From positions 186,001-250,000 of the forward strand of contig NZ_JAPFQM010000001.1 in NCBI RefSeq assembly GCF_026241205.1: a stretch of DNA of 64,000 nucleotides. Reading direction: 5' to 3'. Every line of letters begins with the position of its first letter. Position 1 is the first letter of the stretch. The position numbers were made by a program, and so were the translations under genes. The notes under the pieces were generated by a model. It searched no databases. It was not told the DNA's origin and was given only the letters and a program-made list of their open reading frames with translations. This stretch comes from Thermomicrobium sp. 4228-Ro. Lineage in GTDB: Bacteria > Chloroflexota > Chloroflexia > Thermomicrobiales > Thermomicrobiaceae. Positions 1-64,000 of this stretch are shown here, one piece after another.

Positions 1-249
1 CAAGCCATGAATGAAATCGCGATAGGGTAAGCCGTGTTGCCGAGCAGCGGCGTTGATCCGCATGATCCAGAGGCGTCGGAACTCGCGTTTCCTCGCTCGG
101 CGATCTCGGTACTGGTAGCGCAAGGCCTTGAGAACCGCTTCGTTCGCATGCCGATAGAGCTTACTGCGCCCGAGCTGATACCCCTTGGCGAGCTCCAGAA
201 TCTTCTTGTGACGTCGATGTTTGGTGACCCCACGCTTGACACGAACCAT
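1..249 (-). CDS. rplT: 50S ribosomal protein L20 (partial, 3' end outside window)
   Basis: L20 is a primary 23S rRNA-binding protein of the large subunit, needed for early assembly. Translating the minus strand from the ATG at 249 gives 83 residues starting MVRVKRG. They are strongly basic, with the L20 features [12 protein letters not shown] and a [14 protein letters not shown] stretch. The frame stays open to base 1, so roughly the last 30-35 residues lie outside the window. It follows rpmI by 24 nt in the standard infC-rpmI-rplT order. In E. coli and Bacillus L20 or the IF3 leader feeds back on this operon; no such structure could be checked here. Confidence 0.95.
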
Positions 250-273
250 CGTACTTCCTCATCCCCCCGCTGG

Positions 274-474
274 TCACCAGGCATACGGCAACAGCGGCCG
301 AATGCGGTGCACATCCGATGGATGGACCGGAACCATCTTGTCGAAAGAACGCCGGACCCGCGGTGCCTTCTTCAGGCGGTTATGGTTCCGGGCATTGCGC
401 ATGCGTAGCACTTTGCCGGAGCCAGTAATCTTGAAGCGCTTGGCCGCCGCCTTCTTCGTCTTCACCTTCGGCAT
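274..474 (-). CDS. rpmI: 50S ribosomal protein L35
   Basis: A 66-residue, highly basic protein beginning MPKVKTKKAAAKRFKITGSG, the characteristic L35 N-terminus, with the expected RNHNRLKKAPRVRR core. Length matches the family (about 64-66 aa). Its ATG at 474 lies one base after the infC stop (476-478), so translation is probably coupled to infC. It is the middle gene of infC-rpmI-rplT and is part of the 50S subunit. Confidence 0.96.
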   Translation of the reverse strand: MPKVKTKKAAAKRFKITGSGKVLRMRNARNHNRLKKAPRVRRSFDKMVPVHPSDVHRIRPLLPYAW

Positions 475-475
475 G

Positions 476-1030
476 TCATCGCTCCTGTTCTGCTTCAGTA
501 GGCCGTGTCAGATCACTCCGCCCGGGAGCCAGCACCATCACCAGTGTTCGCCCCTCGAGATGCGGTGCCTGTTCGACGATCGCTTTCGATCCGAGCGAAT
601 CGAGCACGCGCTGAAGCACTCGCTCGCCGAGTTCCTGGTACACGATCTCCCGGCCACGGAACAACACCGACACTTTCACTTTCGCCCCATCAGCGAGAAA
701 TTGCTGCATTTGCCGCACCTTCGTCTCGAGGTCGTGCGTGTCGATCCGTGGTCGCAGGCGGATCTCCTTGACTTCGATCGTCTTCTGGCGCTTGCGCGAC
801 TCCCGCTCGCGACGGCTCTCTTCATACCGGTACTTGCCATAATCCATAATTCGGCAGACCGGTGGGTGGGCGTTCGGCTGAACTTCGACAAGGTCGAGGC
901 CCCGCTCGCGGGCGAGTCGTAACGCCTCTTCGGTCCGGAAAATTCCGAGATTCTTGCCGGTCTCGTCGATCACGCGGACTTCCGGTACCCGGATCCGCTC
1001 GTTCACGCGCAACGGTCGTGTGGTACTGAT
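476..1030 (-). CDS. infC: Translation initiation factor IF-3, probable AUC start
   Basis: IF-3 binds the 30S subunit, prevents premature 50S joining and checks start-codon/initiator-tRNA pairing. The conserved protein begins with LRVNERIRVPEVRVID and continues through KTIEVKEIRLRPRID (linker and C-domain) to the stop, about 184 aa, the usual size. No ATG lies near the conserved N-terminus. AGGAGG sits exactly 6 nt before an ATC codon (1030-1028), giving (M)ISTTRPLRVNER. A GTG at 1078 is in frame but lacks a ribosome site and lies only about 13 nt from the predicted transcription start. A rare AUU/AUC start is the known basis of IF-3 autoregulation in E. coli, so the same control is likely here. 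Confidence 0.9.
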   Translation of the reverse strand: MSTTRPLRVNERIRVPEVRVIDETGKNLGIFRTEEALRLARERGLDLVEVQPNAHPPVCRIMDYGKYRYEESRRERESRKRQKTIEVKEIRLRPRIDTHDLETKVRQMQQFLADGAKVKVSVLFRGREIVYQELGERVLQRVLDSLGSKAIVEQAPHLEGRTLVMVLAPGRSDLTRPTEAEQER

Positions 1031-1097
1031 CGTGACCCTCCTCGTTTCGAGGTCAGAGCCATACTTCCCCGTCGCCACGGTCGCCGTGGCGCTCTCG

Positions 1098-1126
1098 ATA
1101 GTAGCACGCACCGTCGAACAGGTCAA
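1098..1126 (-). promoter_or_regulatory. Promoter of infC-rpmI-rplT
   Basis: On the minus strand TTGACC (1126-1121) and TACTAT (1103-1098) are separated by 17 nt, a good housekeeping-sigma promoter. The -35 box overlaps the stop codon of the upstream DUF2298 gene. Transcription should begin near 1091, giving a leader of about 60 nt before the ATC start of infC. This separates the ribosomal operon from the membrane-protein genes upstream. Confidence 0.7.
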
Positions 1127-3405
1127 CGAACCGAGAGTCTCTCCGGAGCTGCATAGACCGTCACGACTCCACGCTGGAAGACTGGAGCCCAACCGAACTG
1201 TTCCAGGACAGCGGCCAGGCGCTCGGGTGCAGTGTTCTCCAACAGCCGACACGCAGGCCCGAGACCATTCCGCTCCAACAAGCCGATATAGACATACCCC
1301 ACTCGGTACTGAGTGAGCACCTCTGTGACTGTCGCCGGGGTGGGATTCTCGAAGACGGCTCGTACTACTCGTTGTCGTTGCTCCAGCTCCTGGAGGGCGC
1401 GGGTGTCGCCCCGCCGCCACTGGAACTCGTGACCATCCCAGCCGATGACGGTCGGACGGCCAGTGGCCATCGATACCCGATCGTGTGGAAGATCGTCGAC
1501 CGATCCGTACGAACACCCTGGAGCTTCGAGAATCACGGTATCGGACGGCGTCCGTGCCCGCAACCATTCGATGGCTGCGTATTCGTCCGGGTGGCTCGTC
1601 GCCAGGTAGGACAAACCGTCGAGTCCCTTACGGTGGGTGAAACCGTCCGTCCACTTCCAGGCGGAGAGCGGCACGTAGAGCATGCCGAGAGCGAGTGCAA
1701 CCAGTGTCCCGGTGATGAGGACTCGAGGCGGTCGACCTCCAGTCGGCACGCCGACGAACGCCACCGGCAGCGCCAGCGCCTGATAGCACCAGGCATCGAA
1801 AGACACTTTGAAGACCGTGTTCATGCGGTCACCGAAAACATCGCGGAGAAAGAAGAACTCGATTCCCAGGAGCGCGAGCCACGCCGCTCCGAGTAATCCG
1901 AACGCGAGACGCATTCCTGGCTGGAGACACCGATCGCTGTGCAGGACCAGCCCGACCGCACCGAGAAGCAGGCCGAACAGAAACAGGGCAGGGGTCCGAC
2001 TCGCCAACGCGAGGACGAGGACAAATCCAGCGAAGCCGACGACGAGTCCGGTTCGCGGACGAACCGCCCCGGGCAGGCTCCGAACGGCTTGCCCGACGAC
2101 GAGCAGAGCGGGGAGCAAGAATGTCCCGTAGGCGCGCAGAAGCTCGCCGAACGAACTTCGCTCCCAGACGACGAGCCCGACCGTTCGCACGATCCAGCTC
2201 ACCACGGGTAGCCGAGCGACGACGGGCGGTAGCTCCTCGGCCACCAGCCCATACGACTGGACGTAGGTCATCTGGAACGGCAGTGCAACGACGACCGCGG
2301 GAACGAGAACAGCAGCAACGGCCTGGACTCGCTGACGCCCGCTCCAACGTTTCCCGACCAGCAGAACCACTGCACCCGCCAGGAGAGCGAGGGGAACGCT
2401 CCAGGTATTCGTGATCCACAGACAACCGAGTGCAACGCCAGTCAGTACACCAGCCCTGACGGGTCGCGGCGACAGGACCGTCGCTGCGAGACCAGCGAGG
2501 TAGCCGACCAGGATCGGGAGCGCGAGGAGATGCGGGTGCAGGTCAGCCAGAATGAACGAGAAAGCGGGAAACTCGTTGATCGTCGGTCGAGGCTGCCCAC
2601 CCCACGGAAATCCGCTATCGACGATCACGCGCGAGGCATTCCACCCCGGACCAGCCCACCAGGAGGCAGACAGGGAAGCAGCGGGATCGCGCAGGAGCCT
2701 CCAGGCCGTTTCCCAGTTTCCTGCACCGACGAGAAAGAGCAGGGCCAACGTACCTGCGACCGCCTGGCGTCGCGGGCTCGCCCCAGTCGCGGCGGCTAGT
2801 GTCCAGGTTACCGCGAATACTCCCATTACGGTGCTCGCGAACAGGGAGGAGAGCGCCAAGTTAAAGGCGATCTCCGGACGCACGCCCAGCACCTTCGCTA
2901 GGCTTGCCATTTCGACGTAGCCGTAAACATAATAATTGATCGGAGCACCAGCGAACCACGGGTCCGGTGGTGGCAGTCGATCAGTCACGATCGATGCAGA
3001 GAGAAAGGCGAGTTCCATCGGCTTCTCGGTGTAGCGGATGTCTGGTGTAAAGGATCGGAAGAATGCGTAGCCCGCGAAGGCCGCCACATGGAAGAGGCTC
3101 AGGGCACCGAAGGTTCGGGTCGTCCCGAGGAGCAGCTGTCGCCGAGATCGCTGGAAGGGTACCAGTCCCCAGCTGATCGCTGTCCAAAGACCGAAGGAAG
3201 CGACAAGAGTCTCGACGGTAAACCGCAGAGGGAAGAGCGTACCGAACCACCAGACAGGCAGGGCGACGAGCGCCGCCCCCAACGTGAGCGCCACCGCACT
3301 GGCCAAACGGTCGTCTGCAGTGGCCACTCGGAGCAGGGGAAGCAAACTCGCCGCGCAAACGAACCACGCAGCCTCCCAGGCGACCGCGGCGAGTACATCG
3401 TGCAT
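1123..3405 (-). CDS. DUF2298 (chlor_Arch_YYY) multi-pass membrane protein
   Basis: A 760-residue polytopic membrane protein rich in long hydrophobic segments along its length. It carries the family signatures EKPMELAF, PDPWFAGAPINYYVYGY (the tyrosine-rich motif that names the chlor_Arch_YYY domain) and a C-terminal soluble part with TGRPTVIGWDGHEFQWR. Function is not established; the architecture resembles GT-C membrane glycosyltransferases. It lies 9 nt downstream of a 1494-aa protein whose C-terminal half is its paralogue, so the two are almost certainly co-transcribed and may act together in building a cell-surface glycan. The start ATG at 3405 gives an immediately hydrophobic N-terminus. 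Confidence 0.88.
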   Translation of the reverse strand: MHDVLAAVAWEAAWFVCAASLLPLLRVATADDRLASAVALTLGAALVALPVWWFGTLFPLRFTVETLVASFGLWTAISWGLVPFQRSRRQLLLGTTRTFGALSLFHVAAFAGYAFFRSFTPDIRYTEKPMELAFLSASIVTDRLPPPDPWFAGAPINYYVYGYVEMASLAKVLGVRPEIAFNLALSSLFASTVMGVFAVTWTLAAATGASPRRQAVAGTLALLFLVGAGNWETAWRLLRDPAASLSASWWAGPGWNASRVIVDSGFPWGGQPRPTINEFPAFSFILADLHPHLLALPILVGYLAGLAATVLSPRPVRAGVLTGVALGCLWITNTWSVPLALLAGAVVLLVGKRWSGRQRVQAVAAVLVPAVVVALPFQMTYVQSYGLVAEELPPVVARLPVVSWIVRTVGLVVWERSSFGELLRAYGTFLLPALLVVGQAVRSLPGAVRPRTGLVVGFAGFVLVLALASRTPALFLFGLLLGAVGLVLHSDRCLQPGMRLAFGLLGAAWLALLGIEFFFLRDVFGDRMNTVFKVSFDAWCYQALALPVAFVGVPTGGRPPRVLITGTLVALALGMLYVPLSAWKWTDGFTHRKGLDGLSYLATSHPDEYAAIEWLRARTPSDTVILEAPGCSYGSVDDLPHDRVSMATGRPTVIGWDGHEFQWRRGDTRALQELEQRQRVVRAVFENPTPATVTEVLTQYRVGYVYIGLLERNGLGPACRLLENTAPERLAAVLEQFGWAPVFQRGVVTVYAAPERLSVR

Positions 3406-3414
3406 GGCTCGACG

Positions 3415-6400
3415 TCACTCCCCATCACCGTGCGAAACTTCGTAAATGACCGTGTTGCCGAACTGGGCGACACGCTGCAACGTCGTACCTTCGAGTGCCG
3501 CGAAGGCGGCCAGCCCTTCCGGCGACGCGTATAACTCGTTGGGTACGGAGGCGCCGGCGAACCCCGCTTGAATTCGCCAGGATCGCTCGACTGCACCCAC
3601 GATGACGTAGCGGACGCGGTACCGTGCGAGCAACTCCCGCTTCTTCTCGAGGTCGGTCGTGTTGTACAGTTCTCGGACTTCGACGAGACGTCGGTCAACC
3701 GCATCACCGAGCGGCGACACGAACTGCGCTCCCGTCGCCTCCGGCGCGACCAGCGTACGTTGCTGGCGTTCATGGCGATCCCATCCCAGAACGGTCGGGA
3801 GGCCCGTCGCACTGGAAATCCGCGAACCATTGCCGCGGTACGGGCCGATCGATGCTTCGAGGATCACCGGATTTCCTCGCACATGGGTCCGTAACCACAG
3901 GATCACCGCGTAGTCCTCGCTCGTTTCGATCGTCTCGCCAACACTGTTGGCATACTGCCCCCCGAGCATCCAAGCGTAGCCGTCCAGTCCCCCTGGTGTC
4001 GGTGTCGAGGGCAGCCGCAACGCCAACCGCTGAGGAGTGCCGAGAAGGACATACAAGCTACTGCACACGAAGACGACGGCCACCAGCACGCTGGCGAAAC
4101 GTGGGAAACCGCTCCATCGTGGCCGGTGCGTCCATGCCCAAACGATCGCTCCCCAACCGCTGATCGCCAGCAGGGGCCAGGCTTCGTGGAAGAACTTGAA
4201 CACCGTATTCATGCGTTCCCAAGTAGATCCGAAGAGGTCGTCGACGACGAGAAACAGCTCAGCCGCGAGGATGGTAGCGAGACCGAGTACCGCGAGAGCG
4301 ACGACTGGAGCTTCGGCGCGGCGCCAGGCACCGAGAAGCCAGGTTCCCGCGAGAACGGCTATGACGAGGACGAGGCTCGCGGTCGGTCGCCATGCACCCA
4401 GCGCACCGGTGGCGAGTCCGAGAAGTACCCCGTAGGCCATGGTTTCGGGAGAACGTGCATCCAGACCGACGAGTTGGAGACCGAAGGCGAAAGCCACGAA
4501 AGCGAAGAGCGGAAGGGCGATCGACCAGATACCGAACACCGAAAAGACAAACGAGTCCTGCGCGAGTACGCGTGCCATGCTCCCTAAACCGTAGCCGATC
4601 GCCGTAGCCAGTGCAGCGAGAGCTGCGACCCGTGCGGTACCCCGGCGGGCGGGCGGAGTTGTCAGAAGCAACGCGACGATCGGTAAGGCCAGCAAGAGGC
4701 CGAAGTGCACCGCTAGCTCGACGATCGCACTGCCGGCGTTCGTCGGTCGAATCGCTGTGACCGGACTGACGAAACGATCGTAGAAGGGCCAGTAAAGGGC
4801 TCGCATGCTGAGGATGCCGAGGCCGGCCAGCGCTACGAGGACGAGCAGGGCTCGGAACGACCGTGGTCGGAGCAGCACGAACGTACCGAGCACGACGAGC
4901 GCACTGGCGAGGGGAAGATCCCAGCTGTTGATCACTGCCGCAGTCCCGGCCCAAAAGACGAGCGCGACCCATCCGAGCACACGTTTCGGCCACGCGATCC
5001 TGTCAGCGTCGTGAATCGCGACCAGGAGCGCCACGGCTCCGAGCCAGACCGGCAAGGCCAGGACATGAGGGTGAAGGTCAGCGTAGAGGAAGGAAAAGTA
5101 CGGGAATTCGGTTATCGCATGGGCGACGACACGAGAACTCTGCCAGAAGTCGATCGCGAGCGACCGCTTCGCGATGACCTGCAGTAACGGGTCCAGATTC
5201 CCTGCAAACAGTACCCACCAAACCGAGCCGGCCGCGCTGAGCACTATCCAGCGGTCTCTCTGCGACGTCGTTCCGAGGACGCGCCGTGCCAGTTCCATGC
5301 CGAGGGACGCAACGACACTCGCTACGAGTCCTGCAAACGTCGCCAGAGTCAACTGGAACGCTCGATCAGGCAGGATTCCGCCCAGTTTCCACAGCAAGGC
5401 GACGAGGAAAAAGCCGTAGTAGTAATAGTTCTGCACACCGTCCGCGAACCATGGATCATAGGGAGGCATCCAGCGGCTCCGCGCGATCGCATTCGTGAAG
5501 GCGAGTTCCATCGGTTTCTCACCCCCGAAGTAGGGGTGCCACAGGTCCGGATACAGCCAGCGCAAGAAGAGAAAGATGCCGAATGCGGACCAAAACGCGA
5601 CTTCGCTCACAACCAGCGCCGATCGGTGCCGCTGCCAGCCAGGAGCACGGAACGAGCGCCAGCCGAACCACCACGACACGATGCCGACGACGGCCAAGGA
5701 AACGAGGATCGTCGGGAGCTCGAAAGGAAGGACATGCCAGCTCGCCAGTAACCACACCGGGTAACCAACGAGCAACAGAGCGAGGAGTCGTGCGAGCCCG
5801 ATTCCACGATCCGGAAAGGATGGAGCAAAGTAGACCGTAATCGGCACCCCGACGGCCGCGAGAACGATCAGGATGAGTGCCCACCACGCGATGGCAACTC
5901 CGTCAGTAGTCAGCCACCGCTCCGCCCAACCGAGGTCACGCGCCGGGACGATGGTATCAGCCGGTGCCCCCAGGAGCTCTTTGTAGACCACCGGACGCTC
6001 CCGTTGCGGTGCGTACGGCTGCTGGAGCGCCCAGGCGAAGAGCGAGCGGAGTTCTTCGTCGGTGAGATTACGAACTTTCTGGTATATTCGGACGCGTGGA
6101 TGATCGTAGACGGTGAAACTCTCGTCAGCCGCGTAATCGTCCAGACGCAGCGGACCGAGGTGAGCCTCGAGCTTACCTTCGTACACGAGTTGGAAACCGA
6201 GCGCTCCGCTGTCGAGTAAGCGGTAGTACTCGCTCGTTACGGGATAGCGCCACGGCAAGCGAGGGATCGACCCAGCCAGACGATCCGATGACAGGACGAT
6301 ATAGTCGACCGCCGCGAGCTGCTCGCGAAGGTAAGCCAGTGCTTCCTCCGGCGTGCGGTCATCGTACCAGTTGAGACTGACGAACCGATAGCGCTGATCG

Positions 6401-7899
6401 GGAACTATTCCCTGGAGTGGCAACGGTAGCCGATCGTCCCAATGCTCCACCCCCAGCGTCGCCCCAGCCGGAATATGCGCGTAGATCCACTCCGATGCAC
6501 GAATCCGCGTATGCTCTTGCCGGTAGATCGAGCTGAAGGCGAACGCCCAGGCGAACACCTGGATGAGCAGAAGCGCGATCAGAACGATGCGAACACTCCG
6601 CGCTGTTCGACGCTTGGTTGCGGACCACGAACCGAGCAGCCAGTCGCTCACCAGGATTGCCCATGGTGCGAGGAGCGGTAGCGAATAGCGGAGGTACTTC
6701 GTCTCGCTCAGCCAGGTCGTGAGGATGTAGGCAATGATCCAGGAGACGAGTAACGAACGGACGATGAACGCGTTCCCTTCGGCTGTCAGTCGCAATCGAC
6801 TAACCTTCGAGCGACTCGCTGTCATCCCGCGCAGGACAATGACCAGCGCGCTGACCGTTGCTCCCGCGGCCAGGAAGGCGAAGACCGGTCCCATCCCCCA
6901 GCGCGCGAGCTGGACGATCTGGTAGACGACCGGCACCGTTCCCACGTACTGCCGCGTGTAGGGAACATCGAGTGCACCACGCGAGATCTGCCATTCACGA
7001 ATGAGGTCACGCACCATCGGTGCAGGATCGGCGAGGCTGTAGGGTTCGAAGGCGGCGAAAGCGACGACAGTCGTGCCGGCGACAACGGGCCAAGGGGTGG
7101 CGGAGAGAACTGCCCTCAGAAGCGAAGGATACCCGCCGCCCGCGTACACCTGATACCCGCGCCAACCGATCGCCAGGGCGATCGGCACCACGAGCGACCA
7201 CAGACTGGCTTTACTGGCCAGCGCAGCAGCGAATGCCAAACCGGTGAGCACGGCCCAGCGCTGCGTTCCCTCGCACGCCAAGCGAAAACAGCCGTAGAGA
7301 GTGGCCATGCCGAATGTCGCCGCCCAGGGGTCGACCACGAAGAAATGTGCCTGCTGGATCGCGAGCACGCTTCCGGCCAGTACTGCTCCAGTCAGGAGGG
7401 CAGCAGCACGCCCGCGGAGGTGAGAGGACAGACGCATCGCGATCGCGATACCGATGACGTCGACCAGTGCCGTCAGTAGGCGTCCGCGGAATGCGAGCTG
7501 TCGATAGACGTCTTCCGGAGGAGTACGAAGACCGAACGCGACGCGTCCGTGGTCGTACAACCAGCCAACCGTCTCGAGAACGTAGAGCGGAAGCGCGCCA
7601 TACGCGAACGCCTGCGGTCGACCATCCACACCGACACGTCGCGGGTTCCAGGGACTTGTCGAAACCGAAACGAGTTCGTCGAAGGAGCCAGGCTCTCGGA
7701 TGCGATCCACCGCGACGATCAGCTGGAACCGTTCGTCTGGGTGCAGGAGAAACCCACTATCCCACCCGATGCCGTACAGGCGGAAGGCCAGCGCGACGGC
7801 GAGGACGACCAACGCACCGAGAACCCAAGCCGGGCTCCGGCCCCAGTTCTCTAGGTCTTGCACCTTTCGAGATACCTCGACTTCGAGCTGCTTCGTCAT
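3415..7899 (-). CDS. GT39-like glycosyltransferase fused to a DUF2298 domain
   Basis: A 1494-residue membrane protein with two halves. Residues about 1-650 look like an ArnT/PMT-type GT-C glycosyltransferase: a first membrane segment near 25-45, then the acidic HPDE motif near residue 54, further acidic loop motifs (QQAHFFVVDPW) and about ten hydrophobic segments. Residues about 690-1494 form a DUF2298 domain with GEKPMELAF, YDPWFADGVQNYYYYGF and TGLPTVLGWDRHERQQR, matching the neighbouring 760-aa protein. GT39/GT83 enzymes move sugars from polyprenyl-phosphate donors to surface acceptors; that role is inferred here. The gene is the first of the minus-strand run and is divergent from fmt (79-nt gap). 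Confidence 0.85.
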   Translation of the reverse strand: MTKQLEVEVSRKVQDLENWGRSPAWVLGALVVLAVALAFRLYGIGWDSGFLLHPDERFQLIVAVDRIREPGSFDELVSVSTSPWNPRRVGVDGRPQAFAYGALPLYVLETVGWLYDHGRVAFGLRTPPEDVYRQLAFRGRLLTALVDVIGIAIAMRLSSHLRGRAAALLTGAVLAGSVLAIQQAHFFVVDPWAATFGMATLYGCFRLACEGTQRWAVLTGLAFAAALASKASLWSLVVPIALAIGWRGYQVYAGGGYPSLLRAVLSATPWPVVAGTTVVAFAAFEPYSLADPAPMVRDLIREWQISRGALDVPYTRQYVGTVPVVYQIVQLARWGMGPVFAFLAAGATVSALVIVLRGMTASRSKVSRLRLTAEGNAFIVRSLLVSWIIAYILTTWLSETKYLRYSLPLLAPWAILVSDWLLGSWSATKRRTARSVRIVLIALLLIQVFAWAFAFSSIYRQEHTRIRASEWIYAHIPAGATLGVEHWDDRLPLPLQGIVPDQRYRFVSLNWYDDRTPEEALAYLREQLAAVDYIVLSSDRLAGSIPRLPWRYPVTSEYYRLLDSGALGFQLVYEGKLEAHLGPLRLDDYAADESFTVYDHPRVRIYQKVRNLTDEELRSLFAWALQQPYAPQRERPVVYKELLGAPADTIVPARDLGWAERWLTTDGVAIAWWALILIVLAAVGVPITVYFAPSFPDRGIGLARLLALLLVGYPVWLLASWHVLPFELPTILVSLAVVGIVSWWFGWRSFRAPGWQRHRSALVVSEVAFWSAFGIFLFLRWLYPDLWHPYFGGEKPMELAFTNAIARSRWMPPYDPWFADGVQNYYYYGFFLVALLWKLGGILPDRAFQLTLATFAGLVASVVASLGMELARRVLGTTSQRDRWIVLSAAGSVWWVLFAGNLDPLLQVIAKRSLAIDFWQSSRVVAHAITEFPYFSFLYADLHPHVLALPVWLGAVALLVAIHDADRIAWPKRVLGWVALVFWAGTAAVINSWDLPLASALVVLGTFVLLRPRSFRALLVLVALAGLGILSMRALYWPFYDRFVSPVTAIRPTNAGSAIVELAVHFGLLLALPIVALLLTTPPARRGTARVAALAALATAIGYGLGSMARVLAQDSFVFSVFGIWSIALPLFAFVAFAFGLQLVGLDARSPETMAYGVLLGLATGALGAWRPTASLVLVIAVLAGTWLLGAWRRAEAPVVALAVLGLATILAAELFLVVDDLFGSTWERMNTVFKFFHEAWPLLAISGWGAIVWAWTHRPRWSGFPRFASVLVAVVFVCSSLYVLLGTPQRLALRLPSTPTPGGLDGYAWMLGGQYANSVGETIETSEDYAVILWLRTHVRGNPVILEASIGPYRGNGSRISSATGLPTVLGWDRHERQQRTLVAPEATGAQFVSPLGDAVDRRLVEVRELYNTTDLEKKRELLARYRVRYVIVGAVERSWRIQAGFAGASVPNELYASPEGLAAFAALEGTTLQRVAQFGNTVIYEVSHGDGE

Positions 7900-7978
7900 C
7901 GTCCGCCTGCCGCCGGGCCAATGATGCCCGAGATGCTGGGCAGATGGTAGCGTTGGATGCGAACGAGGGGAGTGCAGG

Positions 7979-8935
7979 ATGAGTCAGCAGTACCCTGCAC
8001 CACTGCGGATCGTCTTCTTCGGGACGCCAGCGTTCGCTGTCCCCTCGTTGGAGCGTCTCGCCAGTGAGCCCGACCTCGACGTCGCGTTGGTGGTGACACA
8101 GCCGGATCGGCCAGCGGGTCGGGGACGCGAACGTCGCCCTTCACCGGTCAAACAGCGCGCGATCGCGCTGGGACTTTCGGTCCTGCAACCGGAAACTGTC
8201 CGCGACCCGCTGCTCCTCAGTCGCCTCCGCGACATCGCACCGGCTGTCGGCGTGGTCGTCGCTTACGGTGAGCTGATACCGAAGTCGCTCCTCGACGTTC
8301 CGGCGCATGGATTCCTGAACGTCCACCCCTCGTTACTCCCGAAATACCGCGGCGCGAGCCCGATCCAAGCTGCCATACTCAATGGTGATTCCGAGACGGG
8401 CGTGACGGTCATCCAACTCACACCAGAGCTCGATGCAGGGCCGATCGTGCGCCAGGTGCGGGTAGCGATTTACCCGGATGACACGGCAGCGACGCTCGCT
8501 GAACGCCTGGCTGCCGTGGCAGCCGAACTCTTGCCCGAGACGATCCGACAGTGGGTGGCAGGGACGATCGTTCCGACACCGCAGGATGAGCGGCTCGCGT
8601 CATACACGCGGCCACTCACCAAGGAAGACGGGAGGATCGATTGGACGCGCACAGCCAGAGAAATCGAGCGGCACATCCGAGCGATGCAGCCCTGGCCGGG
8701 AGCATGGACGACGATCTCCGGACGCTTGCTTCGCATCGTCCGCGCACGGGTCGTCGACACGGACGTTGGTCTTCCTCCCGGCTGTCTTTGGCCGACCCGT
8801 GACGCGCTGCTCGTCGCGACTGGTCAGCGAGCGCTGGCGCTCGAACTCGTGCAACCGGAGGGTAAGCGGGTCATGCCAGGACTGGACTGGTGGCGCGGCG
8901 CGCGCCTGGAAGCGGGGTCCTGCTTCGATGCCTGA
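7979..8935 (+). CDS. fmt: Methionyl-tRNA formyltransferase
   Basis: Transfers a formyl group from 10-formyl-THF to Met-tRNA(fMet), enabling bacterial initiation. The 318-aa protein shows the N-terminal IVFFGTPAFAVPSLERL, the catalytic Asn114 and His116 in FLNVHPSLLPKYRGASPIQ, and Asp152 in LDAGPIV, corresponding to E. coli N106/H108/D144. A C-terminal OB-like domain follows. The usual partner def (peptide deformylase) is not adjacent. The stop overlaps the start of the endonuclease V gene by 8 nt. Confidence 0.96.
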   Translation: MSQQYPAPLRIVFFGTPAFAVPSLERLASEPDLDVALVVTQPDRPAGRGRERRPSPVKQRAIALGLSVLQPETVRDPLLLSRLRDIAPAVGVVVAYGELIPKSLLDVPAHGFLNVHPSLLPKYRGASPIQAAILNGDSETGVTVIQLTPELDAGPIVRQVRVAIYPDDTAATLAERLAAVAAELLPETIRQWVAGTIVPTPQDERLASYTRPLTKEDGRIDWTRTAREIERHIRAMQPWPGAWTTISGRLLRIVRARVVDTDVGLPPGCLWPTRDALLVATGQRALALELVQPEGKRVMPGLDWWRGARLEAGSCFDA

Positions 8936-9662
8936 TCACCCTCGGTGGCTGTCCGGTCGACCGATACCTGAACGGATTCCACTCGGTGAACTCGAGCGGC
9001 TCGCGGAGCTCCAGCGCGAACTCGCCTCGAAGGTTGTCGAGTGCCGCCTGGAACGGATGCCGCAGTTCGTCGCCGGAGCGGACGTGCACCTCCGAAACGA
9101 GACAGCCATCGCCGTCGCTGTTCTGCTCGAGCTGCTCGAACACCCCGCGGACGAGAACGATACGAGGCCCCTCGCTCTCCGGGAAGTCGAGTACGTGGCC
9201 GTTCGCACCCGCATCGGTTTCCCGTACATTCCCGGTTTTCTCAGCTTTCGCGAGGCTCCTGTGGTGATCGAGGCGGTCCGAGCTCTCGCGCGCGCACCGG
9301 ACCTGCTGGTTCTCGATGGGCAAGGACGCGCTCATCCCCGCGGTTGCGGGCTCGCGAGTCACGTCGGCGTTCTCCTCGACATTCCCACGATCGGTGCGGC
9401 GAAGTCACGCTTGTACGGTCGTTACCGTGAGCCAGCGAACGAACGAGGAGCCTGGACTCCGATCACCGCTGACAGCACCGTGATCGGTGCGGCTGTCCGC
9501 ACGCGCGTCAACACGAAACCGCTCATCGTGTCCGTGGGCCACCGGATCACGCTTCCGGAGGCGATCCGCTGGACGCTTCGGCTGAGTCGATACCGACTGC
9601 CGGAGCCGACACGTTTGGCGCATCGCTACGCGAAGGAAGCCGTTGCCCTGTTGCACGAATGA
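8928..9662 (+). CDS. nfi: Endonuclease V (deoxyinosine 3' endonuclease)
   Basis: Nicks DNA at the second phosphodiester 3' of deoxyinosine, starting repair of deaminated adenine, a lesion favoured at high temperature. The 244-aa protein has the metal-binding acids D52 (FVAGADVH), E109 (FREAP) and D130 (VLDGQG), the PYIPG wedge at 99-103, and HPRGCGLASHVGVLLDIPTIG. The ATG at 8928 overlaps the fmt stop by 8 nt, so it is translationally coupled to fmt. The usual GVAKS is GAAKS here, a conservative change. Confidence 0.94.
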   Translation: MPDHPRWLSGRPIPERIPLGELERLAELQRELASKVVECRLERMPQFVAGADVHLRNETAIAVAVLLELLEHPADENDTRPLALREVEYVAVRTRIGFPYIPGFLSFREAPVVIEAVRALARAPDLLVLDGQGRAHPRGCGLASHVGVLLDIPTIGAAKSRLYGRYREPANERGAWTPITADSTVIGAAVRTRVNTKPLIVSVGHRITLPEAIRWTLRLSRYRLPEPTRLAHRYAKEAVALLHE

Positions 9663-10090
9663 TCCTCGCATGCTCCCATCGACCTTCCGGGACAATACCT
9701 GCTACCGTCGTCTACCGAGCGGGGGACAACCGCCGCGGTGCAGCACAGAACTCGCGGACTAGGAGACGGCGTTCACTGCCGATCGTATTCTGCGTATAAG
9801 GATCGTTATACGCAGAATACGCGACGAGCGCCATCGCGGTTACGCACCTTCGTTGTTGTGGCTGCTCCGCGTTCTTTCGGTAGATTCGAAGCCGGTGTCG
9901 GCGGCGACCGAGCGCGAACGGACGGCACCCGGCAGAACGTGCTGCTGAACGACCATCTCGCACTGCTGGAGTTGTGTTTCGCCCCTGGACGTGCCCCGCT
10001 TGTCGCGTGTCGCGCCGGTGCGTTACGCTGCAACGCGGCATCGAAGGCGCCACAGCACGTGCGTTCGGTGTGCGTAGCGAGGGAAACTGA
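9663..10090. other. 428-bp gene-free interval between nfi and pgeF
   Basis: No open frame here has a recognisable product. The frames that cross it are short, Arg/Cys-rich and lack a credible ribosome site. Its only clear structure is the 38-bp palindrome at 9784-9821. The right part ends with GAGGGAAACTG just before the pgeF ATG, which may serve as the ribosome site. No convincing consensus promoter was seen. Confidence 0.6.
9784..9821. repeat. Perfect 16-bp inverted repeat with 6-bp centre, dif-like
   Basis: Left arm 9784-9799 and right arm 9806-9821 are exact reverse complements around the 6-bp centre GGATCG. The inner 28 bp fit the Xer/dif layout of 11-bp arm, 6-bp centre, 11-bp arm. Each half reads TTATACGCAGA outward from the centre, one base off the E. 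coli XerC half-site TTATGCGCA over nine positions. There is no T-tract, so it is a poor intrinsic terminator. It could be the chromosomal dif site, another tyrosine-recombinase site, or an operator for a dimeric regulator. Confidence 0.55.
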
Positions 10091-10888
10091 ATGTCGGCGA
10101 TTCCGTATCGCAGTCGAGTGCTGAGCCAGCTCGGTATTCCTCACGGATTTACACGACGGGATCTCCAGCTTCCCGCCGCCGGCGCCACGAGCTGGAACAT
10201 CGGTTACGAGCTCGCGCTCCAGAATCGCCGGATTTGGTGGGCGCGCCTTAGAATTCCGCTCTCAGCGACGGTCTTCCCGTATCAGGTTCATGGCGATCGC
10301 GTCGCACTTGTGACGAGAGCAGACGCTGGCTGTGGCGCCGAGGTGCCGGAGACCGCGATTCCGGACACCGATGCCTTGATCGCCTGCGAGCCAGGGTTGG
10401 CAGTAGCTGTTCAGTGCGCCGATTGCGTCCCCATGCTCGTCTATGCCCCGGATCTTCCTGCGGTCGCTGCGATTCACGCCGGATGGCGAGGGACCGTACG
10501 GTCGATCGCCGCCCGCGTCGTCACGCTTCTCGGCGAACTCGGCCAGCGTTCGCAGCGGTTATCGGTCGTGTTCGGTCCTTCTATCGGGCCCTGTTGCTAC
10601 GAGGTCGGAGAAGAGGTCATCGACGCCTGGCTCAGCATCGCACCGGGAGACCCACCCGGGGCACTCGTCCGATACGGAAGCAGCGTCCATTTCGATCTGT
10701 GGACTGCGAACCGATATCTTCTTGAACGCCTCGGTGTTCCGAGCAATCGCATCGAAGTAGCCGGTGTCTGCACGCGTTGTCGTGCATCGGAGTGGTTTTC
10801 GTATCGCGCCCACGGGCCGCGGACCGGTGCCCAAGCGGCAGTCATCGCGCTCCCGAAGGAGGCGACCGAGGACGATGCTGACGAGTGA
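10091..10888 (+). CDS. pgeF: PgeF / YfiH-type laccase-domain protein
   Basis: Family of zinc/copper-binding 'polyphenol oxidase' proteins; E. coli PgeF (YfiH) edits mis-incorporated L-Ser in peptidoglycan precursors, and eukaryotic homologues are purine nucleoside phosphorylases. The 265-aa protein carries the family metal ligands H67 (QVHGD), C112 (QCADCVP) and H129 (HAGWRGT), plus the GPSIGPCCYEVG signature at 162-173. It overlaps yggS by 14 nt, a common neighbour in Gram-positives and Chloroflexota. The exact substrate here is unproven. Confidence 0.9.
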   Translation: MSAIPYRSRVLSQLGIPHGFTRRDLQLPAAGATSWNIGYELALQNRRIWWARLRIPLSATVFPYQVHGDRVALVTRADAGCGAEVPETAIPDTDALIACEPGLAVAVQCADCVPMLVYAPDLPAVAAIHAGWRGTVRSIAARVVTLLGELGQRSQRLSVVFGPSIGPCCYEVGEEVIDAWLSIAPGDPPGALVRYGSSVHFDLWTANRYLLERLGVPSNRIEVAGVCTRCRASEWFSYRAHGPRTGAQAAVIALPKEATEDDADE

Positions 10889-11594
10889 GGAACTGGCAAC
10901 GAGGATCGCACGAGTGCAACAGGTGATCACGGAAGCAGCCGAACGAGCAGGTCGCGACCCGAGGGCCGTCCGTATCGTTGCGGTGACCAAAGGTGTCGAG
11001 CGAGCGCTGGTGGACCTCGCATATCAGCTGGGACTACGGATCTTCGGCGAGAATCGCGTCCAAGAGGCCGCACAGAAGTTCGGAGAGACACCGTTGCCCG
11101 AAGATGCGGAACTGCATTTGATCGGCCACCTCCAGACGAACAAGGCTCGGTCGGCAGTCCGTCTGTTCTCGATGATTCATTCCGTCGATCGCATCCCGCT
11201 CGTTCTTGAACTGGAGCGCCGAAGCGAGCGCCTGAACCAGCGGGTTCCGGTGCTGATTCAGATCAATGTCGCTCGAGAACCGCAAAAGCACGGCTGTGCT
11301 CCCGAGGAGGCGCCGTCCCTCGTGCAGGCTATCCTTGCTGCACCGCAGTTGGAACTCCGCGGCTTGATGACGATCGCTCCGCTCACCTCCCATGACGAAG
11401 ACATTCGACAGGTCTTCCGCATGCTGCGTCTGTTACGAGACGACCTGGAGCAACGGTTCGGCATCCCCTTACCCGAACTCTCCATGGGTATGACGAACGA
11501 CTTCCCGATCGCTGTGGAAGAGGGAGCAACGCTGGTGCGGATCGGTCGAGCATTGTTCGGAGAACGCCAAGATGGAGATCGTCTCGTTCGGTAG
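10875..11594 (+). CDS. yggS: YggS-family PLP homeostasis protein
   Basis: A 239-aa single-domain, fold-type III PLP-binding protein (PLPBP/YggS) thought to buffer pyridoxal phosphate rather than catalyse. Visible features are the PLP lysine K39 in IVAVTKGV, FGENRVQEA, HLIGHLQTNK, HSVDR and the phosphate-binding SMGMTNDFPIAVEEGAT. The ATG at 10875 was chosen because it begins the conserved LTSEELATRI helix and overlaps pgeF by 14 nt. Its 3' end overlaps the next gene by 23 nt. Confidence 0.94.
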   Translation: MLTSEELATRIARVQQVITEAAERAGRDPRAVRIVAVTKGVERALVDLAYQLGLRIFGENRVQEAAQKFGETPLPEDAELHLIGHLQTNKARSAVRLFSMIHSVDRIPLVLELERRSERLNQRVPVLIQINVAREPQKHGCAPEEAPSLVQAILAAPQLELRGLMTIAPLTSHDEDIRQVFRMLRLLRDDLEQRFGIPLPELSMGMTNDFPIAVEEGATLVRIGRALFGERQDGDRLVR

Positions 11595-12345
11595 CAGCAG
11601 CCGTGGAAATGCGTTTCTCTTTCGAACCGCTCGAACCGCTGTTCTGGTGGATGCTGGTTTTTCTCCGCGATTTCTCCGCGACTGCCTGCTGCAGTGCGGT
11701 ATCGCTGATCATGAGCTTTCCGCGATTCTCGTGACGCATGAGCATGTTGACCACATCCGGGGACTTTCCGGATTGCTCAGCTGGCATTCCTGTCCCGTGC
11801 TCGCGACAACCGGTACACTACGAGCGCTCCAGCTGGACAGTGTCAAACGCATCGTGCTACGACAAGAGGAATGGATCGAAATCGGCGATCTCGCGTTCCA
11901 GGCGATTCCGGTACCCCATGACGCGAACGAGCCGATTGGGCTTCGCATCGCTACGAGCGGCGCCGACGTGGCCTTTTTCACCGATCTCGGGACTCTGACG
12001 CTGGAAGTACGCGAAGCTCTTCAGCGAGCGACGTTCGCGATCGTCGAAGCGAACCATGACCGTCATCTGCTCGAGCACGGTCCCTACCCACCTTGGCTCA
12101 AGCGCCGGATTGCCTCCCGTCATGGACATCTGAGTAACGACGAGGCAGCCGCCGCTGCCTGCCTGTGCGGTTCCCAACTCCAGGGACTTTGGCTCGCCCA
12201 TCTCTCCGAAGAGAACAACCGACCGGAACTCGCGCTCGCCTGCGTACGGAGCCGCTTATTCCCGCACCATGACTTGCCCGTCACGGTCCTGCCAGCACGC
12301 GGCTTCCGCCGGTGGTCGCTGGAAAACGCTGCAACTGTGGAATGA
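11572..12345 (+). CDS. MBL-fold metallohydrolase, YycJ/WalJ-like
   Basis: A 257-aa metallo-beta-lactamase-fold protein. It starts MEIVSFGSSSRGNAFLF, typical of the YycJ/WalJ group, has the metal motif THEHVDHIRGL (H56, H58, D60, H61), and later PHDANEPIGLRI, FTDLG and EANHD. Members are predicted 5'-exonuclease-like or phosphodiesterase enzymes linked to cell-wall/DNA-damage phenotypes in Firmicutes. No WalRK two-component genes are nearby, so only the family is assigned. It closes the pgeF-yggS-MBL run. Confidence 0.85.
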   Translation: MEIVSFGSSSRGNAFLFRTARTAVLVDAGFSPRFLRDCLLQCGIADHELSAILVTHEHVDHIRGLSGLLSWHSCPVLATTGTLRALQLDSVKRIVLRQEEWIEIGDLAFQAIPVPHDANEPIGLRIATSGADVAFFTDLGTLTLEVREALQRATFAIVEANHDRHLLEHGPYPPWLKRRIASRHGHLSNDEAAAAACLCGSQLQGLWLAHLSEENNRPELALACVRSRLFPHHDLPVTVLPARGFRRWSLENAATVE

Positions 12346-12380
12346 GTGCTCACCGACAGTCGAGCAGTTATCGTAAGGGT

Positions 12381-12401
12381 AGTGTGCCTGCTTGGCACAC
12401 T
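12381..12401. terminator. Small hairpin after the MBL gene
   Basis: AGTGTGCC (12381-12388) and GGCACACT (12394-12401) form an 8-bp perfect stem with a 5-nt loop, 36 nt after the MBL-hydrolase stop. No T-run follows, so termination activity is uncertain. Confidence 0.35.
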
Positions 12402-12446
12402 CGGGAGCGAGAAAGGGTCGCGCAGTCGTCCAGTGCGCAGCATCTA

Positions 12447-12475
12447 TTGACGATGACGAGCGGTCTCCGTACAAT
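12447..12475 (+). promoter_or_regulatory. Consensus promoter of the HTH gene
   Basis: TTGACG (12447-12452) and TACAAT (12470-12475) are spaced by 17 nt. Transcription would start near 12482, about 40 nt before the GTG start of the HTH-protein gene, whose AGAGGAGG lies 4 nt upstream of the GTG. Confidence 0.75.
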
Positions 12476-12520
12476 GGGTACGTACACCGGTAGTCCGTTC
12501 GTAGGGCGAGAGGAGGCCCC

Positions 12521-13060
12521 GTGGACTCCCAGACACTGGATTACCAGCGGGTCATCGACGAGGCGCTCCGACTCCTCTATTCTCACCATTATCGGCTCAT
12601 GTCGCGCCTCCTACCCCGCGCGGTGGAACAGGTGCAGATGAGTGATGAAGAACTCATGGCCGAGCTGCGTGCGAGCCCGCTCGGACGGGTGCTGCAGCGT
12701 CTGGCTGCCGTCGCGCAAGGGAAATTGAGCGAGCGACGAGAGCGTATCCTCGAGAACATCGAGTTGGTCCTGCAGCTCTTGTTCTGGGCCCCCGGTGCTG
12801 AAGACTACTCGGTGCCACGAAGCTTTTGGGAAAGCGAACTCGGACGGCTCCTGTCTCAAGCGAAGTACCGCGCGTACGAGCCGAGCGAGCTCGTGAGCAT
12901 CGGTAAAGCTGCGCAGGATCTCGGTGTCACACGCCCGACGATCTACCGGTGGATGGATGAGCGGAAACTCGAATACGTCCGAGACGAGCACTCTGGTCGG
13001 ACGTTCATCATCCGGCGCGACGTGGAAGCACTTCGGCAACAACTGCAGCAATCAGCTTGA
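12521..13060 (+). CDS. Excisionase/MerR-type helix-turn-helix protein with unknown N-terminal domain
   Basis: A 179-aa protein. Residues about 125-172 form an HTH_17 (excisionase-like, MerR-fold) domain: SIGKAAQDLGVTRPTIYRWM followed by a wing with SGRTFIIRRDVEAL. The first 115 residues are helical and charged, and match no family I recognise. GTG start at 12521 with a strong AGAGGAGG. It has its own consensus promoter and stands alone, convergent with the CBS gene. Not linked to any integrase or phage gene, so it is more likely a chromosomal regulator than a recombination directionality factor. Confidence 0.8.
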   Translation: MDSQTLDYQRVIDEALRLLYSHHYRLMSRLLPRAVEQVQMSDEELMAELRASPLGRVLQRLAAVAQGKLSERRERILENIELVLQLLFWAPGAEDYSVPRSFWESELGRLLSQAKYRAYEPSELVSIGKAAQDLGVTRPTIYRWMDERKLEYVRDEHSGRTFIIRRDVEALRQQLQQSA

Positions 13061-13071
13061 TCGGTGCTCCG

Positions 13072-13578
13072 TCACTCATCCGAGCGACTGGCGAGGAGCT
13101 TGGGAAGTTCCCCACGCTCCTCGAGCGTCATGAGCCAGATGAGATCGGATCGCGACACGATACCGATCAACCGACCTTCCTCGTCCACCACCGGCACTGG
13201 GTTGACACGGCGACGGTACATGAGGGTCGCGAGCGCTTCGATCGTCTCGTCCGGACCGATCGTGATCGCTGGCGAGGACATGATCTCCGCCGCCGTCGTC
13301 GCGAGGATCTTCCTGAGCTGCGTCTCGTCCCCGGTACCCGGAAGTTTGAAGAACGCGTCCAGGAATGGAACGTACAGCGGCGCGTTGAAGCTGGCTTCCC
13401 GCGCGATCAAGTCGAATTCCGTCACGATACCGACCACCCGTCGATCGGTATCGATCACCGGCACACCAGAAATCGCATGCTCCCACATCAGTCGGGCAAT
13501 TTCGCCCACAGAGGTCGTCGGACTGATCGCGACGACATCGCGTGTCATGAGCGCCCGGACCCGCAACTCCTCAGCCAT
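13072..13578 (-). CDS. CBS-domain pair protein
   Basis: A 168-aa protein made of two CBS domains: one with ALMTRDVVAISPTTSVGEIARLM and one with IMSSPAITIGPDETIEALATLM. Tandem CBS pairs bind adenosyl nucleotides and act as energy sensors; the partner is unknown. The ATG at 13578 (AAGGA 8 nt upstream) is preferred over an upstream TTG. It is the last gene of the tgt-acyP-ugd-acpS-nnr run and ends 11 nt from the convergent HTH gene. Confidence 0.85.
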   Translation of the reverse strand: MAEELRVRALMTRDVVAISPTTSVGEIARLMWEHAISGVPVIDTDRRVVGIVTEFDLIAREASFNAPLYVPFLDAFFKLPGTGDETQLRKILATTAAEIMSSPAITIGPDETIEALATLMYRRRVNPVPVVDEEGRLIGIVSRSDLIWLMTLEERGELPKLLASRSDE

Positions 13579-13626
13579 CACTCGTATCCTTCGCCTTCGA
13601 TTTTCCGTCAACTGATCGAACTCCTT

Positions 13627-15279
13627 CTACCAGTCGCGACTGACGAACCGTTCCGGCGACCACCGCGGGTCGTACAGGGCACGGAGCACCGCGGGCAGCG
13701 CCTCGATGATATCGGAAGCGGCCAATGATAGGGTGCCGCGCTGGCCAATCGCTGCCATCGCGGCACGATTGGCGATGTACAAACCTGCCGCACCTGCAGC
13801 GAACGGTGGCAGACCTTGTGCAGCCAGGCCAGCGATGATCCCTGCCAAGACGTCACCAGTTCCGGCAGTCGCCAGCCCGGCGTGCGCTTGGGGCGCGACG
13901 AGCACCGTCCCCTCGGGAGTCGCGAGTGCCGCATGCCCCGTCTTCACGACGACATGCTGCCGGAACCGTCGTGCAGCTTCGACTGCCGCGTGCCAGGGAT
14001 CACGCAAGACGTCCTCTACCTCGACGTGTAAGAGGCGCGCGAGTTCACCAGGATGAGGGGTGAGGATCAGCCTCGCATCCTGAAGCTCCTCGTGCCACGG
14101 ACTCAGCTTCGCGAGCCAATTCAAACCGTCAGCATCGATGACGGCATAGCCAGTGAACCGGGTCGACGAGCTATCCGAAACGCGCGATGTGGTCTCCGGC
14201 GTGAAACCGAGTGCACCGCGCCGTTGCCGTCCGATACCGAGGAGCGCCCGGACGAGTTCCTCGGCTGGCTTGTCCTGTCCCAGACCCGGCCCGACAAGAA
14301 GGACACGATACCGCGGCAAGACCTCGCGTACCAGTTCAGCCCACCGGTGTCCGGCACCGACGTCACCATCCGGTGCTGGAACGAACGTCACTTCGGTGAG
14401 CGCTGCCGCGATCGCTGGCACGAGCGATCGCGGCACCGCGAGCGTCACGAGGCCTGCTCCAGCTCGCAGCGCAGCCGCGGCAGAAAGCCGCGGGGCCCCA
14501 TAGTACCCCGGTGCACCCCCCACGATCAGCACGGCCCCAACGGACCACTTGTGCGCGTCCGCTTCGCGACGGGGCAGCCACTCGCGGACATCTTCTTCCT
14601 GTATCAGGCCGATGCTTCCCTCGGGTACCTCGGGACGCGGCAACCCGATGTCCACAAGCTCGATCATTCCAGTGAAGCGCAGCGCTGGGGCCCGGTAGGC
14701 CCCGATTTTCGGCAAGCCGATCATGACCGTGAGGTCGGCGCGGAAAGCACGTTCGTCGCTGTCTCCCGTATCGCTGTCGATACCCGACGGTACATCGACA
14801 GCGACGAGCTCGGCCCCCCGACGTCGTCGCTCGCGACACGCGGCTTCGAAGACTGCTGCAATTTCGTCCGGCAGAGGTGGCCGCCCACCGATACCGAAAA
14901 TCGCGTCGACGATGACATCCACCCTTCCGAGGATGGCGTCGAGATCGCTCGTGTCCACGAAACGACAACGGCGGAGCCCATCTTCGTCCACCGGCACCTC
15001 GCCGATCCCGGGTCGTCGCCACGTCCAGATCGAGCACTCCCAGCCATTCGCAGCGAGGTGGGCTGCAGCAACCAGGCCATCGCCCCCGTTCTTGCCTGGA
15101 CCAACGAGGAAGAGCACACGTCGCCCCGTCGCTGTACCCCCTTGGGACGCGGCGAGCCGCTCGATCGCCAACGCGATCTGCTGACCCGCGCGAGCCATGA
15201 GCTCGCCATACGACGCACCACGCCTGACGGCTTCCTCTTCTGCCCGCCGTACTTCTTCAACGGTGCACAGCCTGAGCAT
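13627..15279 (-). CDS. nnr: Bifunctional NAD(P)HX epimerase / ADP-dependent NAD(P)HX dehydratase
   Basis: Repairs hydrated NAD(P)H, which forms faster with heat. The 550-aa protein fuses an N-terminal YjeF_N epimerase (FLVGPGKNGGDGLVAAAHL, near residues 60-80) to a C-terminal ribokinase-like dehydratase (VGPGLGQD; TAGTGDVLAGIIAGLA with the catalytic Asp). ATG 15279 is favoured by AAAGGG 6 nt upstream; a GTG at 15300 would add seven residues and overlap the acpS stop. It sits downstream of acpS, a conserved pairing in many bacteria. Confidence 0.93.
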   Translation of the reverse strand: MLRLCTVEEVRRAEEEAVRRGASYGELMARAGQQIALAIERLAASQGGTATGRRVLFLVGPGKNGGDGLVAAAHLAANGWECSIWTWRRPGIGEVPVDEDGLRRCRFVDTSDLDAILGRVDVIVDAIFGIGGRPPLPDEIAAVFEAACRERRRRGAELVAVDVPSGIDSDTGDSDERAFRADLTVMIGLPKIGAYRAPALRFTGMIELVDIGLPRPEVPEGSIGLIQEEDVREWLPRREADAHKWSVGAVLIVGGAPGYYGAPRLSAAAALRAGAGLVTLAVPRSLVPAIAAALTEVTFVPAPDGDVGAGHRWAELVREVLPRYRVLLVGPGLGQDKPAEELVRALLGIGRQRRGALGFTPETTSRVSDSSSTRFTGYAVIDADGLNWLAKLSPWHEELQDARLILTPHPGELARLLHVEVEDVLRDPWHAAVEAARRFRQHVVVKTGHAALATPEGTVLVAPQAHAGLATAGTGDVLAGIIAGLAAQGLPPFAAGAAGLYIANRAAMAAIGQRGTLSLAASDIIEALPAVLRALYDPRWSPERFVSRDW

Positions 15280-15299
15280 CGCTGTCCCTTTCTCGAACA

Positions 15300-15716
15300 C
15301 TACGACGCAACAGGATCGAAATGCGCGATGACCACGGCAATCGCGAGATATCGAGAATGCGTGAGAGACACGGCAATGTGACGCAGACCGAGTCGATGCG
15401 CTCGTTCAGCCGCTGTGTCGTAGAGGCGAATCAACGGCTTGCCTCGGCGGTTCGGCAGCACTTCGATATCGCGCCAGCGTACTCCCCGGATGCCGGTACC
15501 GAGCGCCTTCATCACTGCCTCTTTGGCAGCGAAGCGGGCGGCGAGTTCCGGTAGACGCTCGGCGTAGCGCGTGCGCTCCGCTTCGGTGTAAATGCGACGG
15601 AGGAACCGCTCGCCGAATCGTTCCAGGGCTCTTTCGATACGCCAGATCTCGATCACATCGACCCCGACCTCGATCGTACCGGCCTTGTCCGGATCCCAGA
15701 TCGGTTCAATGACCAC
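15300..15716 (-). CDS. acpS: Holo-[acyl-carrier-protein] synthase
   Basis: Transfers 4'-phosphopantetheine from CoA to apo-ACP for fatty-acid synthesis. The family motifs VGVDVIEIWRIERAL and RFAAKEAVMKALGTGIRGVRW (metal Asp and Glu) are both present. GTG 15716 with GGGAG upstream gives 138 aa, close to the usual 120-130; another GTG at 15749 would give 149 aa. Its start overlaps the end of ugd by 11 nt. Gene order acpS-nnr is widespread. Confidence 0.93.
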   Translation of the reverse strand: MVIEPIWDPDKAGTIEVGVDVIEIWRIERALERFGERFLRRIYTEAERTRYAERLPELAARFAAKEAVMKALGTGIRGVRWRDIEVLPNRRGKPLIRLYDTAAERAHRLGLRHIAVSLTHSRYLAIAVVIAHFDPVAS

Positions 15717-17004
15717 GTCCGACTCCCACGTAAACGAATCCGAGCGCACGCACCTCGGCTGGCTCGTAAATATTGCGGCCGTCGAGGATGATCGGTGTCC
15801 GCATCAGGGAACGGACTCGACGAAGGTCGGCTTGCTTGAATTCGTTCCAGGGTGTCGCGATCAGCAGCGCATCCGCGCCTACGACAGCCGCGTATGGATC
15901 AGAAACATAGCGCGCATCCGGTACCTCACGCGCGGCATTGGCGAGAGCAGCCGGGTCGTATGCGGTCACGTTCGCACCGCGCTGCAACAGCATGCGTAAG
16001 ACATCCAGAGCAGGGGATTCCCGGACATCGTCCGTATCCTGCTTGAACGCGAGCCCCCACAAGGCGATAGGGCGACCGTGCAAGTCGCCGAGAAGGTCCT
16101 GAAGCTTGCGAACGAAGCGTCGCCGCTGATCCTGATTGATCTCCAGAACCGCATGGAGGAGCTGCGGGTGACAGCCGACCTCTTCGGCCATGTAGGCGAG
16201 CGCGCGGACGTCCTTCGGGAAGCAGCTTCCCCCGAAACCGAGACCCGCCTCCAGAAAGAGCGGACCGATCCGCGGGTCGTATCCCATTCCCTGTGCCACA
16301 ACCTTCACGTCGGCCCCAACCTGCTCGCAAATTTGCGCGATCTCGTTGATGAAGCTGATCCGTGTCGCGAGGATCGCATTGGAAGCGTACTTGATCATCT
16401 CGGCACTGCGCCGATCAGTGATGAGGATTGGTGCATTCAGAACGCGGTACAACTCAGCGACGCGCTCCGCCGCTTCCCGATCCTCCGCGCCGAGTACGAT
16501 GCGACTCGGATGGAACACATCGTAGACGGCCGAGCCCTCCCGGAGAAACTCCGGATTGCTCACCACTGCGAACGTCGCGTCCGGAGGCTTCACCTGCTCG
16601 ATGAGAGCCGAGACGAGGTCGCCGGAGCCGATCGGCATTGTGCTCTTGTTGACGATGATCGTGTGTCCACGGAGATGTTGCCCGATCGTCAGCGCAGCAG
16701 CACGTACTGCTCGCATGTCGGCATCCCCATCGACCGTGGACGGCGTCCCCACACAGATGAAGACGAATTCGGCCTCGGGGATGGCCTCGGCATAGTCGGT
16801 CGTGAAGTGCAACCGTCCAGCTTCCACATTCCGTCGAATGAGTTCGTTCAACCCCGGCTCGTAAATGGGTACGATGCCATCCCGAAGCTTGGCGACTTTG
16901 TCGGCATCGATATCCACGCCCCAGACACGGTTGCCCAAATCCGCGAACGCGCCACCGTAAACGAGCCCGACGTATCCGAGACCGACGATCGCGATCTGCG
17001 CCAC
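15706..17004 (-). CDS. ugd: UDP-glucose/GDP-mannose 6-dehydrogenase family
   Basis: A 432-aa NAD-dependent nucleotide-sugar dehydrogenase that oxidises UDP-glucose (or a related NDP-sugar) to the uronic acid, supplying surface polysaccharide precursors. N-terminal Rossmann motif GLGYVGLVYGGAF, SNPEFLREGSAV in the linker and the catalytic Cys in LGFGGSCFPKDVRALAYM are all seen; the C-terminal domain has ALWGLAFKQDTDDVRESPA. The sugar specificity cannot be read from motifs alone. It may feed the DUF2298/GT4/WecA-type glycan genes in this window. Confidence 0.92.
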   Translation of the reverse strand: MAQIAIVGLGYVGLVYGGAFADLGNRVWGVDIDADKVAKLRDGIVPIYEPGLNELIRRNVEAGRLHFTTDYAEAIPEAEFVFICVGTPSTVDGDADMRAVRAAALTIGQHLRGHTIIVNKSTMPIGSGDLVSALIEQVKPPDATFAVVSNPEFLREGSAVYDVFHPSRIVLGAEDREAAERVAELYRVLNAPILITDRRSAEMIKYASNAILATRISFINEIAQICEQVGADVKVVAQGMGYDPRIGPLFLEAGLGFGGSCFPKDVRALAYMAEEVGCHPQLLHAVLEINQDQRRRFVRKLQDLLGDLHGRPIALWGLAFKQDTDDVRESPALDVLRMLLQRGANVTAYDPAALANAAREVPDARYVSDPYAAVVGADALLIATPWNEFKQADLRRVRSLMRTPIILDGRNIYEPAEVRALGFVYVGVGRGH

Positions 17005-17024
17005 AGTTTCCCCTTCTCCTAACC

Positions 17025-17309
17025 TCAGCGTCGAATGACGAACTCGTCATACTGACCAGTTGGGTCGACCCACGTGCAGTCGGCGCGTTCGACCCACGCT
17101 CCAGGCGGTCCGACACGGACCCGCTCGACGAGCCGTTCGAGTGCGGCACGCGGCCCCTCGGCCCAGAGTTCCACCGAACGTCCATCTGGCCGGTTCCGTA
17201 CCCAGCCGACCAGACCGAGGTGTTCGGCCTCGTCGACCACGAAGAAGCGAAAGCCGACGCCCTGGACGCGGCCGTAGACCACACAATGCACCGCAGCCCG
17301 CTCGCTCAT
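17025..17309 (-). CDS. acyP: Acylphosphatase
   Basis: A 94-aa protein with the acylphosphatase signature VYGRVQGVGFRFFV (phosphate-binding Arg) and GWVRNRPDGRSVELWAEG (catalytic Asn). Hydrolyses carboxyl-phosphate bonds such as acetyl phosphate. The ATG overlaps the tgt stop as ATGA (17306-17309), so translation is coupled. Confidence 0.94.
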   Translation of the reverse strand: MSERAAVHCVVYGRVQGVGFRFFVVDEAEHLGLVGWVRNRPDGRSVELWAEGPRAALERLVERVRVGPPGAWVERADCTWVDPTGQYDEFVIRR

Positions 17310-18484
17310 CGCTCTCCCTCGTACAGTAGCGGCTCGCCAGCGTATCCTGCCTCCGCATTCCCATACCGAGTGAGAAACGCTTCCATCGCTTGCGCGAAGG
17401 TGCCTTCTGCGATTGCAGTCCGCATCCTCGCCATTTGATTCTGGATGAAGCGAAGATTGTGGATGGTCGCGAGTCGGTAGGCGAGCAGCTCCTTCGCCCG
17501 AAAGAGATGGTGCAGGTACGCAGCACTGTAGTGCTGGCAGGTGTAGCAGTCGCAACAGGGGTCGACCGGCTCCCGCTGGAACTTGAAGCGCACCGCCAGA
17601 ATATCGATACGCCCGTTCTCGGTGAACAGCGCGCCGTGGCGGGCCAGTCGGGTCGGCAGAACGCAATCGAAAAGATCGACACCTAGGCTCACGGCACGCC
17701 AGAGATCCTCGGGCGCCCCGACTCCCATGAGATAGCGAGGACGATCTTCGGGGAGCGGATCGAGGCTCGCTTGCAGCAGGGCGTACAGCTCCTGCTTCGG
17801 TTCGCCGACACTCAATCCGCCGATCGCGATGCCGTCGAGCGGCAAGGAAGCGACGAACTCGGCACTCGTCCGGCGGCGTTCGGCACGGAAACCACCCTGT
17901 GCGATACCGAACAGGAGCGGGCGCGACGCTGGCTCGGAAGACATGGTACGCGCGACGAAATAATCGAGAGCTCGTGACAACCAACGATGCGTACGCTGCA
18001 TTGCCTCCACTTGACGAGACTCGGGTTCTCCGTAGCCCACGACATCGTCGAGGGGCATGATGATATCCGACCCGAACACCAGTTGCAGGTCGATCACTGT
18101 TTCCGGCGTGAGCTCGTGCAACGATCCATCGATATGGGAACGGAACGTGACGCCCTGCTCGGAAACCGTTCGCAGCTTGGCTAGGCTGAAAACCTGGAAC
18201 CCGCCCGAGTCCGTGAGGATGGGTCCGTCCCAGCGCATGAACGTATGGAGGTCACCGACCGCTTCGAACACCGCTGGTCCGGGACGGAGAAGCAGATGAT
18301 ACGTGTTCGCGAGGATGATTTCACTGCCAGTCGCTCGAACCTCCTCGGGGGTGAGCGACTTCACGGTAGCCTGGGTGCCCACCGGCATGAACGCCGGCGT
18401 GTGAACCGGACCACGGCGCGTGAGAAGGAGTCCGAGACGTGCCCGGGTCGTCGTATCGTGTTTCAGAACAGTGAATCGCGTCAT
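17306..18484 (-). CDS. tgt: Queuine/preQ1 tRNA-ribosyltransferase
   Basis: Exchanges G34 for preQ1 in GUN-anticodon tRNAs. The 392-aa protein has the nucleophile/general-acid Asp motifs TDSGGFQVFS and GVDLFDCVLPTR and the zinc site CCDCYTCQHYSAAYLHHL. ATG 18484 begins the expected FTVLKHDTTTRARLG; a longer upstream frame has no family similarity. Preceded by a promoter at 18538-18567, it leads the six-gene minus-strand run. queA is not in the window. Confidence 0.95.
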   Translation of the reverse strand: MTRFTVLKHDTTTRARLGLLLTRRGPVHTPAFMPVGTQATVKSLTPEEVRATGSEIILANTYHLLLRPGPAVFEAVGDLHTFMRWDGPILTDSGGFQVFSLAKLRTVSEQGVTFRSHIDGSLHELTPETVIDLQLVFGSDIIMPLDDVVGYGEPESRQVEAMQRTHRWLSRALDYFVARTMSSEPASRPLLFGIAQGGFRAERRRTSAEFVASLPLDGIAIGGLSVGEPKQELYALLQASLDPLPEDRPRYLMGVGAPEDLWRAVSLGVDLFDCVLPTRLARHGALFTENGRIDILAVRFKFQREPVDPCCDCYTCQHYSAAYLHHLFRAKELLAYRLATIHNLRFIQNQMARMRTAIAEGTFAQAMEAFLTRYGNAEAGYAGEPLLYEGER

Positions 18485-18537
18485 CCGATTTTTCCGCCTC
18501 GATCCGCAGGCATCCCCGAGCGGACCATCGCTGAACG

Positions 18538-18567
18538 GGTATACCGTGAAGGAGACGATCGTGACAA
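18538..18567 (-). promoter_or_regulatory. Putative promoter of the tgt operon
   Basis: Minus-strand TTGTCA (18567-18562) and TATACC (18543-18538) with 18-nt spacing. The start site would fall near 18531, about 47 nt before the tgt ATG. The -10 is one base off TATACT, so strength is uncertain. Confidence 0.5.
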
Positions 18568-18615
18568 TAGTGGGCGAGCGTTGAAGGAAGTCAAGTCTTC
18601 GTACCGAGGTAGGCG

Positions 18616-19281
18616 ATGCTCGAGACGTTGCTCCGCAAAAGCCTCCTGGCGGCGCTCGAACTGTTCTACGGGCCGCTCGCGCCGCTGTATCCCTGGCTAA
18701 CCCGCATCGTGTTCGGCCGAAACTGGCATGACTGGCGACGCAGCGTCCTCCCGTGGGTATCCGCAACGCGGCGGGTCGCCGACGTTGGCTGCGGTCCTGG
18801 AGACCTCGCTGCAGAGCTCGCTCGTCCGGATCGCTGCGTCATCGCGATCGATCGGTCACGCTCGATGATCGCTCTCGCACATCGCCGCCTCGCTCGCAAG
18901 TCGGGACCATTCTCTGTGTACCTGGTCTGTGCTGACGCGCGTCATCTTCCTCTGACCGATGGTTCGCTCGATGCGATCACGATGACGTTCCCGACCGCGA
19001 TCTTTCTCGATTCCCGAACACATGCAGAAGTTGCACGCGTGCTCCGGCCAGGTGGTGTGTTCGTTGCTGTCGTCTCCGTCTATCCGAAGCAGTGGCCGTG
19101 GTGGATACGTCCTTGGTCACCGCTTTTGTGGCGGATCATCGTGTCCCGGGAGAAGAGCAGCCGCTCAATGCTCGCCGTGCCCAGCCTTCCGCTCTTACGA
19201 GGTCAGTGGATCCGTGTCGAACAGCCTACCGGTATCCTGGAGCTCTGGGTAGCACGACGGGTAGAGCAGGACGCGGGCTAA
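18616..19281 (+). CDS. Class I SAM-dependent methyltransferase
   Basis: A 221-aa Methyltransf_11-type protein: motif I VADVGCGPGDLA near residue 55, acidic VIAIDRSRSM after strand 2, SLDAITMTFP, and EVARVLRPGGVFV. The C-terminus has PKQWPWWIRPW, suggesting a hydrophobic or membrane-near substrate (as in UbiE/phospholipid methyltransferases), but the substrate is unknown. Divergent from tgt; its last 4 nt overlap the convergent tatA gene. Confidence 0.8.
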   Translation: MLETLLRKSLLAALELFYGPLAPLYPWLTRIVFGRNWHDWRRSVLPWVSATRRVADVGCGPGDLAAELARPDRCVIAIDRSRSMIALAHRRLARKSGPFSVYLVCADARHLPLTDGSLDAITMTFPTAIFLDSRTHAEVARVLRPGGVFVAVVSVYPKQWPWWIRPWSPLLWRIIVSREKSSRSMLAVPSLPLLRGQWIRVEQPTGILELWVARRVEQDAG

Positions 19282-19793
19282 CGCTCCCAGTGGCCGGTTG
19301 CGTCGACTGCTTCCCGTCCGTCCAGGAGCGCGTCCAGCCCGTCGAGGTCAGCGAGTGGGTCATCCTTGGACGGTTCACGACGGCCGTTCGCGGCAAGCGC
19401 GGTCGCCGGCACAGGCGCGACGGATGCTCCTGTGGCAGGCTGCGATACGGCAGCACTGACCGCTGTCTGGGCGGGAGCGGTGACCGGTGCCGGAGCCTGG
19501 TCAGCCGTGACCAGCCGGGCAATATCCTGTGTCGTAGCTGCCGCTTCACCCAGCGCAGCTCGTGTCTCTTCCTGGACAGCCAGGACCGACGTCGTCACTT
19601 CCGCGGTGCTCTCCTGAACCTCGCGGAACGCTTGCTCGAACTCGCTGGTCAATTCACGCGTGGCAGCCCGGAACTCGCGCACCGCGCGACCGATTCCCTG
19701 TGCGATTTCCGGCAACTTTCCGGGACCGAACAGGATGAGCGCAAGCATCATGATCACGAGGATTTCGGAAAGACCCATTCCAAAGAAGTCCAT
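19278..19793 (-). CDS. tatA: TatA/TatB-family translocase subunit with long Ala/Pro/Thr-rich tail
   Basis: A 171-aa protein: one N-terminal membrane helix (residues about 4-21, GLSEILVIMMLALILFGPG), the FGPGKLPEIAQGIGRAVREF amphipathic helix, then a tail of about 120 residues rich in Ala, Thr, Pro and Val. The tail is longer than in TatA (about 60-90 aa) and nearer to TatB/TatA hybrids. ATG 19793 begins the family N-terminus MDFFGMGL. TatC is not in the window; a second short TatA lies at 37630-37812. Confidence 0.88.
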   Translation of the reverse strand: MDFFGMGLSEILVIMMLALILFGPGKLPEIAQGIGRAVREFRAATRELTSEFEQAFREVQESTAEVTTSVLAVQEETRAALGEAAATTQDIARLVTADQAPAPVTAPAQTAVSAAVSQPATGASVAPVPATALAANGRREPSKDDPLADLDGLDALLDGREAVDATGHWER

Positions 19794-19901
19794 GGTTCTC
19801 CCTCGTCGTTCGTCGACATTCGCACGACGATCCCCCGGTGTCCGGGAGCATCGTATCCGCATGAAGTATAACGACCGAGGATGGGTGGCAGAGGTGGACA
19901 G

Positions 19902-21035
19902 GTGGTGAGATCGAGAGCAGTTCTACTCGATGCTCGCCTGCTGGCGTACCGGCGCGGTGGAATCAGCCGGTATGTCGCGTCACTCGCAAGCGCGATCGCC
20001 GAGCTGAGCCAGGACGGTCTCGGCGACCGCTCGCTGACATTCCGCTTGTTGGCGAATCGCCCTCTTCCCCAGTCACCGTTACCGATGCTTCGATGCTGTA
20101 CCCCCCCACATCACCGCTTCGAATACTGGACACTCGGGGCAGAACTCACCGTGTATCGACCTGCGCTCTACCATGCGACCGATTTCGTTCTTCCTGCTCT
20201 CCCGCCGTGGGTGCGGGGTGTGGTCACGATTCATGACCTGGCCTTTCTCGATGCACCGTGGGAACTCGAACCGGCTGCATGGCGCTACTACGCCCGCACG
20301 ATCCAGTCGATGCAGAAAGCTGACCGCATCATCGCTGTCTCTCGCGCAACGGCCGCGCGGCTGTGCGAGCATTGCCCAGGAGTGGCTGATCGGACGCGGA
20401 TCGTTCACCATGGTGTCGACACGCGGTGGTTCCAACCTTTCCCCGATGCAGAAGCGCACGTCACCAGCGCACTCGGGCCCATCGGTGACCGACCGGTGGT
20501 GCTGGCAGTAGGCACGATCGAACCGCGGAAAGACTACGACCTGCTCCTCGATGCATTTCGCATCGTCTGGGAGAAGCACGATCGCGAGCCACTCCTCATC
20601 GTCGTCGGACAAGTCGGTTGGCGAGTCGAGGACACCGTCCGACGGTTGCGTACCGAGCAGGCTCGAGGCCGGTTGCGCTGGGTCGAACGAGCCGACGACG
20701 ATCTCCTGCACGCGCTGTACTCGGTCAGCTCGGTGCTCGCCGTTGCGAGCCGCGACGAGGGATTCTGCCTTCCGGTTCTAGAGGCGCTCGCCGCTGGCCT
20801 TCCCGTGGTAGCCTTCGCGGTCGGGGCCTTACCAGAAGTCGTAGAAGACTCTGGGATCCTCCTACGTGAGCGCACAGCGGAGGCGCTTGCGGAAGGGATC
20901 AGCGCAGTTCTGTCCGATCGCATGCTCCGATCTCGTTTGGTCCGCGCCGGCAAGGTACGGGCGGCGCAGTTTTCTTGGATGGAGACAGCTCGGAAAACGG
21001 TTCAGGTCTACCGGGAGGCACTCGGTGAAGGCTGA
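19902..21035 (+). CDS. Glycosyltransferase family 4 (GT-B fold)
   Basis: A 377-aa retaining glycosyltransferase of the mannosyltransferase-like GT4 group. It has an N-terminal LLDARLLAYRRGGISRY, VVTIHDLAFLDAPWE, the domain-2 GTIEPRKDYDLLLDAF and the EX7E element in SRDEGFCLPVLEALAAGLP. It probably adds a sugar to a surface polysaccharide or glycolipid. GTG 19902 is preferred (AGAGG 7 nt upstream); an ATG at 19881 in frame has no spaced ribosome site. Overlaps pth by 11 nt. Confidence 0.88.
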   Translation: MVRSRAVLLDARLLAYRRGGISRYVASLASAIAELSQDGLGDRSLTFRLLANRPLPQSPLPMLRCCTPPHHRFEYWTLGAELTVYRPALYHATDFVLPALPPWVRGVVTIHDLAFLDAPWELEPAAWRYYARTIQSMQKADRIIAVSRATAARLCEHCPGVADRTRIVHHGVDTRWFQPFPDAEAHVTSALGPIGDRPVVLAVGTIEPRKDYDLLLDAFRIVWEKHDREPLLIVVGQVGWRVEDTVRRLRTEQARGRLRWVERADDDLLHALYSVSSVLAVASRDEGFCLPVLEALAAGLPVVAFAVGALPEVVEDSGILLRERTAEALAEGISAVLSDRMLRSRLVRAGKVRAAQFSWMETARKTVQVYREALGEG

Positions 21036-21636
21036 CGGTCGCTGGTTGGTGGTTGGCCTGGGCAATCCGGGGCCACGCTATGCACGAACGCGTCACAACA
21101 TCGGTTTTTGGGTCGTCGACCGGCTTGCCGTGCGTTGTCACGCCCCCCGCTTTGAGCAGCGCTTCGACGGCGAATTCGCCGTGGTGTCGGAAGGCGAGCG
21201 GTCCCTACTCCTCCTGAAGCCCTTGACGTACATGAATCTCAGCGGTCGCTCGGTTCGACAAGCTGTGCAATGGTACAAGATCCCGTTGGATCGCCTCCTC
21301 GTCGTGCACGACGACATGGATTTACCGCTGGGGACGTTACGTTTCCGCTTCGGTGGAAGCGCTGCTGGGCATCACGGTGTCGAATCGGTGATAGCTGAAC
21401 TCGGAAGTGATCGGTTCGGACGACTCCGCGTCGGTATCGGTCGTCCTCCCAGTCCGGAAGCTGGGCGAGCCTACGTGTTGGAACCCTTTACACCAGCGGA
21501 ACGCCCACTCGCTGAGCGTGTTGCCGACATCGCAGCGGAAGCGGTTGTCGTTTGGTACCGCGACGGGATGACAGCAGCGATGAACCGATTCAACGGGATG
21601 CGCGTCGTGCTCGATCAAGGTACGCTTGCTCCGTAA
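21025..21636 (+). CDS. pth: Peptidyl-tRNA hydrolase
   Basis: Releases tRNA from peptidyl-tRNA that has dropped off ribosomes. The 203-aa protein shows GLGNPGPRYARTRHNIGFWVVD (catalytic His and Asn), LLKPLTYMNLSGRSV, and VVHDDMDLPLGTLRFR with GSAAGHHGVESVI. GTG 21025 has GGGAGG 6-8 nt upstream, within the end of the GT4 gene. Confidence 0.95.
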   Translation: MKADGRWLVVGLGNPGPRYARTRHNIGFWVVDRLAVRCHAPRFEQRFDGEFAVVSEGERSLLLLKPLTYMNLSGRSVRQAVQWYKIPLDRLLVVHDDMDLPLGTLRFRFGGSAAGHHGVESVIAELGSDRFGRLRVGIGRPPSPEAGRAYVLEPFTPAERPLAERVADIAAEAVVVWYRDGMTAAMNRFNGMRVVLDQGTLAP

Positions 21637-21722
21637 CCGGCGCTCTGCGGAGAATGCCGCAGAGGAGAAACTGCGGCGATGTGATTCGGCTCGTGAAGCG
21701 AGACAAAGCGGAGGACAAGGGA

Positions 21723-22262
21723 ATGGCGGTCGATCAGAACCAGCGAGGCTACTTGATGCTTTTAGTCGGGGACGAACGGCGCACCTCGGATGCTGCTCTC
21801 GGTATCGCGCTGCGTGGGGCTGGACATGGACTGCGTGTCCACATCATCGAATTCCTGAAAACGGGACGAGAACGTGGCGAGGTCGCCGCCGTTTCGTTTC
21901 TGACCGGTGTGACGCTGTCGCAGTACGGGATGATCGATATTCGAACTCGTCCGGAGGAGTTCCGAGGACCAGCGATATCTCCGGAACGGTTACAAGCAGC
22001 CCTCCGCGAGGCACGCCAGCATGTGCAGTTCCGTGTGACGAACATTCTCATCTTGGATGGACTGCTCACGCTGGTTGATGAGGGCATGGTCGACGACCGG
22101 ACGATTCTCGAGCTGGTGGAGGGTGCAGCACCCTGGACCGACATCGTCCTGACTGGACGGTCAGCTACTCCAGCGCTGCAAGACGCAGCCGACAGCGTCA
22201 CGCTCATGCAGACGATCAAGGTGCGCGAGCATGAGCCGTTGCGGCGAGGACTCCACTACTGA
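21723..22262 (+). CDS. CobA/CobO-like protein with degenerate P-loop (probable pseudoenzyme)
   Basis: The 179-aa protein aligns by eye along its length with ATP:cob(I)alamin adenosyltransferases of the CobA/CobO/BtuR family: [42 protein letters not shown] and the C-terminal RRGLHY. The family P-loop GNGKGKTTAA is replaced by [10 protein letters not shown] (residues 16-25), removing the glycines and the Lys/Thr that hold ATP. The acidic residue after the Walker-B-like aspartate is Gly (ILDG, 110-113). It therefore cannot bind ATP in the usual way. It lies 17 nt upstream of a B12-binding mutase subunit and meaB, so a role in handling, sensing or docking adenosylcobalamin is inferred. ATG 21723 follows GGAGGACAAGG. 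Confidence 0.82.
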
Positions 22263-22279
22263 GATCCGTGGAGGGCAGG

Positions 22280-22699
22280 ATGAGCCGACGACCGATTCGC
22301 GTTCTCATCGCTAAGCCGGGGCTCGATGGACACGATCGTGGTGCGAAGGTACTCGCGCGTGCGCTCCGCGACGCCGGCATGGAAGTGATCTACACGGGCC
22401 TTTTCCAGACACCGGAGTCGATCGCTCGTGCAGCGGCGGACGAGGACGTTGACGTTGTGGGCCTGAGTATCCTGTCCGGAGCGCACAATCAACTCGTCCC
22501 AGAGGTTCTTCGGGAACTCCGGGCAGCCGGAAAAGGCGATGTGCTGGTACTGGTCGGCGGCATCATTCCACAGGAAGATGTGCCCTTCTTGAAAGAACAG
22601 GGGGTTTCTGACGTCTTCGGTCCGGGTACTTCGCTCTCGACCATCGTGGCCTATATCGAGCGGAAAATGCAGGATCGGTTATCTCAGGTAGGTACATAG
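22280..22699 (+). CDS. B12-binding small subunit of an acyl-CoA mutase
   Basis: A 139-aa stand-alone cobalamin-binding domain of the methylmalonyl-CoA mutase C-terminal type. It has the base-off motif GLDGHDRG (D16-x-H18-x-x-G21), with H18 as lower cobalt ligand, SILSG (S-x-L) and VGGIIPQED. Close to the mutase small subunits that pair with a separate large catalytic subunit (methylmalonyl-, isobutyryl- or similar acyl-CoA mutase); that large subunit is not in the window, so substrate is open. ATG 22280 has GGAGG 5 nt upstream; GTG 22268 is a weaker alternative. Confidence 0.92.
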
Positions 22700-22700
22700 A

Positions 22701-23693
22701 ATGCGGTCATTTTCCGAATGGGACACGCTCCTGGAACGGGTTCGGGCGAGAGATCGGTCTGCCCTGGCGCGGGCGTTCTCGCTGGTGGAGCGCGACCCCG
22801 ATATCTGGCCGGCTGGCTGGGAAGCACGCGGCGGCCAGTCCTTCGTGGTCGCGGTGACAGGGGCACCTGGAGCTGGCAAGAGTACGTTGTTGGGGGCGCT
22901 CGCCGGTCTTCTAGCCAAGAGGGATATGTCGTGTTGCGTTGTCGCCTTCGATCCAGCGAGTCCCCGCACCGGTGGTGCACTCCTCGGCGATCGCGTTCGC
23001 ATGCTCGAGGCCGCCTCGCTTCCCAATGTCTTCGTTCGCTCCGTGGCGGCTCGCGATCCAACCGGTGCCGGTACTGCCGCTTTGCCTCCCCTCCTGGCAC
23101 TCCTGGAGCAGTTCGGGTTCGACTTCGTTTTCCTCGAATCCGTCGGTGGTGGCCAAGAAGCAACTCCGCTCCTCTCCCTGGCCGACACCGTCATGCTCGT
23201 CGTCGCACCGGGACTCGGTGACGGAATTCAACTTCTGAAGGCAGGCGTGCTCGAGCTCGCCGATCTCATCGTCGTCAACAAGACCGATCGACCAGGGGCT
23301 GAAGATCTCGTCCGCGAACTTTCAGCGTACTTCCGGTTAGTCGCACCAGGGCAGCCTGTCGCTCCGTCGATCGTTCGTACCGCGGCGACCGTACCACTCG
23401 GGATCGAGGATCTGGTCGACGCGCTTCGAACGCTCCGCGCTCGACTCGAAGAGACTGGTGTCCTCGAGCAACGGCGCCAGCAGCAACTCGCCCGCTTTCT
23501 GGAAGCTCGGATCCGCGCCCGTTGCCTCCACCTCCTCGACAACCTTTTCCGCGAAAGCCTTTCCGAGCAGCAGGCCACCCAACGACCGGTGACGAGTATC
23601 TACCAACAGGAACTCGCGGTCTACCGGCAACTCGCTCAGCGTTTGCTTTCCTATGTCGAAGAACGAGCATCCGAGTGTTTCGAGACCCGCTGA
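22701..23693 (+). CDS. meaB: MeaB-type G-protein chaperone of a B12-dependent mutase
   Basis: A 330-aa SIMIBI GTPase that loads and protects adenosylcobalamin in mutases. Walker A GAPGAGKST at 54-62, VVAFDPASPRTGGALLGDRVRM (switch/metal region), ESVGGGQEA (usually ETVGVGQSE) and the guanine-specificity NKTD. It begins one base after the stop of the B12-binding subunit and is clearly its partner. The family ETVGVGQ switch reads ESVGGGQ, a mild departure. Its last 43 nt overlap the convergent larB gene. Confidence 0.92.
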   Translation: MRSFSEWDTLLERVRARDRSALARAFSLVERDPDIWPAGWEARGGQSFVVAVTGAPGAGKSTLLGALAGLLAKRDMSCCVVAFDPASPRTGGALLGDRVRMLEAASLPNVFVRSVAARDPTGAGTAALPPLLALLEQFGFDFVFLESVGGGQEATPLLSLADTVMLVVAPGLGDGIQLLKAGVLELADLIVVNKTDRPGAEDLVRELSAYFRLVAPGQPVAPSIVRTAATVPLGIEDLVDALRTLRARLEETGVLEQRRQQQLARFLEARIRARCLHLLDNLFRESLSEQQATQRPVTSIYQQELAVYRQLAQRLLSYVEERASECFETR

Positions 23694-24442
23694 GCTGCGC
23701 ATCGGTTCGCTACTTTCGCGGCTGCAGCCCCGGCTCCGATACCGTTGTCGATATTCACGACGACCAGCCCAGGCGCGCAGGTCTGCAACATGCTGTGCAG
23801 GGCCGCAACCCCCGCGCCCCCGAACCCGTACCCGACCGGCGTGGGAAGCCCGATCACCGGTACGTCGACCAGGCCAGCGACCACACTCGGCAAGACACCG
23901 TCCATCCCGGCCGCAACGATCAAGACATCGGCATCCCACTCTTCGGCGAGTTCACGCAAGGCAGGCACGAGTCGATGCAAGCCAGCCACACCGACATCAC
24001 TGATCAGTCGGACCGAGCAACCGAGTTCCTCCGCGATCAGCTGCGCCTCCTCGGCCGCCGGAAGATCCGCTGCTCCTGCAGTCAGGATCCCGACCTTTCC
24101 CCCGGTCACCCTCGGTTCGGTTCCCGGCCTGTAGAACACTGCGGTTCGTCCATCGGTGGTCGTCCGCATCCCGGCTTCTGGAAAGGCAGCACGAAGTCGG
24201 GCACACCGATCTCCATCGAGCCGGCTCACGACGACTCTGCCGCGTTGTTCGAGCAATACTGCGACAGTCGTCTCCAACTGGTGATCAGTTTTTCCCTCGG
24301 CCAACACGACCTCCGGGATACCGGTCCGAAGTTCGCGCTGTGGATCGACCCACACACCGGGATTCGAGCGCCCCGGAATCGGCTCCCCACTGAGTGCCGC
24401 ACGCAACGCGGAAAAAGGATCACGCGTCGGTCGTTCCTTCAT
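23651..24442 (-). CDS. larB: LarB, pyridinium-3,5-biscarboxylate synthase (nickel-pincer cofactor)
   Basis: LarB carboxylates and hydrolyses nicotinic acid adenine dinucleotide in making the nickel-pincer nucleotide of lactate racemase-type enzymes. The 263-aa protein has the AIR-carboxylase-like (PurE-fold) C-terminal core: VGILTAGAADLPAAEEA, LISDVGVAGLHRL, VLIVAAGMDGVLPSVVAGL, VIGLPTPVGYGFGGAG and NIDNGIGAGAAA. N-terminal KTDHQLETTV is also typical. larA, larC and larE are not in the window. The start overlaps the end of tlyA by 23 nt; the end overlaps meaB antisense by 43 nt. Confidence 0.9.
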   Translation of the reverse strand: MKERPTRDPFSALRAALSGEPIPGRSNPGVWVDPQRELRTGIPEVVLAEGKTDHQLETTVAVLLEQRGRVVVSRLDGDRCARLRAAFPEAGMRTTTDGRTAVFYRPGTEPRVTGGKVGILTAGAADLPAAEEAQLIAEELGCSVRLISDVGVAGLHRLVPALRELAEEWDADVLIVAAGMDGVLPSVVAGLVDVPVIGLPTPVGYGFGGAGVAALHSMLQTCAPGLVVVNIDNGIGAGAAAAKVANRCAAQRVSKHSDARSST

Positions 24443-25229
24443 CGCTCATGCCCTTCAACACCCGCTCGATCAGCTGCTCCGGCTTCACCGAAGTAACCCC
24501 ATTGCGACGCAAGAGTAACAGGAACTCAACGTTGCCTTCGGCACCAGTAATCGGGGAACGCTCCAAACCGAGTACTGCGAATCCTAAATCGAGTGCAGCA
24601 GCGATCACCTGCTCGAGTACCTCGCGATGCACTTCCGGATCGCGTACGACACCACCTTTTCCCACCTTGTGGCGTCCTGCCTCGAACTGCGGCTTCACGA
24701 GCGCGATCACGTAGCCACCAGGACGCAGCACGCGCCACGCCGTAGGAAGAACGAGCCGAAGAGAGATGAACGAGACATCGATCGTCACGAGGTCGATCGG
24801 CTCGGGCAGCCGCTCCAGGTACCGAACGTTCGTCCGCTCCATGACGACAACACGCGGATCGATCCGCAGCTTGTAGCGAAGCTGCCCATAGCCGACATCG
24901 ATCGCATAGACGCGCCGCGCCCCATGCTGGAGCAACGCATCGGTAAAGCCACCGGTCGACGCCCCGAAATCCGCACAGACCCAGCCGGACACATCCAGAC
25001 CGAAGGCGTGCAACGCATGCTCGAGTTTCTCGCCTCCTCGGCTCACGTATCGAGGCTCTAGCGTCAAGCGGAGTTCCGCATCGACTGGCAACAGCTCCCC
25101 CGCCTTTTCCACACGCCGATCGCCTACCCAGACTTTTCCAGCCAGGATGAGCGCTCGTGCCTGACTCCGCGAACTCACGACTCCGCGTGCGACGAGCAAC
25201 TCGTCGGCCCGCATCCGTTTTCTGCTCAT
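24420..25229 (-). CDS. tlyA: TlyA-family rRNA 2'-O-methyltransferase / hemolysin A
   Basis: A 269-aa protein with an N-terminal S4 RNA-binding domain (residues about 3-60: RADELLVARGVVSSRSQARAL) and a FtsJ-like methyltransferase domain with ADFGASTGGFTDALLQHGA, IDVGYGQL, DVSFISL and ALVKPQFEAGR. Mycobacterial TlyA methylates C1409/C1920 of rRNA; that activity is inferred. ATG 25229 overlaps the ruvC stop (ATGA). Confidence 0.92.
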   Translation of the reverse strand: MSRKRMRADELLVARGVVSSRSQARALILAGKVWVGDRRVEKAGELLPVDAELRLTLEPRYVSRGGEKLEHALHAFGLDVSGWVCADFGASTGGFTDALLQHGARRVYAIDVGYGQLRYKLRIDPRVVVMERTNVRYLERLPEPIDLVTIDVSFISLRLVLPTAWRVLRPGGYVIALVKPQFEAGRHKVGKGGVVRDPEVHREVLEQVIAAALDLGFAVLGLERSPITGAEGNVEFLLLLRRNGVTSVKPEQLIERVLKGMSDEGTTDA

Positions 25230-25729
25230 CGCTGGACGTGTGCCTGAGCTTGCCACCGAGACAGCCGACTGTGCTGCACGTGACAGAGCGCGATCGCAAG
25301 CGCGTCTGCCGCGTCGTCAGGTTGGGGCACCTCCGGCAGGCCGAGGAGAAGCCGCACCATCTCCTGTATCTGCCGCTTGCCTGCGCGACCGTATCCGCCG
25401 ATGGCCTGCTTCACCTGCGCCGGAGTGTATTCCACCACCGGTAGACCACGCTGGCCACACAGGAGCAAGACCACACCCCGCGCCTGCCCGACAGCCAAAG
25501 CGGTCGTCACATTGCGAGCGAAAAAGAGTTGCTCCAGTGCGACGACCTGTGGGTTCCATGTTGCCATGAGCTGGTCGAGCTGTTCGTACAGTGCGACTAA
25601 TCGCAACTCTGGTGGCGTGCCGGCATCCGTCCGAACCGCACCGTAGGCCAGTGCTCGCGGGGGCTCGCTCGCTGCGACGACACCATAACCGAGTAACGCT
25701 GTACCGGGATCAATGCCCATGATGCGCAC
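25226..25729 (-). CDS. ruvC: Holliday junction resolvase RuvC
   Basis: The endonuclease of the RuvABC complex. The 167-aa protein has the catalytic acids in MGIDPGTALLGYG (Asp7), ALEQLFFARN (Glu) and PQPDDAADALAIALCH (Asp pair), plus KQAIGGYGRAGKRQIQEMV for DNA contacts. GTG 25729 gives VRIMGIDPG; the in-frame ATG three codons on is also possible. ruvA and ruvB are not adjacent. Confidence 0.94.
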   Translation of the reverse strand: MRIMGIDPGTALLGYGVVAASEPPRALAYGAVRTDAGTPPELRLVALYEQLDQLMATWNPQVVALEQLFFARNVTTALAVGQARGVVLLLCGQRGLPVVEYTPAQVKQAIGGYGRAGKRQIQEMVRLLLGLPEVPQPDDAADALAIALCHVQHSRLSRWQAQAHVQR

Positions 25730-25805
25730 GAGAAGCCAGCCCTTCACGCTCCTGCCGTTTCCGACATTTCGAACAGGAGAGCGACCGCTCTTCGTCGACA
25801 ATCGC

Positions 25806-25834
25806 TTGAAATGATAACAAAATCGCTGTATACT
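25806..25834 (+). promoter_or_regulatory. Consensus promoter of the sigma-factor gene
   Basis: TTGAAA (25806-25811) and TATACT (25829-25834) with 17-nt spacing, a near-perfect housekeeping promoter. Transcription would begin near 25841, leaving a leader of about 158 nt before the ATG at 25999. Confidence 0.75.
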
Positions 25835-25998
25835 CTTGAGTGGAGTGCACGTTGGATCGCCGGTTCCAAGCCACGGAAAGGATCGCGGGTGCAAGGCGAA
25901 CGTGACTCGCCGGGACCGCTCGCCCGGAACGGTATTCTTTTTCGGTTTGTCCGGAAGGCGTTGTGGTTTCGCACCGACCGGTGAGTGGGGGTCTGGCT

Positions 25999-27123
25999 AT
26001 GGATTCGATGGATCTGCACGCGCTCGACGGTGCTACTGAAAGTTTCTTGTCGAGCGATCAGGCGTATCCCTCTTTGCCGGAACTCGAGGACACGGCTCAC
26101 TTCGACGAACTCGAACCGTTCGACGACGAACTCGACCTCTCCGAACGACGCCCCTCGTTGCTCAGTCGCCGACTCCGCGAGTCACACCATCGAACGGAAC
26201 TCGACGACGGCTTGAGTGTCAGCGACACGGTCCGTCTCTATCTCCACGAAATCGGCGAGACAGCGCTCTTGACTCCACAGGAAGAAGTCTGGCTCGCCCA
26301 GCGGATCGAGCGGGGAAAGGTTGCCCAATCGAGGCTCGAACGTGGCGATTATGCCTCTGAAGAAGAACGTCTGGCACTCCTCGCCGACAAGGAGGACGGA
26401 GAGCGTGCCCGCGCTCATCTCATTCAAGCGAATCTTCGGCTCGTCGTCAGTGTCGCCAAAAAATATGTTGGCCGCGGTCTTTCGTTTCTCGACCTCATTC
26501 AAGAAGGAAACATCGGCTTGATGAAGGCGACCGAGAAGTTCGACTACAAACGCGGATATAAATTCTCGACGTATGCGACGTGGTGGATCCGGCAAGCGAT
26601 CACCCGCGCGATTGCCGACCAATCGCGCACGATCCGCCTGCCGGTTCACGTCGGCGAGACGATCAACCGCATCAAGAAGATGGCACACCGCCTCCAGCAG
26701 ATCCTCGAACGAGAACCGACTCAGCTCGAGATCGCCCGCGCACTCGACATGCCGGAGGAAAAGATCCGACACATTCTCGAAGCAGCCCGACTACCGGTTT
26801 CGCTCGAGACACCGATCAGTCCTGACGGTGACGCATACCTCGGGGACTTCATCGAAGATGACACGCAGCCGGCACCACTCGACATCGCTGCACAGCAGTT
26901 ACTGCGACAACAGATCGAGGAAGCATTGAGCCGCCTCACCGAGCGCGAGCGCAGAATCATCGTGCTCCGCTATGGCCTCGAGGACGGCCAGTTCCGCACG
27001 TTGGAGGAGGTTGGCCGCGAGTTCGGTATTACCCGCGAACGCATTCGTCAGATCGAGGCGAAAGCGTTGCGGAAGCTCCGCCATCCGAGTTGCAGTCGGC
27101 TGTTGCGTGGGTACCTCGACTGA
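25999..27123 (+). CDS. RNA polymerase primary-type sigma factor (sigma-70 group 1/2)
   Basis: A 374-aa sigma factor. An acidic N-terminal stretch of about 70 residues replaces a full region 1.1. Region 1.2 is [20 protein letters not shown]; region 2 holds [34 protein letters not shown] and [13 protein letters not shown] (-10 recognition). Region 3 follows, and region 4 ends [20 protein letters not shown] (-35 recognition). All regions of a housekeeping sigma are intact. Whether it is RpoD/SigA itself or a group-2 paralogue cannot be decided from one window. ATG 25999 follows GAGTGGGGG; an upstream GTG frame is less likely. Confidence 0.9.
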
Positions 27124-27245
27124 GCTGCCAACTCGCAAGATGGACGTCCGACCGGTACCCGAGTCCACGACCGCCGATGGGCTGTGGCGCCGGTGAAACG
27201 GCTGACTCGGTACCCGGTGGAGTTGGATGCCGTGCGCAGCTGTGA

Positions 27246-28490
27246 CTATGATGCTGAGTAGCGTCCGAGGATCAACACCGCATTGTGCCCACCGAATCCG
27301 AACGCATTCGTCATGACATACCGCAGGCGACCCACCCGAGGCTCGTTCGCCACATAGTCCAAGTCGCATTCCGGATCCGGCTCGCGCAGGTGCCAGGTCG
27401 GCGGAATGACTTGATGCTGCAACGCGAGAACACAGATCACCGCCTCCAACGCGCCCGCTGCACCGAGCAGGTGCCCCGTCAACGCCTTCGTCGAACTCAC
27501 TGGTGGAACGTTGTTCCGACCGCCGAAGAGGCGCTTCAATGCAGCAGTCTCAGCGATATCGTTCAGCGGCGTACTGGTTCCATGCGCATTCACGTAGTCG
27601 ATATCGTCGGTCTGGAGCTCCGCATCGGCGAGGGCCTGGCACATGGCAGCGAGTGCACCTGTTCCATCGCTGCACGGCTGGACGATGTGGTACGCGTCGG
27701 CCGTGGTCCCATAACCGACTAGTTCCGCCAGAATCGGCGCACCGCGTCTACGCGCGACGTCCTCCGCCTCCAGGACGAGTACCGCCGCCCCTTCGGCGAT
27801 GACGAAACCATCCCGCGTCCGATCGAAGGGGCGACTCGCTGTCTCCGCTTCGTCGTTCCTCCTCGATAACGCTTGCAGGGCTGCGAATCCCGCGACGACA
27901 CCGCGGGTCAGTGGTGCCTCCGATCCACCAGCCACGACGATATCGGCTCGCCCTTCACGGATCATGCGCATCCCTTCACCGATCGCATTCGCTCCGCTCG
28001 CACACGCAGAAAGCGTCGCGAAATTCGGCCCGCGTGCACCTGTTTCGATCGCCACGTACCCACCCGCCATGTCAGCCAGAAACATCGGAATCATAAAAGG
28101 ACTGACCTTTCCAGGACCACGACTTCGGAGTGCCTCGATACCCTGCTCAAACGTCTCCACCCCACCGAGCGCTGACCCGATCAGCACGCCAGTCCGCTCA
28201 GCCAGCTCCGTCGTTACCTCGAGTCTCGCTGACTGGAGTGCATCTTTGGCCGCAGCGACCGCGAACTGCACGAACCGATCGGTGCGCCGGGCCTCTTTCA
28301 GCGGCAAGTACTCGGTCGCATCGAACTCGCGCACCTCACCGGCAACGCGGCTCGGGAGGTCGTGAGCAGCGAACCGCTGGATCGTCCCCGTTCCCGAGCG
28401 ACCCTCCATCAGCGCTCGCCAGACGGTTTCCGGATCGTTACCGATCGGCGAAACGATCCCGATGCCGGTTACGACGACCCTTCGCCTCAC
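27246..28490 (-). CDS. fabF: Beta-ketoacyl-ACP synthase II
   Basis: Condensing enzyme of fatty-acid elongation. The 414-aa protein starts (M)RRRVVVTGIGIVSPIG and carries the Cys-His-His triad in LSACASGANAIGEG, NAHGTSTPLND and STKALTGHLLGAAGALEA. GTG 28490 lies two bases after the TAA of the preceding dehydrogenase gene, so the pair is co-transcribed although functionally unrelated. The family triad and length are complete. Confidence 0.93.
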   Translation of the reverse strand: MRRRVVVTGIGIVSPIGNDPETVWRALMEGRSGTGTIQRFAAHDLPSRVAGEVREFDATEYLPLKEARRTDRFVQFAVAAAKDALQSARLEVTTELAERTGVLIGSALGGVETFEQGIEALRSRGPGKVSPFMIPMFLADMAGGYVAIETGARGPNFATLSACASGANAIGEGMRMIREGRADIVVAGGSEAPLTRGVVAGFAALQALSRRNDEAETASRPFDRTRDGFVIAEGAAVLVLEAEDVARRRGAPILAELVGYGTTADAYHIVQPCSDGTGALAAMCQALADAELQTDDIDYVNAHGTSTPLNDIAETAALKRLFGGRNNVPPVSSTKALTGHLLGAAGALEAVICVLALQHQVIPPTWHLREPDPECDLDYVANEPRVGRLRYVMTNAFGFGGHNAVLILGRYSAS

Positions 28491-28491
28491 G

Positions 28492-29505
28492 TTACACAGT
28501 CCTCCCCCGAACAGCGTCCCAGTTGAGCGAGCGAGGTGGGCACTCACCGTGCAATGCACTGATCAGGTTCTGCGCGGCAAGTTCCGCCATACGCTGGCGC
28601 GTCACTTCACTCGCACTCGCAATGTGCGGTGTCACCACCACGTTCGGAAACTGGAGTAGCGGATGATCAGCGGGAAGCGGCTCCGGATCAGTCACATCCA
28701 AGCCGACCCCCCAGAGCCGCCCAACTCTGAGCGCATCCACAAGTGCCTCCGTGTCTACCACGGGTCCCCTCGCCGTGTTGATCAGAATCGCTGAGGGTTT
28801 GAACAGCGCCAGTTCCCGTGCGCCGATCAGATGGCGTGTTTCAGGCGTCAATGGAACATGCAGAGTCACGATATCGCTGCGTTGCAGGAGCTCGTCGGGT
28901 GGAACGAAAGTGGCATTGAGCTCACGTTCGCGTTCGGGAGCAACCGGGTTGCGATCAGTATACAGGACGCGCTGAGCGAAACCAGTCGCGCGTCGCGCCA
29001 CCGCTTGCCCGATCCGACCGAACCCGATAATTCCCAGCGTGGCGCTATGGACATCCTTACCGAGAAAGCCCAGTGGCTCCCACGTGCGCCACGCACCACG
29101 CCGCACATTGTCGACGGCCTCGCACACCCGCCGAGCCACCGCGAAGATCAATGCCCAGGTAAAGTCCGCCGTCGTCTCCGTCAAAACATCAGGGGTGATG
29201 CACACCACAACGCCGCGAGCGGTACAGGCATCGACATCGATGTTGTCGTATCCGACGGCCATATTGCTGACCACCTTGACGGTCGGTAGAGCATCGAGCA
29301 GAGACCCGTCTATCCGTTCGGTCAGTAAGGTCAACAATCCGTCCGCTCCTCGCGCGAAAGCGATGAGTTCTTCCCGTGTCGGCGGGAGCTCGCCCGGCCA
29401 AACAGCGACATCGAAACCAGCGTCCCGGAGCAGCTCGATACCCCGTGAAGGAATCCTTCTCGTTACGACGACCCGCACTCTCGCACCTCGTAGATCTCTT
29501 GTCAC
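28492..29505 (-). CDS. D-2-hydroxyacid dehydrogenase (glyoxylate/hydroxypyruvate reductase type)
   Basis: A 337-aa NAD(P)-dependent D-isomer-specific dehydrogenase. NAD site GIIGFGRIGQAVARR, catalytic Arg in NTARGPVVD, Glu in DVTDPEPLP and His in VVTPHIASAS. The sequence NMAVGYDNIDVDACTARG is typical of glyoxylate reductase (GyaR/GRHPR). It could also reduce hydroxypyruvate. Transcribed ahead of fabF; glyA, which makes or uses serine, lies elsewhere in the window. Confidence 0.88.
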   Translation of the reverse strand: MTRDLRGARVRVVVTRRIPSRGIELLRDAGFDVAVWPGELPPTREELIAFARGADGLLTLLTERIDGSLLDALPTVKVVSNMAVGYDNIDVDACTARGVVVCITPDVLTETTADFTWALIFAVARRVCEAVDNVRRGAWRTWEPLGFLGKDVHSATLGIIGFGRIGQAVARRATGFAQRVLYTDRNPVAPERERELNATFVPPDELLQRSDIVTLHVPLTPETRHLIGARELALFKPSAILINTARGPVVDTEALVDALRVGRLWGVGLDVTDPEPLPADHPLLQFPNVVVTPHIASASEVTRQRMAELAAQNLISALHGECPPRSLNWDAVRGRTV

Positions 29506-29570
29506 CTAGCCTCATCCCGAACCGGATTCTACCGGGAAACACACGCGACAGTCATCGCGAGATAGCGTCG

Positions 29571-29602
29571 AAAACAAACTCGCCACCGGTTGTCCGGTGG
29601 CG
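29571..29602 (-). terminator. Intrinsic terminator of tRNA-Asn
   Basis: On the minus strand, 7 nt after the tRNA, a perfect 9-bp stem (29602-29594 with 29589-29581) and 4-nt loop is followed by AGTTTGTTTT. This is the clearest intrinsic terminator in the window. Confidence 0.88.
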
Positions 29603-29608
29603 TTTCCG

Positions 29609-29680
29609 CTCCCCGAGCAGGATTCGAACCTGCAACCTTGCGGTTAACAGCCGCCTGCTCTACCGTTGAGCTATCGGGGA
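29609..29680 (-). tRNA. tRNA-Asn (GUU)
   Basis: A 72-nt cloverleaf: acceptor TCCCCGA pairs TCGGGGA with discriminator G; anticodon loop CTGTTAA gives GTT; T-arm GGTTCGAATCC. CCA is not encoded. Single-gene unit with its own terminator. Confidence 0.97.
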
Positions 29681-29896
29681 CCGTTCTTCGCTTGTCGCAC
29701 AGGGAGTGTGCCACACAGTGCCCGTCATCGTCAAGGGGTTCGCTCCACCCGACAGGGAACTCGTCGGTGACCCACCATGTTCTCTTCGTTCAGGTCCTGG
29801 CATCGTGAGTGGAGAACGATTTCCCTCCGCCACCGCAGCCGAACCGTGTTACACTGCGCCTGGCAAAGACCGGTTCACGCGGAAAGGACGACCACG

Positions 29897-30889
29897 ATGC
29901 TCGTCTTGACGCGACGCGACGTGTACGAACTCGTGCCCATGCGCGATGCTATCGACCTCGTCAAACAAGCGTTTTGTGACCTTTCCCGCGGCACTGCGCG
30001 AGCACCCCTCCGTACACCGATCGAGATACCCGATGCACACGGTACGACGCTCTTCATGCCGGCCTACGTGCCATCACTCCACAGTCTGGGGCTGAAAGTG
30101 GTCTCGGTCTTTCCGGACAATCCCGCCCGCTTCAGCAAACCGACCATCCACGCTGCCGTTTTGACCGTCTCCCCCGAAACGGGTGAACCGAGTGCGCTAC
30201 TCGACGGCACCTACCTCACCGCGCTCCGCACCGGTGCTGCCTCCGGTGCAGCGACTGATCTTCTCGCCCGCCCAGATGCCCGTACCTTGCTGGTGATCGG
30301 CGCCGGAGCCCAGGGACCGACACAAGCCTGGGCGGTTCTCTGCGTTCGCCCGATCGAGACGATCTACGTGTTCGATCGGAATCCGCAGGCAAGCCAGTCC
30401 TTCGCCGACCGTTTGCGCGAGCTGGTTCCGGACCTGCAGGCTCGAGTCGAAGTGGTCAATGAACTCGATACTGTCATCCCGCTCGCGGACATCATCTGCA
30501 CTGCGACGACCGCTCGCTCCCCGCTCTTCTCCGACGCACTCCTGCGTCCCGGCGTGCACATCAATGCGATCGGTGCCTTTACACCAGAGATGCAGGAAAT
30601 TCCGCCGGAAACCGTCGCCCGCGCCTACGTGGTCGTCGATTCGGTTCCCGCCGCCCTGGCTGAGGCCGGTGATCTCATCAAGCCACTCCAGGCCGGTATC
30701 ATCCGCGAGGAACACCTCCGAACAGAACTCGGCGAGATCGTGGATGGGATCAAGCCGGCACGGACGTCCTCGGAGCAAATTACGCTCTTCAAGTCGGTTG
30801 GGAATGCGGTGCAAGATCTCGCGGTCGCTGCTGAAGCCGTCCGCCGGGCTCTCGCGCTCGGTCGCGGTCAACAGGTGTCACTCCTTTAA
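29897..30889 (+). CDS. Ornithine cyclodeaminase / alanine dehydrogenase family (mu-crystallin fold)
   Basis: A 330-aa NAD(P)-binding protein: GTTLFMPAYVPSLHSLGLKVVSVFPDN (substrate Lys region), LDGTYLTALRTGAASGAATD, LVIGAGAQGPTQAWA (Rossmann), VFDRNPQ, INAIGAFTPEMQEI and the C-terminal ITLFKSVGNAVQDLA. Could be ornithine cyclodeaminase, archaeal-type alanine dehydrogenase or a ketimine reductase; motifs do not separate them. ATG 29897 has GGAAAGGA upstream. The 216 nt before it (29681-29896) hold only a lone TTACACT -10-like box. Confidence 0.85.
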   Translation: MLVLTRRDVYELVPMRDAIDLVKQAFCDLSRGTARAPLRTPIEIPDAHGTTLFMPAYVPSLHSLGLKVVSVFPDNPARFSKPTIHAAVLTVSPETGEPSALLDGTYLTALRTGAASGAATDLLARPDARTLLVIGAGAQGPTQAWAVLCVRPIETIYVFDRNPQASQSFADRLRELVPDLQARVEVVNELDTVIPLADIICTATTARSPLFSDALLRPGVHINAIGAFTPEMQEIPPETVARAYVVVDSVPAALAEAGDLIKPLQAGIIREEHLRTELGEIVDGIKPARTSSEQITLFKSVGNAVQDLAVAAEAVRRALALGRGQQVSLL

Positions 30890-30902
30890 CACACCATTGC
30901 TC

Positions 30903-30935
30903 GAGGGCCGGTGCTCTGCTTCCGCACCGGCCCTC
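30903..30935. terminator. Bidirectional hairpin between convergent genes
   Basis: GAGGGCCGGTGC (30903-30914) and GCACCGGCCCTC (30924-30935) form a perfect 12-bp stem with a 9-nt loop, midway between the convergent cyclodeaminase-family gene and the nuoF-like gene. No strong T-run follows on either strand, so it is a likely but not classical terminator. Confidence 0.6.
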
Positions 30936-30945
30936 CTCGCTTCGC

Positions 30946-32661
30946 TCAGCGCACTGCTACAGCTGATTCGAGCGGGCAGACACCTGCCCGGCATCGCCGC
31001 TCGGTGATGTGTTCAACGAACTCGTCACGGAAACGCTCCAGCATGCCAAGCAGCGGCATCGGCGCCACCTGACCGAGTCCACACAGGGAAAGCTCGATGA
31101 TGTGCTTACTCGCATACTGGATGATTTCCAAGTCCTCCGGGCGGCCGAAACCATAGCGAATACGATCGAGAATTTCCACGAGAGCCGGCGTGCCGAGCCG
31201 ACAGGGCGTGCACTTGCCGCAGGACTCGTAACGGCTGAAAGCGACGAGGTACCGAGCGAAGTCGACTGCGCACACGGAATCGTCGAAGACGACGAACCCG
31301 CCAGAGCCGAGCATTCCTCCCAACGAGGTCAACGAGTCGAAATCGACCGGTACGTCGAGCTCCTCCTCGCGCAAGGGACCTGCCGACACACCTCCGGTCT
31401 GTATGCCCTTGAAACGATAGCCTGGCCGCATCCCCCCGAAGACATCGAAAATCAGTTGCCGCATTGGCAAGCCCATCTCGATCTCGGCGACCCCGAGATA
31501 CCGGACGGGCCCTTGCATCGTGATCAGCTTCGTACCGGTACTCTCCTTTGTTCCGAGGCTGGCGTACCAGGCGCCGCCATTGCGAATGATGGCGGGGACG
31601 GACGCGAACGTCTCGGTGTTGTTGAGCACGGTCGGTCGGCGCCACAGCCCTTCCTCGACCGATCGCGGGGGCTTCGTCCGCGGCTGCCCGCGCTGCCCCA
31701 TGATCGCGTACATCAGAGCAGATCCTTCGCCGCAAATGTACGCCCCACCACCGGTTCGAACACGCACGTGGCAGGAAAATCCGCTTCCGAGGATATTGTC
31801 ACCCAGTAAACCAAACTCGTACGCCTGCTCGACGGCCCGTTGGAAACGCCGCAAGGCGAGCGCATGCTCACCCCCGATAAAGTTGTAGCCATAGGGCGTC
31901 TCGAGTGCATAGCAGCCGATGAGCAGCCCTTCGAGCACGAGATGCGGATTCGTTTCCAAAAGTCGGCGGTCCTTGAAGACGTTCGGTTCTCCCTCGTGAC
32001 TATTGACGACGACATACTTCGGTCGGGCTGGCGTTCGCCGGCCACTCTCCCACTTGATGCCGGCTGGGAACCCGGCACCACCGCGACCACGAAGGTTCGA
32101 CGCCTTGACTTCCTCCACAACCTCTTCTGGCGTCATCTCGAAGAGGGCCTTGACGAACGCGCCGTAGCCACCGACCGCGATGTAGTCTTCGATCGATTCC
32201 GGATCGATCACGCCGGCGTGTTCCAATAAGATGCGATGTTGGTGGCGCAGAAACGGATGCTCGCCGAGCGGTGGAATTCCACGCCAGGGCTCAACGGAGC
32301 GCACGCCGAGCGCCCAATCCGCATGGAGATCGCCACGGCGCAAGCCATCGATCAATTCCGGGACACGCTCGGTGGTGACCCATCCGTAGACGATCGGTGG
32401 ACTATCGGGCATCTTCACTTCGACGAATGGTTCAGCAAAGCACCACCCGGCGCAACCCACCCGCCTCAGCACAGCTCGGATATGTCCTGCGGCGAGCACC
32501 AGCTCAAGATGCCGGTAGGTCTCCAACGCCCCCTTCGCGATACTGCACTCGCTGATGCCAACCGAGATCACCCACTGGTCACCGCTCCAGAGCCTTTCCC
32601 ACCTCGACCGCGCAGCTGTCACATAGCTCTCGAACGCTCGCCGGTCAGTGAGAACCCCCAT
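30946..32661 (-). CDS. NuoF/HoxF-like NADH-binding flavoprotein with N-terminal thioredoxin-like ferredoxin domain
   Basis: A 571-aa diaphorase subunit. Residues about 25-110 resemble the thioredoxin-fold [2Fe-2S] domain of HndC/HoxF/FdsB (GCAGWCFAEPFVEVKMP), but the first cysteine site reads VGISECSIAKG, so only three of four ligands are evident. The NuoF core follows: SNLRGRGGAGFPAGIKW and NSHEGEPNVFKDR (NADH/FMN), then YESCGKCTPCRLGT and SLCGLGQ for the 4Fe-4S cluster. It pairs with the NuoE-like gene (17-nt overlap); no NuoG, hydrogenase or formate dehydrogenase gene adjoins. ATG 32661 is the family start. Confidence 0.88.
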   Translation of the reverse strand: MGVLTDRRAFESYVTAARSRWERLWSGDQWVISVGISECSIAKGALETYRHLELVLAAGHIRAVLRRVGCAGWCFAEPFVEVKMPDSPPIVYGWVTTERVPELIDGLRRGDLHADWALGVRSVEPWRGIPPLGEHPFLRHQHRILLEHAGVIDPESIEDYIAVGGYGAFVKALFEMTPEEVVEEVKASNLRGRGGAGFPAGIKWESGRRTPARPKYVVVNSHEGEPNVFKDRRLLETNPHLVLEGLLIGCYALETPYGYNFIGGEHALALRRFQRAVEQAYEFGLLGDNILGSGFSCHVRVRTGGGAYICGEGSALMYAIMGQRGQPRTKPPRSVEEGLWRRPTVLNNTETFASVPAIIRNGGAWYASLGTKESTGTKLITMQGPVRYLGVAEIEMGLPMRQLIFDVFGGMRPGYRFKGIQTGGVSAGPLREEELDVPVDFDSLTSLGGMLGSGGFVVFDDSVCAVDFARYLVAFSRYESCGKCTPCRLGTPALVEILDRIRYGFGRPEDLEIIQYASKHIIELSLCGLGQVAPMPLLGMLERFRDEFVEHITERRCRAGVCPLESAVAVR

Positions 32662-33190
32662 GGCTCCCCTCCACTCCGTCATTCCTGCGCAAGCGCTCGA
32701 TGAGCGCGCGCAGTTCCTCGGCAGTGAGATGACCCACGTATGTCTGGTGGTCGAGCTGGCCAACCGGTGCCAAATCGCAGACACCTAAACAACCGTTGAA
32801 GACGTTGACACTCAGGATCCCATCAGCAAGGTCGCCCTTCTCGTCCATGCCGTATTCGTCACGCAACACCTCGATCAAGCGTTGCGCACCCGCGACATAG
32901 CACGCCGCCCCATAACAGAGCCAAAGGTAATGTCGTCCAGGGGGCTGGGTCCGAAAATCGGCGTAAAAGGTCAGAAGGCCATAGACCCGGTTGATCGTCA
33001 CACCGAGATGCTCGGCGATGAGATGCGCGGCTTGCGGTGGCACCCACCCATAGAGGTGTTGTGCTTCTTGGCACGCACCGACGATCAGCTCCTGGGCCTC
33101 TTGATGATCCTGTGGTCGGTACCGCTCCTCCAAAATCCGCTGCAGCGGATCGAGATCGATCGGTCGACGCGGCACAACCGGTAGCTCCAT
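32645..33190 (-). CDS. NuoE-like [2Fe-2S] subunit (24-kDa type)
   Basis: A 181-aa thioredoxin-like ferredoxin. Helical N-terminus with QEAQHLYGWVPPQAAHLIAEHLG, then four cluster cysteines in LCYGAACYVAG (C-x4-C) and FNGCLGVCDLAP (C-x3-C). It partners NuoF-like flavoproteins in complex I, NAD-reducing hydrogenases and formate dehydrogenases. ATG 33190 follows GGGAGGACAG. Divergent from the DUF1992 gene; TATACT-like boxes occur on both strands in the 92-nt gap, without good -35 partners. Confidence 0.92.
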   Translation of the reverse strand: MELPVVPRRPIDLDPLQRILEERYRPQDHQEAQELIVGACQEAQHLYGWVPPQAAHLIAEHLGVTINRVYGLLTFYADFRTQPPGRHYLWLCYGAACYVAGAQRLIEVLRDEYGMDEKGDLADGILSVNVFNGCLGVCDLAPVGQLDHQTYVGHLTAEELRALIERLRRNDGVEGSHGGSH

Positions 33191-33282
33191 ACGCTGTCCT
33201 CCCAGAGTCACGCCCCAACGGCCAGTATACCGTCCTCGGCCTACCAGCACGGACGCTATACTCTCCCCAGTGAGGTGCACGG

Positions 33283-33729
33283 ATGTTTTGGCTCGACCGG
33301 CTCGTCGAAGAACGAATCCGCGACGCCCAGGAACGTGGAGCGTTCCGCAATCTCTCCGGAGAGGGTCGGCCACTTCCTCCCGATGACGAACTCTCCAATG
33401 AGGCTTGGGCTGCTCACCGCCTACTCAAGAAACACGGTTTGCTTCCTGACTGGCTTCAACTCCGCAAAGAGATCTACGAGGAGCGACAGATCGTTCGACG
33501 GGCTTGGGAAGAATACTGGCAGGCAGTCCAGTCAGGGGATCTGGACGATCCGAATCACCGGGCGATTCTCCGCCGCCTCGCCTGGCGGTATCGGGAATTA
33601 GCGCGAGCACTCAACAGGAAGATCGATCAGCACAATGTGCGTTGTCCATCCATGGCACACGAACTCGTCCGGTTTCCGGAGGATATGATCGAACGGGAGT
33701 GGAAACGGCGGGGGATGACTCCACCGTAA
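33283..33729 (+). CDS. DUF1992 (DnaJ homologue C28-type) protein
   Basis: A 148-aa protein beginning FWLDRLVEERIRDAQERGAF and containing NLSGEGRPLPPDD, the hallmark of DUF1992, found in bacterial YhdN-like proteins and human DNAJC28. Biochemical role unknown. Rich in charged helices; cytoplasmic. Its stop is 11 nt from the convergent zinc-ribbon gene. Confidence 0.88.
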   Translation: MFWLDRLVEERIRDAQERGAFRNLSGEGRPLPPDDELSNEAWAAHRLLKKHGLLPDWLQLRKEIYEERQIVRRAWEEYWQAVQSGDLDDPNHRAILRRLAWRYRELARALNRKIDQHNVRCPSMAHELVRFPEDMIEREWKRRGMTPP

Positions 33730-33740
33730 GCGACGGGATC

Positions 33741-34079
33741 TCACTCGTCCCAGCCGCGCGAGCCACCACTGCGATACCCGAACAGTCTTTGGAAATCCCC
33801 ATCGAAGTGTTCGAGGAACTCGCGCATCTCCTCGACATCTCGCTGGGTGACTGGCTCGGGTGTCGCCGGTTCCGGAGAGCCCACGAGCTGATCCTCATCG
33901 ATGACGGCAGCAATCAGGCTGGACGTTCCACAAAACTGGCAGGTCAACCGGAACGCCCACGTCGAGCGCGAGCGACCCAGAGCCTGCAAATCCTCGGCCG
34001 AAAAGCGCTGCCCGCAGACTGCGCAGCGCTCGACCATATTCAAGACGATCGCACGAACTTTTTCCCAGCGCGAATCCAT
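33741..34079 (-). CDS. Small zinc-ribbon protein, unknown function
   Basis: A 112-aa protein with two CxxC knuckles, CAVCGQRFSAED and CQFCGTSSLIAAV, about 25 residues apart, forming a likely zinc ribbon, followed by an acidic tail (QRDVEEMREFLEHFDGDFQ). I do not recognise the family. ATG 34079 lies 7 nt after the stop of the bifunctional-nuclease gene, so the two are probably co-transcribed. May bind nucleic acid or a protein partner. Confidence 0.72.
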   Translation of the reverse strand: MDSRWEKVRAIVLNMVERCAVCGQRFSAEDLQALGRSRSTWAFRLTCQFCGTSSLIAAVIDEDQLVGSPEPATPEPVTQRDVEEMREFLEHFDGDFQRLFGYRSGGSRGWDE

Positions 34080-34086
34080 CAGGATC

Positions 34087-34632
34087 CTACTTCTTGTCCA
34101 AGTCGTCAAGATCGAGCGATTCGATCACTTCCCGGAAGACCGAAAGATCGGCTTCGGAGATGCGCTCCTCCGATTCGACCCGCTCGATCTCCGGTGGCTC
34201 TACTTCGCCTTCTCCTTCGGACTCTTCCTCTGCCTCCAGGCGAACACCCGCACGCTCCATCACCGATTCGTCAACATAGATCGGCACCTTCGCGCGCACA
34301 GCCAGTGCGATAGCATCGCTCGGTCGGCTGTCGATCTCGATCGTACGCCCGTTCATCGTGAGAACGATGCGGGCATAGAAGATCTCCTGCGATAGATCGG
34401 TTACCGCGACCTCGCGAATCTCCGCACCCAGCTCATCGATGATGGTGCGCAGGAGATCGTACGGCAGCGGGCGCGCCGGCGTCATGCCCTGGAGTGCCAT
34501 CGCGATCGCCTCGGCCTCGAACGGGCCGATCCAAATCGGCAGGTGCCGGTCCCCGTGCACTTCCTTGAGGAGAACCACCCGATGTTGCGTGACCAGGCTT
34601 ACTCGGATGCTATCAACGACCGTCTCGATCAT
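34087..34632 (-). CDS. Bifunctional nuclease (BFN/DUF151) domain protein
   Basis: A 181-aa protein with the BFN core: VVLLKEVHGDRHLPIWIG, EAEAIAMALQG, TRPxPYDLL-like PARPLPYDLL, and the signature SRPSDAIALAVRAKVPIYV. An acidic Glu-rich C-terminal tail (about 50 residues) follows. Plant and bacterial relatives show weak DNase/RNase activity; the role in bacteria is unclear. ATG 34632 (MIETVVDSIRV) is favoured over the ATG 9 nt upstream. Confidence 0.88.
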   Translation of the reverse strand: MIETVVDSIRVSLVTQHRVVLLKEVHGDRHLPIWIGPFEAEAIAMALQGMTPARPLPYDLLRTIIDELGAEIREVAVTDLSQEIFYARIVLTMNGRTIEIDSRPSDAIALAVRAKVPIYVDESVMERAGVRLEAEEESEGEGEVEPPEIERVESEERISEADLSVFREVIESLDLDDLDKK

Positions 34633-34740
34633 ACCCTGCACCTTCCTCCGGCACGCTCAGATTTTCGTACAGGGCGTCCTCCGGCTTCACCGCCCGTTTG
34701 TCCTCTCTGCGTCAACTCCGATTCTACACCCCGGCCCAGC

Positions 34741-35409
34741 TCACTCCAAGGCGTACGCGGGAGTACTCAAAATCTTCGCCTCGTCGGGCGGCCAATACGT
34801 CAGCCATGCTTTCCCGATGATCGACGAAATCGGAATCGCCCCAAACACGCGCGAGTCGCTCGAATTATTGCGATTATCTCCCATCACGAACACATGACCC
34901 GGTTCGACGACATACTCGTGATCGAGCGTCATGCCGCGCCAGACCGTCGGCTCGGAGAGGTACGGCTCGATGAGACGCTTGCCATTGATATAGACGAACC
35001 CATTGCGAATCTCCACGTGTTCTCCAGGCAGGGCAATGATCCGTTTCACGTACGGCTCGCTCCCTCCGTTCGGGGGACGGAACACGATGATGTCCCCACG
35101 CTGGGGTTGCCCGAACGGATACCACCTCCAACTTGGGTCAAGCGTCAAACCGGGAATCCAGGAAAGCCACCGACCCAGCGGTACACTCGCGTAGGCACGT
35201 CGATTCACGATGAGCATCTCACCATTGTGGAGCGTGGGCTCCATGCTCGACCCATCGACGCGATAGTTGAGGATGACTCCGCGGATCGCGACAAACAGGA
35301 TGAGTGCGATCAGGAACGTTTCAGCAATATCCCACGCCAGTGATCGCCGACGTACCGCTCGCTTTTCTGCGCCTGCCAACTGTTCCGATTCGCCAGCGAG
35401 ATGTGGCAT
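34741..35409 (-). CDS. lepB: Signal peptidase I
   Basis: Cleaves Sec and Tat signal peptides on the outer face of the membrane. The 222-aa protein has one membrane helix (about 28-46), the nucleophile Ser55 in VDGSSMEPTL, the general-base Lys122 in YVKRIIALPGE, and FVMGDNRNNSSDSR. ATG 35409 gives a short cytoplasmic N-terminus; the longer frame upstream would cross the divergent kinase promoter region. Confidence 0.95.
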   Translation of the reverse strand: MPHLAGESEQLAGAEKRAVRRRSLAWDIAETFLIALILFVAIRGVILNYRVDGSSMEPTLHNGEMLIVNRRAYASVPLGRWLSWIPGLTLDPSWRWYPFGQPQRGDIIVFRPPNGGSEPYVKRIIALPGEHVEIRNGFVYINGKRLIEPYLSEPTVWRGMTLDHEYVVEPGHVFVMGDNRNNSSDSRVFGAIPISSIIGKAWLTYWPPDEAKILSTPAYALE

Positions 35410-35497
35410 CTTCTGCCATCCTACCACTCCACAGCGGTCGTCCGGCCGCCGATTATATCCCGTAGAACGATGCGACCGTACTGCGACGGTTCGAGCG

Positions 35498-37369
35498 ATG
35501 GAATTCACCCCAAACACGATAGTGGCCGGTCGTTATCGAATTCTCTGTCGCCTCGGTCACGGCGGCATGAGCACCGTCTATCTCGCGCGAGACGAGCACT
35601 TCCCGCATGTCGAGCGGCGGTGTGCAGTGAAGGTCATGCGCGCGAGCGACGATCCGACGCTCGCAGAACTCCAAAAGGCCGCCTTCGAACGCGAGGCGAG
35701 TCTTCTCGCTTCGTTGCGCCATCCGGCAATCCCGGAGGTCTATGACTTCTTCATCGAGGACGGTCGCTGTTGTCTCGTACTCGAATACATCGAAGGCGAA
35801 GATCTCGAACGCTATCTCGAGCGTGCGGGGAAACCGCTTCCGGAATCAGTACTCGTCGATTGGGCGCTCCAAGTGCTCGATGTTCTCCAGTTCCTGCATA
35901 CGCAACGACCACATCCGATCGTGTTCCGCGACTTGAAACCTTCCAATATCATGCTCCGTCAAGACGGATCCATCGTGTTGATCGACTTCGGCATCGCTCG
36001 CCTCTTCCAGCCCCAAGCCCGCGGAACAACCATCGGCACCGAGGGGTACGCTCCACCGGAACAGTATCGTGGCATCGCGGATCCTCGCGGCGACTTGTAT
36101 GCGCTGGGCGCTACCCTCTACCACCTGGCAACCGGTATCGACCCACGGCAGCAACCTCCGTTCTCGCTCACGCAACGCCCTCCCCGAAGCATGAACCCGC
36201 ATCTCTCGGAGGGATTCGAGCGCATCGTGCTCCGCGCACTCGCCTACGATCCGGCGGATCGTTTTCCGACTGCTGCAGCGATGGCACAAGCACTCCGAGC
36301 CTTGCGGATCGATTCCCGTCCTTCTCCGGAAGCCGCCCCCACAGTCGTAATCGCCCCGAGGACGATACCAGCCGCCAACGAGCGAATCCGCATCCTCTGG
36401 ACCGTGCGGACCGGCGACGAGATCAGGGGTTCCCCACTGTGCACGGACGATCTCGTCATCTTCGGTTCCTACGACGGGTGCTTCTACGCAGTCGATCGCG
36501 TGCAAGGCCTGGTCCGCTGGCGAAGCGCGACCGGACGAGGTATCGCGACGACGCCGATCCGCTATCACGATACCGTCATCGGCGGTTCGGACGATGGCGC
36601 TGTGTACAGCCTCGAGACAACCGACGGATCGGTCCGTTGGCGTTACCGCACAGCCGGTCCGATCCGTTCTTCTCCCGCCTCCGTCGGCAATGTCATCGTA
36701 TTCGGGAGCGACGACGGTTTCCTCTACGCCCTCGACGCAGCGACCGGTGCCGCGCTCTGGCGTCGCCAGGCCCGCGGACCCGTGCGTGCAGCACCGCATC
36801 CTGCCGGTGAGGTCATCGTTTCAGCGGCTGACGATGCCCAGTTGACCGTGCGGACTATCAGGGATGGTCAACCCGTCTGGCGACAGCAACTGGACGCACC
36901 GATCTGGGCGCGCCCCGTCGTTTTCGCAGGCACGGTCATCGTCGCGACGATCGGGGGAACCGTCACCTGCTTCGCTCTGTCCGACGGTTCGACCCGATGG
37001 CGGCAGACGTTACCGGACGCTTTCGTGGCGTCACCTGTTGTCGTCGGGAACGTGGTTCTGTTCACCGGCAATGCCGGCACGGTGATCGCTTGTCACCCCG
37101 ATTCCGGTGCGGTCCTGTGGCAGGTTAGCCTCCGTCAGCGGATCGCCAGTACCCCGGTCCCGCACGGGGCGACGGTGCTCGTGGCGACCGGTGGTGGAGA
37201 ACTCGTGTGGTTGACGCTGACCGGTGAGATCGTCGAGCGAGAGAGCCTCGGCATCGGGATCGTCAGTACGCCAGTCATGATGGACGACATCCTGTACCTG
37301 GGAGCGCTCGACGGGCGCTTCTACGCCCTCGTCATCGAATGGCAACTCCCGAAAGGAGACGGCCAGTGA
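35498..37369 (+). CDS. Serine/threonine protein kinase with C-terminal PQQ-type beta-propeller
   Basis: A 623-aa two-domain protein. Kinase about 12-275: G-loop GHGGMSTVY (20-28), Lys45 in CAVKV, catalytic loop FRDLKPSN (143-150, Phe in place of His of HRD), DFG at 163-165 and GTEGYAPPEQY. From about 310 to 615 are six to eight repeats of the type VIFGSYDGCFYAVDRVQG and VIGGSDDGAVYSLETTDG, PQQ/BamB-like blades. No membrane segment separates the halves, so the propeller should be cytoplasmic, unlike most Hanks kinases with sensor propellers. It overlaps the next small gene (GTGA). Confidence 0.9.
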   Translation: MEFTPNTIVAGRYRILCRLGHGGMSTVYLARDEHFPHVERRCAVKVMRASDDPTLAELQKAAFEREASLLASLRHPAIPEVYDFFIEDGRCCLVLEYIEGEDLERYLERAGKPLPESVLVDWALQVLDVLQFLHTQRPHPIVFRDLKPSNIMLRQDGSIVLIDFGIARLFQPQARGTTIGTEGYAPPEQYRGIADPRGDLYALGATLYHLATGIDPRQQPPFSLTQRPPRSMNPHLSEGFERIVLRALAYDPADRFPTAAAMAQALRALRIDSRPSPEAAPTVVIAPRTIPAANERIRILWTVRTGDEIRGSPLCTDDLVIFGSYDGCFYAVDRVQGLVRWRSATGRGIATTPIRYHDTVIGGSDDGAVYSLETTDGSVRWRYRTAGPIRSSPASVGNVIVFGSDDGFLYALDAATGAALWRRQARGPVRAAPHPAGEVIVSAADDAQLTVRTIRDGQPVWRQQLDAPIWARPVVFAGTVIVATIGGTVTCFALSDGSTRWRQTLPDAFVASPVVVGNVVLFTGNAGTVIACHPDSGAVLWQVSLRQRIASTPVPHGATVLVATGGGELVWLTLTGEIVERESLGIGIVSTPVMMDDILYLGALDGRFYALVIEWQLPKGDGQ

Positions 37370-37629
37370 TCCGCGTCATCGTCCACGTGCTGAACGACGA
37401 CCCGTTCATTGCCGAGTTGGAGACGCTCCCCGATCCGCGCGACCACTACCTGAAGCTCAAGCATCCACGGCGACGGGACGGCAAGCGACTACCGACGCTG
37501 ACCGACAGCGTGACGACGATCCTCTTCCCCTGGCAGCGCATCACGTTCATCGAGCTCTTGGACGAGCCGGAACCACAACCGGAAGGGCTCCTCACGATTT
37601 TCCGCGACGAACCCGAGAGAACGCCGTAA
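37366..37629 (+). CDS. Small hypothetical protein coupled to the kinase
   Basis: An 87-aa protein starting MIRVIVHVLNDDPFIAELETLPDPRDHYL, with FPWQRITFIELLD near the C-terminus. GTG 37366 overlaps the kinase stop as GTGA, so it is translated with it. No family recognised. Mixed alpha/beta composition, no membrane segment. It could be a kinase substrate or partner. Ends on the base before the convergent tatA stop. Confidence 0.68.
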   Translation: MIRVIVHVLNDDPFIAELETLPDPRDHYLKLKHPRRRDGKRLPTLTDSVTTILFPWQRITFIELLDEPEPQPEGLLTIFRDEPERTP

Positions 37630-37812
37630 TCAGGCTGGCTTGTCCCTGGTATCGGGAACCGGTTCCTTGGTCGCCGCACGGAACTCCCTGATCGTCCGTC
37701 CCAGCGCCCCACCGAGCTCAGGGAGCCGGCTCGCACCGAAGACGATCAAAACAATAAGCAGGACGATCAGGAGCTCTTGCCAGCCGAGCGAGGGTACGAG
37801 CAACGGAACCAT
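37630..37812 (-). CDS. tatA: TatA twin-arginine translocase subunit (short)
   Basis: A 60-aa TatA: membrane helix [20 protein letters not shown], hinge, then [21 protein letters not shown]. Length is at the low end of the family. ATG 37812 has CGGAGG upstream. Second TatA/B-type gene of the window; TatC not seen. It follows the peptide-binding-protein operon on the same strand with a 60-nt gap. Confidence 0.9.
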
Positions 37813-37872
37813 CTCAACCTCCGAGAGGACGAACGTTTCGACGAGTATACCTGCCAACGGGAGACTTCGCAC

Positions 37873-39642
37873 CTACTCCTGGATCCGATACCAGCGTGGC
37901 AACTGGTGAATGTGATCTTCCGGCTTGATGAGTGGACTCGCATCGACACCACCGATCCGATCGCTTACCACGAAGCTATACCGTGGATAGTAGAGCACCA
38001 CCGCAGGAACGTACTCCGCGAACAAGCGCTGGAACTCCACGTACAAGGAACGACGCTCGGCCTGATCGGTTGACCGCCTCGCCTCCTCTAAGAGGACATC
38101 GACCGTCCGGTTCCGGAATCCCGTCACATTCGTCCCGATGTCCGCTTGCGAGGAGTGCCAGAGCTCGAAGCTATCAGGGTCACCGGTACTCGACATCCAG
38201 CCGAAGAGGGCCGCGGTATACTCCCGATTGAGCAGTTGTCGTTGCAATGTCTGCGCTGGAACCGGCTGCACGCTGACCGCGATCCCGACCTCGCCTAACT
38301 GTCGGGCAACGGCCTCCGCCACAGCCACGCGTAGCGGGTCATCGACATTCACCAGCAGCGTGAAGCGAAAATTGAGTCCACCTTGCTCGAGGATGCCGTC
38401 CCCGTTTCGGTCTTCCCACCCAGCATCGTGCAAGAGCTGTCGCGCCATCCCCGGATCGTATCGATACTCCTGTTCTTGGAAAGCCCAGGAAGTTGGCGGG
38501 ATCGGACCGTTTCCTGGCTCGCCTTCCCCCCCGAGAACATCACGGACCAGTGCCACGCGGTCGATCGCCGCTGCGATCGCCTGACGTACCCGTACATCTG
38601 CGAAGAGCTGCGCCTGATTGTTCAGAAATAGCGCCGTGTATCCCGCCAATAAGGGTGCGTACACTCTTGCGCGATCCCCCACGAGCCGCGGATCCCGAAC
38701 GGCGGGCCACGGTACGAGGTCCAGCGCGTCGATTTCACCGTGACGAAATGCAGCCAGTGCCTCCTCGGAATTTTCGTAAAGCTGGACGACGACTCGATCG
38801 AACATCGGCACCGGTCGGTCGAAGTGCGGCGACCGGACGAGCTCGATCGATCCCTTCTCGAGATCGATCGTGTCGACCATGAACGGACCAGTTCCGATCG
38901 GCCGGGTGGAGAAAGCGTTTTTCGACAGATCCGCAGCCAAGGTTCCCGCCAGTACGTGCTCCGGAAGGATCGGCAACGTTAGATGGGTCAGGAACGGTGC
39001 ATAGGGCTCGATCAGACGAAAGCGCACGGTATAGGCGTCGACCACTTCTACCTCGACGCTGCGCCAGAACATCGCCAAAGACGCATCCCCAGGAAAACTG
39101 GGGTCTTGGATCAGGCGGACCGTGAACAGGACGTCACGAGCAGTGAACGGCTGGCCATCATGCCAGAGTACGTCACGCCGTAACTGGACCGTATAGGTAT
39201 AACCATCGTCGCTGACCTGCCACTGCTCGGCCAGTTCGGGTTGTGGGAGACCGCTCCCATCGACCCACACCAACCCCTCGAACAGCAGCTGGTCAACCGT
39301 AGCCTCAGCCGTCGTTTGGGCGAGAAGCGGGTTGAGCGTCTCGACCCGCCCGACGATGCCGGCTCGAAAGGTGCCACCAGTGATCACAGCAGCAGACACA
39401 GTTGGCGACTGGTCCCCTGTCGCAGGCGCAGCAACAGTCGGGGTCACCGCACTCGCCTCCATTTCGGTCCCGGGTGTACTGAAGTGGACGAGGGCGAACA
39501 GCCCGCTCCCTGCAACAACGATCAACGACGTAATCAACCAGACCAGCCACCACGGCGAAAGAGGGCGCTGCCGGGTTCCGCGGGTGCTCACTGCCTTCGA
39601 GGACTGCCCGAAGCGGCGCACGTTTGCCTCTAGAGGAGCCAC
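37873..39642 (-). CDS. ABC transporter substrate-binding protein, family 5 (peptide/nickel type)
   Basis: A 589-aa extracytoplasmic solute-binding protein. An N-terminal helix (about 32-52, WWLVWLITSLIVVAGSGLFAL) lacks a lipobox Cys, so it is probably membrane-anchored. SBP_bac_5 signatures follow: NPLLAQTTAEATVDQLLFEGL, YTVQLRRDVLWHDGQPFTA, RPIGTGPFMV, DVRVRQAIAAAIDR and YDPGMARQLLHDAGW. No permease or ATPase genes adjoin, unusual for this class. The start overlaps the end of secG by 13 nt; a GTG seven codons in is an alternative. Confidence 0.9.
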   Translation of the reverse strand: MAPLEANVRRFGQSSKAVSTRGTRQRPLSPWWLVWLITSLIVVAGSGLFALVHFSTPGTEMEASAVTPTVAAPATGDQSPTVSAAVITGGTFRAGIVGRVETLNPLLAQTTAEATVDQLLFEGLVWVDGSGLPQPELAEQWQVSDDGYTYTVQLRRDVLWHDGQPFTARDVLFTVRLIQDPSFPGDASLAMFWRSVEVEVVDAYTVRFRLIEPYAPFLTHLTLPILPEHVLAGTLAADLSKNAFSTRPIGTGPFMVDTIDLEKGSIELVRSPHFDRPVPMFDRVVVQLYENSEEALAAFRHGEIDALDLVPWPAVRDPRLVGDRARVYAPLLAGYTALFLNNQAQLFADVRVRQAIAAAIDRVALVRDVLGGEGEPGNGPIPPTSWAFQEQEYRYDPGMARQLLHDAGWEDRNGDGILEQGGLNFRFTLLVNVDDPLRVAVAEAVARQLGEVGIAVSVQPVPAQTLQRQLLNREYTAALFGWMSSTGDPDSFELWHSSQADIGTNVTGFRNRTVDVLLEEARRSTDQAERRSLYVEFQRLFAEYVPAVVLYYPRYSFVVSDRIGGVDASPLIKPEDHIHQLPRWYRIQE

Positions 39643-39851
39643 TGACCGAGGATAGACAGGATGACGAAGATCGCAGCGACACCGATCGTCAGCTGAAACA
39701 GTGTCCGTTCAAGCCCACGGCGTGTCCGGTATATCGCTGAGGTATCGCCACCGAAGGCCCCGCTGAAACCGGAAGCCTTGGCCTGGAGAAGGATCACCAC
39801 CATAAGCAAGATCGAGAGCAGAATCATCGCGATATAGAAGGCAGTTTCCAT
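39630..39851 (-). CDS. secG: Preprotein translocase subunit SecG
   Basis: A 73-aa protein with two membrane helices (about 5-22 and 52-70) and the conserved LLQAKASGFSGAFGG loop. SecG assists SecYE during export. The tpiA-secG order is common in many bacteria; here SecG begins 6 nt after tpiA. Confidence 0.94.
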   Translation of the reverse strand: METAFYIAMILLSILLMVVILLQAKASGFSGAFGGDTSAIYRTRRGLERTLFQLTIGVAAIFVILSILGQWLL

Positions 39852-39857
39852 GCTTCG

Positions 39858-40649
39858 CTACGCTCCCTTCTTCGCCCGAGCAACTACCCGTGCCGCTCCG
39901 ACGATGCCACAGAACTGCGCGGCGTCCAAGCTCGCACCCCCGACTAGTGCCCCGTCGATATCTGGCTCGGAGAAGAATGTACCAGCATTGTCAGCCGTGA
40001 CGCTGCCTCCGTAGAGCACACGCAGTGCACGACCGGCTCGTTCACCGTATCGCTCGGTCAGCCACCCGCGGATGAACCGCGCGACCTCTTGTGCATCGGC
40101 GGCAGTAGCCGGTCGTCCGGTACCGATCGCCCACACCGGTTCGTAAGCCACGACGAGTCGCCCGGCCTGCGACCGATCGATCGAGGCGGCGGCAGTCGCA
40201 AGCTGCCGCTCGACGACGGCCAGAGTCTGGCCAGCTTCCCGCTCCTCCAGACGCTCGCCAACGCAGAGAATGGGTGTCATGCCGTGCGCGAACACGCGCG
40301 CCAACTTGGCCGCGACGATCTCATCGGTTTCGCCGAAGAGATGCCGTCGCTCGCTATGCCCCACGATTACGTAGCGGCAGAACGGCGCAAGCATGAAGGC
40401 GGCAACTTCACCGGTATAGGCCCCGCGCTCGTACACGCTGCAGTTCTGCGCCCCGACGGACAGCATGCTACCCCGAACCAGCTCCGCGAGTGTCACGATC
40501 CACGGAAAAGGCGGAATGAGAACCACTTCGACATCTGATGCGTCGGAACAGGACGTAGCGACTTCCCTAGCCAGGTGCACAGCTTCTTCGTACGCCGTAT
40601 GCATCTTCCAATTACCAGCGACGAGAGCGCGCCTCAGGTGGCTCGTCAC
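39858..40649 (-). CDS. tpiA: Triosephosphate isomerase
   Basis: Interconverts DHAP and GAP. The 263-aa TIM barrel has GNWKMHT (substrate Lys), [14 protein letters not shown] (His), [15 protein letters not shown] (catalytic Glu) and [10 protein letters not shown] for phosphate binding. The ATG overlaps the pgk stop by 4 nt, continuing the gap-pgk-tpiA glycolytic operon. Confidence 0.97.
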
Positions 40650-41839
40650 GGCACCTCCTCCATTAAGACAGCGACACCTGGCAATTCACGACCCTCGAGA
40701 TACTCCAGCGTTGCCCCACCGCCCGTCGAAAGATGCGCAACCCGGTCGGCTAGCCCGAGTTCGCGAAGAGCCGCGACGGAATCCCCACCGCCGACGAGGG
40801 TGAAGCCAGCGCACTGGGCGACTGCTTCCGCAACACCGCGGGTTCCTGCCCGAAACTCGGGCACCTCGTAGACTCCCATCGGGCCATTCCAAACGAGCAT
40901 CTTCGCAGTCGCGATCACTTCGGCGAATCGACGAACCGTTTCTGGGCCGATGTCGAAAACAGCGTGATCGGCTGGTACCTCGCCGACTCGAACCACCTGG
41001 CGCGCATCTGGTCGATCGATCGACGGTGCGATGACAACGTCGACCGGGAGCTCGATGCGAACGCCACGTTGTTCCGCGACTGCCACTACGCGCCGTGCTT
41101 CGTCGACCTTGTCCCCTTCGACGAGCGAACGGCCGAGTTCATAGCCACGCGCCTTCAGAAACGTGTTGGCCATTCCGCCGCCCAGTAATAGAGCATCGAC
41201 CCGCGGCAACAAGTTCTCGATCACACCAATCTTGTCCGAGACCTTCGCACCACCGAGTACCAGAACGAACGGGCGCTCGCTGCTGTGGAGCACACGATCG
41301 AGTGCAGTGACTTCTCGCTCCATCAGGAGACCCGCAGCACTCGGCAAAAGCTGCGCGACACCGACCACCGATGCGTGCGCTCGATGAGCTGCACCGAAGG
41401 CGTCGTTCACGTAACACTCAGCCAAATTCGCGAGTTCGCGGGCGAACACCGGGTCGTTCGCTTCTTCACGCGGATCGAAGCGAAGGTTCTCGAGAAGCCC
41501 CACCTCACCGGGTTGCAGTCGGTGCGCCATTTCCTGTGCTTCCGGGCCGACGATGTCACGCACGTAGTGAACAGACCTTCCCAAGAGCGTGCTCAGCGTG
41601 CGTGCAACTGGTGCCAAACGGAGGTCTTCGCGCACCTGGCCTTTCGGCCGACCGAGGTGCGAACAGAGAATGATGCGAGCACGTCGCTCGATCAGCCACT
41701 CGATCGTTCCCAGCGTTTCACGGATTCGGGTATCGTCGACCACATGCCCATGCTCGAGGGGCACGTTGTAATCCACCCGCACCAGAACCCGACGCTCACC
41801 GACGTCGAGATCCCGCACTGTTCTCAGCCGCTTGCCCAT
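40646..41839 (-). CDS. pgk: Phosphoglycerate kinase
   Basis: Makes ATP from 1,3-bisphosphoglycerate. The 397-aa protein has [47 protein letters not shown] and [13 protein letters not shown]. Second gene of gap-pgk-tpiA; 42-nt gap from gap without an obvious terminator. Confidence 0.97.
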
Positions 41840-41881
41840 CGTCCTTGCCCTGCCTCTCGTTCGAGGCCGCTCAGCCGTGTG

Positions 41882-42946
<1,065 letters not shown>

Positions 42947-42973
42947 TCACTCTCTTGGACCGGCAGCGAGCAG

Positions 42974-44332
42974 CTACCGCATGACGCCCCTCGTCAGCGC
43001 TGCCTGCTCAAGGAGTACCCGCTGTACACCGACAGCATCGCTGCGTTTGCGTGCTCGCGCGATTTCGAGGAGCGCCTGTGCGAGCTTCGCGGGGTCATGA
43101 CGCCATGGTTGTTCAGGATTGACGAGATCACGCAGGAACACCTCGACGCGATCGCCGATCCGCTCCAGCCCATCCAATGCGACTCCGTAGACACCGATCG
43201 CTTCCAGCGCTCGCGTCGGCTCCAGGTTCTCGTTCGCGAGAACGCAATCCACGAGGTCATCACCGGCATGGCACTCGATCGCCTCCAGATGCTCGACGAC
43301 ACCGAAGCCGTCCGTCTCCCCGCGCTGCGTCGTGACATTGCACACGTAGACCTTCAGCGCAGGAGACATCCGGATCGCCCGCGCGACACCGTCCACGAGA
43401 AGATTGGGTATGACCGAGGTGAAGAGACTACCCGGGCCGAGCACGATCACATCAGCCGAAAGGATCGCGAGCAGTGCGGGCTCGTACGCCTCGGGATGCT
43501 CCGGATCGAGAAAGATTCGCCGGATACGACCGCGCTCCTGTGCGATCAGCGACTCGCCACGGACGACCCGACCGTCCTCGAACTCCGCGCACACCGTGAT
43601 GTTTTCGAGCGTCGACGGCATGACACGACCACGGACAGCAAGGACACGCGAGGATTCCGCCACCGCCCCCTCGAAACTGCCGGTGATCTGCGTCATGGCG
43701 ACGATGAAGAGATTGCCGAAACTATGCCCATCCAGGGCCGAACCGACTGACGGAAACCGGTATTGGAAAAGCTCACTCATCAATGGCTCCGCGTCAGCCA
43801 GGGCGACCAGACAGTTGCGGATATCGCCTGGCGGCGGAATGTTGAAATCCTGGCGGAGCCGTCCCGAACTGCCACCATCGTCCCCCATCGTCACGATCGC
43901 CGTGATCGCGACATTGTGTGTCTTGAGACCACGCAGGAGGGTGGACAATCCCGTTCCCCCACCGATGGCGACGATATGAAGTTCCGGTGGCTCCGGGCCG
44001 AAGCGGTGTGCCTGCAGAATCTCGGTCAGACCACGCCGGTCGGCACGTTGGTCGAGGAACGGTGCGAGAAGCGAGCGCGAGAGCTGCCAGAAACCGACGA
44101 TGGTCAGCACGCTTCCGACCGAGATCATCAACGCTTCACGATACGGGTGGGGAATGAACTGGAGCGTCACAGCCTGGACGAAGCCTGAGACTTCCTGGGG
44201 AAAGGCGTAATTCCGATAAATCCAGGCGAGGCCCATGGCGAGCCCGAGACTGGTCGTCACCACTCCGAGCGCCAACAACAGGATCCAGCGCTTGACGAAC
44301 ATTCCCGGGCGCAACCAAGTCCGGAGCTTCAT
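42974..44332 (-). CDS. yvcK: YvcK/CofD-like gluconeogenesis factor with N-terminal membrane helices
   Basis: A 452-aa protein. Residues about 15-90 hold two hydrophobic segments (ILLLALGVVTTSLGLAMGLAW and ALMISVGSVLTIVGFW); the rest is a YvcK/CofD fold with IGGGTGLSTLLRGLK, TMGDDGGSSGRLR, PPGDIRNCLVALAD and LGPGSLFTSVIPNLLV. YvcK binds UDP-GlcNAc and is needed for cell shape and growth on gluconeogenic carbon in Bacillus; rapZ and whiA, its usual neighbours, are absent. It sits directly upstream of gap, which fits a metabolic link. Confidence 0.88.
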   Translation of the reverse strand: MKLRTWLRPGMFVKRWILLLALGVVTTSLGLAMGLAWIYRNYAFPQEVSGFVQAVTLQFIPHPYREALMISVGSVLTIVGFWQLSRSLLAPFLDQRADRRGLTEILQAHRFGPEPPELHIVAIGGGTGLSTLLRGLKTHNVAITAIVTMGDDGGSSGRLRQDFNIPPPGDIRNCLVALADAEPLMSELFQYRFPSVGSALDGHSFGNLFIVAMTQITGSFEGAVAESSRVLAVRGRVMPSTLENITVCAEFEDGRVVRGESLIAQERGRIRRIFLDPEHPEAYEPALLAILSADVIVLGPGSLFTSVIPNLLVDGVARAIRMSPALKVYVCNVTTQRGETDGFGVVEHLEAIECHAGDDLVDCVLANENLEPTRALEAIGVYGVALDGLERIGDRVEVFLRDLVNPEQPWRHDPAKLAQALLEIARARKRSDAVGVQRVLLEQAALTRGVMR

Positions 44333-44515
44333 GCGTCCCCCGTTTCACGGCCCGCAGCCCGGCCTCAGTATAACAGCCGCGCAGGACAGACGCCGGCTAG
44401 ACGCGTACGGACGGCCTAGCGTCGTCCACACTGCAGGAGCGTACCCGTGCAGGGTACCCCGTCACCGCTAACTATTCGATCGCGCCGTGCTCCCGACCGC
44501 CGTGCTTAGCCGGTC

Positions 44516-44544
44516 TTGCACGCACCTGCCTGATGTGGTATATT
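44516..44544 (+). promoter_or_regulatory. Consensus promoter of the nusA-infB operon
   Basis: TTGCAC (44516-44521) and TATATT (44539-44544) with 17-nt spacing. Transcription should begin near 44551, leaving a leader of about 108 nt before the nusA ATG. The 183 nt between this promoter and the divergent yvcK start contain a lone TATACT on the minus strand. Confidence 0.8.
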
Positions 44545-44570
44545 GTGAACAGTAAACGAAGCGCCCCGGA

Positions 44571-44598
44571 AAAGTGGGCACAGCCCACTTTAATTTTT
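44571..44598 (+). terminator. Intrinsic-terminator-like hairpin in the nusA leader (attenuator candidate)
   Basis: AAAGTGGGC (44571-44579) and GCCCACTTT (44583-44591) form a perfect 9-bp stem with a 3-nt loop, then AATTTTT (44592-44598). It begins about 20 nt after the predicted transcription start and 60 nt before the nusA start, so termination here would silence the whole operon. NusA stimulates hairpin-dependent pausing and termination, which suggests feedback. Confidence 0.72.
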
Positions 44599-44603
44599 GC
44601 TCT

Positions 44604-44622
44604 GGCTGGTCGCCCACCAGCC
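44604..44622 (+). promoter_or_regulatory. Second leader hairpin, possible antiterminator partner
   Basis: GGCTGGT (44604-44610) and ACCAGCC (44616-44622) form a 7-bp stem with loop CGCCC. The stretch GCCCAC at 44612-44617 repeats the right arm of the upstream terminator hairpin and could pair with its left arm, giving an alternative fold. Pairing is inferred from sequence only. Confidence 0.5.
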
Positions 44623-44658
44623 GGCTACCGAGGCGCAGACGAAGGGGGGCGATCGACA

Positions 44659-45978
44659 ATGAAGAGCGATCTTTACACTGCCATTGCACAGATCGCTGCT
44701 GAGCGTGGTATTCCGCGCGAGGCAGTCATGGAGTCGGTCCAGCAGGCACTGCGGACGGTTTACAAGAAGGCCACCGGCTCTGACGAGGACGTCGAGATCG
44801 ACATCGACGTGAACACCGGTAAGATCCGGATCTTCGCACCGAAGCGCGTCGTGGAGACCGTCCAGGATCCGCTTCGGGAAATCTCGGTCGAGGAGGCGCG
44901 CACGATCGATCCGCGCGCCATCGTCGGTGACGTCGTGCGGATCGAGCGACACCCGACGAACTTCGGGCGCATCGCAGCCCAGACCGCCAAGCAGGTGATC
45001 CTGCAGCGGATCCGCGACTTCGAGCGCGAGACGATCTACAACGAGTTCATCGACCGGGTCGGTGAGGTGTTGACCGGTACCGTCCAGCGGGTCGATCCGC
45101 GCGCGGTGATCCTCAGTTTCGGCAAGGCTGAGGCGATTCTCCCTGCGCGCGAACAGATCCCAGGCGAGCGGTACCGCCCTGGTCAGCGGCTGAAGGTCTA
45201 CTTGGTCGAGGTCACGAAGGATGCGAAGGGACCGCAGCTGCTGGTCTCTCGGACGCACCCGAACCTGATTAAGCGCCTGCTCGAACTCGAGGTTCCGGAG
45301 GTGGCGAGCGGTGCAGTCGAGGTCATGGCGATCGCGCGAGAACCGGGTCAGCGCTCGAAGGTCGCCGTCGCCGCTCGCCAGGACAAGGTCGATCCGGTCG
45401 GTGCCTGCGTCGGCGTTCGCGGTGTGCGGATCCAGAGTATCGTGACCGAACTCTCGGGTGAGAAGATCGACGTGATCGAGTGGTCGTCGGACATCCGCAC
45501 GTTCATCGCCAACGCGCTGAGCCCGGCAAAGCCGATCACGGTCATCCTCAACGAGGATGAAAAGGTCGCTCGCGTTGTCGTACCGCCTGAGCAGATGTCG
45601 CAGGCGATCGGCAAGGACGGGCAGAACGCACGGCTCGCCTACAAGCTGACCGGCTGGCGGATCGACATCAAGGATCCAGCCTCGCTCGAGGGCGAGGAAG
45701 CCTTGCTGGTGCGGTCGGCGACGAGCTTGCCCGAGCTGCCGCCCGATCTCATGGCATTGGGCCGGCAGCCTCGGCTCGTCCGTGCCGACGGGACCTTCAG
45801 CATCCGCGAGCGAGAATTCGGTCCGCTGCCGAGCGACCTGATCATGAAGAGTGTCGATGTCGAAATCGTCAACGGTGTCGTGAACGTGTACTACGATCGC
45901 GAACTACGGGCCCGTTACGATTTCGAGACCGGCCGTGCGCTACCATTGACCGACGATGAAACGGCCGATGTCCGGTAA
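44659..45978 (+). CDS. nusA: Transcription termination/antitermination factor NusA
   Basis: A 439-aa NusA: polymerase-binding N-domain (1-130, MKSDLYTAIAQIAAERGIP), S1 domain (about 135-205, TGTVQRVDPRAVILSFGKAEA), KH1-KH2 (about 205-350, with GACVGVRGVRIQSIVTEL and MSQAIGKDGQNARLAYKLTG), then a short acidic C-terminal region. It controls pausing, termination and rRNA antitermination. ATG 44659 has AGGGGGG upstream. It heads the nusA-ylxR-infB-rbfA-nrnA-truB-ribF-tyrS operon; rimP, usually before nusA, is missing. Confidence 0.96.
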   Translation: MKSDLYTAIAQIAAERGIPREAVMESVQQALRTVYKKATGSDEDVEIDIDVNTGKIRIFAPKRVVETVQDPLREISVEEARTIDPRAIVGDVVRIERHPTNFGRIAAQTAKQVILQRIRDFERETIYNEFIDRVGEVLTGTVQRVDPRAVILSFGKAEAILPAREQIPGERYRPGQRLKVYLVEVTKDAKGPQLLVSRTHPNLIKRLLELEVPEVASGAVEVMAIAREPGQRSKVAVAARQDKVDPVGACVGVRGVRIQSIVTELSGEKIDVIEWSSDIRTFIANALSPAKPITVILNEDEKVARVVVPPEQMSQAIGKDGQNARLAYKLTGWRIDIKDPASLEGEEALLVRSATSLPELPPDLMALGRQPRLVRADGTFSIREREFGPLPSDLIMKSVDVEIVNGVVNVYYDRELRARYDFETGRALPLTDDETADVR

Positions 45979-46004
45979 GACTTCGCCGGAAGGAGGTCGT
46001 GACG

Positions 46005-46364
46005 ATGAGCGAGCGTCCCGACCGGACAAAGCGGCGTGGACCGCGCCTGAAGCATTTGCCCGTGCGCACGTGCGTTGCCTGTCGCGCGCGCGACCTCAAG
46101 CGTACGTTCGTTCGTATCGTGCGGACACCGGACGGGACGCTCGCCATCGATCCGACCGGCAAGCGGAGCGGTCGCGGCGCGTACCTCTGCCGGCGCTTCA
46201 GCTGCTGGGAGCGCGCAGCACTGTCCGATGTGTTGGAGCGCGCGCTCCGTGTTCCGGTTCCGCCGGAGTTTCGGGAAGAGCTCCTTCGCTGGGCTGATCT
46301 CCACATCCGCCGCGAAGAGCCGCCCGCTGACGAAACATCCCAGATCGAGGAGGATCAACGATGA
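46005..46364 (+). CDS. ylxR: YlxR (RnpM-type RNA-binding protein, DUF448)
   Basis: A 119-aa basic protein with RTCVACRARDLKRTFVRIV and DPTGKRSGRGAYLCRR, the YlxR signatures. YlxR/RnpM binds RNA and modulates RNase P in Gram-positives. ATG 46005 has GGAGG 8 nt upstream. The stop overlaps the infB ATG (ATGA), as usual in this operon. Confidence 0.93.
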   Translation: MSERPDRTKRRGPRLKHLPVRTCVACRARDLKRTFVRIVRTPDGTLAIDPTGKRSGRGAYLCRRFSCWERAALSDVLERALRVPVPPEFREELLRWADLHIRREEPPADETSQIEEDQR

Positions 46365-48217
46365 GCACCAAGGCGAGGAAACATGCACACGATCGAACCG
46401 ACCGTTCGCCTGCTGTAGCTAACCGAACAGCGACCGTGGTCGCACCACGGGGCCCGATCGAGATCGGGAGCGTGATCACCGTGGGGGAACTCGCTGATGC
46501 GATCGGCGTGAGTGCTGTCGAGCTCATCAAGGCACTCATGCGACGCCGGATCATGGCGAGCATCAATCAGCAGATCGACTTCGAAACCGCCGCAGCCGTC
46601 GCCGCAGACTTCGGCGTCGAACTCGTCGAGCACACCCCGGAAGCCGTCGCGCAGGAGAAGAGCCTGGCGGAAATCGTGCGTGCCAGCGCACGAGAACCGG
46701 GTGCGGTTCCGCGTCCCCCGGTGGTTACCATCATGGGGCATGTCGACCACGGTAAGACGAAGCTGCTCGACGCGATCCGTCACACCAATGTGGCGGAGGG
46801 CGAAGCTGGCGGCATCACCCAGCACATCGGCGCGTACCAGGTCGAGGTTCAGGGACGGAAGATCACCTTCCTCGATACTCCCGGGCATGAAGCCTTCACA
46901 GCCATGCGCGCCCGCGGCGCCCAGGTCACCGATATCGCGGTCCTCGTCGTGGCAGCGGACGACGGGGTTATGCCGCAGACCCGTGAGGCAGTCGCACATG
47001 CCCGGGCAGCGAACGTGCCGATCATCGTCGCGATCAACAAGATCGATTTGCCGACTGCCAATCCGGCTCGCGTCAAGCAGCAGCTGGCCGAAATCGGCGT
47101 GATTCCCGAAGAATATGGGGGTGATGTCCCGGTCGTGGAGGTCTCGGCGAAGCAGAAGCTCGGCATCGAGGATCTCCTCGAGATGATCCTGCTGGTCGCT
47201 GACCTGCACGAACTCAAGGCGAACCCGAACCGTCCCGCCATCGGTGTGATCATCGAGGCCAAGATCGACCAGAAGCGCGGACCGGTCGCGACCGTTCTCG
47301 TCCAGACCGGAACGCTGAAGGTGAACGACATCGTCGTCGCCGGAGCGACCTGGGGTCGTGTCCGTGCGATGTTCGACGACCGTGGGCGCAAGGTACGGCG
47401 AGCCGAACCCTCGATGCCGGTCGAGATTCTCGGCCTCGAGGAGGTGCCGGAAGCAGGCGATTACCTCCAGGTCGTCGCGGACGAGCGTACCGCCAAGGAA
47501 ATCGCTGCCCAGCGTGCCGCCAAGCGGCGGGCCGAAGCATTCGCGGAAGCCCGCGTCGTTAAGCTCGACGAATTCCACAAGGGTGTCCAGTCGGGCGAGA
47601 CACGCGAGTTGCGCTTGATTCTGAAGGCCGACGTCCAGGGAAGTCTCGAGGCGATCCAGAACGCGCTTGCCAAGCTCAACGACGAACTCGAAGGTGTCGG
47701 TATCAGCGTGCTGCACGCGGCGACCGGTGCGATCTCCGAGTCTGACGTCATGCTGGCGGCAACGACCGGCGCGATCGTCATCGGCTTCAATGTCCGTCCG
47801 GACGTGGCCGCCCGGCGCGCTGCCGAGTCGACCGGCGTCGATGTTCGCTACTACAACATCATCTACCAGCTTCTCGAAGATGTCCGTGCAGCTCTCACCG
47901 GCCTGCTGGCACCGGAGACGCGCGAGGTCATCGACGGCGTAGCCGAGGTGCGCGAAACGTTCCGACTGCCGAACCGTACGATTGCCGCAGGTCTTTACGT
48001 TGTAACGGGGAAGGCACTCCGCAATGCCCGTGTGCGGGTGATCCGCGACGGGAAGGTCATTTACGACGGAACAGTCGCCTCGCTTCGCCGTTTCAAGGAG
48101 GACGTCCGCGAGGTCGCCGCCGGTTACGAATGCGGCCTGACGATCGATGGATTCAACGATATCCGCGTCGGCGATCACATCGAGTTCTATCACCTCGAGC
48201 AAGTCCCGCGCGGGTAG
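46361..48217 (+). CDS. infB: Translation initiation factor IF-2
   Basis: A 618-aa IF-2, short because the N-terminal extension is minimal (about 35 residues before the IF2N domain at 36-85). GTPase motifs: G1 GHVDHGKT (126-133), G3 DTPGHEAF, G4 NKID. Domains II-IV follow, ending in the initiator-tRNA-binding C2 domain ([30 protein letters not shown]). It positions fMet-tRNA on the ribosome, and formylation by Fmt (also in this window) supports it. Its stop lies within a GC hairpin. Confidence 0.97.
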
Positions 48218-48237
48218 GCCCGAGTCTACCCGCGCGG
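48206..48237 (+). promoter_or_regulatory. 12-bp GC hairpin over the infB stop codon
   Basis: CCGCGCGGGTAG (48206-48217, ending with the infB stop) and CTACCCGCGCGG (48226-48237) are exact complements with an 8-nt loop. A third copy of the self-complementary CCGCGCGG (48242-48249) lies just before the rbfA ribosome site AAGGAGG (48251-48257), so alternative folds could expose or hide it. No T-run, so not a plain terminator. Confidence 0.65.
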
Positions 48238-48263
48238 TGTGCCGCGCGGAAAGGAGGCCCACG

Positions 48264-48653
48264 GTGCCGAGTTATCGACAAGCCCGGCTCGCCGAGTTTC
48301 TCCGTGACGAAATCAGTACGATCATCCAGCGGGAACTGCGTGACCCGCGTGTCGGCTTCGTGAGCGTCACGCGCGTCGAGTTGAGCCCCGATCTCCGGCA
48401 CGCCCGCGTCTACGTTTCGGTGTACGGCAGCCCCGAGGAGCAGGAGGAAGCGCTTCGGGCGCTCCAGGGAGCGGCTGGATTCATCCGGCGCCTCATCGCC
48501 CCACACCTCCATACGCGCCATATTCCGGAGCTGCACTTCAAGCTGGATCGCTCGCTCGAGCACGCTGAGCAAGTTGCTCGTCTGCTGTACCAGATTCAAC
48601 GCGAACGGCAAGCCGGTTCGACTGGATCACACGGCGATGGTGATCAGACCTGA
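48264..48653 (+). CDS. rbfA: Ribosome-binding factor A
   Basis: A 129-aa KH-like 30S maturation factor: RQARLAEFLRDEISTIIQRELRDPRVGFVSVT, LSPDLRHARVYVSVYG and RHIPELHFKLDRSLEHA (family HxPELxF with D.S). GTG 48264 has AAGGAGG 6 nt upstream. Overlaps nrnA by 17 nt. Confidence 0.95.
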   Translation: MPSYRQARLAEFLRDEISTIIQRELRDPRVGFVSVTRVELSPDLRHARVYVSVYGSPEEQEEALRALQGAAGFIRRLIAPHLHTRHIPELHFKLDRSLEHAEQVARLLYQIQRERQAGSTGSHGDGDQT

Positions 48654-49671
48654 CCGAAACGATTCCATCCTTGGGAGTCGTCAAGCTGCGTGGCAACTCG
48701 TCACTGCTGCACGGTCGCTGCTCATCACCACGCATGCCAACCCGGATGCTGACGCCGTCGCCTCGGTCCTGGCTCTTCGGCTCGCCGTCGTCGACTTCGT
48801 TCCCTGCGTCGCATGTTCGACTGGGGATTTTACCGCACCGCGAAATCTCGGTTTCTTGCCGGGCGCGAACACGTTACTCGATTCCCCTACCCAATTGCCG
48901 GACGAGGTCGAGACGATCGTGCTGCTTGACTGTGCAGACCCGACGCGTCTCGGTCCCCTCTATCACGCTCGGCAAGCATGGTTCGACGGATCCATCCCGC
49001 TCGTGAACGTCGACCACCATGTGACGAATAGCTTGTTCGGGCTCGTCAATCTCGTCGATGCCATGGCATCCTCGACGACCGAGGTCCTGGCTCGGTGGTT
49101 GCTCGATGTAGGTATCGACCTCACACCGGACATTGCAACCTGCCTCCTGACCGGGCTCTACGGCGATACCCTGAGTTTCCAAACATCCAGCACGACGCCG
49201 GTAGCGCATGAACTCGCGGCCCTGCTGCTCCGCAAAGGAGCCCGCCAGGAGGAGATCGTTACCAACCTCTTCCGTCGCAAACCAGTCTCGACCATTCTGC
49301 TCTGGGGCGCGGCGCTCAGTCGTATCCGCCTGGAGCCACCGGTCATTTGGACCGAAATTACCTCCATGATGCTTGAGATGACCGGTGCGACGGCCGCCGA
49401 AGGAGAAGGTATCGTCAACTTCCTGAGCGGGGCCGAAGGCACCGTGGTCGCGATCCTGTTTTACGAGCATCCGGAAGGCTGGCGCGTCTCTGTGCGTTCG
49501 GCCGATTCGCTGGTCGACGTCGCCGCCATCTGCCAACACTTCGGTGGTGGCGGTCATCCGCGTGCAGCCGGTTGCCGGCTTCCAGCGGGTGAATCGTCTC
49601 GACGAGCGTTCCTCGATTACGTCCGAGCCGCTGTCATCGAGCGAATGAGCAGTGAGCTACCGACCGGATAG
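48637..49671 (+). CDS. nrnA: NrnA-like DHH phosphoesterase (nanoRNase / pAp phosphatase)
   Basis: A 344-aa DHH-DHHA1 protein. Metal motifs THANPDADAVAS (family HxxPDGDxxGS), LLDCADPTRLG and VDHHVTN, plus GGGGHPRAAGCRLP in the DHHA1 domain. NrnA degrades 2-5 nt RNAs and dephosphorylates pAp. It is placed between rbfA and truB as in Bacillus-type operons. ATG 48637 versus GTG 48640 cannot be decided. Confidence 0.92.
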   Translation: MVIRPDRNDSILGSRQAAWQLVTAARSLLITTHANPDADAVASVLALRLAVVDFVPCVACSTGDFTAPRNLGFLPGANTLLDSPTQLPDEVETIVLLDCADPTRLGPLYHARQAWFDGSIPLVNVDHHVTNSLFGLVNLVDAMASSTTEVLARWLLDVGIDLTPDIATCLLTGLYGDTLSFQTSSTTPVAHELAALLLRKGARQEEIVTNLFRRKPVSTILLWGAALSRIRLEPPVIWTEITSMMLEMTGATAAEGEGIVNFLSGAEGTVVAILFYEHPEGWRVSVRSADSLVDVAAICQHFGGGGHPRAAGCRLPAGESSRRAFLDYVRAAVIERMSSELPTG

Positions 49672-49678
49672 TGGCCAC

Positions 49679-50572
49679 ATGCACGGAATCCTGCTGGTCG
49701 ACAAACCACGAGGCTGGACTTCACACGACGTCGTTGCGTGGGTGCGGCGTCGCCTCCGAGTCCGCTCCGTCGGCCACGGTGGCACCCTCGATCCGGCAGC
49801 CGAAGGATTGCTTCTCGTGGTCGTGGGAGCGGCGACACGGCTGGCTCAGTATGCCATCGATGCGGACAAGAGCTACGTCGCCCATATCGTCCTCGGCGCT
49901 TCGACGACGACGGAGGACCTCGAAGGAGAGCTGCGAGAGCGACACCGGGTTCAGACTCCGCCTCCACGGGCAGTGATCGAGTCGACTTTGGAGCACTTTC
50001 TCGGCACGATCCAACAAGTTCCGCCCGCTTACTCGTCGATCAAGGTAGGCGGCATCGCTGCTCACCGTCAGGCCCGTCGTGGTGCGACGCTCGAATTACG
50101 AGCGCGCACCGTAACCGTTCGTCGCTTGGAACTCTTGACCTACGATTACCCCGACCTCGTTGTCGCCATCGACTGCGGGAAAGGATTCTACGTTCGGGCA
50201 TTCGCGCGCGACCTGGGCGATCAGCTCGGTACCGGCGCCTATCTGCACGGACTCGTGCGGACGCGGATCGGCTCCTTCACGCTCGCCGAGGCTTGGAGCA
50301 TCGAGGCCCTCCAGGAGGTCCTTGCTCCGGACACCTGGCCACTCGTTGCCTACCACCCTGACGCGCTGGTGAGCCAGTTACCGATCCTGCGGATTCCCGA
50401 TCCGCAACTCACCGCATGGTATCATGGCGCTCCGGTGCGGTGCCGTGTCACCGCCTCTCATGGTTCGCTCGCGCGAGCCTACGCGCCGGACGGCACCTGG
50501 ATCGGGCTCGCGCGGTACGACGCAGATCGCAGGTTTTGGCACCCCGAACTCGTCCACCGCGCGCGAGGCTGA
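49679..50572 (+). CDS. truB: tRNA pseudouridine-55 synthase
   Basis: Makes the universal pseudouridine in the tRNA T-loop. The 297-aa protein starts MHGILLVDKPRGWTSHDVV and has the catalytic Asp in VGHGGTLDPAAEGLL, VPPAYSSIKVGG and YVRAFARDLGDQLG. ATG 49679 matches the family start; an in-frame GTG at 49652 would overlap nrnA by 20 nt. Confidence 0.95.
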   Translation: MHGILLVDKPRGWTSHDVVAWVRRRLRVRSVGHGGTLDPAAEGLLLVVVGAATRLAQYAIDADKSYVAHIVLGASTTTEDLEGELRERHRVQTPPPRAVIESTLEHFLGTIQQVPPAYSSIKVGGIAAHRQARRGATLELRARTVTVRRLELLTYDYPDLVVAIDCGKGFYVRAFARDLGDQLGTGAYLHGLVRTRIGSFTLAEAWSIEALQEVLAPDTWPLVAYHPDALVSQLPILRIPDPQLTAWYHGAPVRCRVTASHGSLARAYAPDGTWIGLARYDADRRFWHPELVHRARG

Positions 50573-50592
50573 CGGAGGAGTTCGGACAAGCG

Positions 50593-51603
50593 ATGCGCCT
50601 TTTCACCGAGTGGAGTAGACTACCTCCGGATCGACATGTGCTGACGATCGGGAATTTCGACGGCGTCCATCGCGGACACCGCTCGTTGCTCACGACCGTT
50701 CGTGACCGTGCTCGCGCACTCGGGGTTCGCAGTCTCGCGATCACGTTCGACCCTCTGCCGAGCGAAGTGCTTGTCCCCGAACGTGCACCTCAGCGACTGA
50801 CTCTCACGGAGCATCGACTCCGTTTGTTGCTCGCCTGCGGGATCGATCGTATCCTGCTCGTTCGCTTCGACCGCTCCTTCGCCGCACTCTCACCCGAGGA
50901 GTTCGTCCGCCTGCTCGTGAACTCCGCGCACCCGGTGGAAATCGTGGTCGGAGACGACTTCCACTTTGGCCGTAATCGCAGTGGCAATCCGGACGTGCTG
51001 CGCGCGCTCGGCACACACTATGGTTTTGGCGTGACGATCATCGAGCGCGTTGCCGAGAAGACCGGAACGATTTCGTCGACGCGAATCCGTGAAGCGATCG
51101 CACGTGGCGATGTCCGCCTTGCCGCTGAACTCCTCGATCGCCCGCACCTCGTCGTCGGGGATGTCGTCAAGGGATCGGGGAGAGGTACCCTCCTCGGATT
51201 CCCGACCGCCAACATCGCGATACGAGACCGGTTACTACCGCCAGCAGACGGGATCTATGCGTCCATCGTCCACGCGCTCGAGCGCTGGTATCCAGCACTG
51301 GCCTATCTCGGGAACCGTCCCACGTTTCCCGGCGCTGGATACGCCGTCGAGGTCTATCTCCTCGCAGACGCAGTGCCGGCATTGCAGGGTACAGTGCTCG
51401 ATGTGTACTTCATCGAGCGCTTGCGTCCGGATCGCGCATTCGCCGACCCGGACCAGCTGATTCGGCAGATGCAGGAAGACGAACGCCACGGGCGCGCACG
51501 GTTGGCGATGGAACTTCCGACGTGGCCGCCGCCGCTGGTCGCCGCTTTGTACAGTCCACTGGAAGGAGAACCGACGACCTATGGCCACCCCGAACGAGCG
51601 TGA
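50593..51603 (+). CDS. ribF: Bifunctional riboflavin kinase / FAD synthetase
   Basis: A 336-aa protein with an N-terminal nucleotidyltransferase (TIGNFDGVHRGHRSLL; VVGDDFHFGRNRSGN; ISSTRIREAIARGDV) and a C-terminal flavokinase (GRGTLLGFPTANIA with the metal-binding PTAN). Supplies FMN and FAD. ATG 50593. Overlaps tyrS by 23 nt. Confidence 0.95.
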   Translation: MRLFTEWSRLPPDRHVLTIGNFDGVHRGHRSLLTTVRDRARALGVRSLAITFDPLPSEVLVPERAPQRLTLTEHRLRLLLACGIDRILLVRFDRSFAALSPEEFVRLLVNSAHPVEIVVGDDFHFGRNRSGNPDVLRALGTHYGFGVTIIERVAEKTGTISSTRIREAIARGDVRLAAELLDRPHLVVGDVVKGSGRGTLLGFPTANIAIRDRLLPPADGIYASIVHALERWYPALAYLGNRPTFPGAGYAVEVYLLADAVPALQGTVLDVYFIERLRPDRAFADPDQLIRQMQEDERHGRARLAMELPTWPPPLVAALYSPLEGEPTTYGHPERA

Positions 51604-52798
51604 AGCGCTGGTCGAGCGTCTCCTCACGCGTGGGACGGTCGACGTCGTCGTTCGCGAGCGTTTGCGCGAACGGCTGCTCGGCGATCGTCCGCTCCGGGTC
51701 AAGCTGGGTGTGGATCCGACCCGCCCGGACATCCACCTCGGCCATTACGTGTGTTTCCGCAAGTTGCGCGAATTCCAGACATTGGGACATCAGGTGGTCG
51801 TGATCATCGGAGACTGGACCGCACGGATCGGCGACCCCTCCGGGCGCTCGACCCAACGTCCGATGTTGACCGCAGAAGAGGTCGAGGCGAACGCGAGGAC
51901 CTACCTCGATCAGTTCTTCAAGGTCGTCGATATCAGTCGTGCGGAAATCGTCTGGCAGAGTAGCTGGTTCGGCACCTTCACGCTCGAGGACGTGATCCGG
52001 CTGACCAGCAAGTACACGGTCGCGAAGCTCTTAACTCGCGACGATTTCGCCAAGCGCTACGAGGAGGGATCACCGATCAGCATCACCGAACTCCTCTATC
52101 CGCTCTTACAGGCTTACGACTCCGTCGCCATCCAAGCTGATGTTGAGATCGGTGGTACCGACCAACTCTTCAACCTTCTCGTCGGTCGCGATATCATGCG
52201 AGAATACGGCCTCGACCCGCAGGACATTCTGACCGTTCCCTTGCTCGTCGGTACCGACGGTACCTTGAAAATGAGCAAGAGCTACGGGAACTACATCGGT
52301 GTCAATGAGCCACCGGAAGAGATGTTCGGCAAAATCATGTCGGTTCCGGATCACGTCTTGGGGGATTACCTTCGGTTGCTGACCGACCTTCCGGACGAGG
52401 AAATCGACGCGCTGCTCGCTGGTATGGCCAACGGCTCGATCAACCCGCGGGACGTGAAAGAACGGCTCGCTGTCCTCGTCGTCAGCGACCTGCACTCGCC
52501 CGAGGCTGCCGAGCGGGCACGTGACTACTTCCACCGCGTTCACCGGTTGCGCGAGTTGCCCGAACAGATGCCGGAAATTCCGGTCCCACCGCGCGGCCGG
52601 GTGATCGACTTCATCGTCCGCGCTGGATTCGCTCGGACCAACAACGAAGCGCGCCGCCTCGTCGCGCAAGGCGGCGTACGGTTCGATGGGCGCCGCGTCG
52701 TAGATCCAGAGGCGATGATCGAAATTCAGGAACCGATAATCCTGCAAGTCGGCAAACGGCGGTTCGCGCGACTCGTCCCCTCGGCTGTCCACGACTGA
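51581..52798 (+). CDS. tyrS: Tyrosyl-tRNA synthetase
   Basis: A 405-aa class I synthetase of the longer TyrZ-like bacterial type: DPTRPDIHLGHYVCFRKL (HIGH equivalent HLGH), GDWTARIGDPSGRS, QADVEIGGTDQLFNL, KMSKSYGN (KMSKS) and a C-terminal S4 domain (FIVRAGFARTNNEARRLVAQG). No T-box leader, since it is the last gene of the nusA operon. Stop abuts the convergent alcohol dehydrogenase stop with no gap. Confidence 0.95.
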   Translation: MATPNEREALVERLLTRGTVDVVVRERLRERLLGDRPLRVKLGVDPTRPDIHLGHYVCFRKLREFQTLGHQVVVIIGDWTARIGDPSGRSTQRPMLTAEEVEANARTYLDQFFKVVDISRAEIVWQSSWFGTFTLEDVIRLTSKYTVAKLLTRDDFAKRYEEGSPISITELLYPLLQAYDSVAIQADVEIGGTDQLFNLLVGRDIMREYGLDPQDILTVPLLVGTDGTLKMSKSYGNYIGVNEPPEEMFGKIMSVPDHVLGDYLRLLTDLPDEEIDALLAGMANGSINPRDVKERLAVLVVSDLHSPEAAERARDYFHRVHRLRELPEQMPEIPVPPRGRVIDFIVRAGFARTNNEARRLVAQGGVRFDGRRVVDPEAMIEIQEPIILQVGKRRFARLVPSAVHD

Positions 52799-53908
52799 TC
52801 AGGAATCGAACACGACGATGCTGCGGGCGACACTCCCAGCCAGCATCGCCTCGAAGCCTTCGTTGATCTGCTCGAGGCGCAACCGCCGGGAAATCAGTTC
52901 GTCCAACTTCAAGCGGCCCAGGCGGTACAGCTCGAGCAGGCGTGGGATATCGCGGGGGAGGTTGGCCGTACCGTAGAGCGTCGCTTTGATCGTCTTCTCC
53001 GCTCGCAAGAGATCGAGCGGATCCAGCGGCAGCACCGATCCTTGCGGAGTCAAACCGACGATGACTGTGGTCCCACCCTTGCGCGTCGCCTCGTATGCCT
53101 GCTGAATCGTGTCGACCCGACCGATCACTTCGAAGGTGTAGTCTGCACCGCGTCCCTCGGTCAGCGAGCGTATCGCGTCCAGTGGATCGTGCTCGCGCGC
53201 ATTGACGACGTGTGTCGCGCCGAGTTGTTTCGCCCACTCGAGCTTTTGCGGCACGACATCCACCGCGATGACCGGTCCAGCACCAGCCAGTGCCGCGCCC
53301 TGCACCACATTGAGCCCCACACCACCGCAACCGATCACCGCGACGCTGTCTCCCGGTTGGACACCGGCGGCGAATAGCACGGCACCAACCCCAGTGGTGA
53401 CACCGCAGCCGACGAGCGCTGCCCGATCGAGCGGGATGTCGTCAGGAAGCTTCAGCAGACCCTGCTCCGGTACCACGGTGTACTCGGCGAAGCACGAGAC
53501 ACCGAGGATATGGTGGACATCCTGCCCGTCACGATGAAAACGCGTCGTTCCGTCGAACATCCGCCCGGTTCGTCGCAGCGGATTGCTGAAGTCGCAGAGG
53601 GCAGGTCGACCGTTGAGACAGTAGAAGCACCGGCCGCAGAAGGCACGGAAGACGAACAGCACATGGTCGCCTGGCTGAAACCGGGTCACGCCCGGCCCCA
53701 CAGCTTCGACGATGCCAGCCCCCTCGTGCCCAGGTACCGCTGGCAAGACAGTAGTGAGGTCACCTTGAATGTAATGGAGGTCACTATGGCAGACGCCAGC
53801 AGCAGCGACACGAACGAGGACTTCGCCTTCTTTCGGCAGATCGACATCGAGATCCCAGATTTCGAGCGGCTTCTTCACTTCCGTCAACACCGCAGCACGC
53901 GCACGCAT
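52799..53908 (-). CDS. Zinc-dependent alcohol dehydrogenase (class III-like MDR)
   Basis: A 369-aa medium-chain dehydrogenase. Catalytic zinc site GVCHSDLHYIQG and PGHEGAGIVEAVG; structural zinc CGRCFYCLNGRPALC (four Cys); NAD site GCGGVGLNVVQGAALAGA followed by AVDVVPQKLEWAKQLGA. Closest in style to NDMA-dependent or class III (formaldehyde-type) ADHs; the substrate is not determined. Single gene between tyrS and a long gene-free interval. Confidence 0.9.
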   Translation of the reverse strand: MRARAAVLTEVKKPLEIWDLDVDLPKEGEVLVRVAAAGVCHSDLHYIQGDLTTVLPAVPGHEGAGIVEAVGPGVTRFQPGDHVLFVFRAFCGRCFYCLNGRPALCDFSNPLRRTGRMFDGTTRFHRDGQDVHHILGVSCFAEYTVVPEQGLLKLPDDIPLDRAALVGCGVTTGVGAVLFAAGVQPGDSVAVIGCGGVGLNVVQGAALAGAGPVIAVDVVPQKLEWAKQLGATHVVNAREHDPLDAIRSLTEGRGADYTFEVIGRVDTIQQAYEATRKGGTTVIVGLTPQGSVLPLDPLDLLRAEKTIKATLYGTANLPRDIPRLLELYRLGRLKLDELISRRLRLEQINEGFEAMLAGSVARSIVVFDS

Positions 53909-54570
53909 CCGAGCCTTTCCTTTCCCCTCGCTGCCGAGGACAGTATGGGAGAAACGGTGCCGTCGGTCAATGCGACGGCGGTCACTCGGGGTTCGGCGTC
54001 GCAGGAACTCATCCTTTTACCGTCCACCGGATGCAGAACGAACGGAGAGCAGGGCAACCGTTCAGAATGCCCAGAGTTCGAGCACTACCCAGTGGCCCAG
54101 AGTCCACTCTGGCGTACGCAGACACGATCGCAGTGCAGAAGTCCCGTCTGCGCCCCGCGCGCTCAGTTCTCTGTCTCCTGCGCACGCGCCAGGAAACTAG
54201 CCTGCCTGCTTCGAGTCAGCCCGTTTCTGGGGCTCTCGACACTCCGCTGGCCTCGGCAGCAATCGAATGATCGATCGCTCGATGGTGCCGACACCGTGGT
54301 GCTGCGACAGACGCGGACAATGTCCACAACGGACTACGCCAGGGTCGGCACGCTAGTCTCGCTGGACGAGGAACCACAGCAGTTGAAGCGAAACGAGTGA
54401 GCAACATGACGCAGTACAAAAGTAGCTCTCATGCGACCAAGTCTGCCTCTGCTTCCCTCTCAGATAAGAAAGCTCTGGTTGCTTCCTCAGTGGGGAAAGA
54501 GAACGGCTTTCGCTGGAATCGGACATCACAGCGACCATCGCGAGGGAAACGGATTCTGGTCATAAACTGA
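53909..54570. other. Gene-free interval of about 660 bp upstream of adh
   Basis: Open frames here are short or merely extend antisense frames of adh, with no recognisable domain and no good ribosome site. Base composition turns less G+C-rich from about 54400 on (for example around TCAGATAAGAAAG). No promoter with both boxes, no repeat and no RNA gene could be recognised. It may be a decayed gene or an old integration site next to the tRNA pair. Confidence 0.5.
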
Positions 54571-54601
54571 CCCCCTGACCCCTTCTCATCCAGTCAGGGG
54601 G
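54571..54601 (-). terminator. Hairpin after tRNA-Gly
   Basis: CCCCCTGAC (54571-54579) and GTCAGGGGG (54593-54601) form a 9-bp stem with a 13-nt loop, 12 nt after the 3' end of tRNA-Gly on the minus strand, followed by TCAGTTTATG. Weak T-run, so a plausible but not ideal terminator. Confidence 0.55.
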
Positions 54602-54612
54602 CCCTGGCTCGG

Positions 54613-54685
54613 AGCGGGAGACGGGACTCGAACCCGCGACAACCGGCTTGGAAGGCCGGCACTCTACCAACTGAGTTACTCCCGC
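54613..54685 (-). tRNA. tRNA-Gly (UCC)
   Basis: A 73-nt cloverleaf with acceptor GCGGGAG/CTCCCGC, discriminator T, anticodon loop CTTCCAA (TCC) and T-arm GGTTCGAGTCC. No encoded CCA. It lies 10 nt downstream of tRNA-Pro on the same strand. Confidence 0.97.
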
Positions 54686-54695
54686 ACCATCACGG

Positions 54696-54768
54696 TCGGG
54701 GTGAGAGGACTCGAACCTCCGACCTCAGCGTCCCAAACGCCGCGCGCTACCAACTGCGCCACACCCCG
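54696..54768 (-). tRNA. tRNA-Pro (UGG)
   Basis: A 73-nt cloverleaf with acceptor CGGGGTG/CACCCCG, discriminator A, anticodon loop TTTGGGA (TGG) and T-arm GGTTCGAGTCC. A TATACT box on the minus strand at 54792-54787 is placed correctly for a start near 54780; no clear -35 was seen. Confidence 0.97.
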
Positions 54769-54840
54769 ATCCGTATCCACAACCATAGTATAGCAGCTTT
54801 CATGCATCCCGGGTAGGTGGAGAACGCACGAGCACACGCT

Positions 54841-55704
54841 CTACCCGACCTTCAACCCGCGCCGCTGGCTTCCGTCCCGCTGCCGTGGTATCTCGTACGG
54901 CACCGGTATGTACTGGACGGACGGCCGTCGTTGCATCGCCTGCGGATACAGCTCCATCAACTGGTACACTTCGTCCGGAATCCCCACCGTGACGGGTAGC
55001 CCGAGCTGCCGCGCCTCTTCGACGTCGATCGGGTAGTCGTGCGTCCACTGCCCACACGTTAAGGCCTCGGCAACAGCACGAGCCTTGTCCTCTTCCATAC
55101 CGTTGGCCATCAGGATGTGGCGGACCGTTGCGCTGACCTGACGCATCGCCTTCTCACCGATATCGGCCAACACGAGGGTCTGGTCGTCCACTTCTGCGAT
55201 CGGCTTCTCTCGGATCACGCGCAGCACCGATGCCGCAGGATACTGCCCGATCTGCGGGTCGACCGGGCCGAGTACCGCATTCTCGTCCATCACGATCTCA
55301 TCGGCCGCCAGCGCGATGAGTGTCCCACCCGACATCGCATAGTGAGGCACAAACACCGTGACCTTGCCGCGGTGCCGCACGAGGGCCGAGGCGATCTGTT
55401 CGGCAGCCAGCACTAACCCGCCTGGTGTATGCACGATGAAATCGATCGGCATCTCGTCCGGCGTTAACCGAATCGCCCGCAAGACGGCTTCCGCATCGTC
55501 GATATCGATGTAGCGGGCTAAAGGAATACCCAAAAACGAGACCGCCTCCTGCCGGTGAATCAGTGTGATCACCCGCGATCCCCGGCGCTGTTCCAGCTGG
55601 TGGATCAGTCGTAGACGGTTCATCTCGAGTAGTCGACGCTGCAGGACCGGTGAAAGCATCGAGAAAACGAGAAAAAGCCAGAACAGCAAACCCGTGACCT
55701 CCAT
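54841..55704 (-). CDS. Membrane-bound ClpP-fold serine protease (SDH/SppA-like family)
   Basis: A 287-aa protein with one N-terminal membrane helix (about 5-22), then a ClpP/crotonase-like fold: IDFIVHTPGGLVLAAEQIA, VTVFVPHYAMSGGTLIALAADEIVM with probable nucleophile Ser125, and ENAVLGPVDPQIGQ. This matches the serine dehydrogenase proteinase (SDH_sah) family related to SppA. It is divergent from pspA and joins a membrane-stress cluster. ATG 55704 is preferred because the membrane helix begins at once; a longer GTG frame exists. Confidence 0.85.
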   Translation of the reverse strand: MEVTGLLFWLFLVFSMLSPVLQRRLLEMNRLRLIHQLEQRRGSRVITLIHRQEAVSFLGIPLARYIDIDDAEAVLRAIRLTPDEMPIDFIVHTPGGLVLAAEQIASALVRHRGKVTVFVPHYAMSGGTLIALAADEIVMDENAVLGPVDPQIGQYPAASVLRVIREKPIAEVDDQTLVLADIGEKAMRQVSATVRHILMANGMEEDKARAVAEALTCGQWTHDYPIDVEEARQLGLPVTVGIPDEVYQLMELYPQAMQRRPSVQYIPVPYEIPRQRDGSQRRGLKVG

Positions 55705-55813
55705 CGACCGACTCCTCCGCTCGCCTCCGATCGACCTTGCCGACCACCTACGCACGACCCGGCACGGTGCCTTATACTACGCTCTAGGTTACGCCGCCAG
55801 AGAGGAGACCACC

Positions 55814-56554
55814 ATGGGCCTCATTTCACGCATGACGACCTTCGTCAAAGTGAAGCTCACGCATCTGCTCGATCGTGCCGAGGATCCGCGAGAGACGCTC
55901 GATTACGCATACGAGCGCCAGCTGCAACTGCTCCAGCAAGTTCGGCGCGGTATCGTCGACGTGACGACATCGAAGCGCCGGTTGGAGTTGCAACGAGCCA
56001 AGCTTCAGGAATCGCTCGACCGCTTGACCGAGCAAGCCCGGCAGGCTCTCAGTCTCGGTCGCGAGGATTTGGCCCGCCTGGCACTCGAACGCAAGGCGAT
56101 CGCCCAGCAGCAAATCGATGACCTCGATACACAGATCCGCACGCTCGAGCAGGAACAAGCCAAGCTCGAGCAAGCTGAGATGCGGCTGCGTGCCAAGGTC
56201 GAGGCGTTCCGTACCCGCAAGGAAGTCATCAAGGCTCAGTACTCAGCAGCCGAAGCCCAGGTGCGCATCAACGAAGCGGTGACCGGCATCTCCGAGGAGA
56301 TGGCCGACGTCGGCCTGGCGCTCGAACGCGCCGAGGAGAAGACACATCAGCTGCAAGCACGCGCCTCGGCGATCGATGAACTCCTCGCCTCGGGCGTCCT
56401 CGAAGATTTGACCGGCACTCGACAGGACAGCATCGAGCGTGAACTCGCGCGCGTCAGTGTCAGCGAGTCGGTCGAAACCGAACTCGCCGCACTCCGCCGC
56501 CAGCTCGGGCAAGGCGACACGCCGAAGCAGCTTCCGGAAGGAGGCTCCTCGTGA
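55814..56554 (+). CDS. pspA: PspA/IM30-family membrane-stress protein
   Basis: A 246-aa almost wholly coiled-coil protein starting MGLISRMTTFVKVKLTHLLDRAEDPRETLDYAYERQ-like IM30 N-terminus (amphipathic helix about 1-22, then RAEDPRETLD). PspA/Vipp1 proteins form ESCRT-III-like assemblies that protect leaky membranes. ATG 55814 has AGAGGAG 8 nt upstream. A TATACT box occurs about 40 nt before the start, without a good -35. Overlaps pspAA (GTGA). Confidence 0.93.
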   Translation: MGLISRMTTFVKVKLTHLLDRAEDPRETLDYAYERQLQLLQQVRRGIVDVTTSKRRLELQRAKLQESLDRLTEQARQALSLGREDLARLALERKAIAQQQIDDLDTQIRTLEQEQAKLEQAEMRLRAKVEAFRTRKEVIKAQYSAAEAQVRINEAVTGISEEMADVGLALERAEEKTHQLQARASAIDELLASGVLEDLTGTRQDSIERELARVSVSESVETELAALRRQLGQGDTPKQLPEGGSS

Positions 56555-56829
56555 TCGTCCGGATTCTGACCGAAGGTCAATACCGGGTCGACAGCGGCCT
56601 CTATGACGACCTGAACGCGCTCGACAATGCGATCGTCGAAGCGGTCGCCGCGGGCGATGAGGAGCGCTTCCGCGCGTTGCTTGACGAGCTTCTCGAAACG
56701 GTGCGCCGGCATGGGATACCCGTGTCGCCCGACGAGTTCGTCGAATCGGACATCATCCTACCCCCACCCGATACGACTCTCGAGGAAGCGCAACACCTCT
56801 TCGCTGGTGATGGGCTACTGCCTGGCTGA
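56551..56829 (+). CDS. PspA-associated protein PspAA
   Basis: A 92-aa protein: MIVRILTEGQYRVDSGLYDDLNALDN, typical of the PspAA family that follows pspA in Actinobacteria and Chloroflexota. GTG 56551 overlaps the pspA stop. Thought to act with PspA in the membrane-stress response; mechanism unknown. Its stop is one base from the convergent pspAB-like gene. Confidence 0.85.
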   Translation: MIVRILTEGQYRVDSGLYDDLNALDNAIVEAVAAGDEERFRALLDELLETVRRHGIPVSPDEFVESDIILPPPDTTLEEAQHLFAGDGLLPG

Positions 56830-56830
56830 A

Positions 56831-57406
56831 TTACAAGGGGAGCTCCCACAGCCCGTACCAGTGTTCCGGACGTCGTTCGACCGGTAACTCACGCTCGAGC
56901 AGGGCGACGAGACGGAGTTCTTCCGTCTCGTCCCGCCTTCGCCCTCCTCGAGGCGCGAATGGTGTGAAGCTTCCCAACTTGAACTGGTAGATCCAGTAGA
57001 ATGGCAAGCCTCTTTGATCCGTAAAGCGGAAGACAGCCGCCAGGAGCTGGCTCCCGAAGCCATGCTCGATGACGGTTTGGCTCGCTGCCTGGAGCGTCGC
57101 AACCACGTCCTCGAAGTCGGGATCCTCGAGCAGGATCCAACGATATCCGTAGGTATCGGTCCAGAAACGATACCGGCTCCCCGTCTCGCGCACCGCTACA
57201 CGGAGGAGTCCGTCCAGTTCCTCGCTCGCTCGCTCGAAAAAGACCGATTCCATCGGCTTGAACACGAGACCCGCGACCGGCTCGGGCTTGAGGCCGAGTT
57301 GCGCTTCCATCGTGATCGCAGCGGTACTGATGGCGATCAGTCCGTCATGGCGCGCCGGCACCGGGCGCGCTGCACGCCCGAGCAAAATGTCCAGAAATCG
57401 TTTCAT
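56831..57406 (-). CDS. PspAB-like protein
   Basis: A 191-aa soluble protein (MKRFLDILLGRAARPVPA; GLVFKPMESVFFE; WILLEDPDFEDVV; YWIYQFKLGSFTPFAP). It resembles the PspAB family found beside htpX and pspA in Actinobacteria. No catalytic motif or membrane segment. ATG 57406 overlaps the htpX stop as ATGA, so it is translated with the protease. Assignment rests on sequence style and context. Confidence 0.75.
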   Translation of the reverse strand: MKRFLDILLGRAARPVPARHDGLIAISTAAITMEAQLGLKPEPVAGLVFKPMESVFFERASEELDGLLRVAVRETGSRYRFWTDTYGYRWILLEDPDFEDVVATLQAASQTVIEHGFGSQLLAAVFRFTDQRGLPFYWIYQFKLGSFTPFAPRGGRRRDETEELRLVALLERELPVERRPEHWYGLWELPL

Positions 57407-58347
57407 GCCAGCCCCTCGAGCTGTCGCTGCAACGCCTCGAGCCGGCGTACGCGTTCTTCCACCGGTGGGTGCGTCGAAAAGAGCGAAGCCAAGCTCGCTC
57501 GCCGAATCGGCGGAAGAATGAAGAAGGCTGCCATTTCCTGCACTTCCCGCAAGTCACGGTCGGGAATGCGCTGGATACGGCCATCGATCTTCAGGAGGGC
57601 AGCGGCCAGGGCCATCGGTCTTCCAGTCAAGATTCCGGCCATCCGATCAGCCACGAACTCGCGGTAGCGTGAGAGCGCGAGCAACAGGAGCTGCCCGATC
57701 AGCCACACAGCGAGCGAAACCAGGAAGGCCAGTGCGAGACCACCGCGTCGGTCACGATCCGACCGTCCGCCACCTCCCCAGAGGAGGAAACGAAAAACGA
57801 GTTGCGCGACGATCACGAAAAATCCGGCGATCGTCATCACCAGCACGTCGCGGTTGCGAACGTGCGCGATCTCGTGGGCGATGACCGCCTCGAGCTCCTC
57901 GTCGTCCAAGAGTTCCAGGAGCCCTCGCGTGACGACGACGGTCGCCGACCGCATGCTCTTTCCCATCGCGAACGCGTTGGGCAAAGGAGTCTCGATGATT
58001 CCCACCCGCACCCGCGGAACGCCAGCGAGCGCAGCGACACGTTCCACCATTTCCTGCAGGTGCGGTAACTCGCCGGGCTTGAGGATGCGCGCCCCTACGC
58101 TGGCGAGCGCGAGCGGCTCGGAGAGGAAGACCTGGAACAGCGCGAGCAGAACCGCAATGACCAGCACGGAGACGGTATCGAGCCCGCTCCAAATCAGTGC
58201 ACTCACGAAGATAACGTACAGAAAGGATAAGCCGACCAGAACGAGCAGCATACGAAAAGTAAGACCTGGATCCCGTGCCCAACGCTCGACACGACGCATC
58301 GAGTACACCACGGTCGCGCCTCCTGCCTCCCGATCCGCGTAGGCCAT
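57403..58347 (-). CDS. htpX: HtpX-family membrane zinc metalloprotease
   Basis: A 314-aa M48B protease: two N-terminal membrane helices (about 30-75), HEIAH zinc site at 158-162, further helices (about 165-185 and 205-225) and the third ligand in RYREFVADRMAG. Degrades damaged membrane proteins. A TATAAT sequence overlaps the ATG at 58347; if it is a real -10 box, translation would start at the ATG at 58299 (MRRVERWARD). Operon with pspAB. Confidence 0.92.
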   Translation of the reverse strand: MAYADREAGGATVVYSMRRVERWARDPGLTFRMLLVLVGLSFLYVIFVSALIWSGLDTVSVLVIAVLLALFQVFLSEPLALASVGARILKPGELPHLQEMVERVAALAGVPRVRVGIIETPLPNAFAMGKSMRSATVVVTRGLLELLDDEELEAVIAHEIAHVRNRDVLVMTIAGFFVIVAQLVFRFLLWGGGGRSDRDRRGGLALAFLVSLAVWLIGQLLLLALSRYREFVADRMAGILTGRPMALAAALLKIDGRIQRIPDRDLREVQEMAAFFILPPIRRASLASLFSTHPPVEERVRRLEALQRQLEGLA

Positions 58348-58415
58348 TATACTCGCCGGGAAACAGCGTACGGTCGATACGCGCGATTCGAACAGAACTG
58401 GGGAGTACGCGCTCG

Positions 58416-60086
58416 GTGATCGTGCCACGTTTCGCAGGCCCGCGTCGTATTCTCGCCCATCGCCGGCGACTCGCCGAAATCGCTGCCGTGTTGTCTCGAC
58501 ATGGTCTCGGTTTCATTCTCGACGCACTCAGTGTGCCCATCCAGCCGCATGCTCGGCGCAGTCCAGACACGGCACACATCCCTGCGCCAATGCGACTCCG
58601 CCTGGCACTCGAGGAGCTCGGCCCGACATTCGTGAAGCTCGGTCAGGTCCTCTCCACGCGCGACGATCTTCTTCCGTCACGTTACATCGAACAGCTCGCC
58701 CTGCTCCGCGATCGAGTCCCCCCGGCTCCCATTGAAGCGATCATCAGGGAAATCGAGCGGAGCTTCGGCCGACCGCTCGAGCAGCTGTTCGCGACCTTCG
58801 ATCCCGTCCCGTTGGCATCCGCCTCGATCGGCCAGGTGCACGCCGCGACTCTTCCGACCGGAACCTCGGTCGTTGTGAAAGTCCGCAAACCTGGAATTGC
58901 CGAAACGATCGAGGAGGATCTCGCTATCCTTCGGGAAGTCGCCGAAATCGCCAGCCGCCGCAGCCCCCTCGCTGCTTCCTACGACCTGGTTGGACTCGTC
59001 GATGAGTTCGCGTGGACGATCCGAAGTGAGCTGGACTACCGACGGGAAGGTCGCAATGCCGATCGGTTTCGACAGCTCTTGCGTCACCACCAAGATATCG
59101 TGATTCCACGCGTCTTTTGGCACCGGACGACCGAGACGGTCCTCACAATGCGCCGGATCGACGGGATACCGATCGATCGCATCGACGAACTCGATCGAGC
59201 AAACATCGACCGTTCAGCGCTCGCCAACCGTGCCGGCCGGTTCGTCCTCGAATGCATTCTCGTGCACGGCTTTTTCCATGCCGATCCGCATCCCGGAAAC
59301 TTCGCGGTCCTGCCGGACGGTCGACTCGTCGTCTATGATTTCGGTATGATCGGTCGGCTCGACCCGGTCCAACGTCGTGAACTCCTCGATGCCTTGCTCG
59401 CCGTGATCCGCGGCGATCTCGATGCCCTCATCGACAGTATGAGTCGTCTCGGTATCGTCCGGCACGAGTCCGATCGTCCGGCACTCCGCCGGGAACTGCA
59501 GCATCTTCTCGACCGCTATTACGGCATGAGCCTCGGCGAGTATCGCTTCGGCGCAATCGCTGACGATCTCTTCCGGCTGATGCGTCGTTGGCGTCTCACC
59601 CTGCCCCCGGAACTCAGTCTCCTGGCAAAGACGCTGTCCATGCACGAAGGAGTCGGACAGCGGCTCGATCCGAACTTCCGACCGTTCCAGCTCGCCGAGT
59701 CCTATGTCCGGCGACTCCTCATCGAGCGCTACCTTCCCCTCACCTGGCTCCCGCTCTTGGCTCGTTCGATCGAGGACGGAGTCCGTCAGGCGGCAGAGTT
59801 ACCGCGCCGGATCGATCGCCTCCTGCGCCGACTCGAACAAGCCGAACTCGAAGTGACCATGCATCTCGCAGAACTCCCAGACGTCACCCACCGCTTGAGC
59901 GCCATGGTCAATCGTCTGGTGATCGCGATTCTCCTCGCTGCTGCGGCCATCAGCTTCAGTCTCCTCCTCAACGTCTGGCACCCGGACTGGCTCGTCCGCT
60001 GGGCAGGACCACTGCTCGCACTCGGCCTCGTCAGTATCGTGTTCGCCTCGCTGATTCTCGCCTGGCAGGTCTGGCGCAGTCGCTAG
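58416..60086 (+). CDS. UbiB/ABC1 (AarF) family protein kinase-like ATPase
   Basis: A 556-aa protein-kinase-like protein: FVKLGQVLSTRDDLLP (KxGQ extension), ASASIGQVHAATL (Ala-rich nucleotide loop), VVVKVRKPG, FHADPHPGNF and YDFGMIG. Two C-terminal membrane helices (about 515-552). UbiB/COQ8 proteins support isoprenoid-quinone or lipid metabolism. GTG 58416 chosen (GGGGAG upstream), with GTG 58422 possible. Divergent from htpX by 68 nt; its end overlaps the convergent fmdB-like gene by 4 nt. Confidence 0.9.
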   Translation: MIVPRFAGPRRILAHRRRLAEIAAVLSRHGLGFILDALSVPIQPHARRSPDTAHIPAPMRLRLALEELGPTFVKLGQVLSTRDDLLPSRYIEQLALLRDRVPPAPIEAIIREIERSFGRPLEQLFATFDPVPLASASIGQVHAATLPTGTSVVVKVRKPGIAETIEEDLAILREVAEIASRRSPLAASYDLVGLVDEFAWTIRSELDYRREGRNADRFRQLLRHHQDIVIPRVFWHRTTETVLTMRRIDGIPIDRIDELDRANIDRSALANRAGRFVLECILVHGFFHADPHPGNFAVLPDGRLVVYDFGMIGRLDPVQRRELLDALLAVIRGDLDALIDSMSRLGIVRHESDRPALRRELQHLLDRYYGMSLGEYRFGAIADDLFRLMRRWRLTLPPELSLLAKTLSMHEGVGQRLDPNFRPFQLAESYVRRLLIERYLPLTWLPLLARSIEDGVRQAAELPRRIDRLLRRLEQAELEVTMHLAELPDVTHRLSAMVNRLVIAILLAAAAISFSLLLNVWHPDWLVRWAGPLLALGLVSIVFASLILAWQVWRSR

Positions 60087-60541
60087 TCGAGCTGCTCGGA
60101 TTCCCCATTCGAGACGTCAACGGCACTTTCAGCTGTCTCCTCTTCGAGCCGTTCGAGGACCCGATCGGGATCTTCCCCACGCTCGAGGTCAGCGAGCGCC
60201 CGCTCGAAGGCCGGATCGAGCGGCTCACCGACGTGTGCTGCCATCTCGCGTGCCCAGCGAGCGAACTCGCGCGGATCCTCGCTATCGGGCACATCCGGCA
60301 AGTCCGGCTCGTCGTCCCACTCCTCGGTTGCACCGGAAAGGCTCTCGTCCTCCTGCCAATCATCCACCAGCGCCTCGTCTCGCACCGACTGGCGGCGCAC
60401 GATAACGCGCGATAGCACACGCTCGACCGCGACCGCACCGCAATACGGGCAGGAGTCAGGATCGGTCACGGAAGCAAACGAACGGAAGAACTTGGTGAAA
60501 CGCCGTCTGCAGGCACGACAGCGGTACTCGTAGACGGGCAT
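60083..60541 (-). CDS. FmdB-type zinc-ribbon protein
   Basis: A 152-aa protein with the regulatory FmdB/CxxC-SSSS zinc ribbon: MPVYEYRCRAC (C8, C11) and CPYCGAV (C31, C34), then a long acidic, helical tail rich in Asp/Glu (about 60-152) not shared with the short FmdB proteins. Function unknown; often annotated as putative regulatory protein. Confidence 0.85.
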   Translation of the reverse strand: MPVYEYRCRACRRRFTKFFRSFASVTDPDSCPYCGAVAVERVLSRVIVRRQSVRDEALVDDWQEDESLSGATEEWDDEPDLPDVPDSEDPREFARWAREMAAHVGEPLDPAFERALADLERGEDPDRVLERLEEETAESAVDVSNGESEQLD

Positions 60542-60574
60542 CGACGCACCTCACCATGCCGCTGCACGATGAAC

Positions 60575-61681
60575 TCAGGCTGACGAAACATCCTCGCGCC
60601 GGACATCGCCAGGCTGCGAGATTGGGCGAAGGCGGGCTAACCACGAGAGCACGACCAGCCCGGCAACCCCCGCAACGATCAACACGATGAATTTGTACAG
60701 CGGTCCCGGCATGACCAACGCGAGCGCACCGAACCCAGCCGACACCGACACGAAAGCCGCCGCGATGCGGCGCTGCGACCAGCCGAGATCCAGCAGGCGG
60801 TGATGCAGGTGTCCACGATCCGCCTCGAGTGGAGAGCGACCGTTCCACAGCCGATAGATGATGAGCCAAGCGACATCCAGGATCGGCACCCAGAGAACCA
60901 GCAAAGCGGTAGCGATCTTGGCGCCCCCGATGATACTCAAGACCGCCAGACTGTATCCGAGGAACATCGCCCCCGAATCGCCCATCATGATCCGCGCGGG
61001 ATGCCAGTTGAAAATGAGGAAACCGAGAACACTGCCCGCCAGGGTTGCCGCCAAGAGCGAGATCGTGAACTGCGGGTTGTCGGCAGGACGCAAGAATGTG
61101 TGGAGGAACATGACGAGCGCAGCGATCAACGTCACTGAACCAGCAAGACCGTCGAGCCCGTCCAGAAAGTTGACCGTATTCATCATGCCGACGATCCAGA
61201 GCAGCGTGAACGGCACCGCCAGAACGAGCGGAAGGACGACAACTCCACCGAGTGGGCTGTTGAACTGCTCGATGACCAAGCCGTGATCCGGTCCGCGGAG
61301 ACGCGGAAGGATCACCACCGCCGCTCCCGCACACTGCCACGCCAGTTTGGTAACCGGTCCGAGACCAATCAGATCATCGTAGAGGTGCGCGGCGAGCACG
61401 AGCGTCGCTCCCAGCACGAGGAGCACGATACGTTCGACCTCGACCGGAAACCGATCGACTGGCAGCATGAACGTTAGGGCGAGACCGCTCAGGAACCCGA
61501 TGAAGATCGCCAGACCACCGATGCGCGGGATCGGTCGAGTATGAACCCAGCGCGCCTCGGTGGGATAGGCCAGCAAGTCGAACCGATGAGCGACCTGAAT
61601 CACGCGTGGGATAACGAAGGCACAGACGAGCGCTGCAACCGAAGCCGTCATGAGGGCAATACATGCTCGCTCGAGCATCAT
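60575..61681 (-). CDS. WecA/TagO-like undecaprenyl-phosphate sugar-1-phosphate transferase
   Basis: A 368-aa polytopic protein of the MraY/WecA family that attaches the first sugar-phosphate (GlcNAc-1-P type) to undecaprenyl phosphate. Motifs: LAAHLYDDLIGLGP (Asp pair), NTVNFLDGLDGLAG, IMMGDSGAMFLGY and DRGHLHHRLLDLG (His cluster). About ten hydrophobic segments. It may start the glycan built by other glycosyltransferases in the window. ATG 61681 is followed by a second ATG; both are possible. Confidence 0.9.
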   Translation of the reverse strand: MMLERACIALMTASVAALVCAFVIPRVIQVAHRFDLLAYPTEARWVHTRPIPRIGGLAIFIGFLSGLALTFMLPVDRFPVEVERIVLLVLGATLVLAAHLYDDLIGLGPVTKLAWQCAGAAVVILPRLRGPDHGLVIEQFNSPLGGVVVLPLVLAVPFTLLWIVGMMNTVNFLDGLDGLAGSVTLIAALVMFLHTFLRPADNPQFTISLLAATLAGSVLGFLIFNWHPARIMMGDSGAMFLGYSLAVLSIIGGAKIATALLVLWVPILDVAWLIIYRLWNGRSPLEADRGHLHHRLLDLGWSQRRIAAAFVSVSAGFGALALVMPGPLYKFIVLIVAGVAGLVVLSWLARLRPISQPGDVRREDVSSA

Positions 61682-61717
61682 CGGGTCAGCCCGCCCCACG
61701 CAGTACGCGACCGACCA

Positions 61718-62980
61718 TCATCCGCTCAGCACATCAATCGTAACCCCCGGTACCGGAAAGTGCGACACCAGTTCCGCTACCTGTGCCCGTACCCGGGCCT
61801 TGAGCGCTTCATCGTCCGGTGCTCGCAGGACCTGAGCGATCAGGCGACCGGTCAAGCGCATCTCCTCCGCACCGAAACCGCGGGTCGTCATCGCGGGCGT
61901 CCCGATGCGAATGCCGCTGGTGAGCGTCGGCGGTCGGGGATCGTTCGGGATAGCGTTCTTGTTGACCGTGATCCCGACCTCGTCCAGCACGCGCTGCGCC
62001 TTCTTTCCACTGATACCGACTGGCCGGAGATCGACGAGGAGCAAGTGATTGTCGGTTCCGCCCGCCACGAGACGAAAGCCTTCTGCCTGTAACGTCTCAG
62101 CTAAAACCTGAGCATTCTCGAGGACACGCTCGATGTACCGGCGGAAAGCGGGACGAAGCGCCTCACCGAACGCGACCGCTTTCCCCGCGATCACATGCAT
62201 GAGCGGGCCACCTTGCGTTCCCGGGAACACGGCCTTGTCGATCGCTTCCGCGTACTCCGCATCGCACAAGATCATGCCGCCGCGTGGCCCGCGCAGTGTC
62301 TTGTGCGTCGTCGTCGTCACGATCTGTGCGGCTCCCACCGGTGTCGGGTGCAGCCCCACCGCCACCATGCCAGCGATGTGCGCGATATCGGCCATGAGCA
62401 CCGCACCCACCCGATCGGCAATTTCACGGAAGCGGTGAAAGTCGATGACACGTGGATACGCGCTCGCCCCAGCGATGATCAACCGGGGCCGCACGGTCTC
62501 CGCAATCTCCAGAACCGCGTCGTAATCGATACGCTCCGTTTCCGGATCGACACTGTAGAAAAACGACTCGAACCACTGCCCGGACACGTTCACCTTCGCG
62601 CCATGTGACAGATGACCGCCGTGCTGCAAGCTCATACCGAGGATCCGATCGCCCGGACGCAGCACCGCGTACATCGCCGCCAGATTGGCTTGGGCTCCCG
62701 AATGCGGCTGGACGTTGACGTGCTCCGCGCCGAACAGTTTCTTCGCCCGCTCGATCGCGAGTGCCTCCACACGGTCGACGCACTCGCAGCCGCCGTAGTA
62801 CCGTCGCCCCGGATACCCCTCTGCATACTTGTTCGTCAGGACCGAACCCACCGCAGCGAGAACCGCCGGACTCGTGAAGTTTTCCGAAGCGATCAGCTCG
62901 ATCGTGCTGCTCTGTCGTCGCTCCTCACAGGCGATCGCGTCCGCGACCTCCGGATCCGACGCCCACAAGAGTTGGTCCAT
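61718..62980 (-). CDS. glyA: Serine hydroxymethyltransferase
   Basis: Interconverts Ser and Gly with THF. The 420-aa protein begins [16 protein letters not shown] and has [29 protein letters not shown], the PLP lysine in [15 protein letters not shown] and [14 protein letters not shown] 62980 has GGGAGG upstream. Feeds one-carbon units used by fmt. Confidence 0.97.
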
Positions 62981-63014
62981 CGTCACCCTACCTCCCAAAA
63001 CTGACCTCCTCTCG

Positions 63015-64000
63015 TCACTTGCGACTGCGCTCCCAAGCAGGAGCGGAGCGTGCCCGCTCGCGGAAAATGAGCTCGATCGGCGTTCCGAGGAAACCGTAGC
63101 GTTCGCGAATGCGATTTTCCAGGTAACGCCTGTAGGAGAAGTGGACGAGCTCAGGACGGTTGCAAAAGAACACGAACGTCGGGGGATTCACTTCCGCCTG
63201 CGTCACGTAATAGAACTTCACCCACTTGCCCGGTTTGGTCGGTGGCGGATGGTGCGCGACCGCCTCGCGCAGGAGATCGTTCAACTCCGCAGTCGGGATA
63301 CGTCGTGAACGCTCCGCGACCACCACGAGCGCGAGATCGACCACCTGCTCGACGTTCTTCCCGGTCAGTGCCGAGATGAAGACCAACGGTGCCCACGGCA
63401 TGAAGTGAAAGGTCTCCCGAGCATCCTCCTCGAACGCTTCTCGCGCTCCCTCCATATGCTCGAAGAGATCCCACTTGTTGATGGCGAGCACGACCCCCTT
63501 CTTCGCATCGATGACCTTGCCAGCGACTGCCTGATCCTGATGGGTGAACGGCTCGCTCGCATCGATGACCACGATCGCAACATCGGCACGCTCGATCGCA
63601 CGCTCCGCCCGCAAGACGCTGTACCGCTCGATACCGCGCTCGATTCGACCCGGGCGACGGATGCCAGCCGTGTCGATGAGTACGATCGGCTGCCCCTTCC
63701 AGACGAGTTCGGTATCCACCGCATCGCGGGTCGTTCCGGGAATCGGCGAAACGATCTGTCGCGGTTGCCCCAAAATCGCATTCAGCAATGCTGATTTACC
63801 GACATTCGGGCGCCCCACGATGGCGATTTTCGGCTTCTCGAACTCGGCTTCCTCTACTTCTCGTTCACGGGCTGGCAACCGTTCCGCGATCGCTTCGAGC
63901 AGATCGACGATACCCTTACCGTGCAAGGCCGAAATCGGTATCGGATCCCCCAAACCGAGTTCGTAGAACTGCAGGGCAGCCAACTCGCGCTCGCGCGATT
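63015..64000 (-). CDS. der: Ribosome-assembly GTPase Der/EngA (partial, 5' end outside window)
   Basis: The visible 327 codons cover the end of GTPase domain 1 ([15 protein letters not shown], the G5 SA motif), GTPase domain 2 ([34 protein letters not shown]) and the C-terminal KH-like domain ending [10 protein letters not shown]. The frame stays open to base 64000 and the first G domain lies outside. Der acts in 50S maturation. Stop is 34 nt from glyA start, same strand. Confidence 0.95.

Follow-up and report, generated by a model that had tools for sequence, protein, structure and literature searches.

The perfect inverted repeat at positions 9784-9821 of the stretch analysed here (the window, 64,000 nucleotides, C1:186001-250000 of a 2,046,163-bp contig) very probably represents the main chromosome's dif site. 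dif, which is ordinary in most bacteria, is the spot where Xer recombinases part two joined sister chromosomes before division. Read directly, the palindrome is CGTATTCTGCGTATAA GGATCG TTATACGCAGAATACG, and its two 16-bp arms are perfect around a 6-bp centre, as an earlier note on this DNA had described; the note's further claim of one common arm reading is likewise borne out, since both arms give TTATACGCAGA outward from the centre. The inner 28 bp have the 11+6+11 geometry of two inverted 11-bp arms about a 6-bp centre (Table 1). The symmetry extends here through the outer 5 bp on either side; in the other same-genus sites that were read in syntenic gaps it does not, and the window site, with 16 bp, is more symmetric than they are. 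In the inverted-repeat listing of the window, the longest perfect arms are those of this repeat; the chance expectation of a perfect 16-bp repeat at fixed spacing is ~1.5e-5 per 64 kb by simple arithmetic assuming uniform bases. The full motif is a single copy in the genome. A search with the 24 specified bases of the inner arms, tolerating as many as 3 mismatches, returned no other match in the window or the genome, and 0 in 100 shuffles.

Table 1. Coordinates of the predicted dif site, its flanking genes and the two Xer genes (window positions unless a contig is named)
Feature	Position	Strand	Basis
Full 16-bp inverted repeat	9784..9821	.	Direct reading and inverted-repeat listing of the window
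Predicted dif site, 28 bp, TCTGCGTATAA GGATCG TTATACGCAGA	9789..9816	.	Geometry, copy number, synteny, GC-skew switch
Left 11-bp recombinase-binding arm (predicted, XerC-like sequence)	9789..9799	+	TRCGYATAA core kept in relatives
Central region GGATCG, 6 bp, asymmetric	9800..9805	.	Varies between relatives, arms kept
Right 11-bp arm, the left arm on the opposite strand	9806..9816	-	Direct reading
nfi, endonuclease V, start codon inferred	8928..9662	+	NCBIfam PRK11617, E 6e-65, slightly under cut-off
pgeF, peptidoglycan editing factor, syntenic marker of the site	10091..10888	+	TIGR00726, E 2e-45, above cut-off
Xer A, XerD-like	C1:1967176- (L077:623-1621)		XerD profile 278 bits, XerC 247
Xer B, XerC/XerA-like	C6:197384-		XerA 144 bits, XerC 141

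The genome's large replicons are a chromosome contig of 2.05 Mb (C1) and a second replicon of 0.91 Mb (C6, 907,128 bp), and one good site is found on each, at C1:195,791 (the window site) and at C6:839,490. The second-replicon site reads TGCGCATAA GTGTGC TTATGCGCG; its arms are nearly the same as those of the window site, and its centre is GTGTGC rather than GGATCG. Both sites mark the GC-skew maximum, that is the terminus, of their replicon. Sampled in 20-kb stretches, the skew of C1 stays positive to ~173 kb and is negative beyond ~205 kb; the site, at 195.8 kb, falls in the flat transition, and the skew minimum is broad, ~1.1-1.35 Mb, around the point opposite the site (1.219 Mb). On C6, a local cumulative-skew maximum occurs at 841,573, with the second site 2 kb away. 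The earlier note had proposed a dif site and, as a check on it, a count of one copy per replicon at the skew switch. The count gives one good site each on C1 and C6, both at the switch, and together with the single copy of the full motif this upholds the dif reading. In a genome of another genus (G007, 2 contigs), the pgeF-linked site at 1,305,098 coincides with the large contig's skew switch, and the small-contig (second-replicon) site is ~160 kb off its switch; the skew-switch rule is therefore imperfect.

The dnaA gene of C1, at 1,833,692, is not taken as the origin because it lies ~0.6 Mb from the skew minimum. T. roseum, to which this genome (Chloroflexota) is probably akin judging by its gene content and replicon sizes, has mirrored skew on its 2.0-Mb chromosome and on its 0.92-Mb megaplasmid, and its origin genes are scattered (PMC2615216). 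For a lineage with origin genes so dispersed, the two sites locate the terminus of each large replicon. A search for KOPS yielded G-rich words only; octamers rich in G are oriented towards dif (CGGTGCGG, 182 vs 52), a bias that is inseparable from leading-strand G-richness and GC skew. A third match, with 1 mismatch, occurs on a phage-like contig of 37.8 kb (C8:35876-35899, L160:15876-15899), just downstream of a large serine recombinase gene, and is possibly due to chance or possibly an attachment or resolution site.

The palindrome sits in the 428-bp gap between nfi and pgeF (9663-10090). The chance ORFs of this gap have no match in Pfam and the gap itself no credible match in Rfam, in keeping with its earlier description as an otherwise empty interval. 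The accompanying remark that genes diverge from this point is wrong, since nfi and pgeF, and also fmt and yggS around them, are all on the forward strand; the closest divergent gene pair is at 7899/7979, 1.8 kb from the palindrome. A dimeric or tetrameric repressor controlling pgeF or nfi could bind such a perfect palindrome, which has two CGTAT repeats within each arm and lies 270 bp ahead of pgeF. Nevertheless, an operator is very unlikely and was rejected on the context of the genome's second site, which lies in a convergent gap between 3' gene ends (L082: gene ends at 2924 on the forward and 3443 on the reverse strand, site at 2991-3014). Copies also number mostly one or two per genome, both at skew maxima in the genome of the window, and the arms are fixed while the 6-bp centre varies. 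A strong hairpin on the DNA or RNA strand (single-strand DNA fold of 9784..9821, z -5.7) would suit a transcription terminator or a structured RNA between the two genes, but the stem has no T-run behind it, the terminator scan makes no call and Rfam gives no credible match. On these grounds both were rejected, and with the different gene context of the second site they are extremely unlikely.

What the relatives retain is the pair of arms. The nfi-pgeF gaps of three same-genus genomes contain ATACGCATAA GAAACC TTATGCGCAAA (L003), ATACGCATAA GAGTTC TTATGCGCATA (L004) and CTGCGCATAA CAGTCC TTATGCGCAGC (L008), all with the arms kept and a different centre, and fixed arms with a changing centre are what would be expected of a tyrosine recombinase site. 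Throughout the same-genus genomes, pgeF lies downstream of the site by ~0.4-2.2 kb. The relaxed motif is found in all seven genus members (7/7) and in 15/61 genomes overall; when the variable arm base is freed, the motif occurs in 46 of 61 genomes from the order, usually once or twice per genome, and the reversed-motif control gives 0 in every genome of the 61. The strict 24-base motif of the window's own genome has no match in the relatives, whose arm variants were seen once the syntenic gaps were read. An exact search for TGCGNATAAGNNNNCTTATNCGCA in viral contigs gave no match.

Integrase genes of the phage type terminate within ~100 bp of a site of this kind in four relatives, which might point to an att site left by a mobile element using Xer or its own integrase rather than a working dif. 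This reading is exceedingly improbable for the window site: the window has no tyrosine recombinase match, the site keeps its syntenic position and lies at the skew switch, and the C1 terminus shows no second, better dif in a search that allowed the relaxed motif up to 3 mismatches. An element that targets dif would, moreover, itself imply that the site is dif.

Apart from the site, the genome encodes candidates for the machinery that a dif would need to act. There are five tyrosine-recombinase matches in the genome. Two of these, Xer A and Xer B, are paralogues kept across the order, each in nearly all complete relatives, and Xer B shows 52-89% identity in most of them; both score under the NCBIfam cut-offs for XerC and XerD. 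Because two Xers are conserved across the order, the suggestion in the earlier note of a single Xer or a homodimeric recombinase is unsupported. The R, H-x-x-R, H and Y residues are kept in both proteins. The beta-hairpin lysine of tyrosine recombinases is catalytic. The beta-hairpin lysines of Xer B are kept in all aligned sequences, and Xer A of the window's genus reads VVRRPNGRERR, with a proline (serine in one) at the position of the E. coli XerD hairpin lysine. Some other genera of the family likewise have a Xer A without this lysine, and more distant families keep a GKGGR-type motif. An FtsK gamma domain (PF09397, 94 bits) is encoded at C1:1574133. A further tyrosine-recombinase-like protein (L080:849-1991) is divergent, with weak, shortened profile matches (to ~position 160 of 172), and has counterparts in most relatives.

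With an FtsK gamma domain and two Xers present, the likely mechanism is the known FtsK-activated Xer recombination at dif. FtsK would carry the dif sites to the septum, and the Xer pair would bring together both dif sites of a dimeric chromosome, with Xer A and Xer B each presumably bound to one 11-bp arm. The gamma domain would activate the XerD-like partner, and recombination at the palindrome would involve strand exchange at the edges of the 6-bp centre. As the C6 dif has nearly the same arms and another centre, the two replicons could share recombinases unfused, the differing centre probably keeping them apart. In each well-assembled genome examined, the Xer B gene belongs to the second replicon, or to a contig other than that of Xer A and pgeF (G000 C6:197384, G006 C2:279877, G007 C2:1014199, G009 C1:430996). 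Resolution of chromosome dimers may therefore depend on the second replicon. This suggests a second replicon that is maintained by the chromosome's own machinery while carrying one of the two recombinase genes.

The site and its machinery very probably belong to the known FtsK-activated Xer/dif kind. The work of Kono et al. predicts dif across many phyla, and its main text does not name Thermomicrobium (PMC3025954). Every enterobacterial replicon >250 kb has an active XerCD site that FtsK controls (PMC11724359), and on large extrachromosomal replicons the polarity of KOPS inverts at dif (PMC13342612); the presence of the C6 site fits these facts. The classical dif/XerCD-FtsK system also has sites on large secondary replicons (PMC3025954, PMC11724359, PMC13342612), but differs in two respects: where a XerD arm is usual, the window site has the XerC-like arm a second time, on its right, and Xer A of the window's genus is without the usual catalytic lysine. 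Archaeal dif/XerA shares the 28-bp site with 11-bp arms and a 6-bp centre (PMC5357621), and contigs of Methanoperedens and DPANN contain identical 9-bp arm cores, whereas archaea use a single recombinase without FtsK and the window's genome has two Xers and FtsK. XerS/difSL and XerH/difH have Xer-type dimer resolution in common with the predicted system. However, difSL has an 11-bp centre and an adjoining xerS (PMC5357621), in contrast to the 6-bp centre of the window site, which has no recombinase gene near. Single-recombinase systems (XerS, XerH and archaeal XerA; PMC5357621) were rejected, given the two Xer recombinases in the genome.

The mild surprise is that a dif site should have two identical halves, together with a matching site on the second large replicon. 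Less ordinary are the seemingly interchangeable arms in the presence of two recombinases, a Xer A without the lysine, and recombinase genes split between replicons. Across 38 sites of the family, each of the nine inner positions agrees between the arms in 31-38. The fifth arm base, which varies freely, is the same in both arms in 32 of the 38, a figure reached in 0 of 20000 permutations that ignore relatedness and are indicative only. With arms near-identical and co-varying across the family, the inner arms therefore cannot distinguish two recombinases. Judging from sequence comparison, identical arms are not unique to the window site, and like arms occur in other lineages too. For instance, the exact core TGCGTATAA-N6-TTATACGCA is present in 81 genome stretches, against ~4 expected by chance in 257 Gb (an arithmetic estimate), mainly from Paenibacillus, Oscillospiraceae, Eubacteriaceae, Methanoperedens and DPANN archaea, and the symmetric arms in this set are often longer, 9-22 bp. 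A speculative, rather unlikely extension is a two-recombinase Xer system with interchangeable arms, in which arm sequence would not decide which recombinase binds where and the order of exchange would be set by the centre or the outer flanks; Xer A might then be mainly a structural or FtsK-sensing partner, with Xer B doing the chemistry. Sites whose arms are naturally symmetric could be used to probe how Xer recombinases choose the arm and the order of strands.

The centres of sites from G000-G020 fall into two rough classes, one GCGCAC/GTGTGC/CTGCAC-like and the other GAACCC/GAATCC/CGTTTC-like, and a genome of this set usually has one centre of each class. At the pgeF-linked chromosomal site, the centre is of the second class in the window's genus and of the first in genera g2, g4 and g5, which, on sequence grounds, looks as if the classes had been exchanged between replicons. 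The integrases adjoining dif in relatives (L084:869-1963, L088:2505-3572, L092:1557-2630 and L095:2643-3713) are related, the others being 51-52% identical to that of L084, suggesting an element family that integrates at dif with its own integrase.
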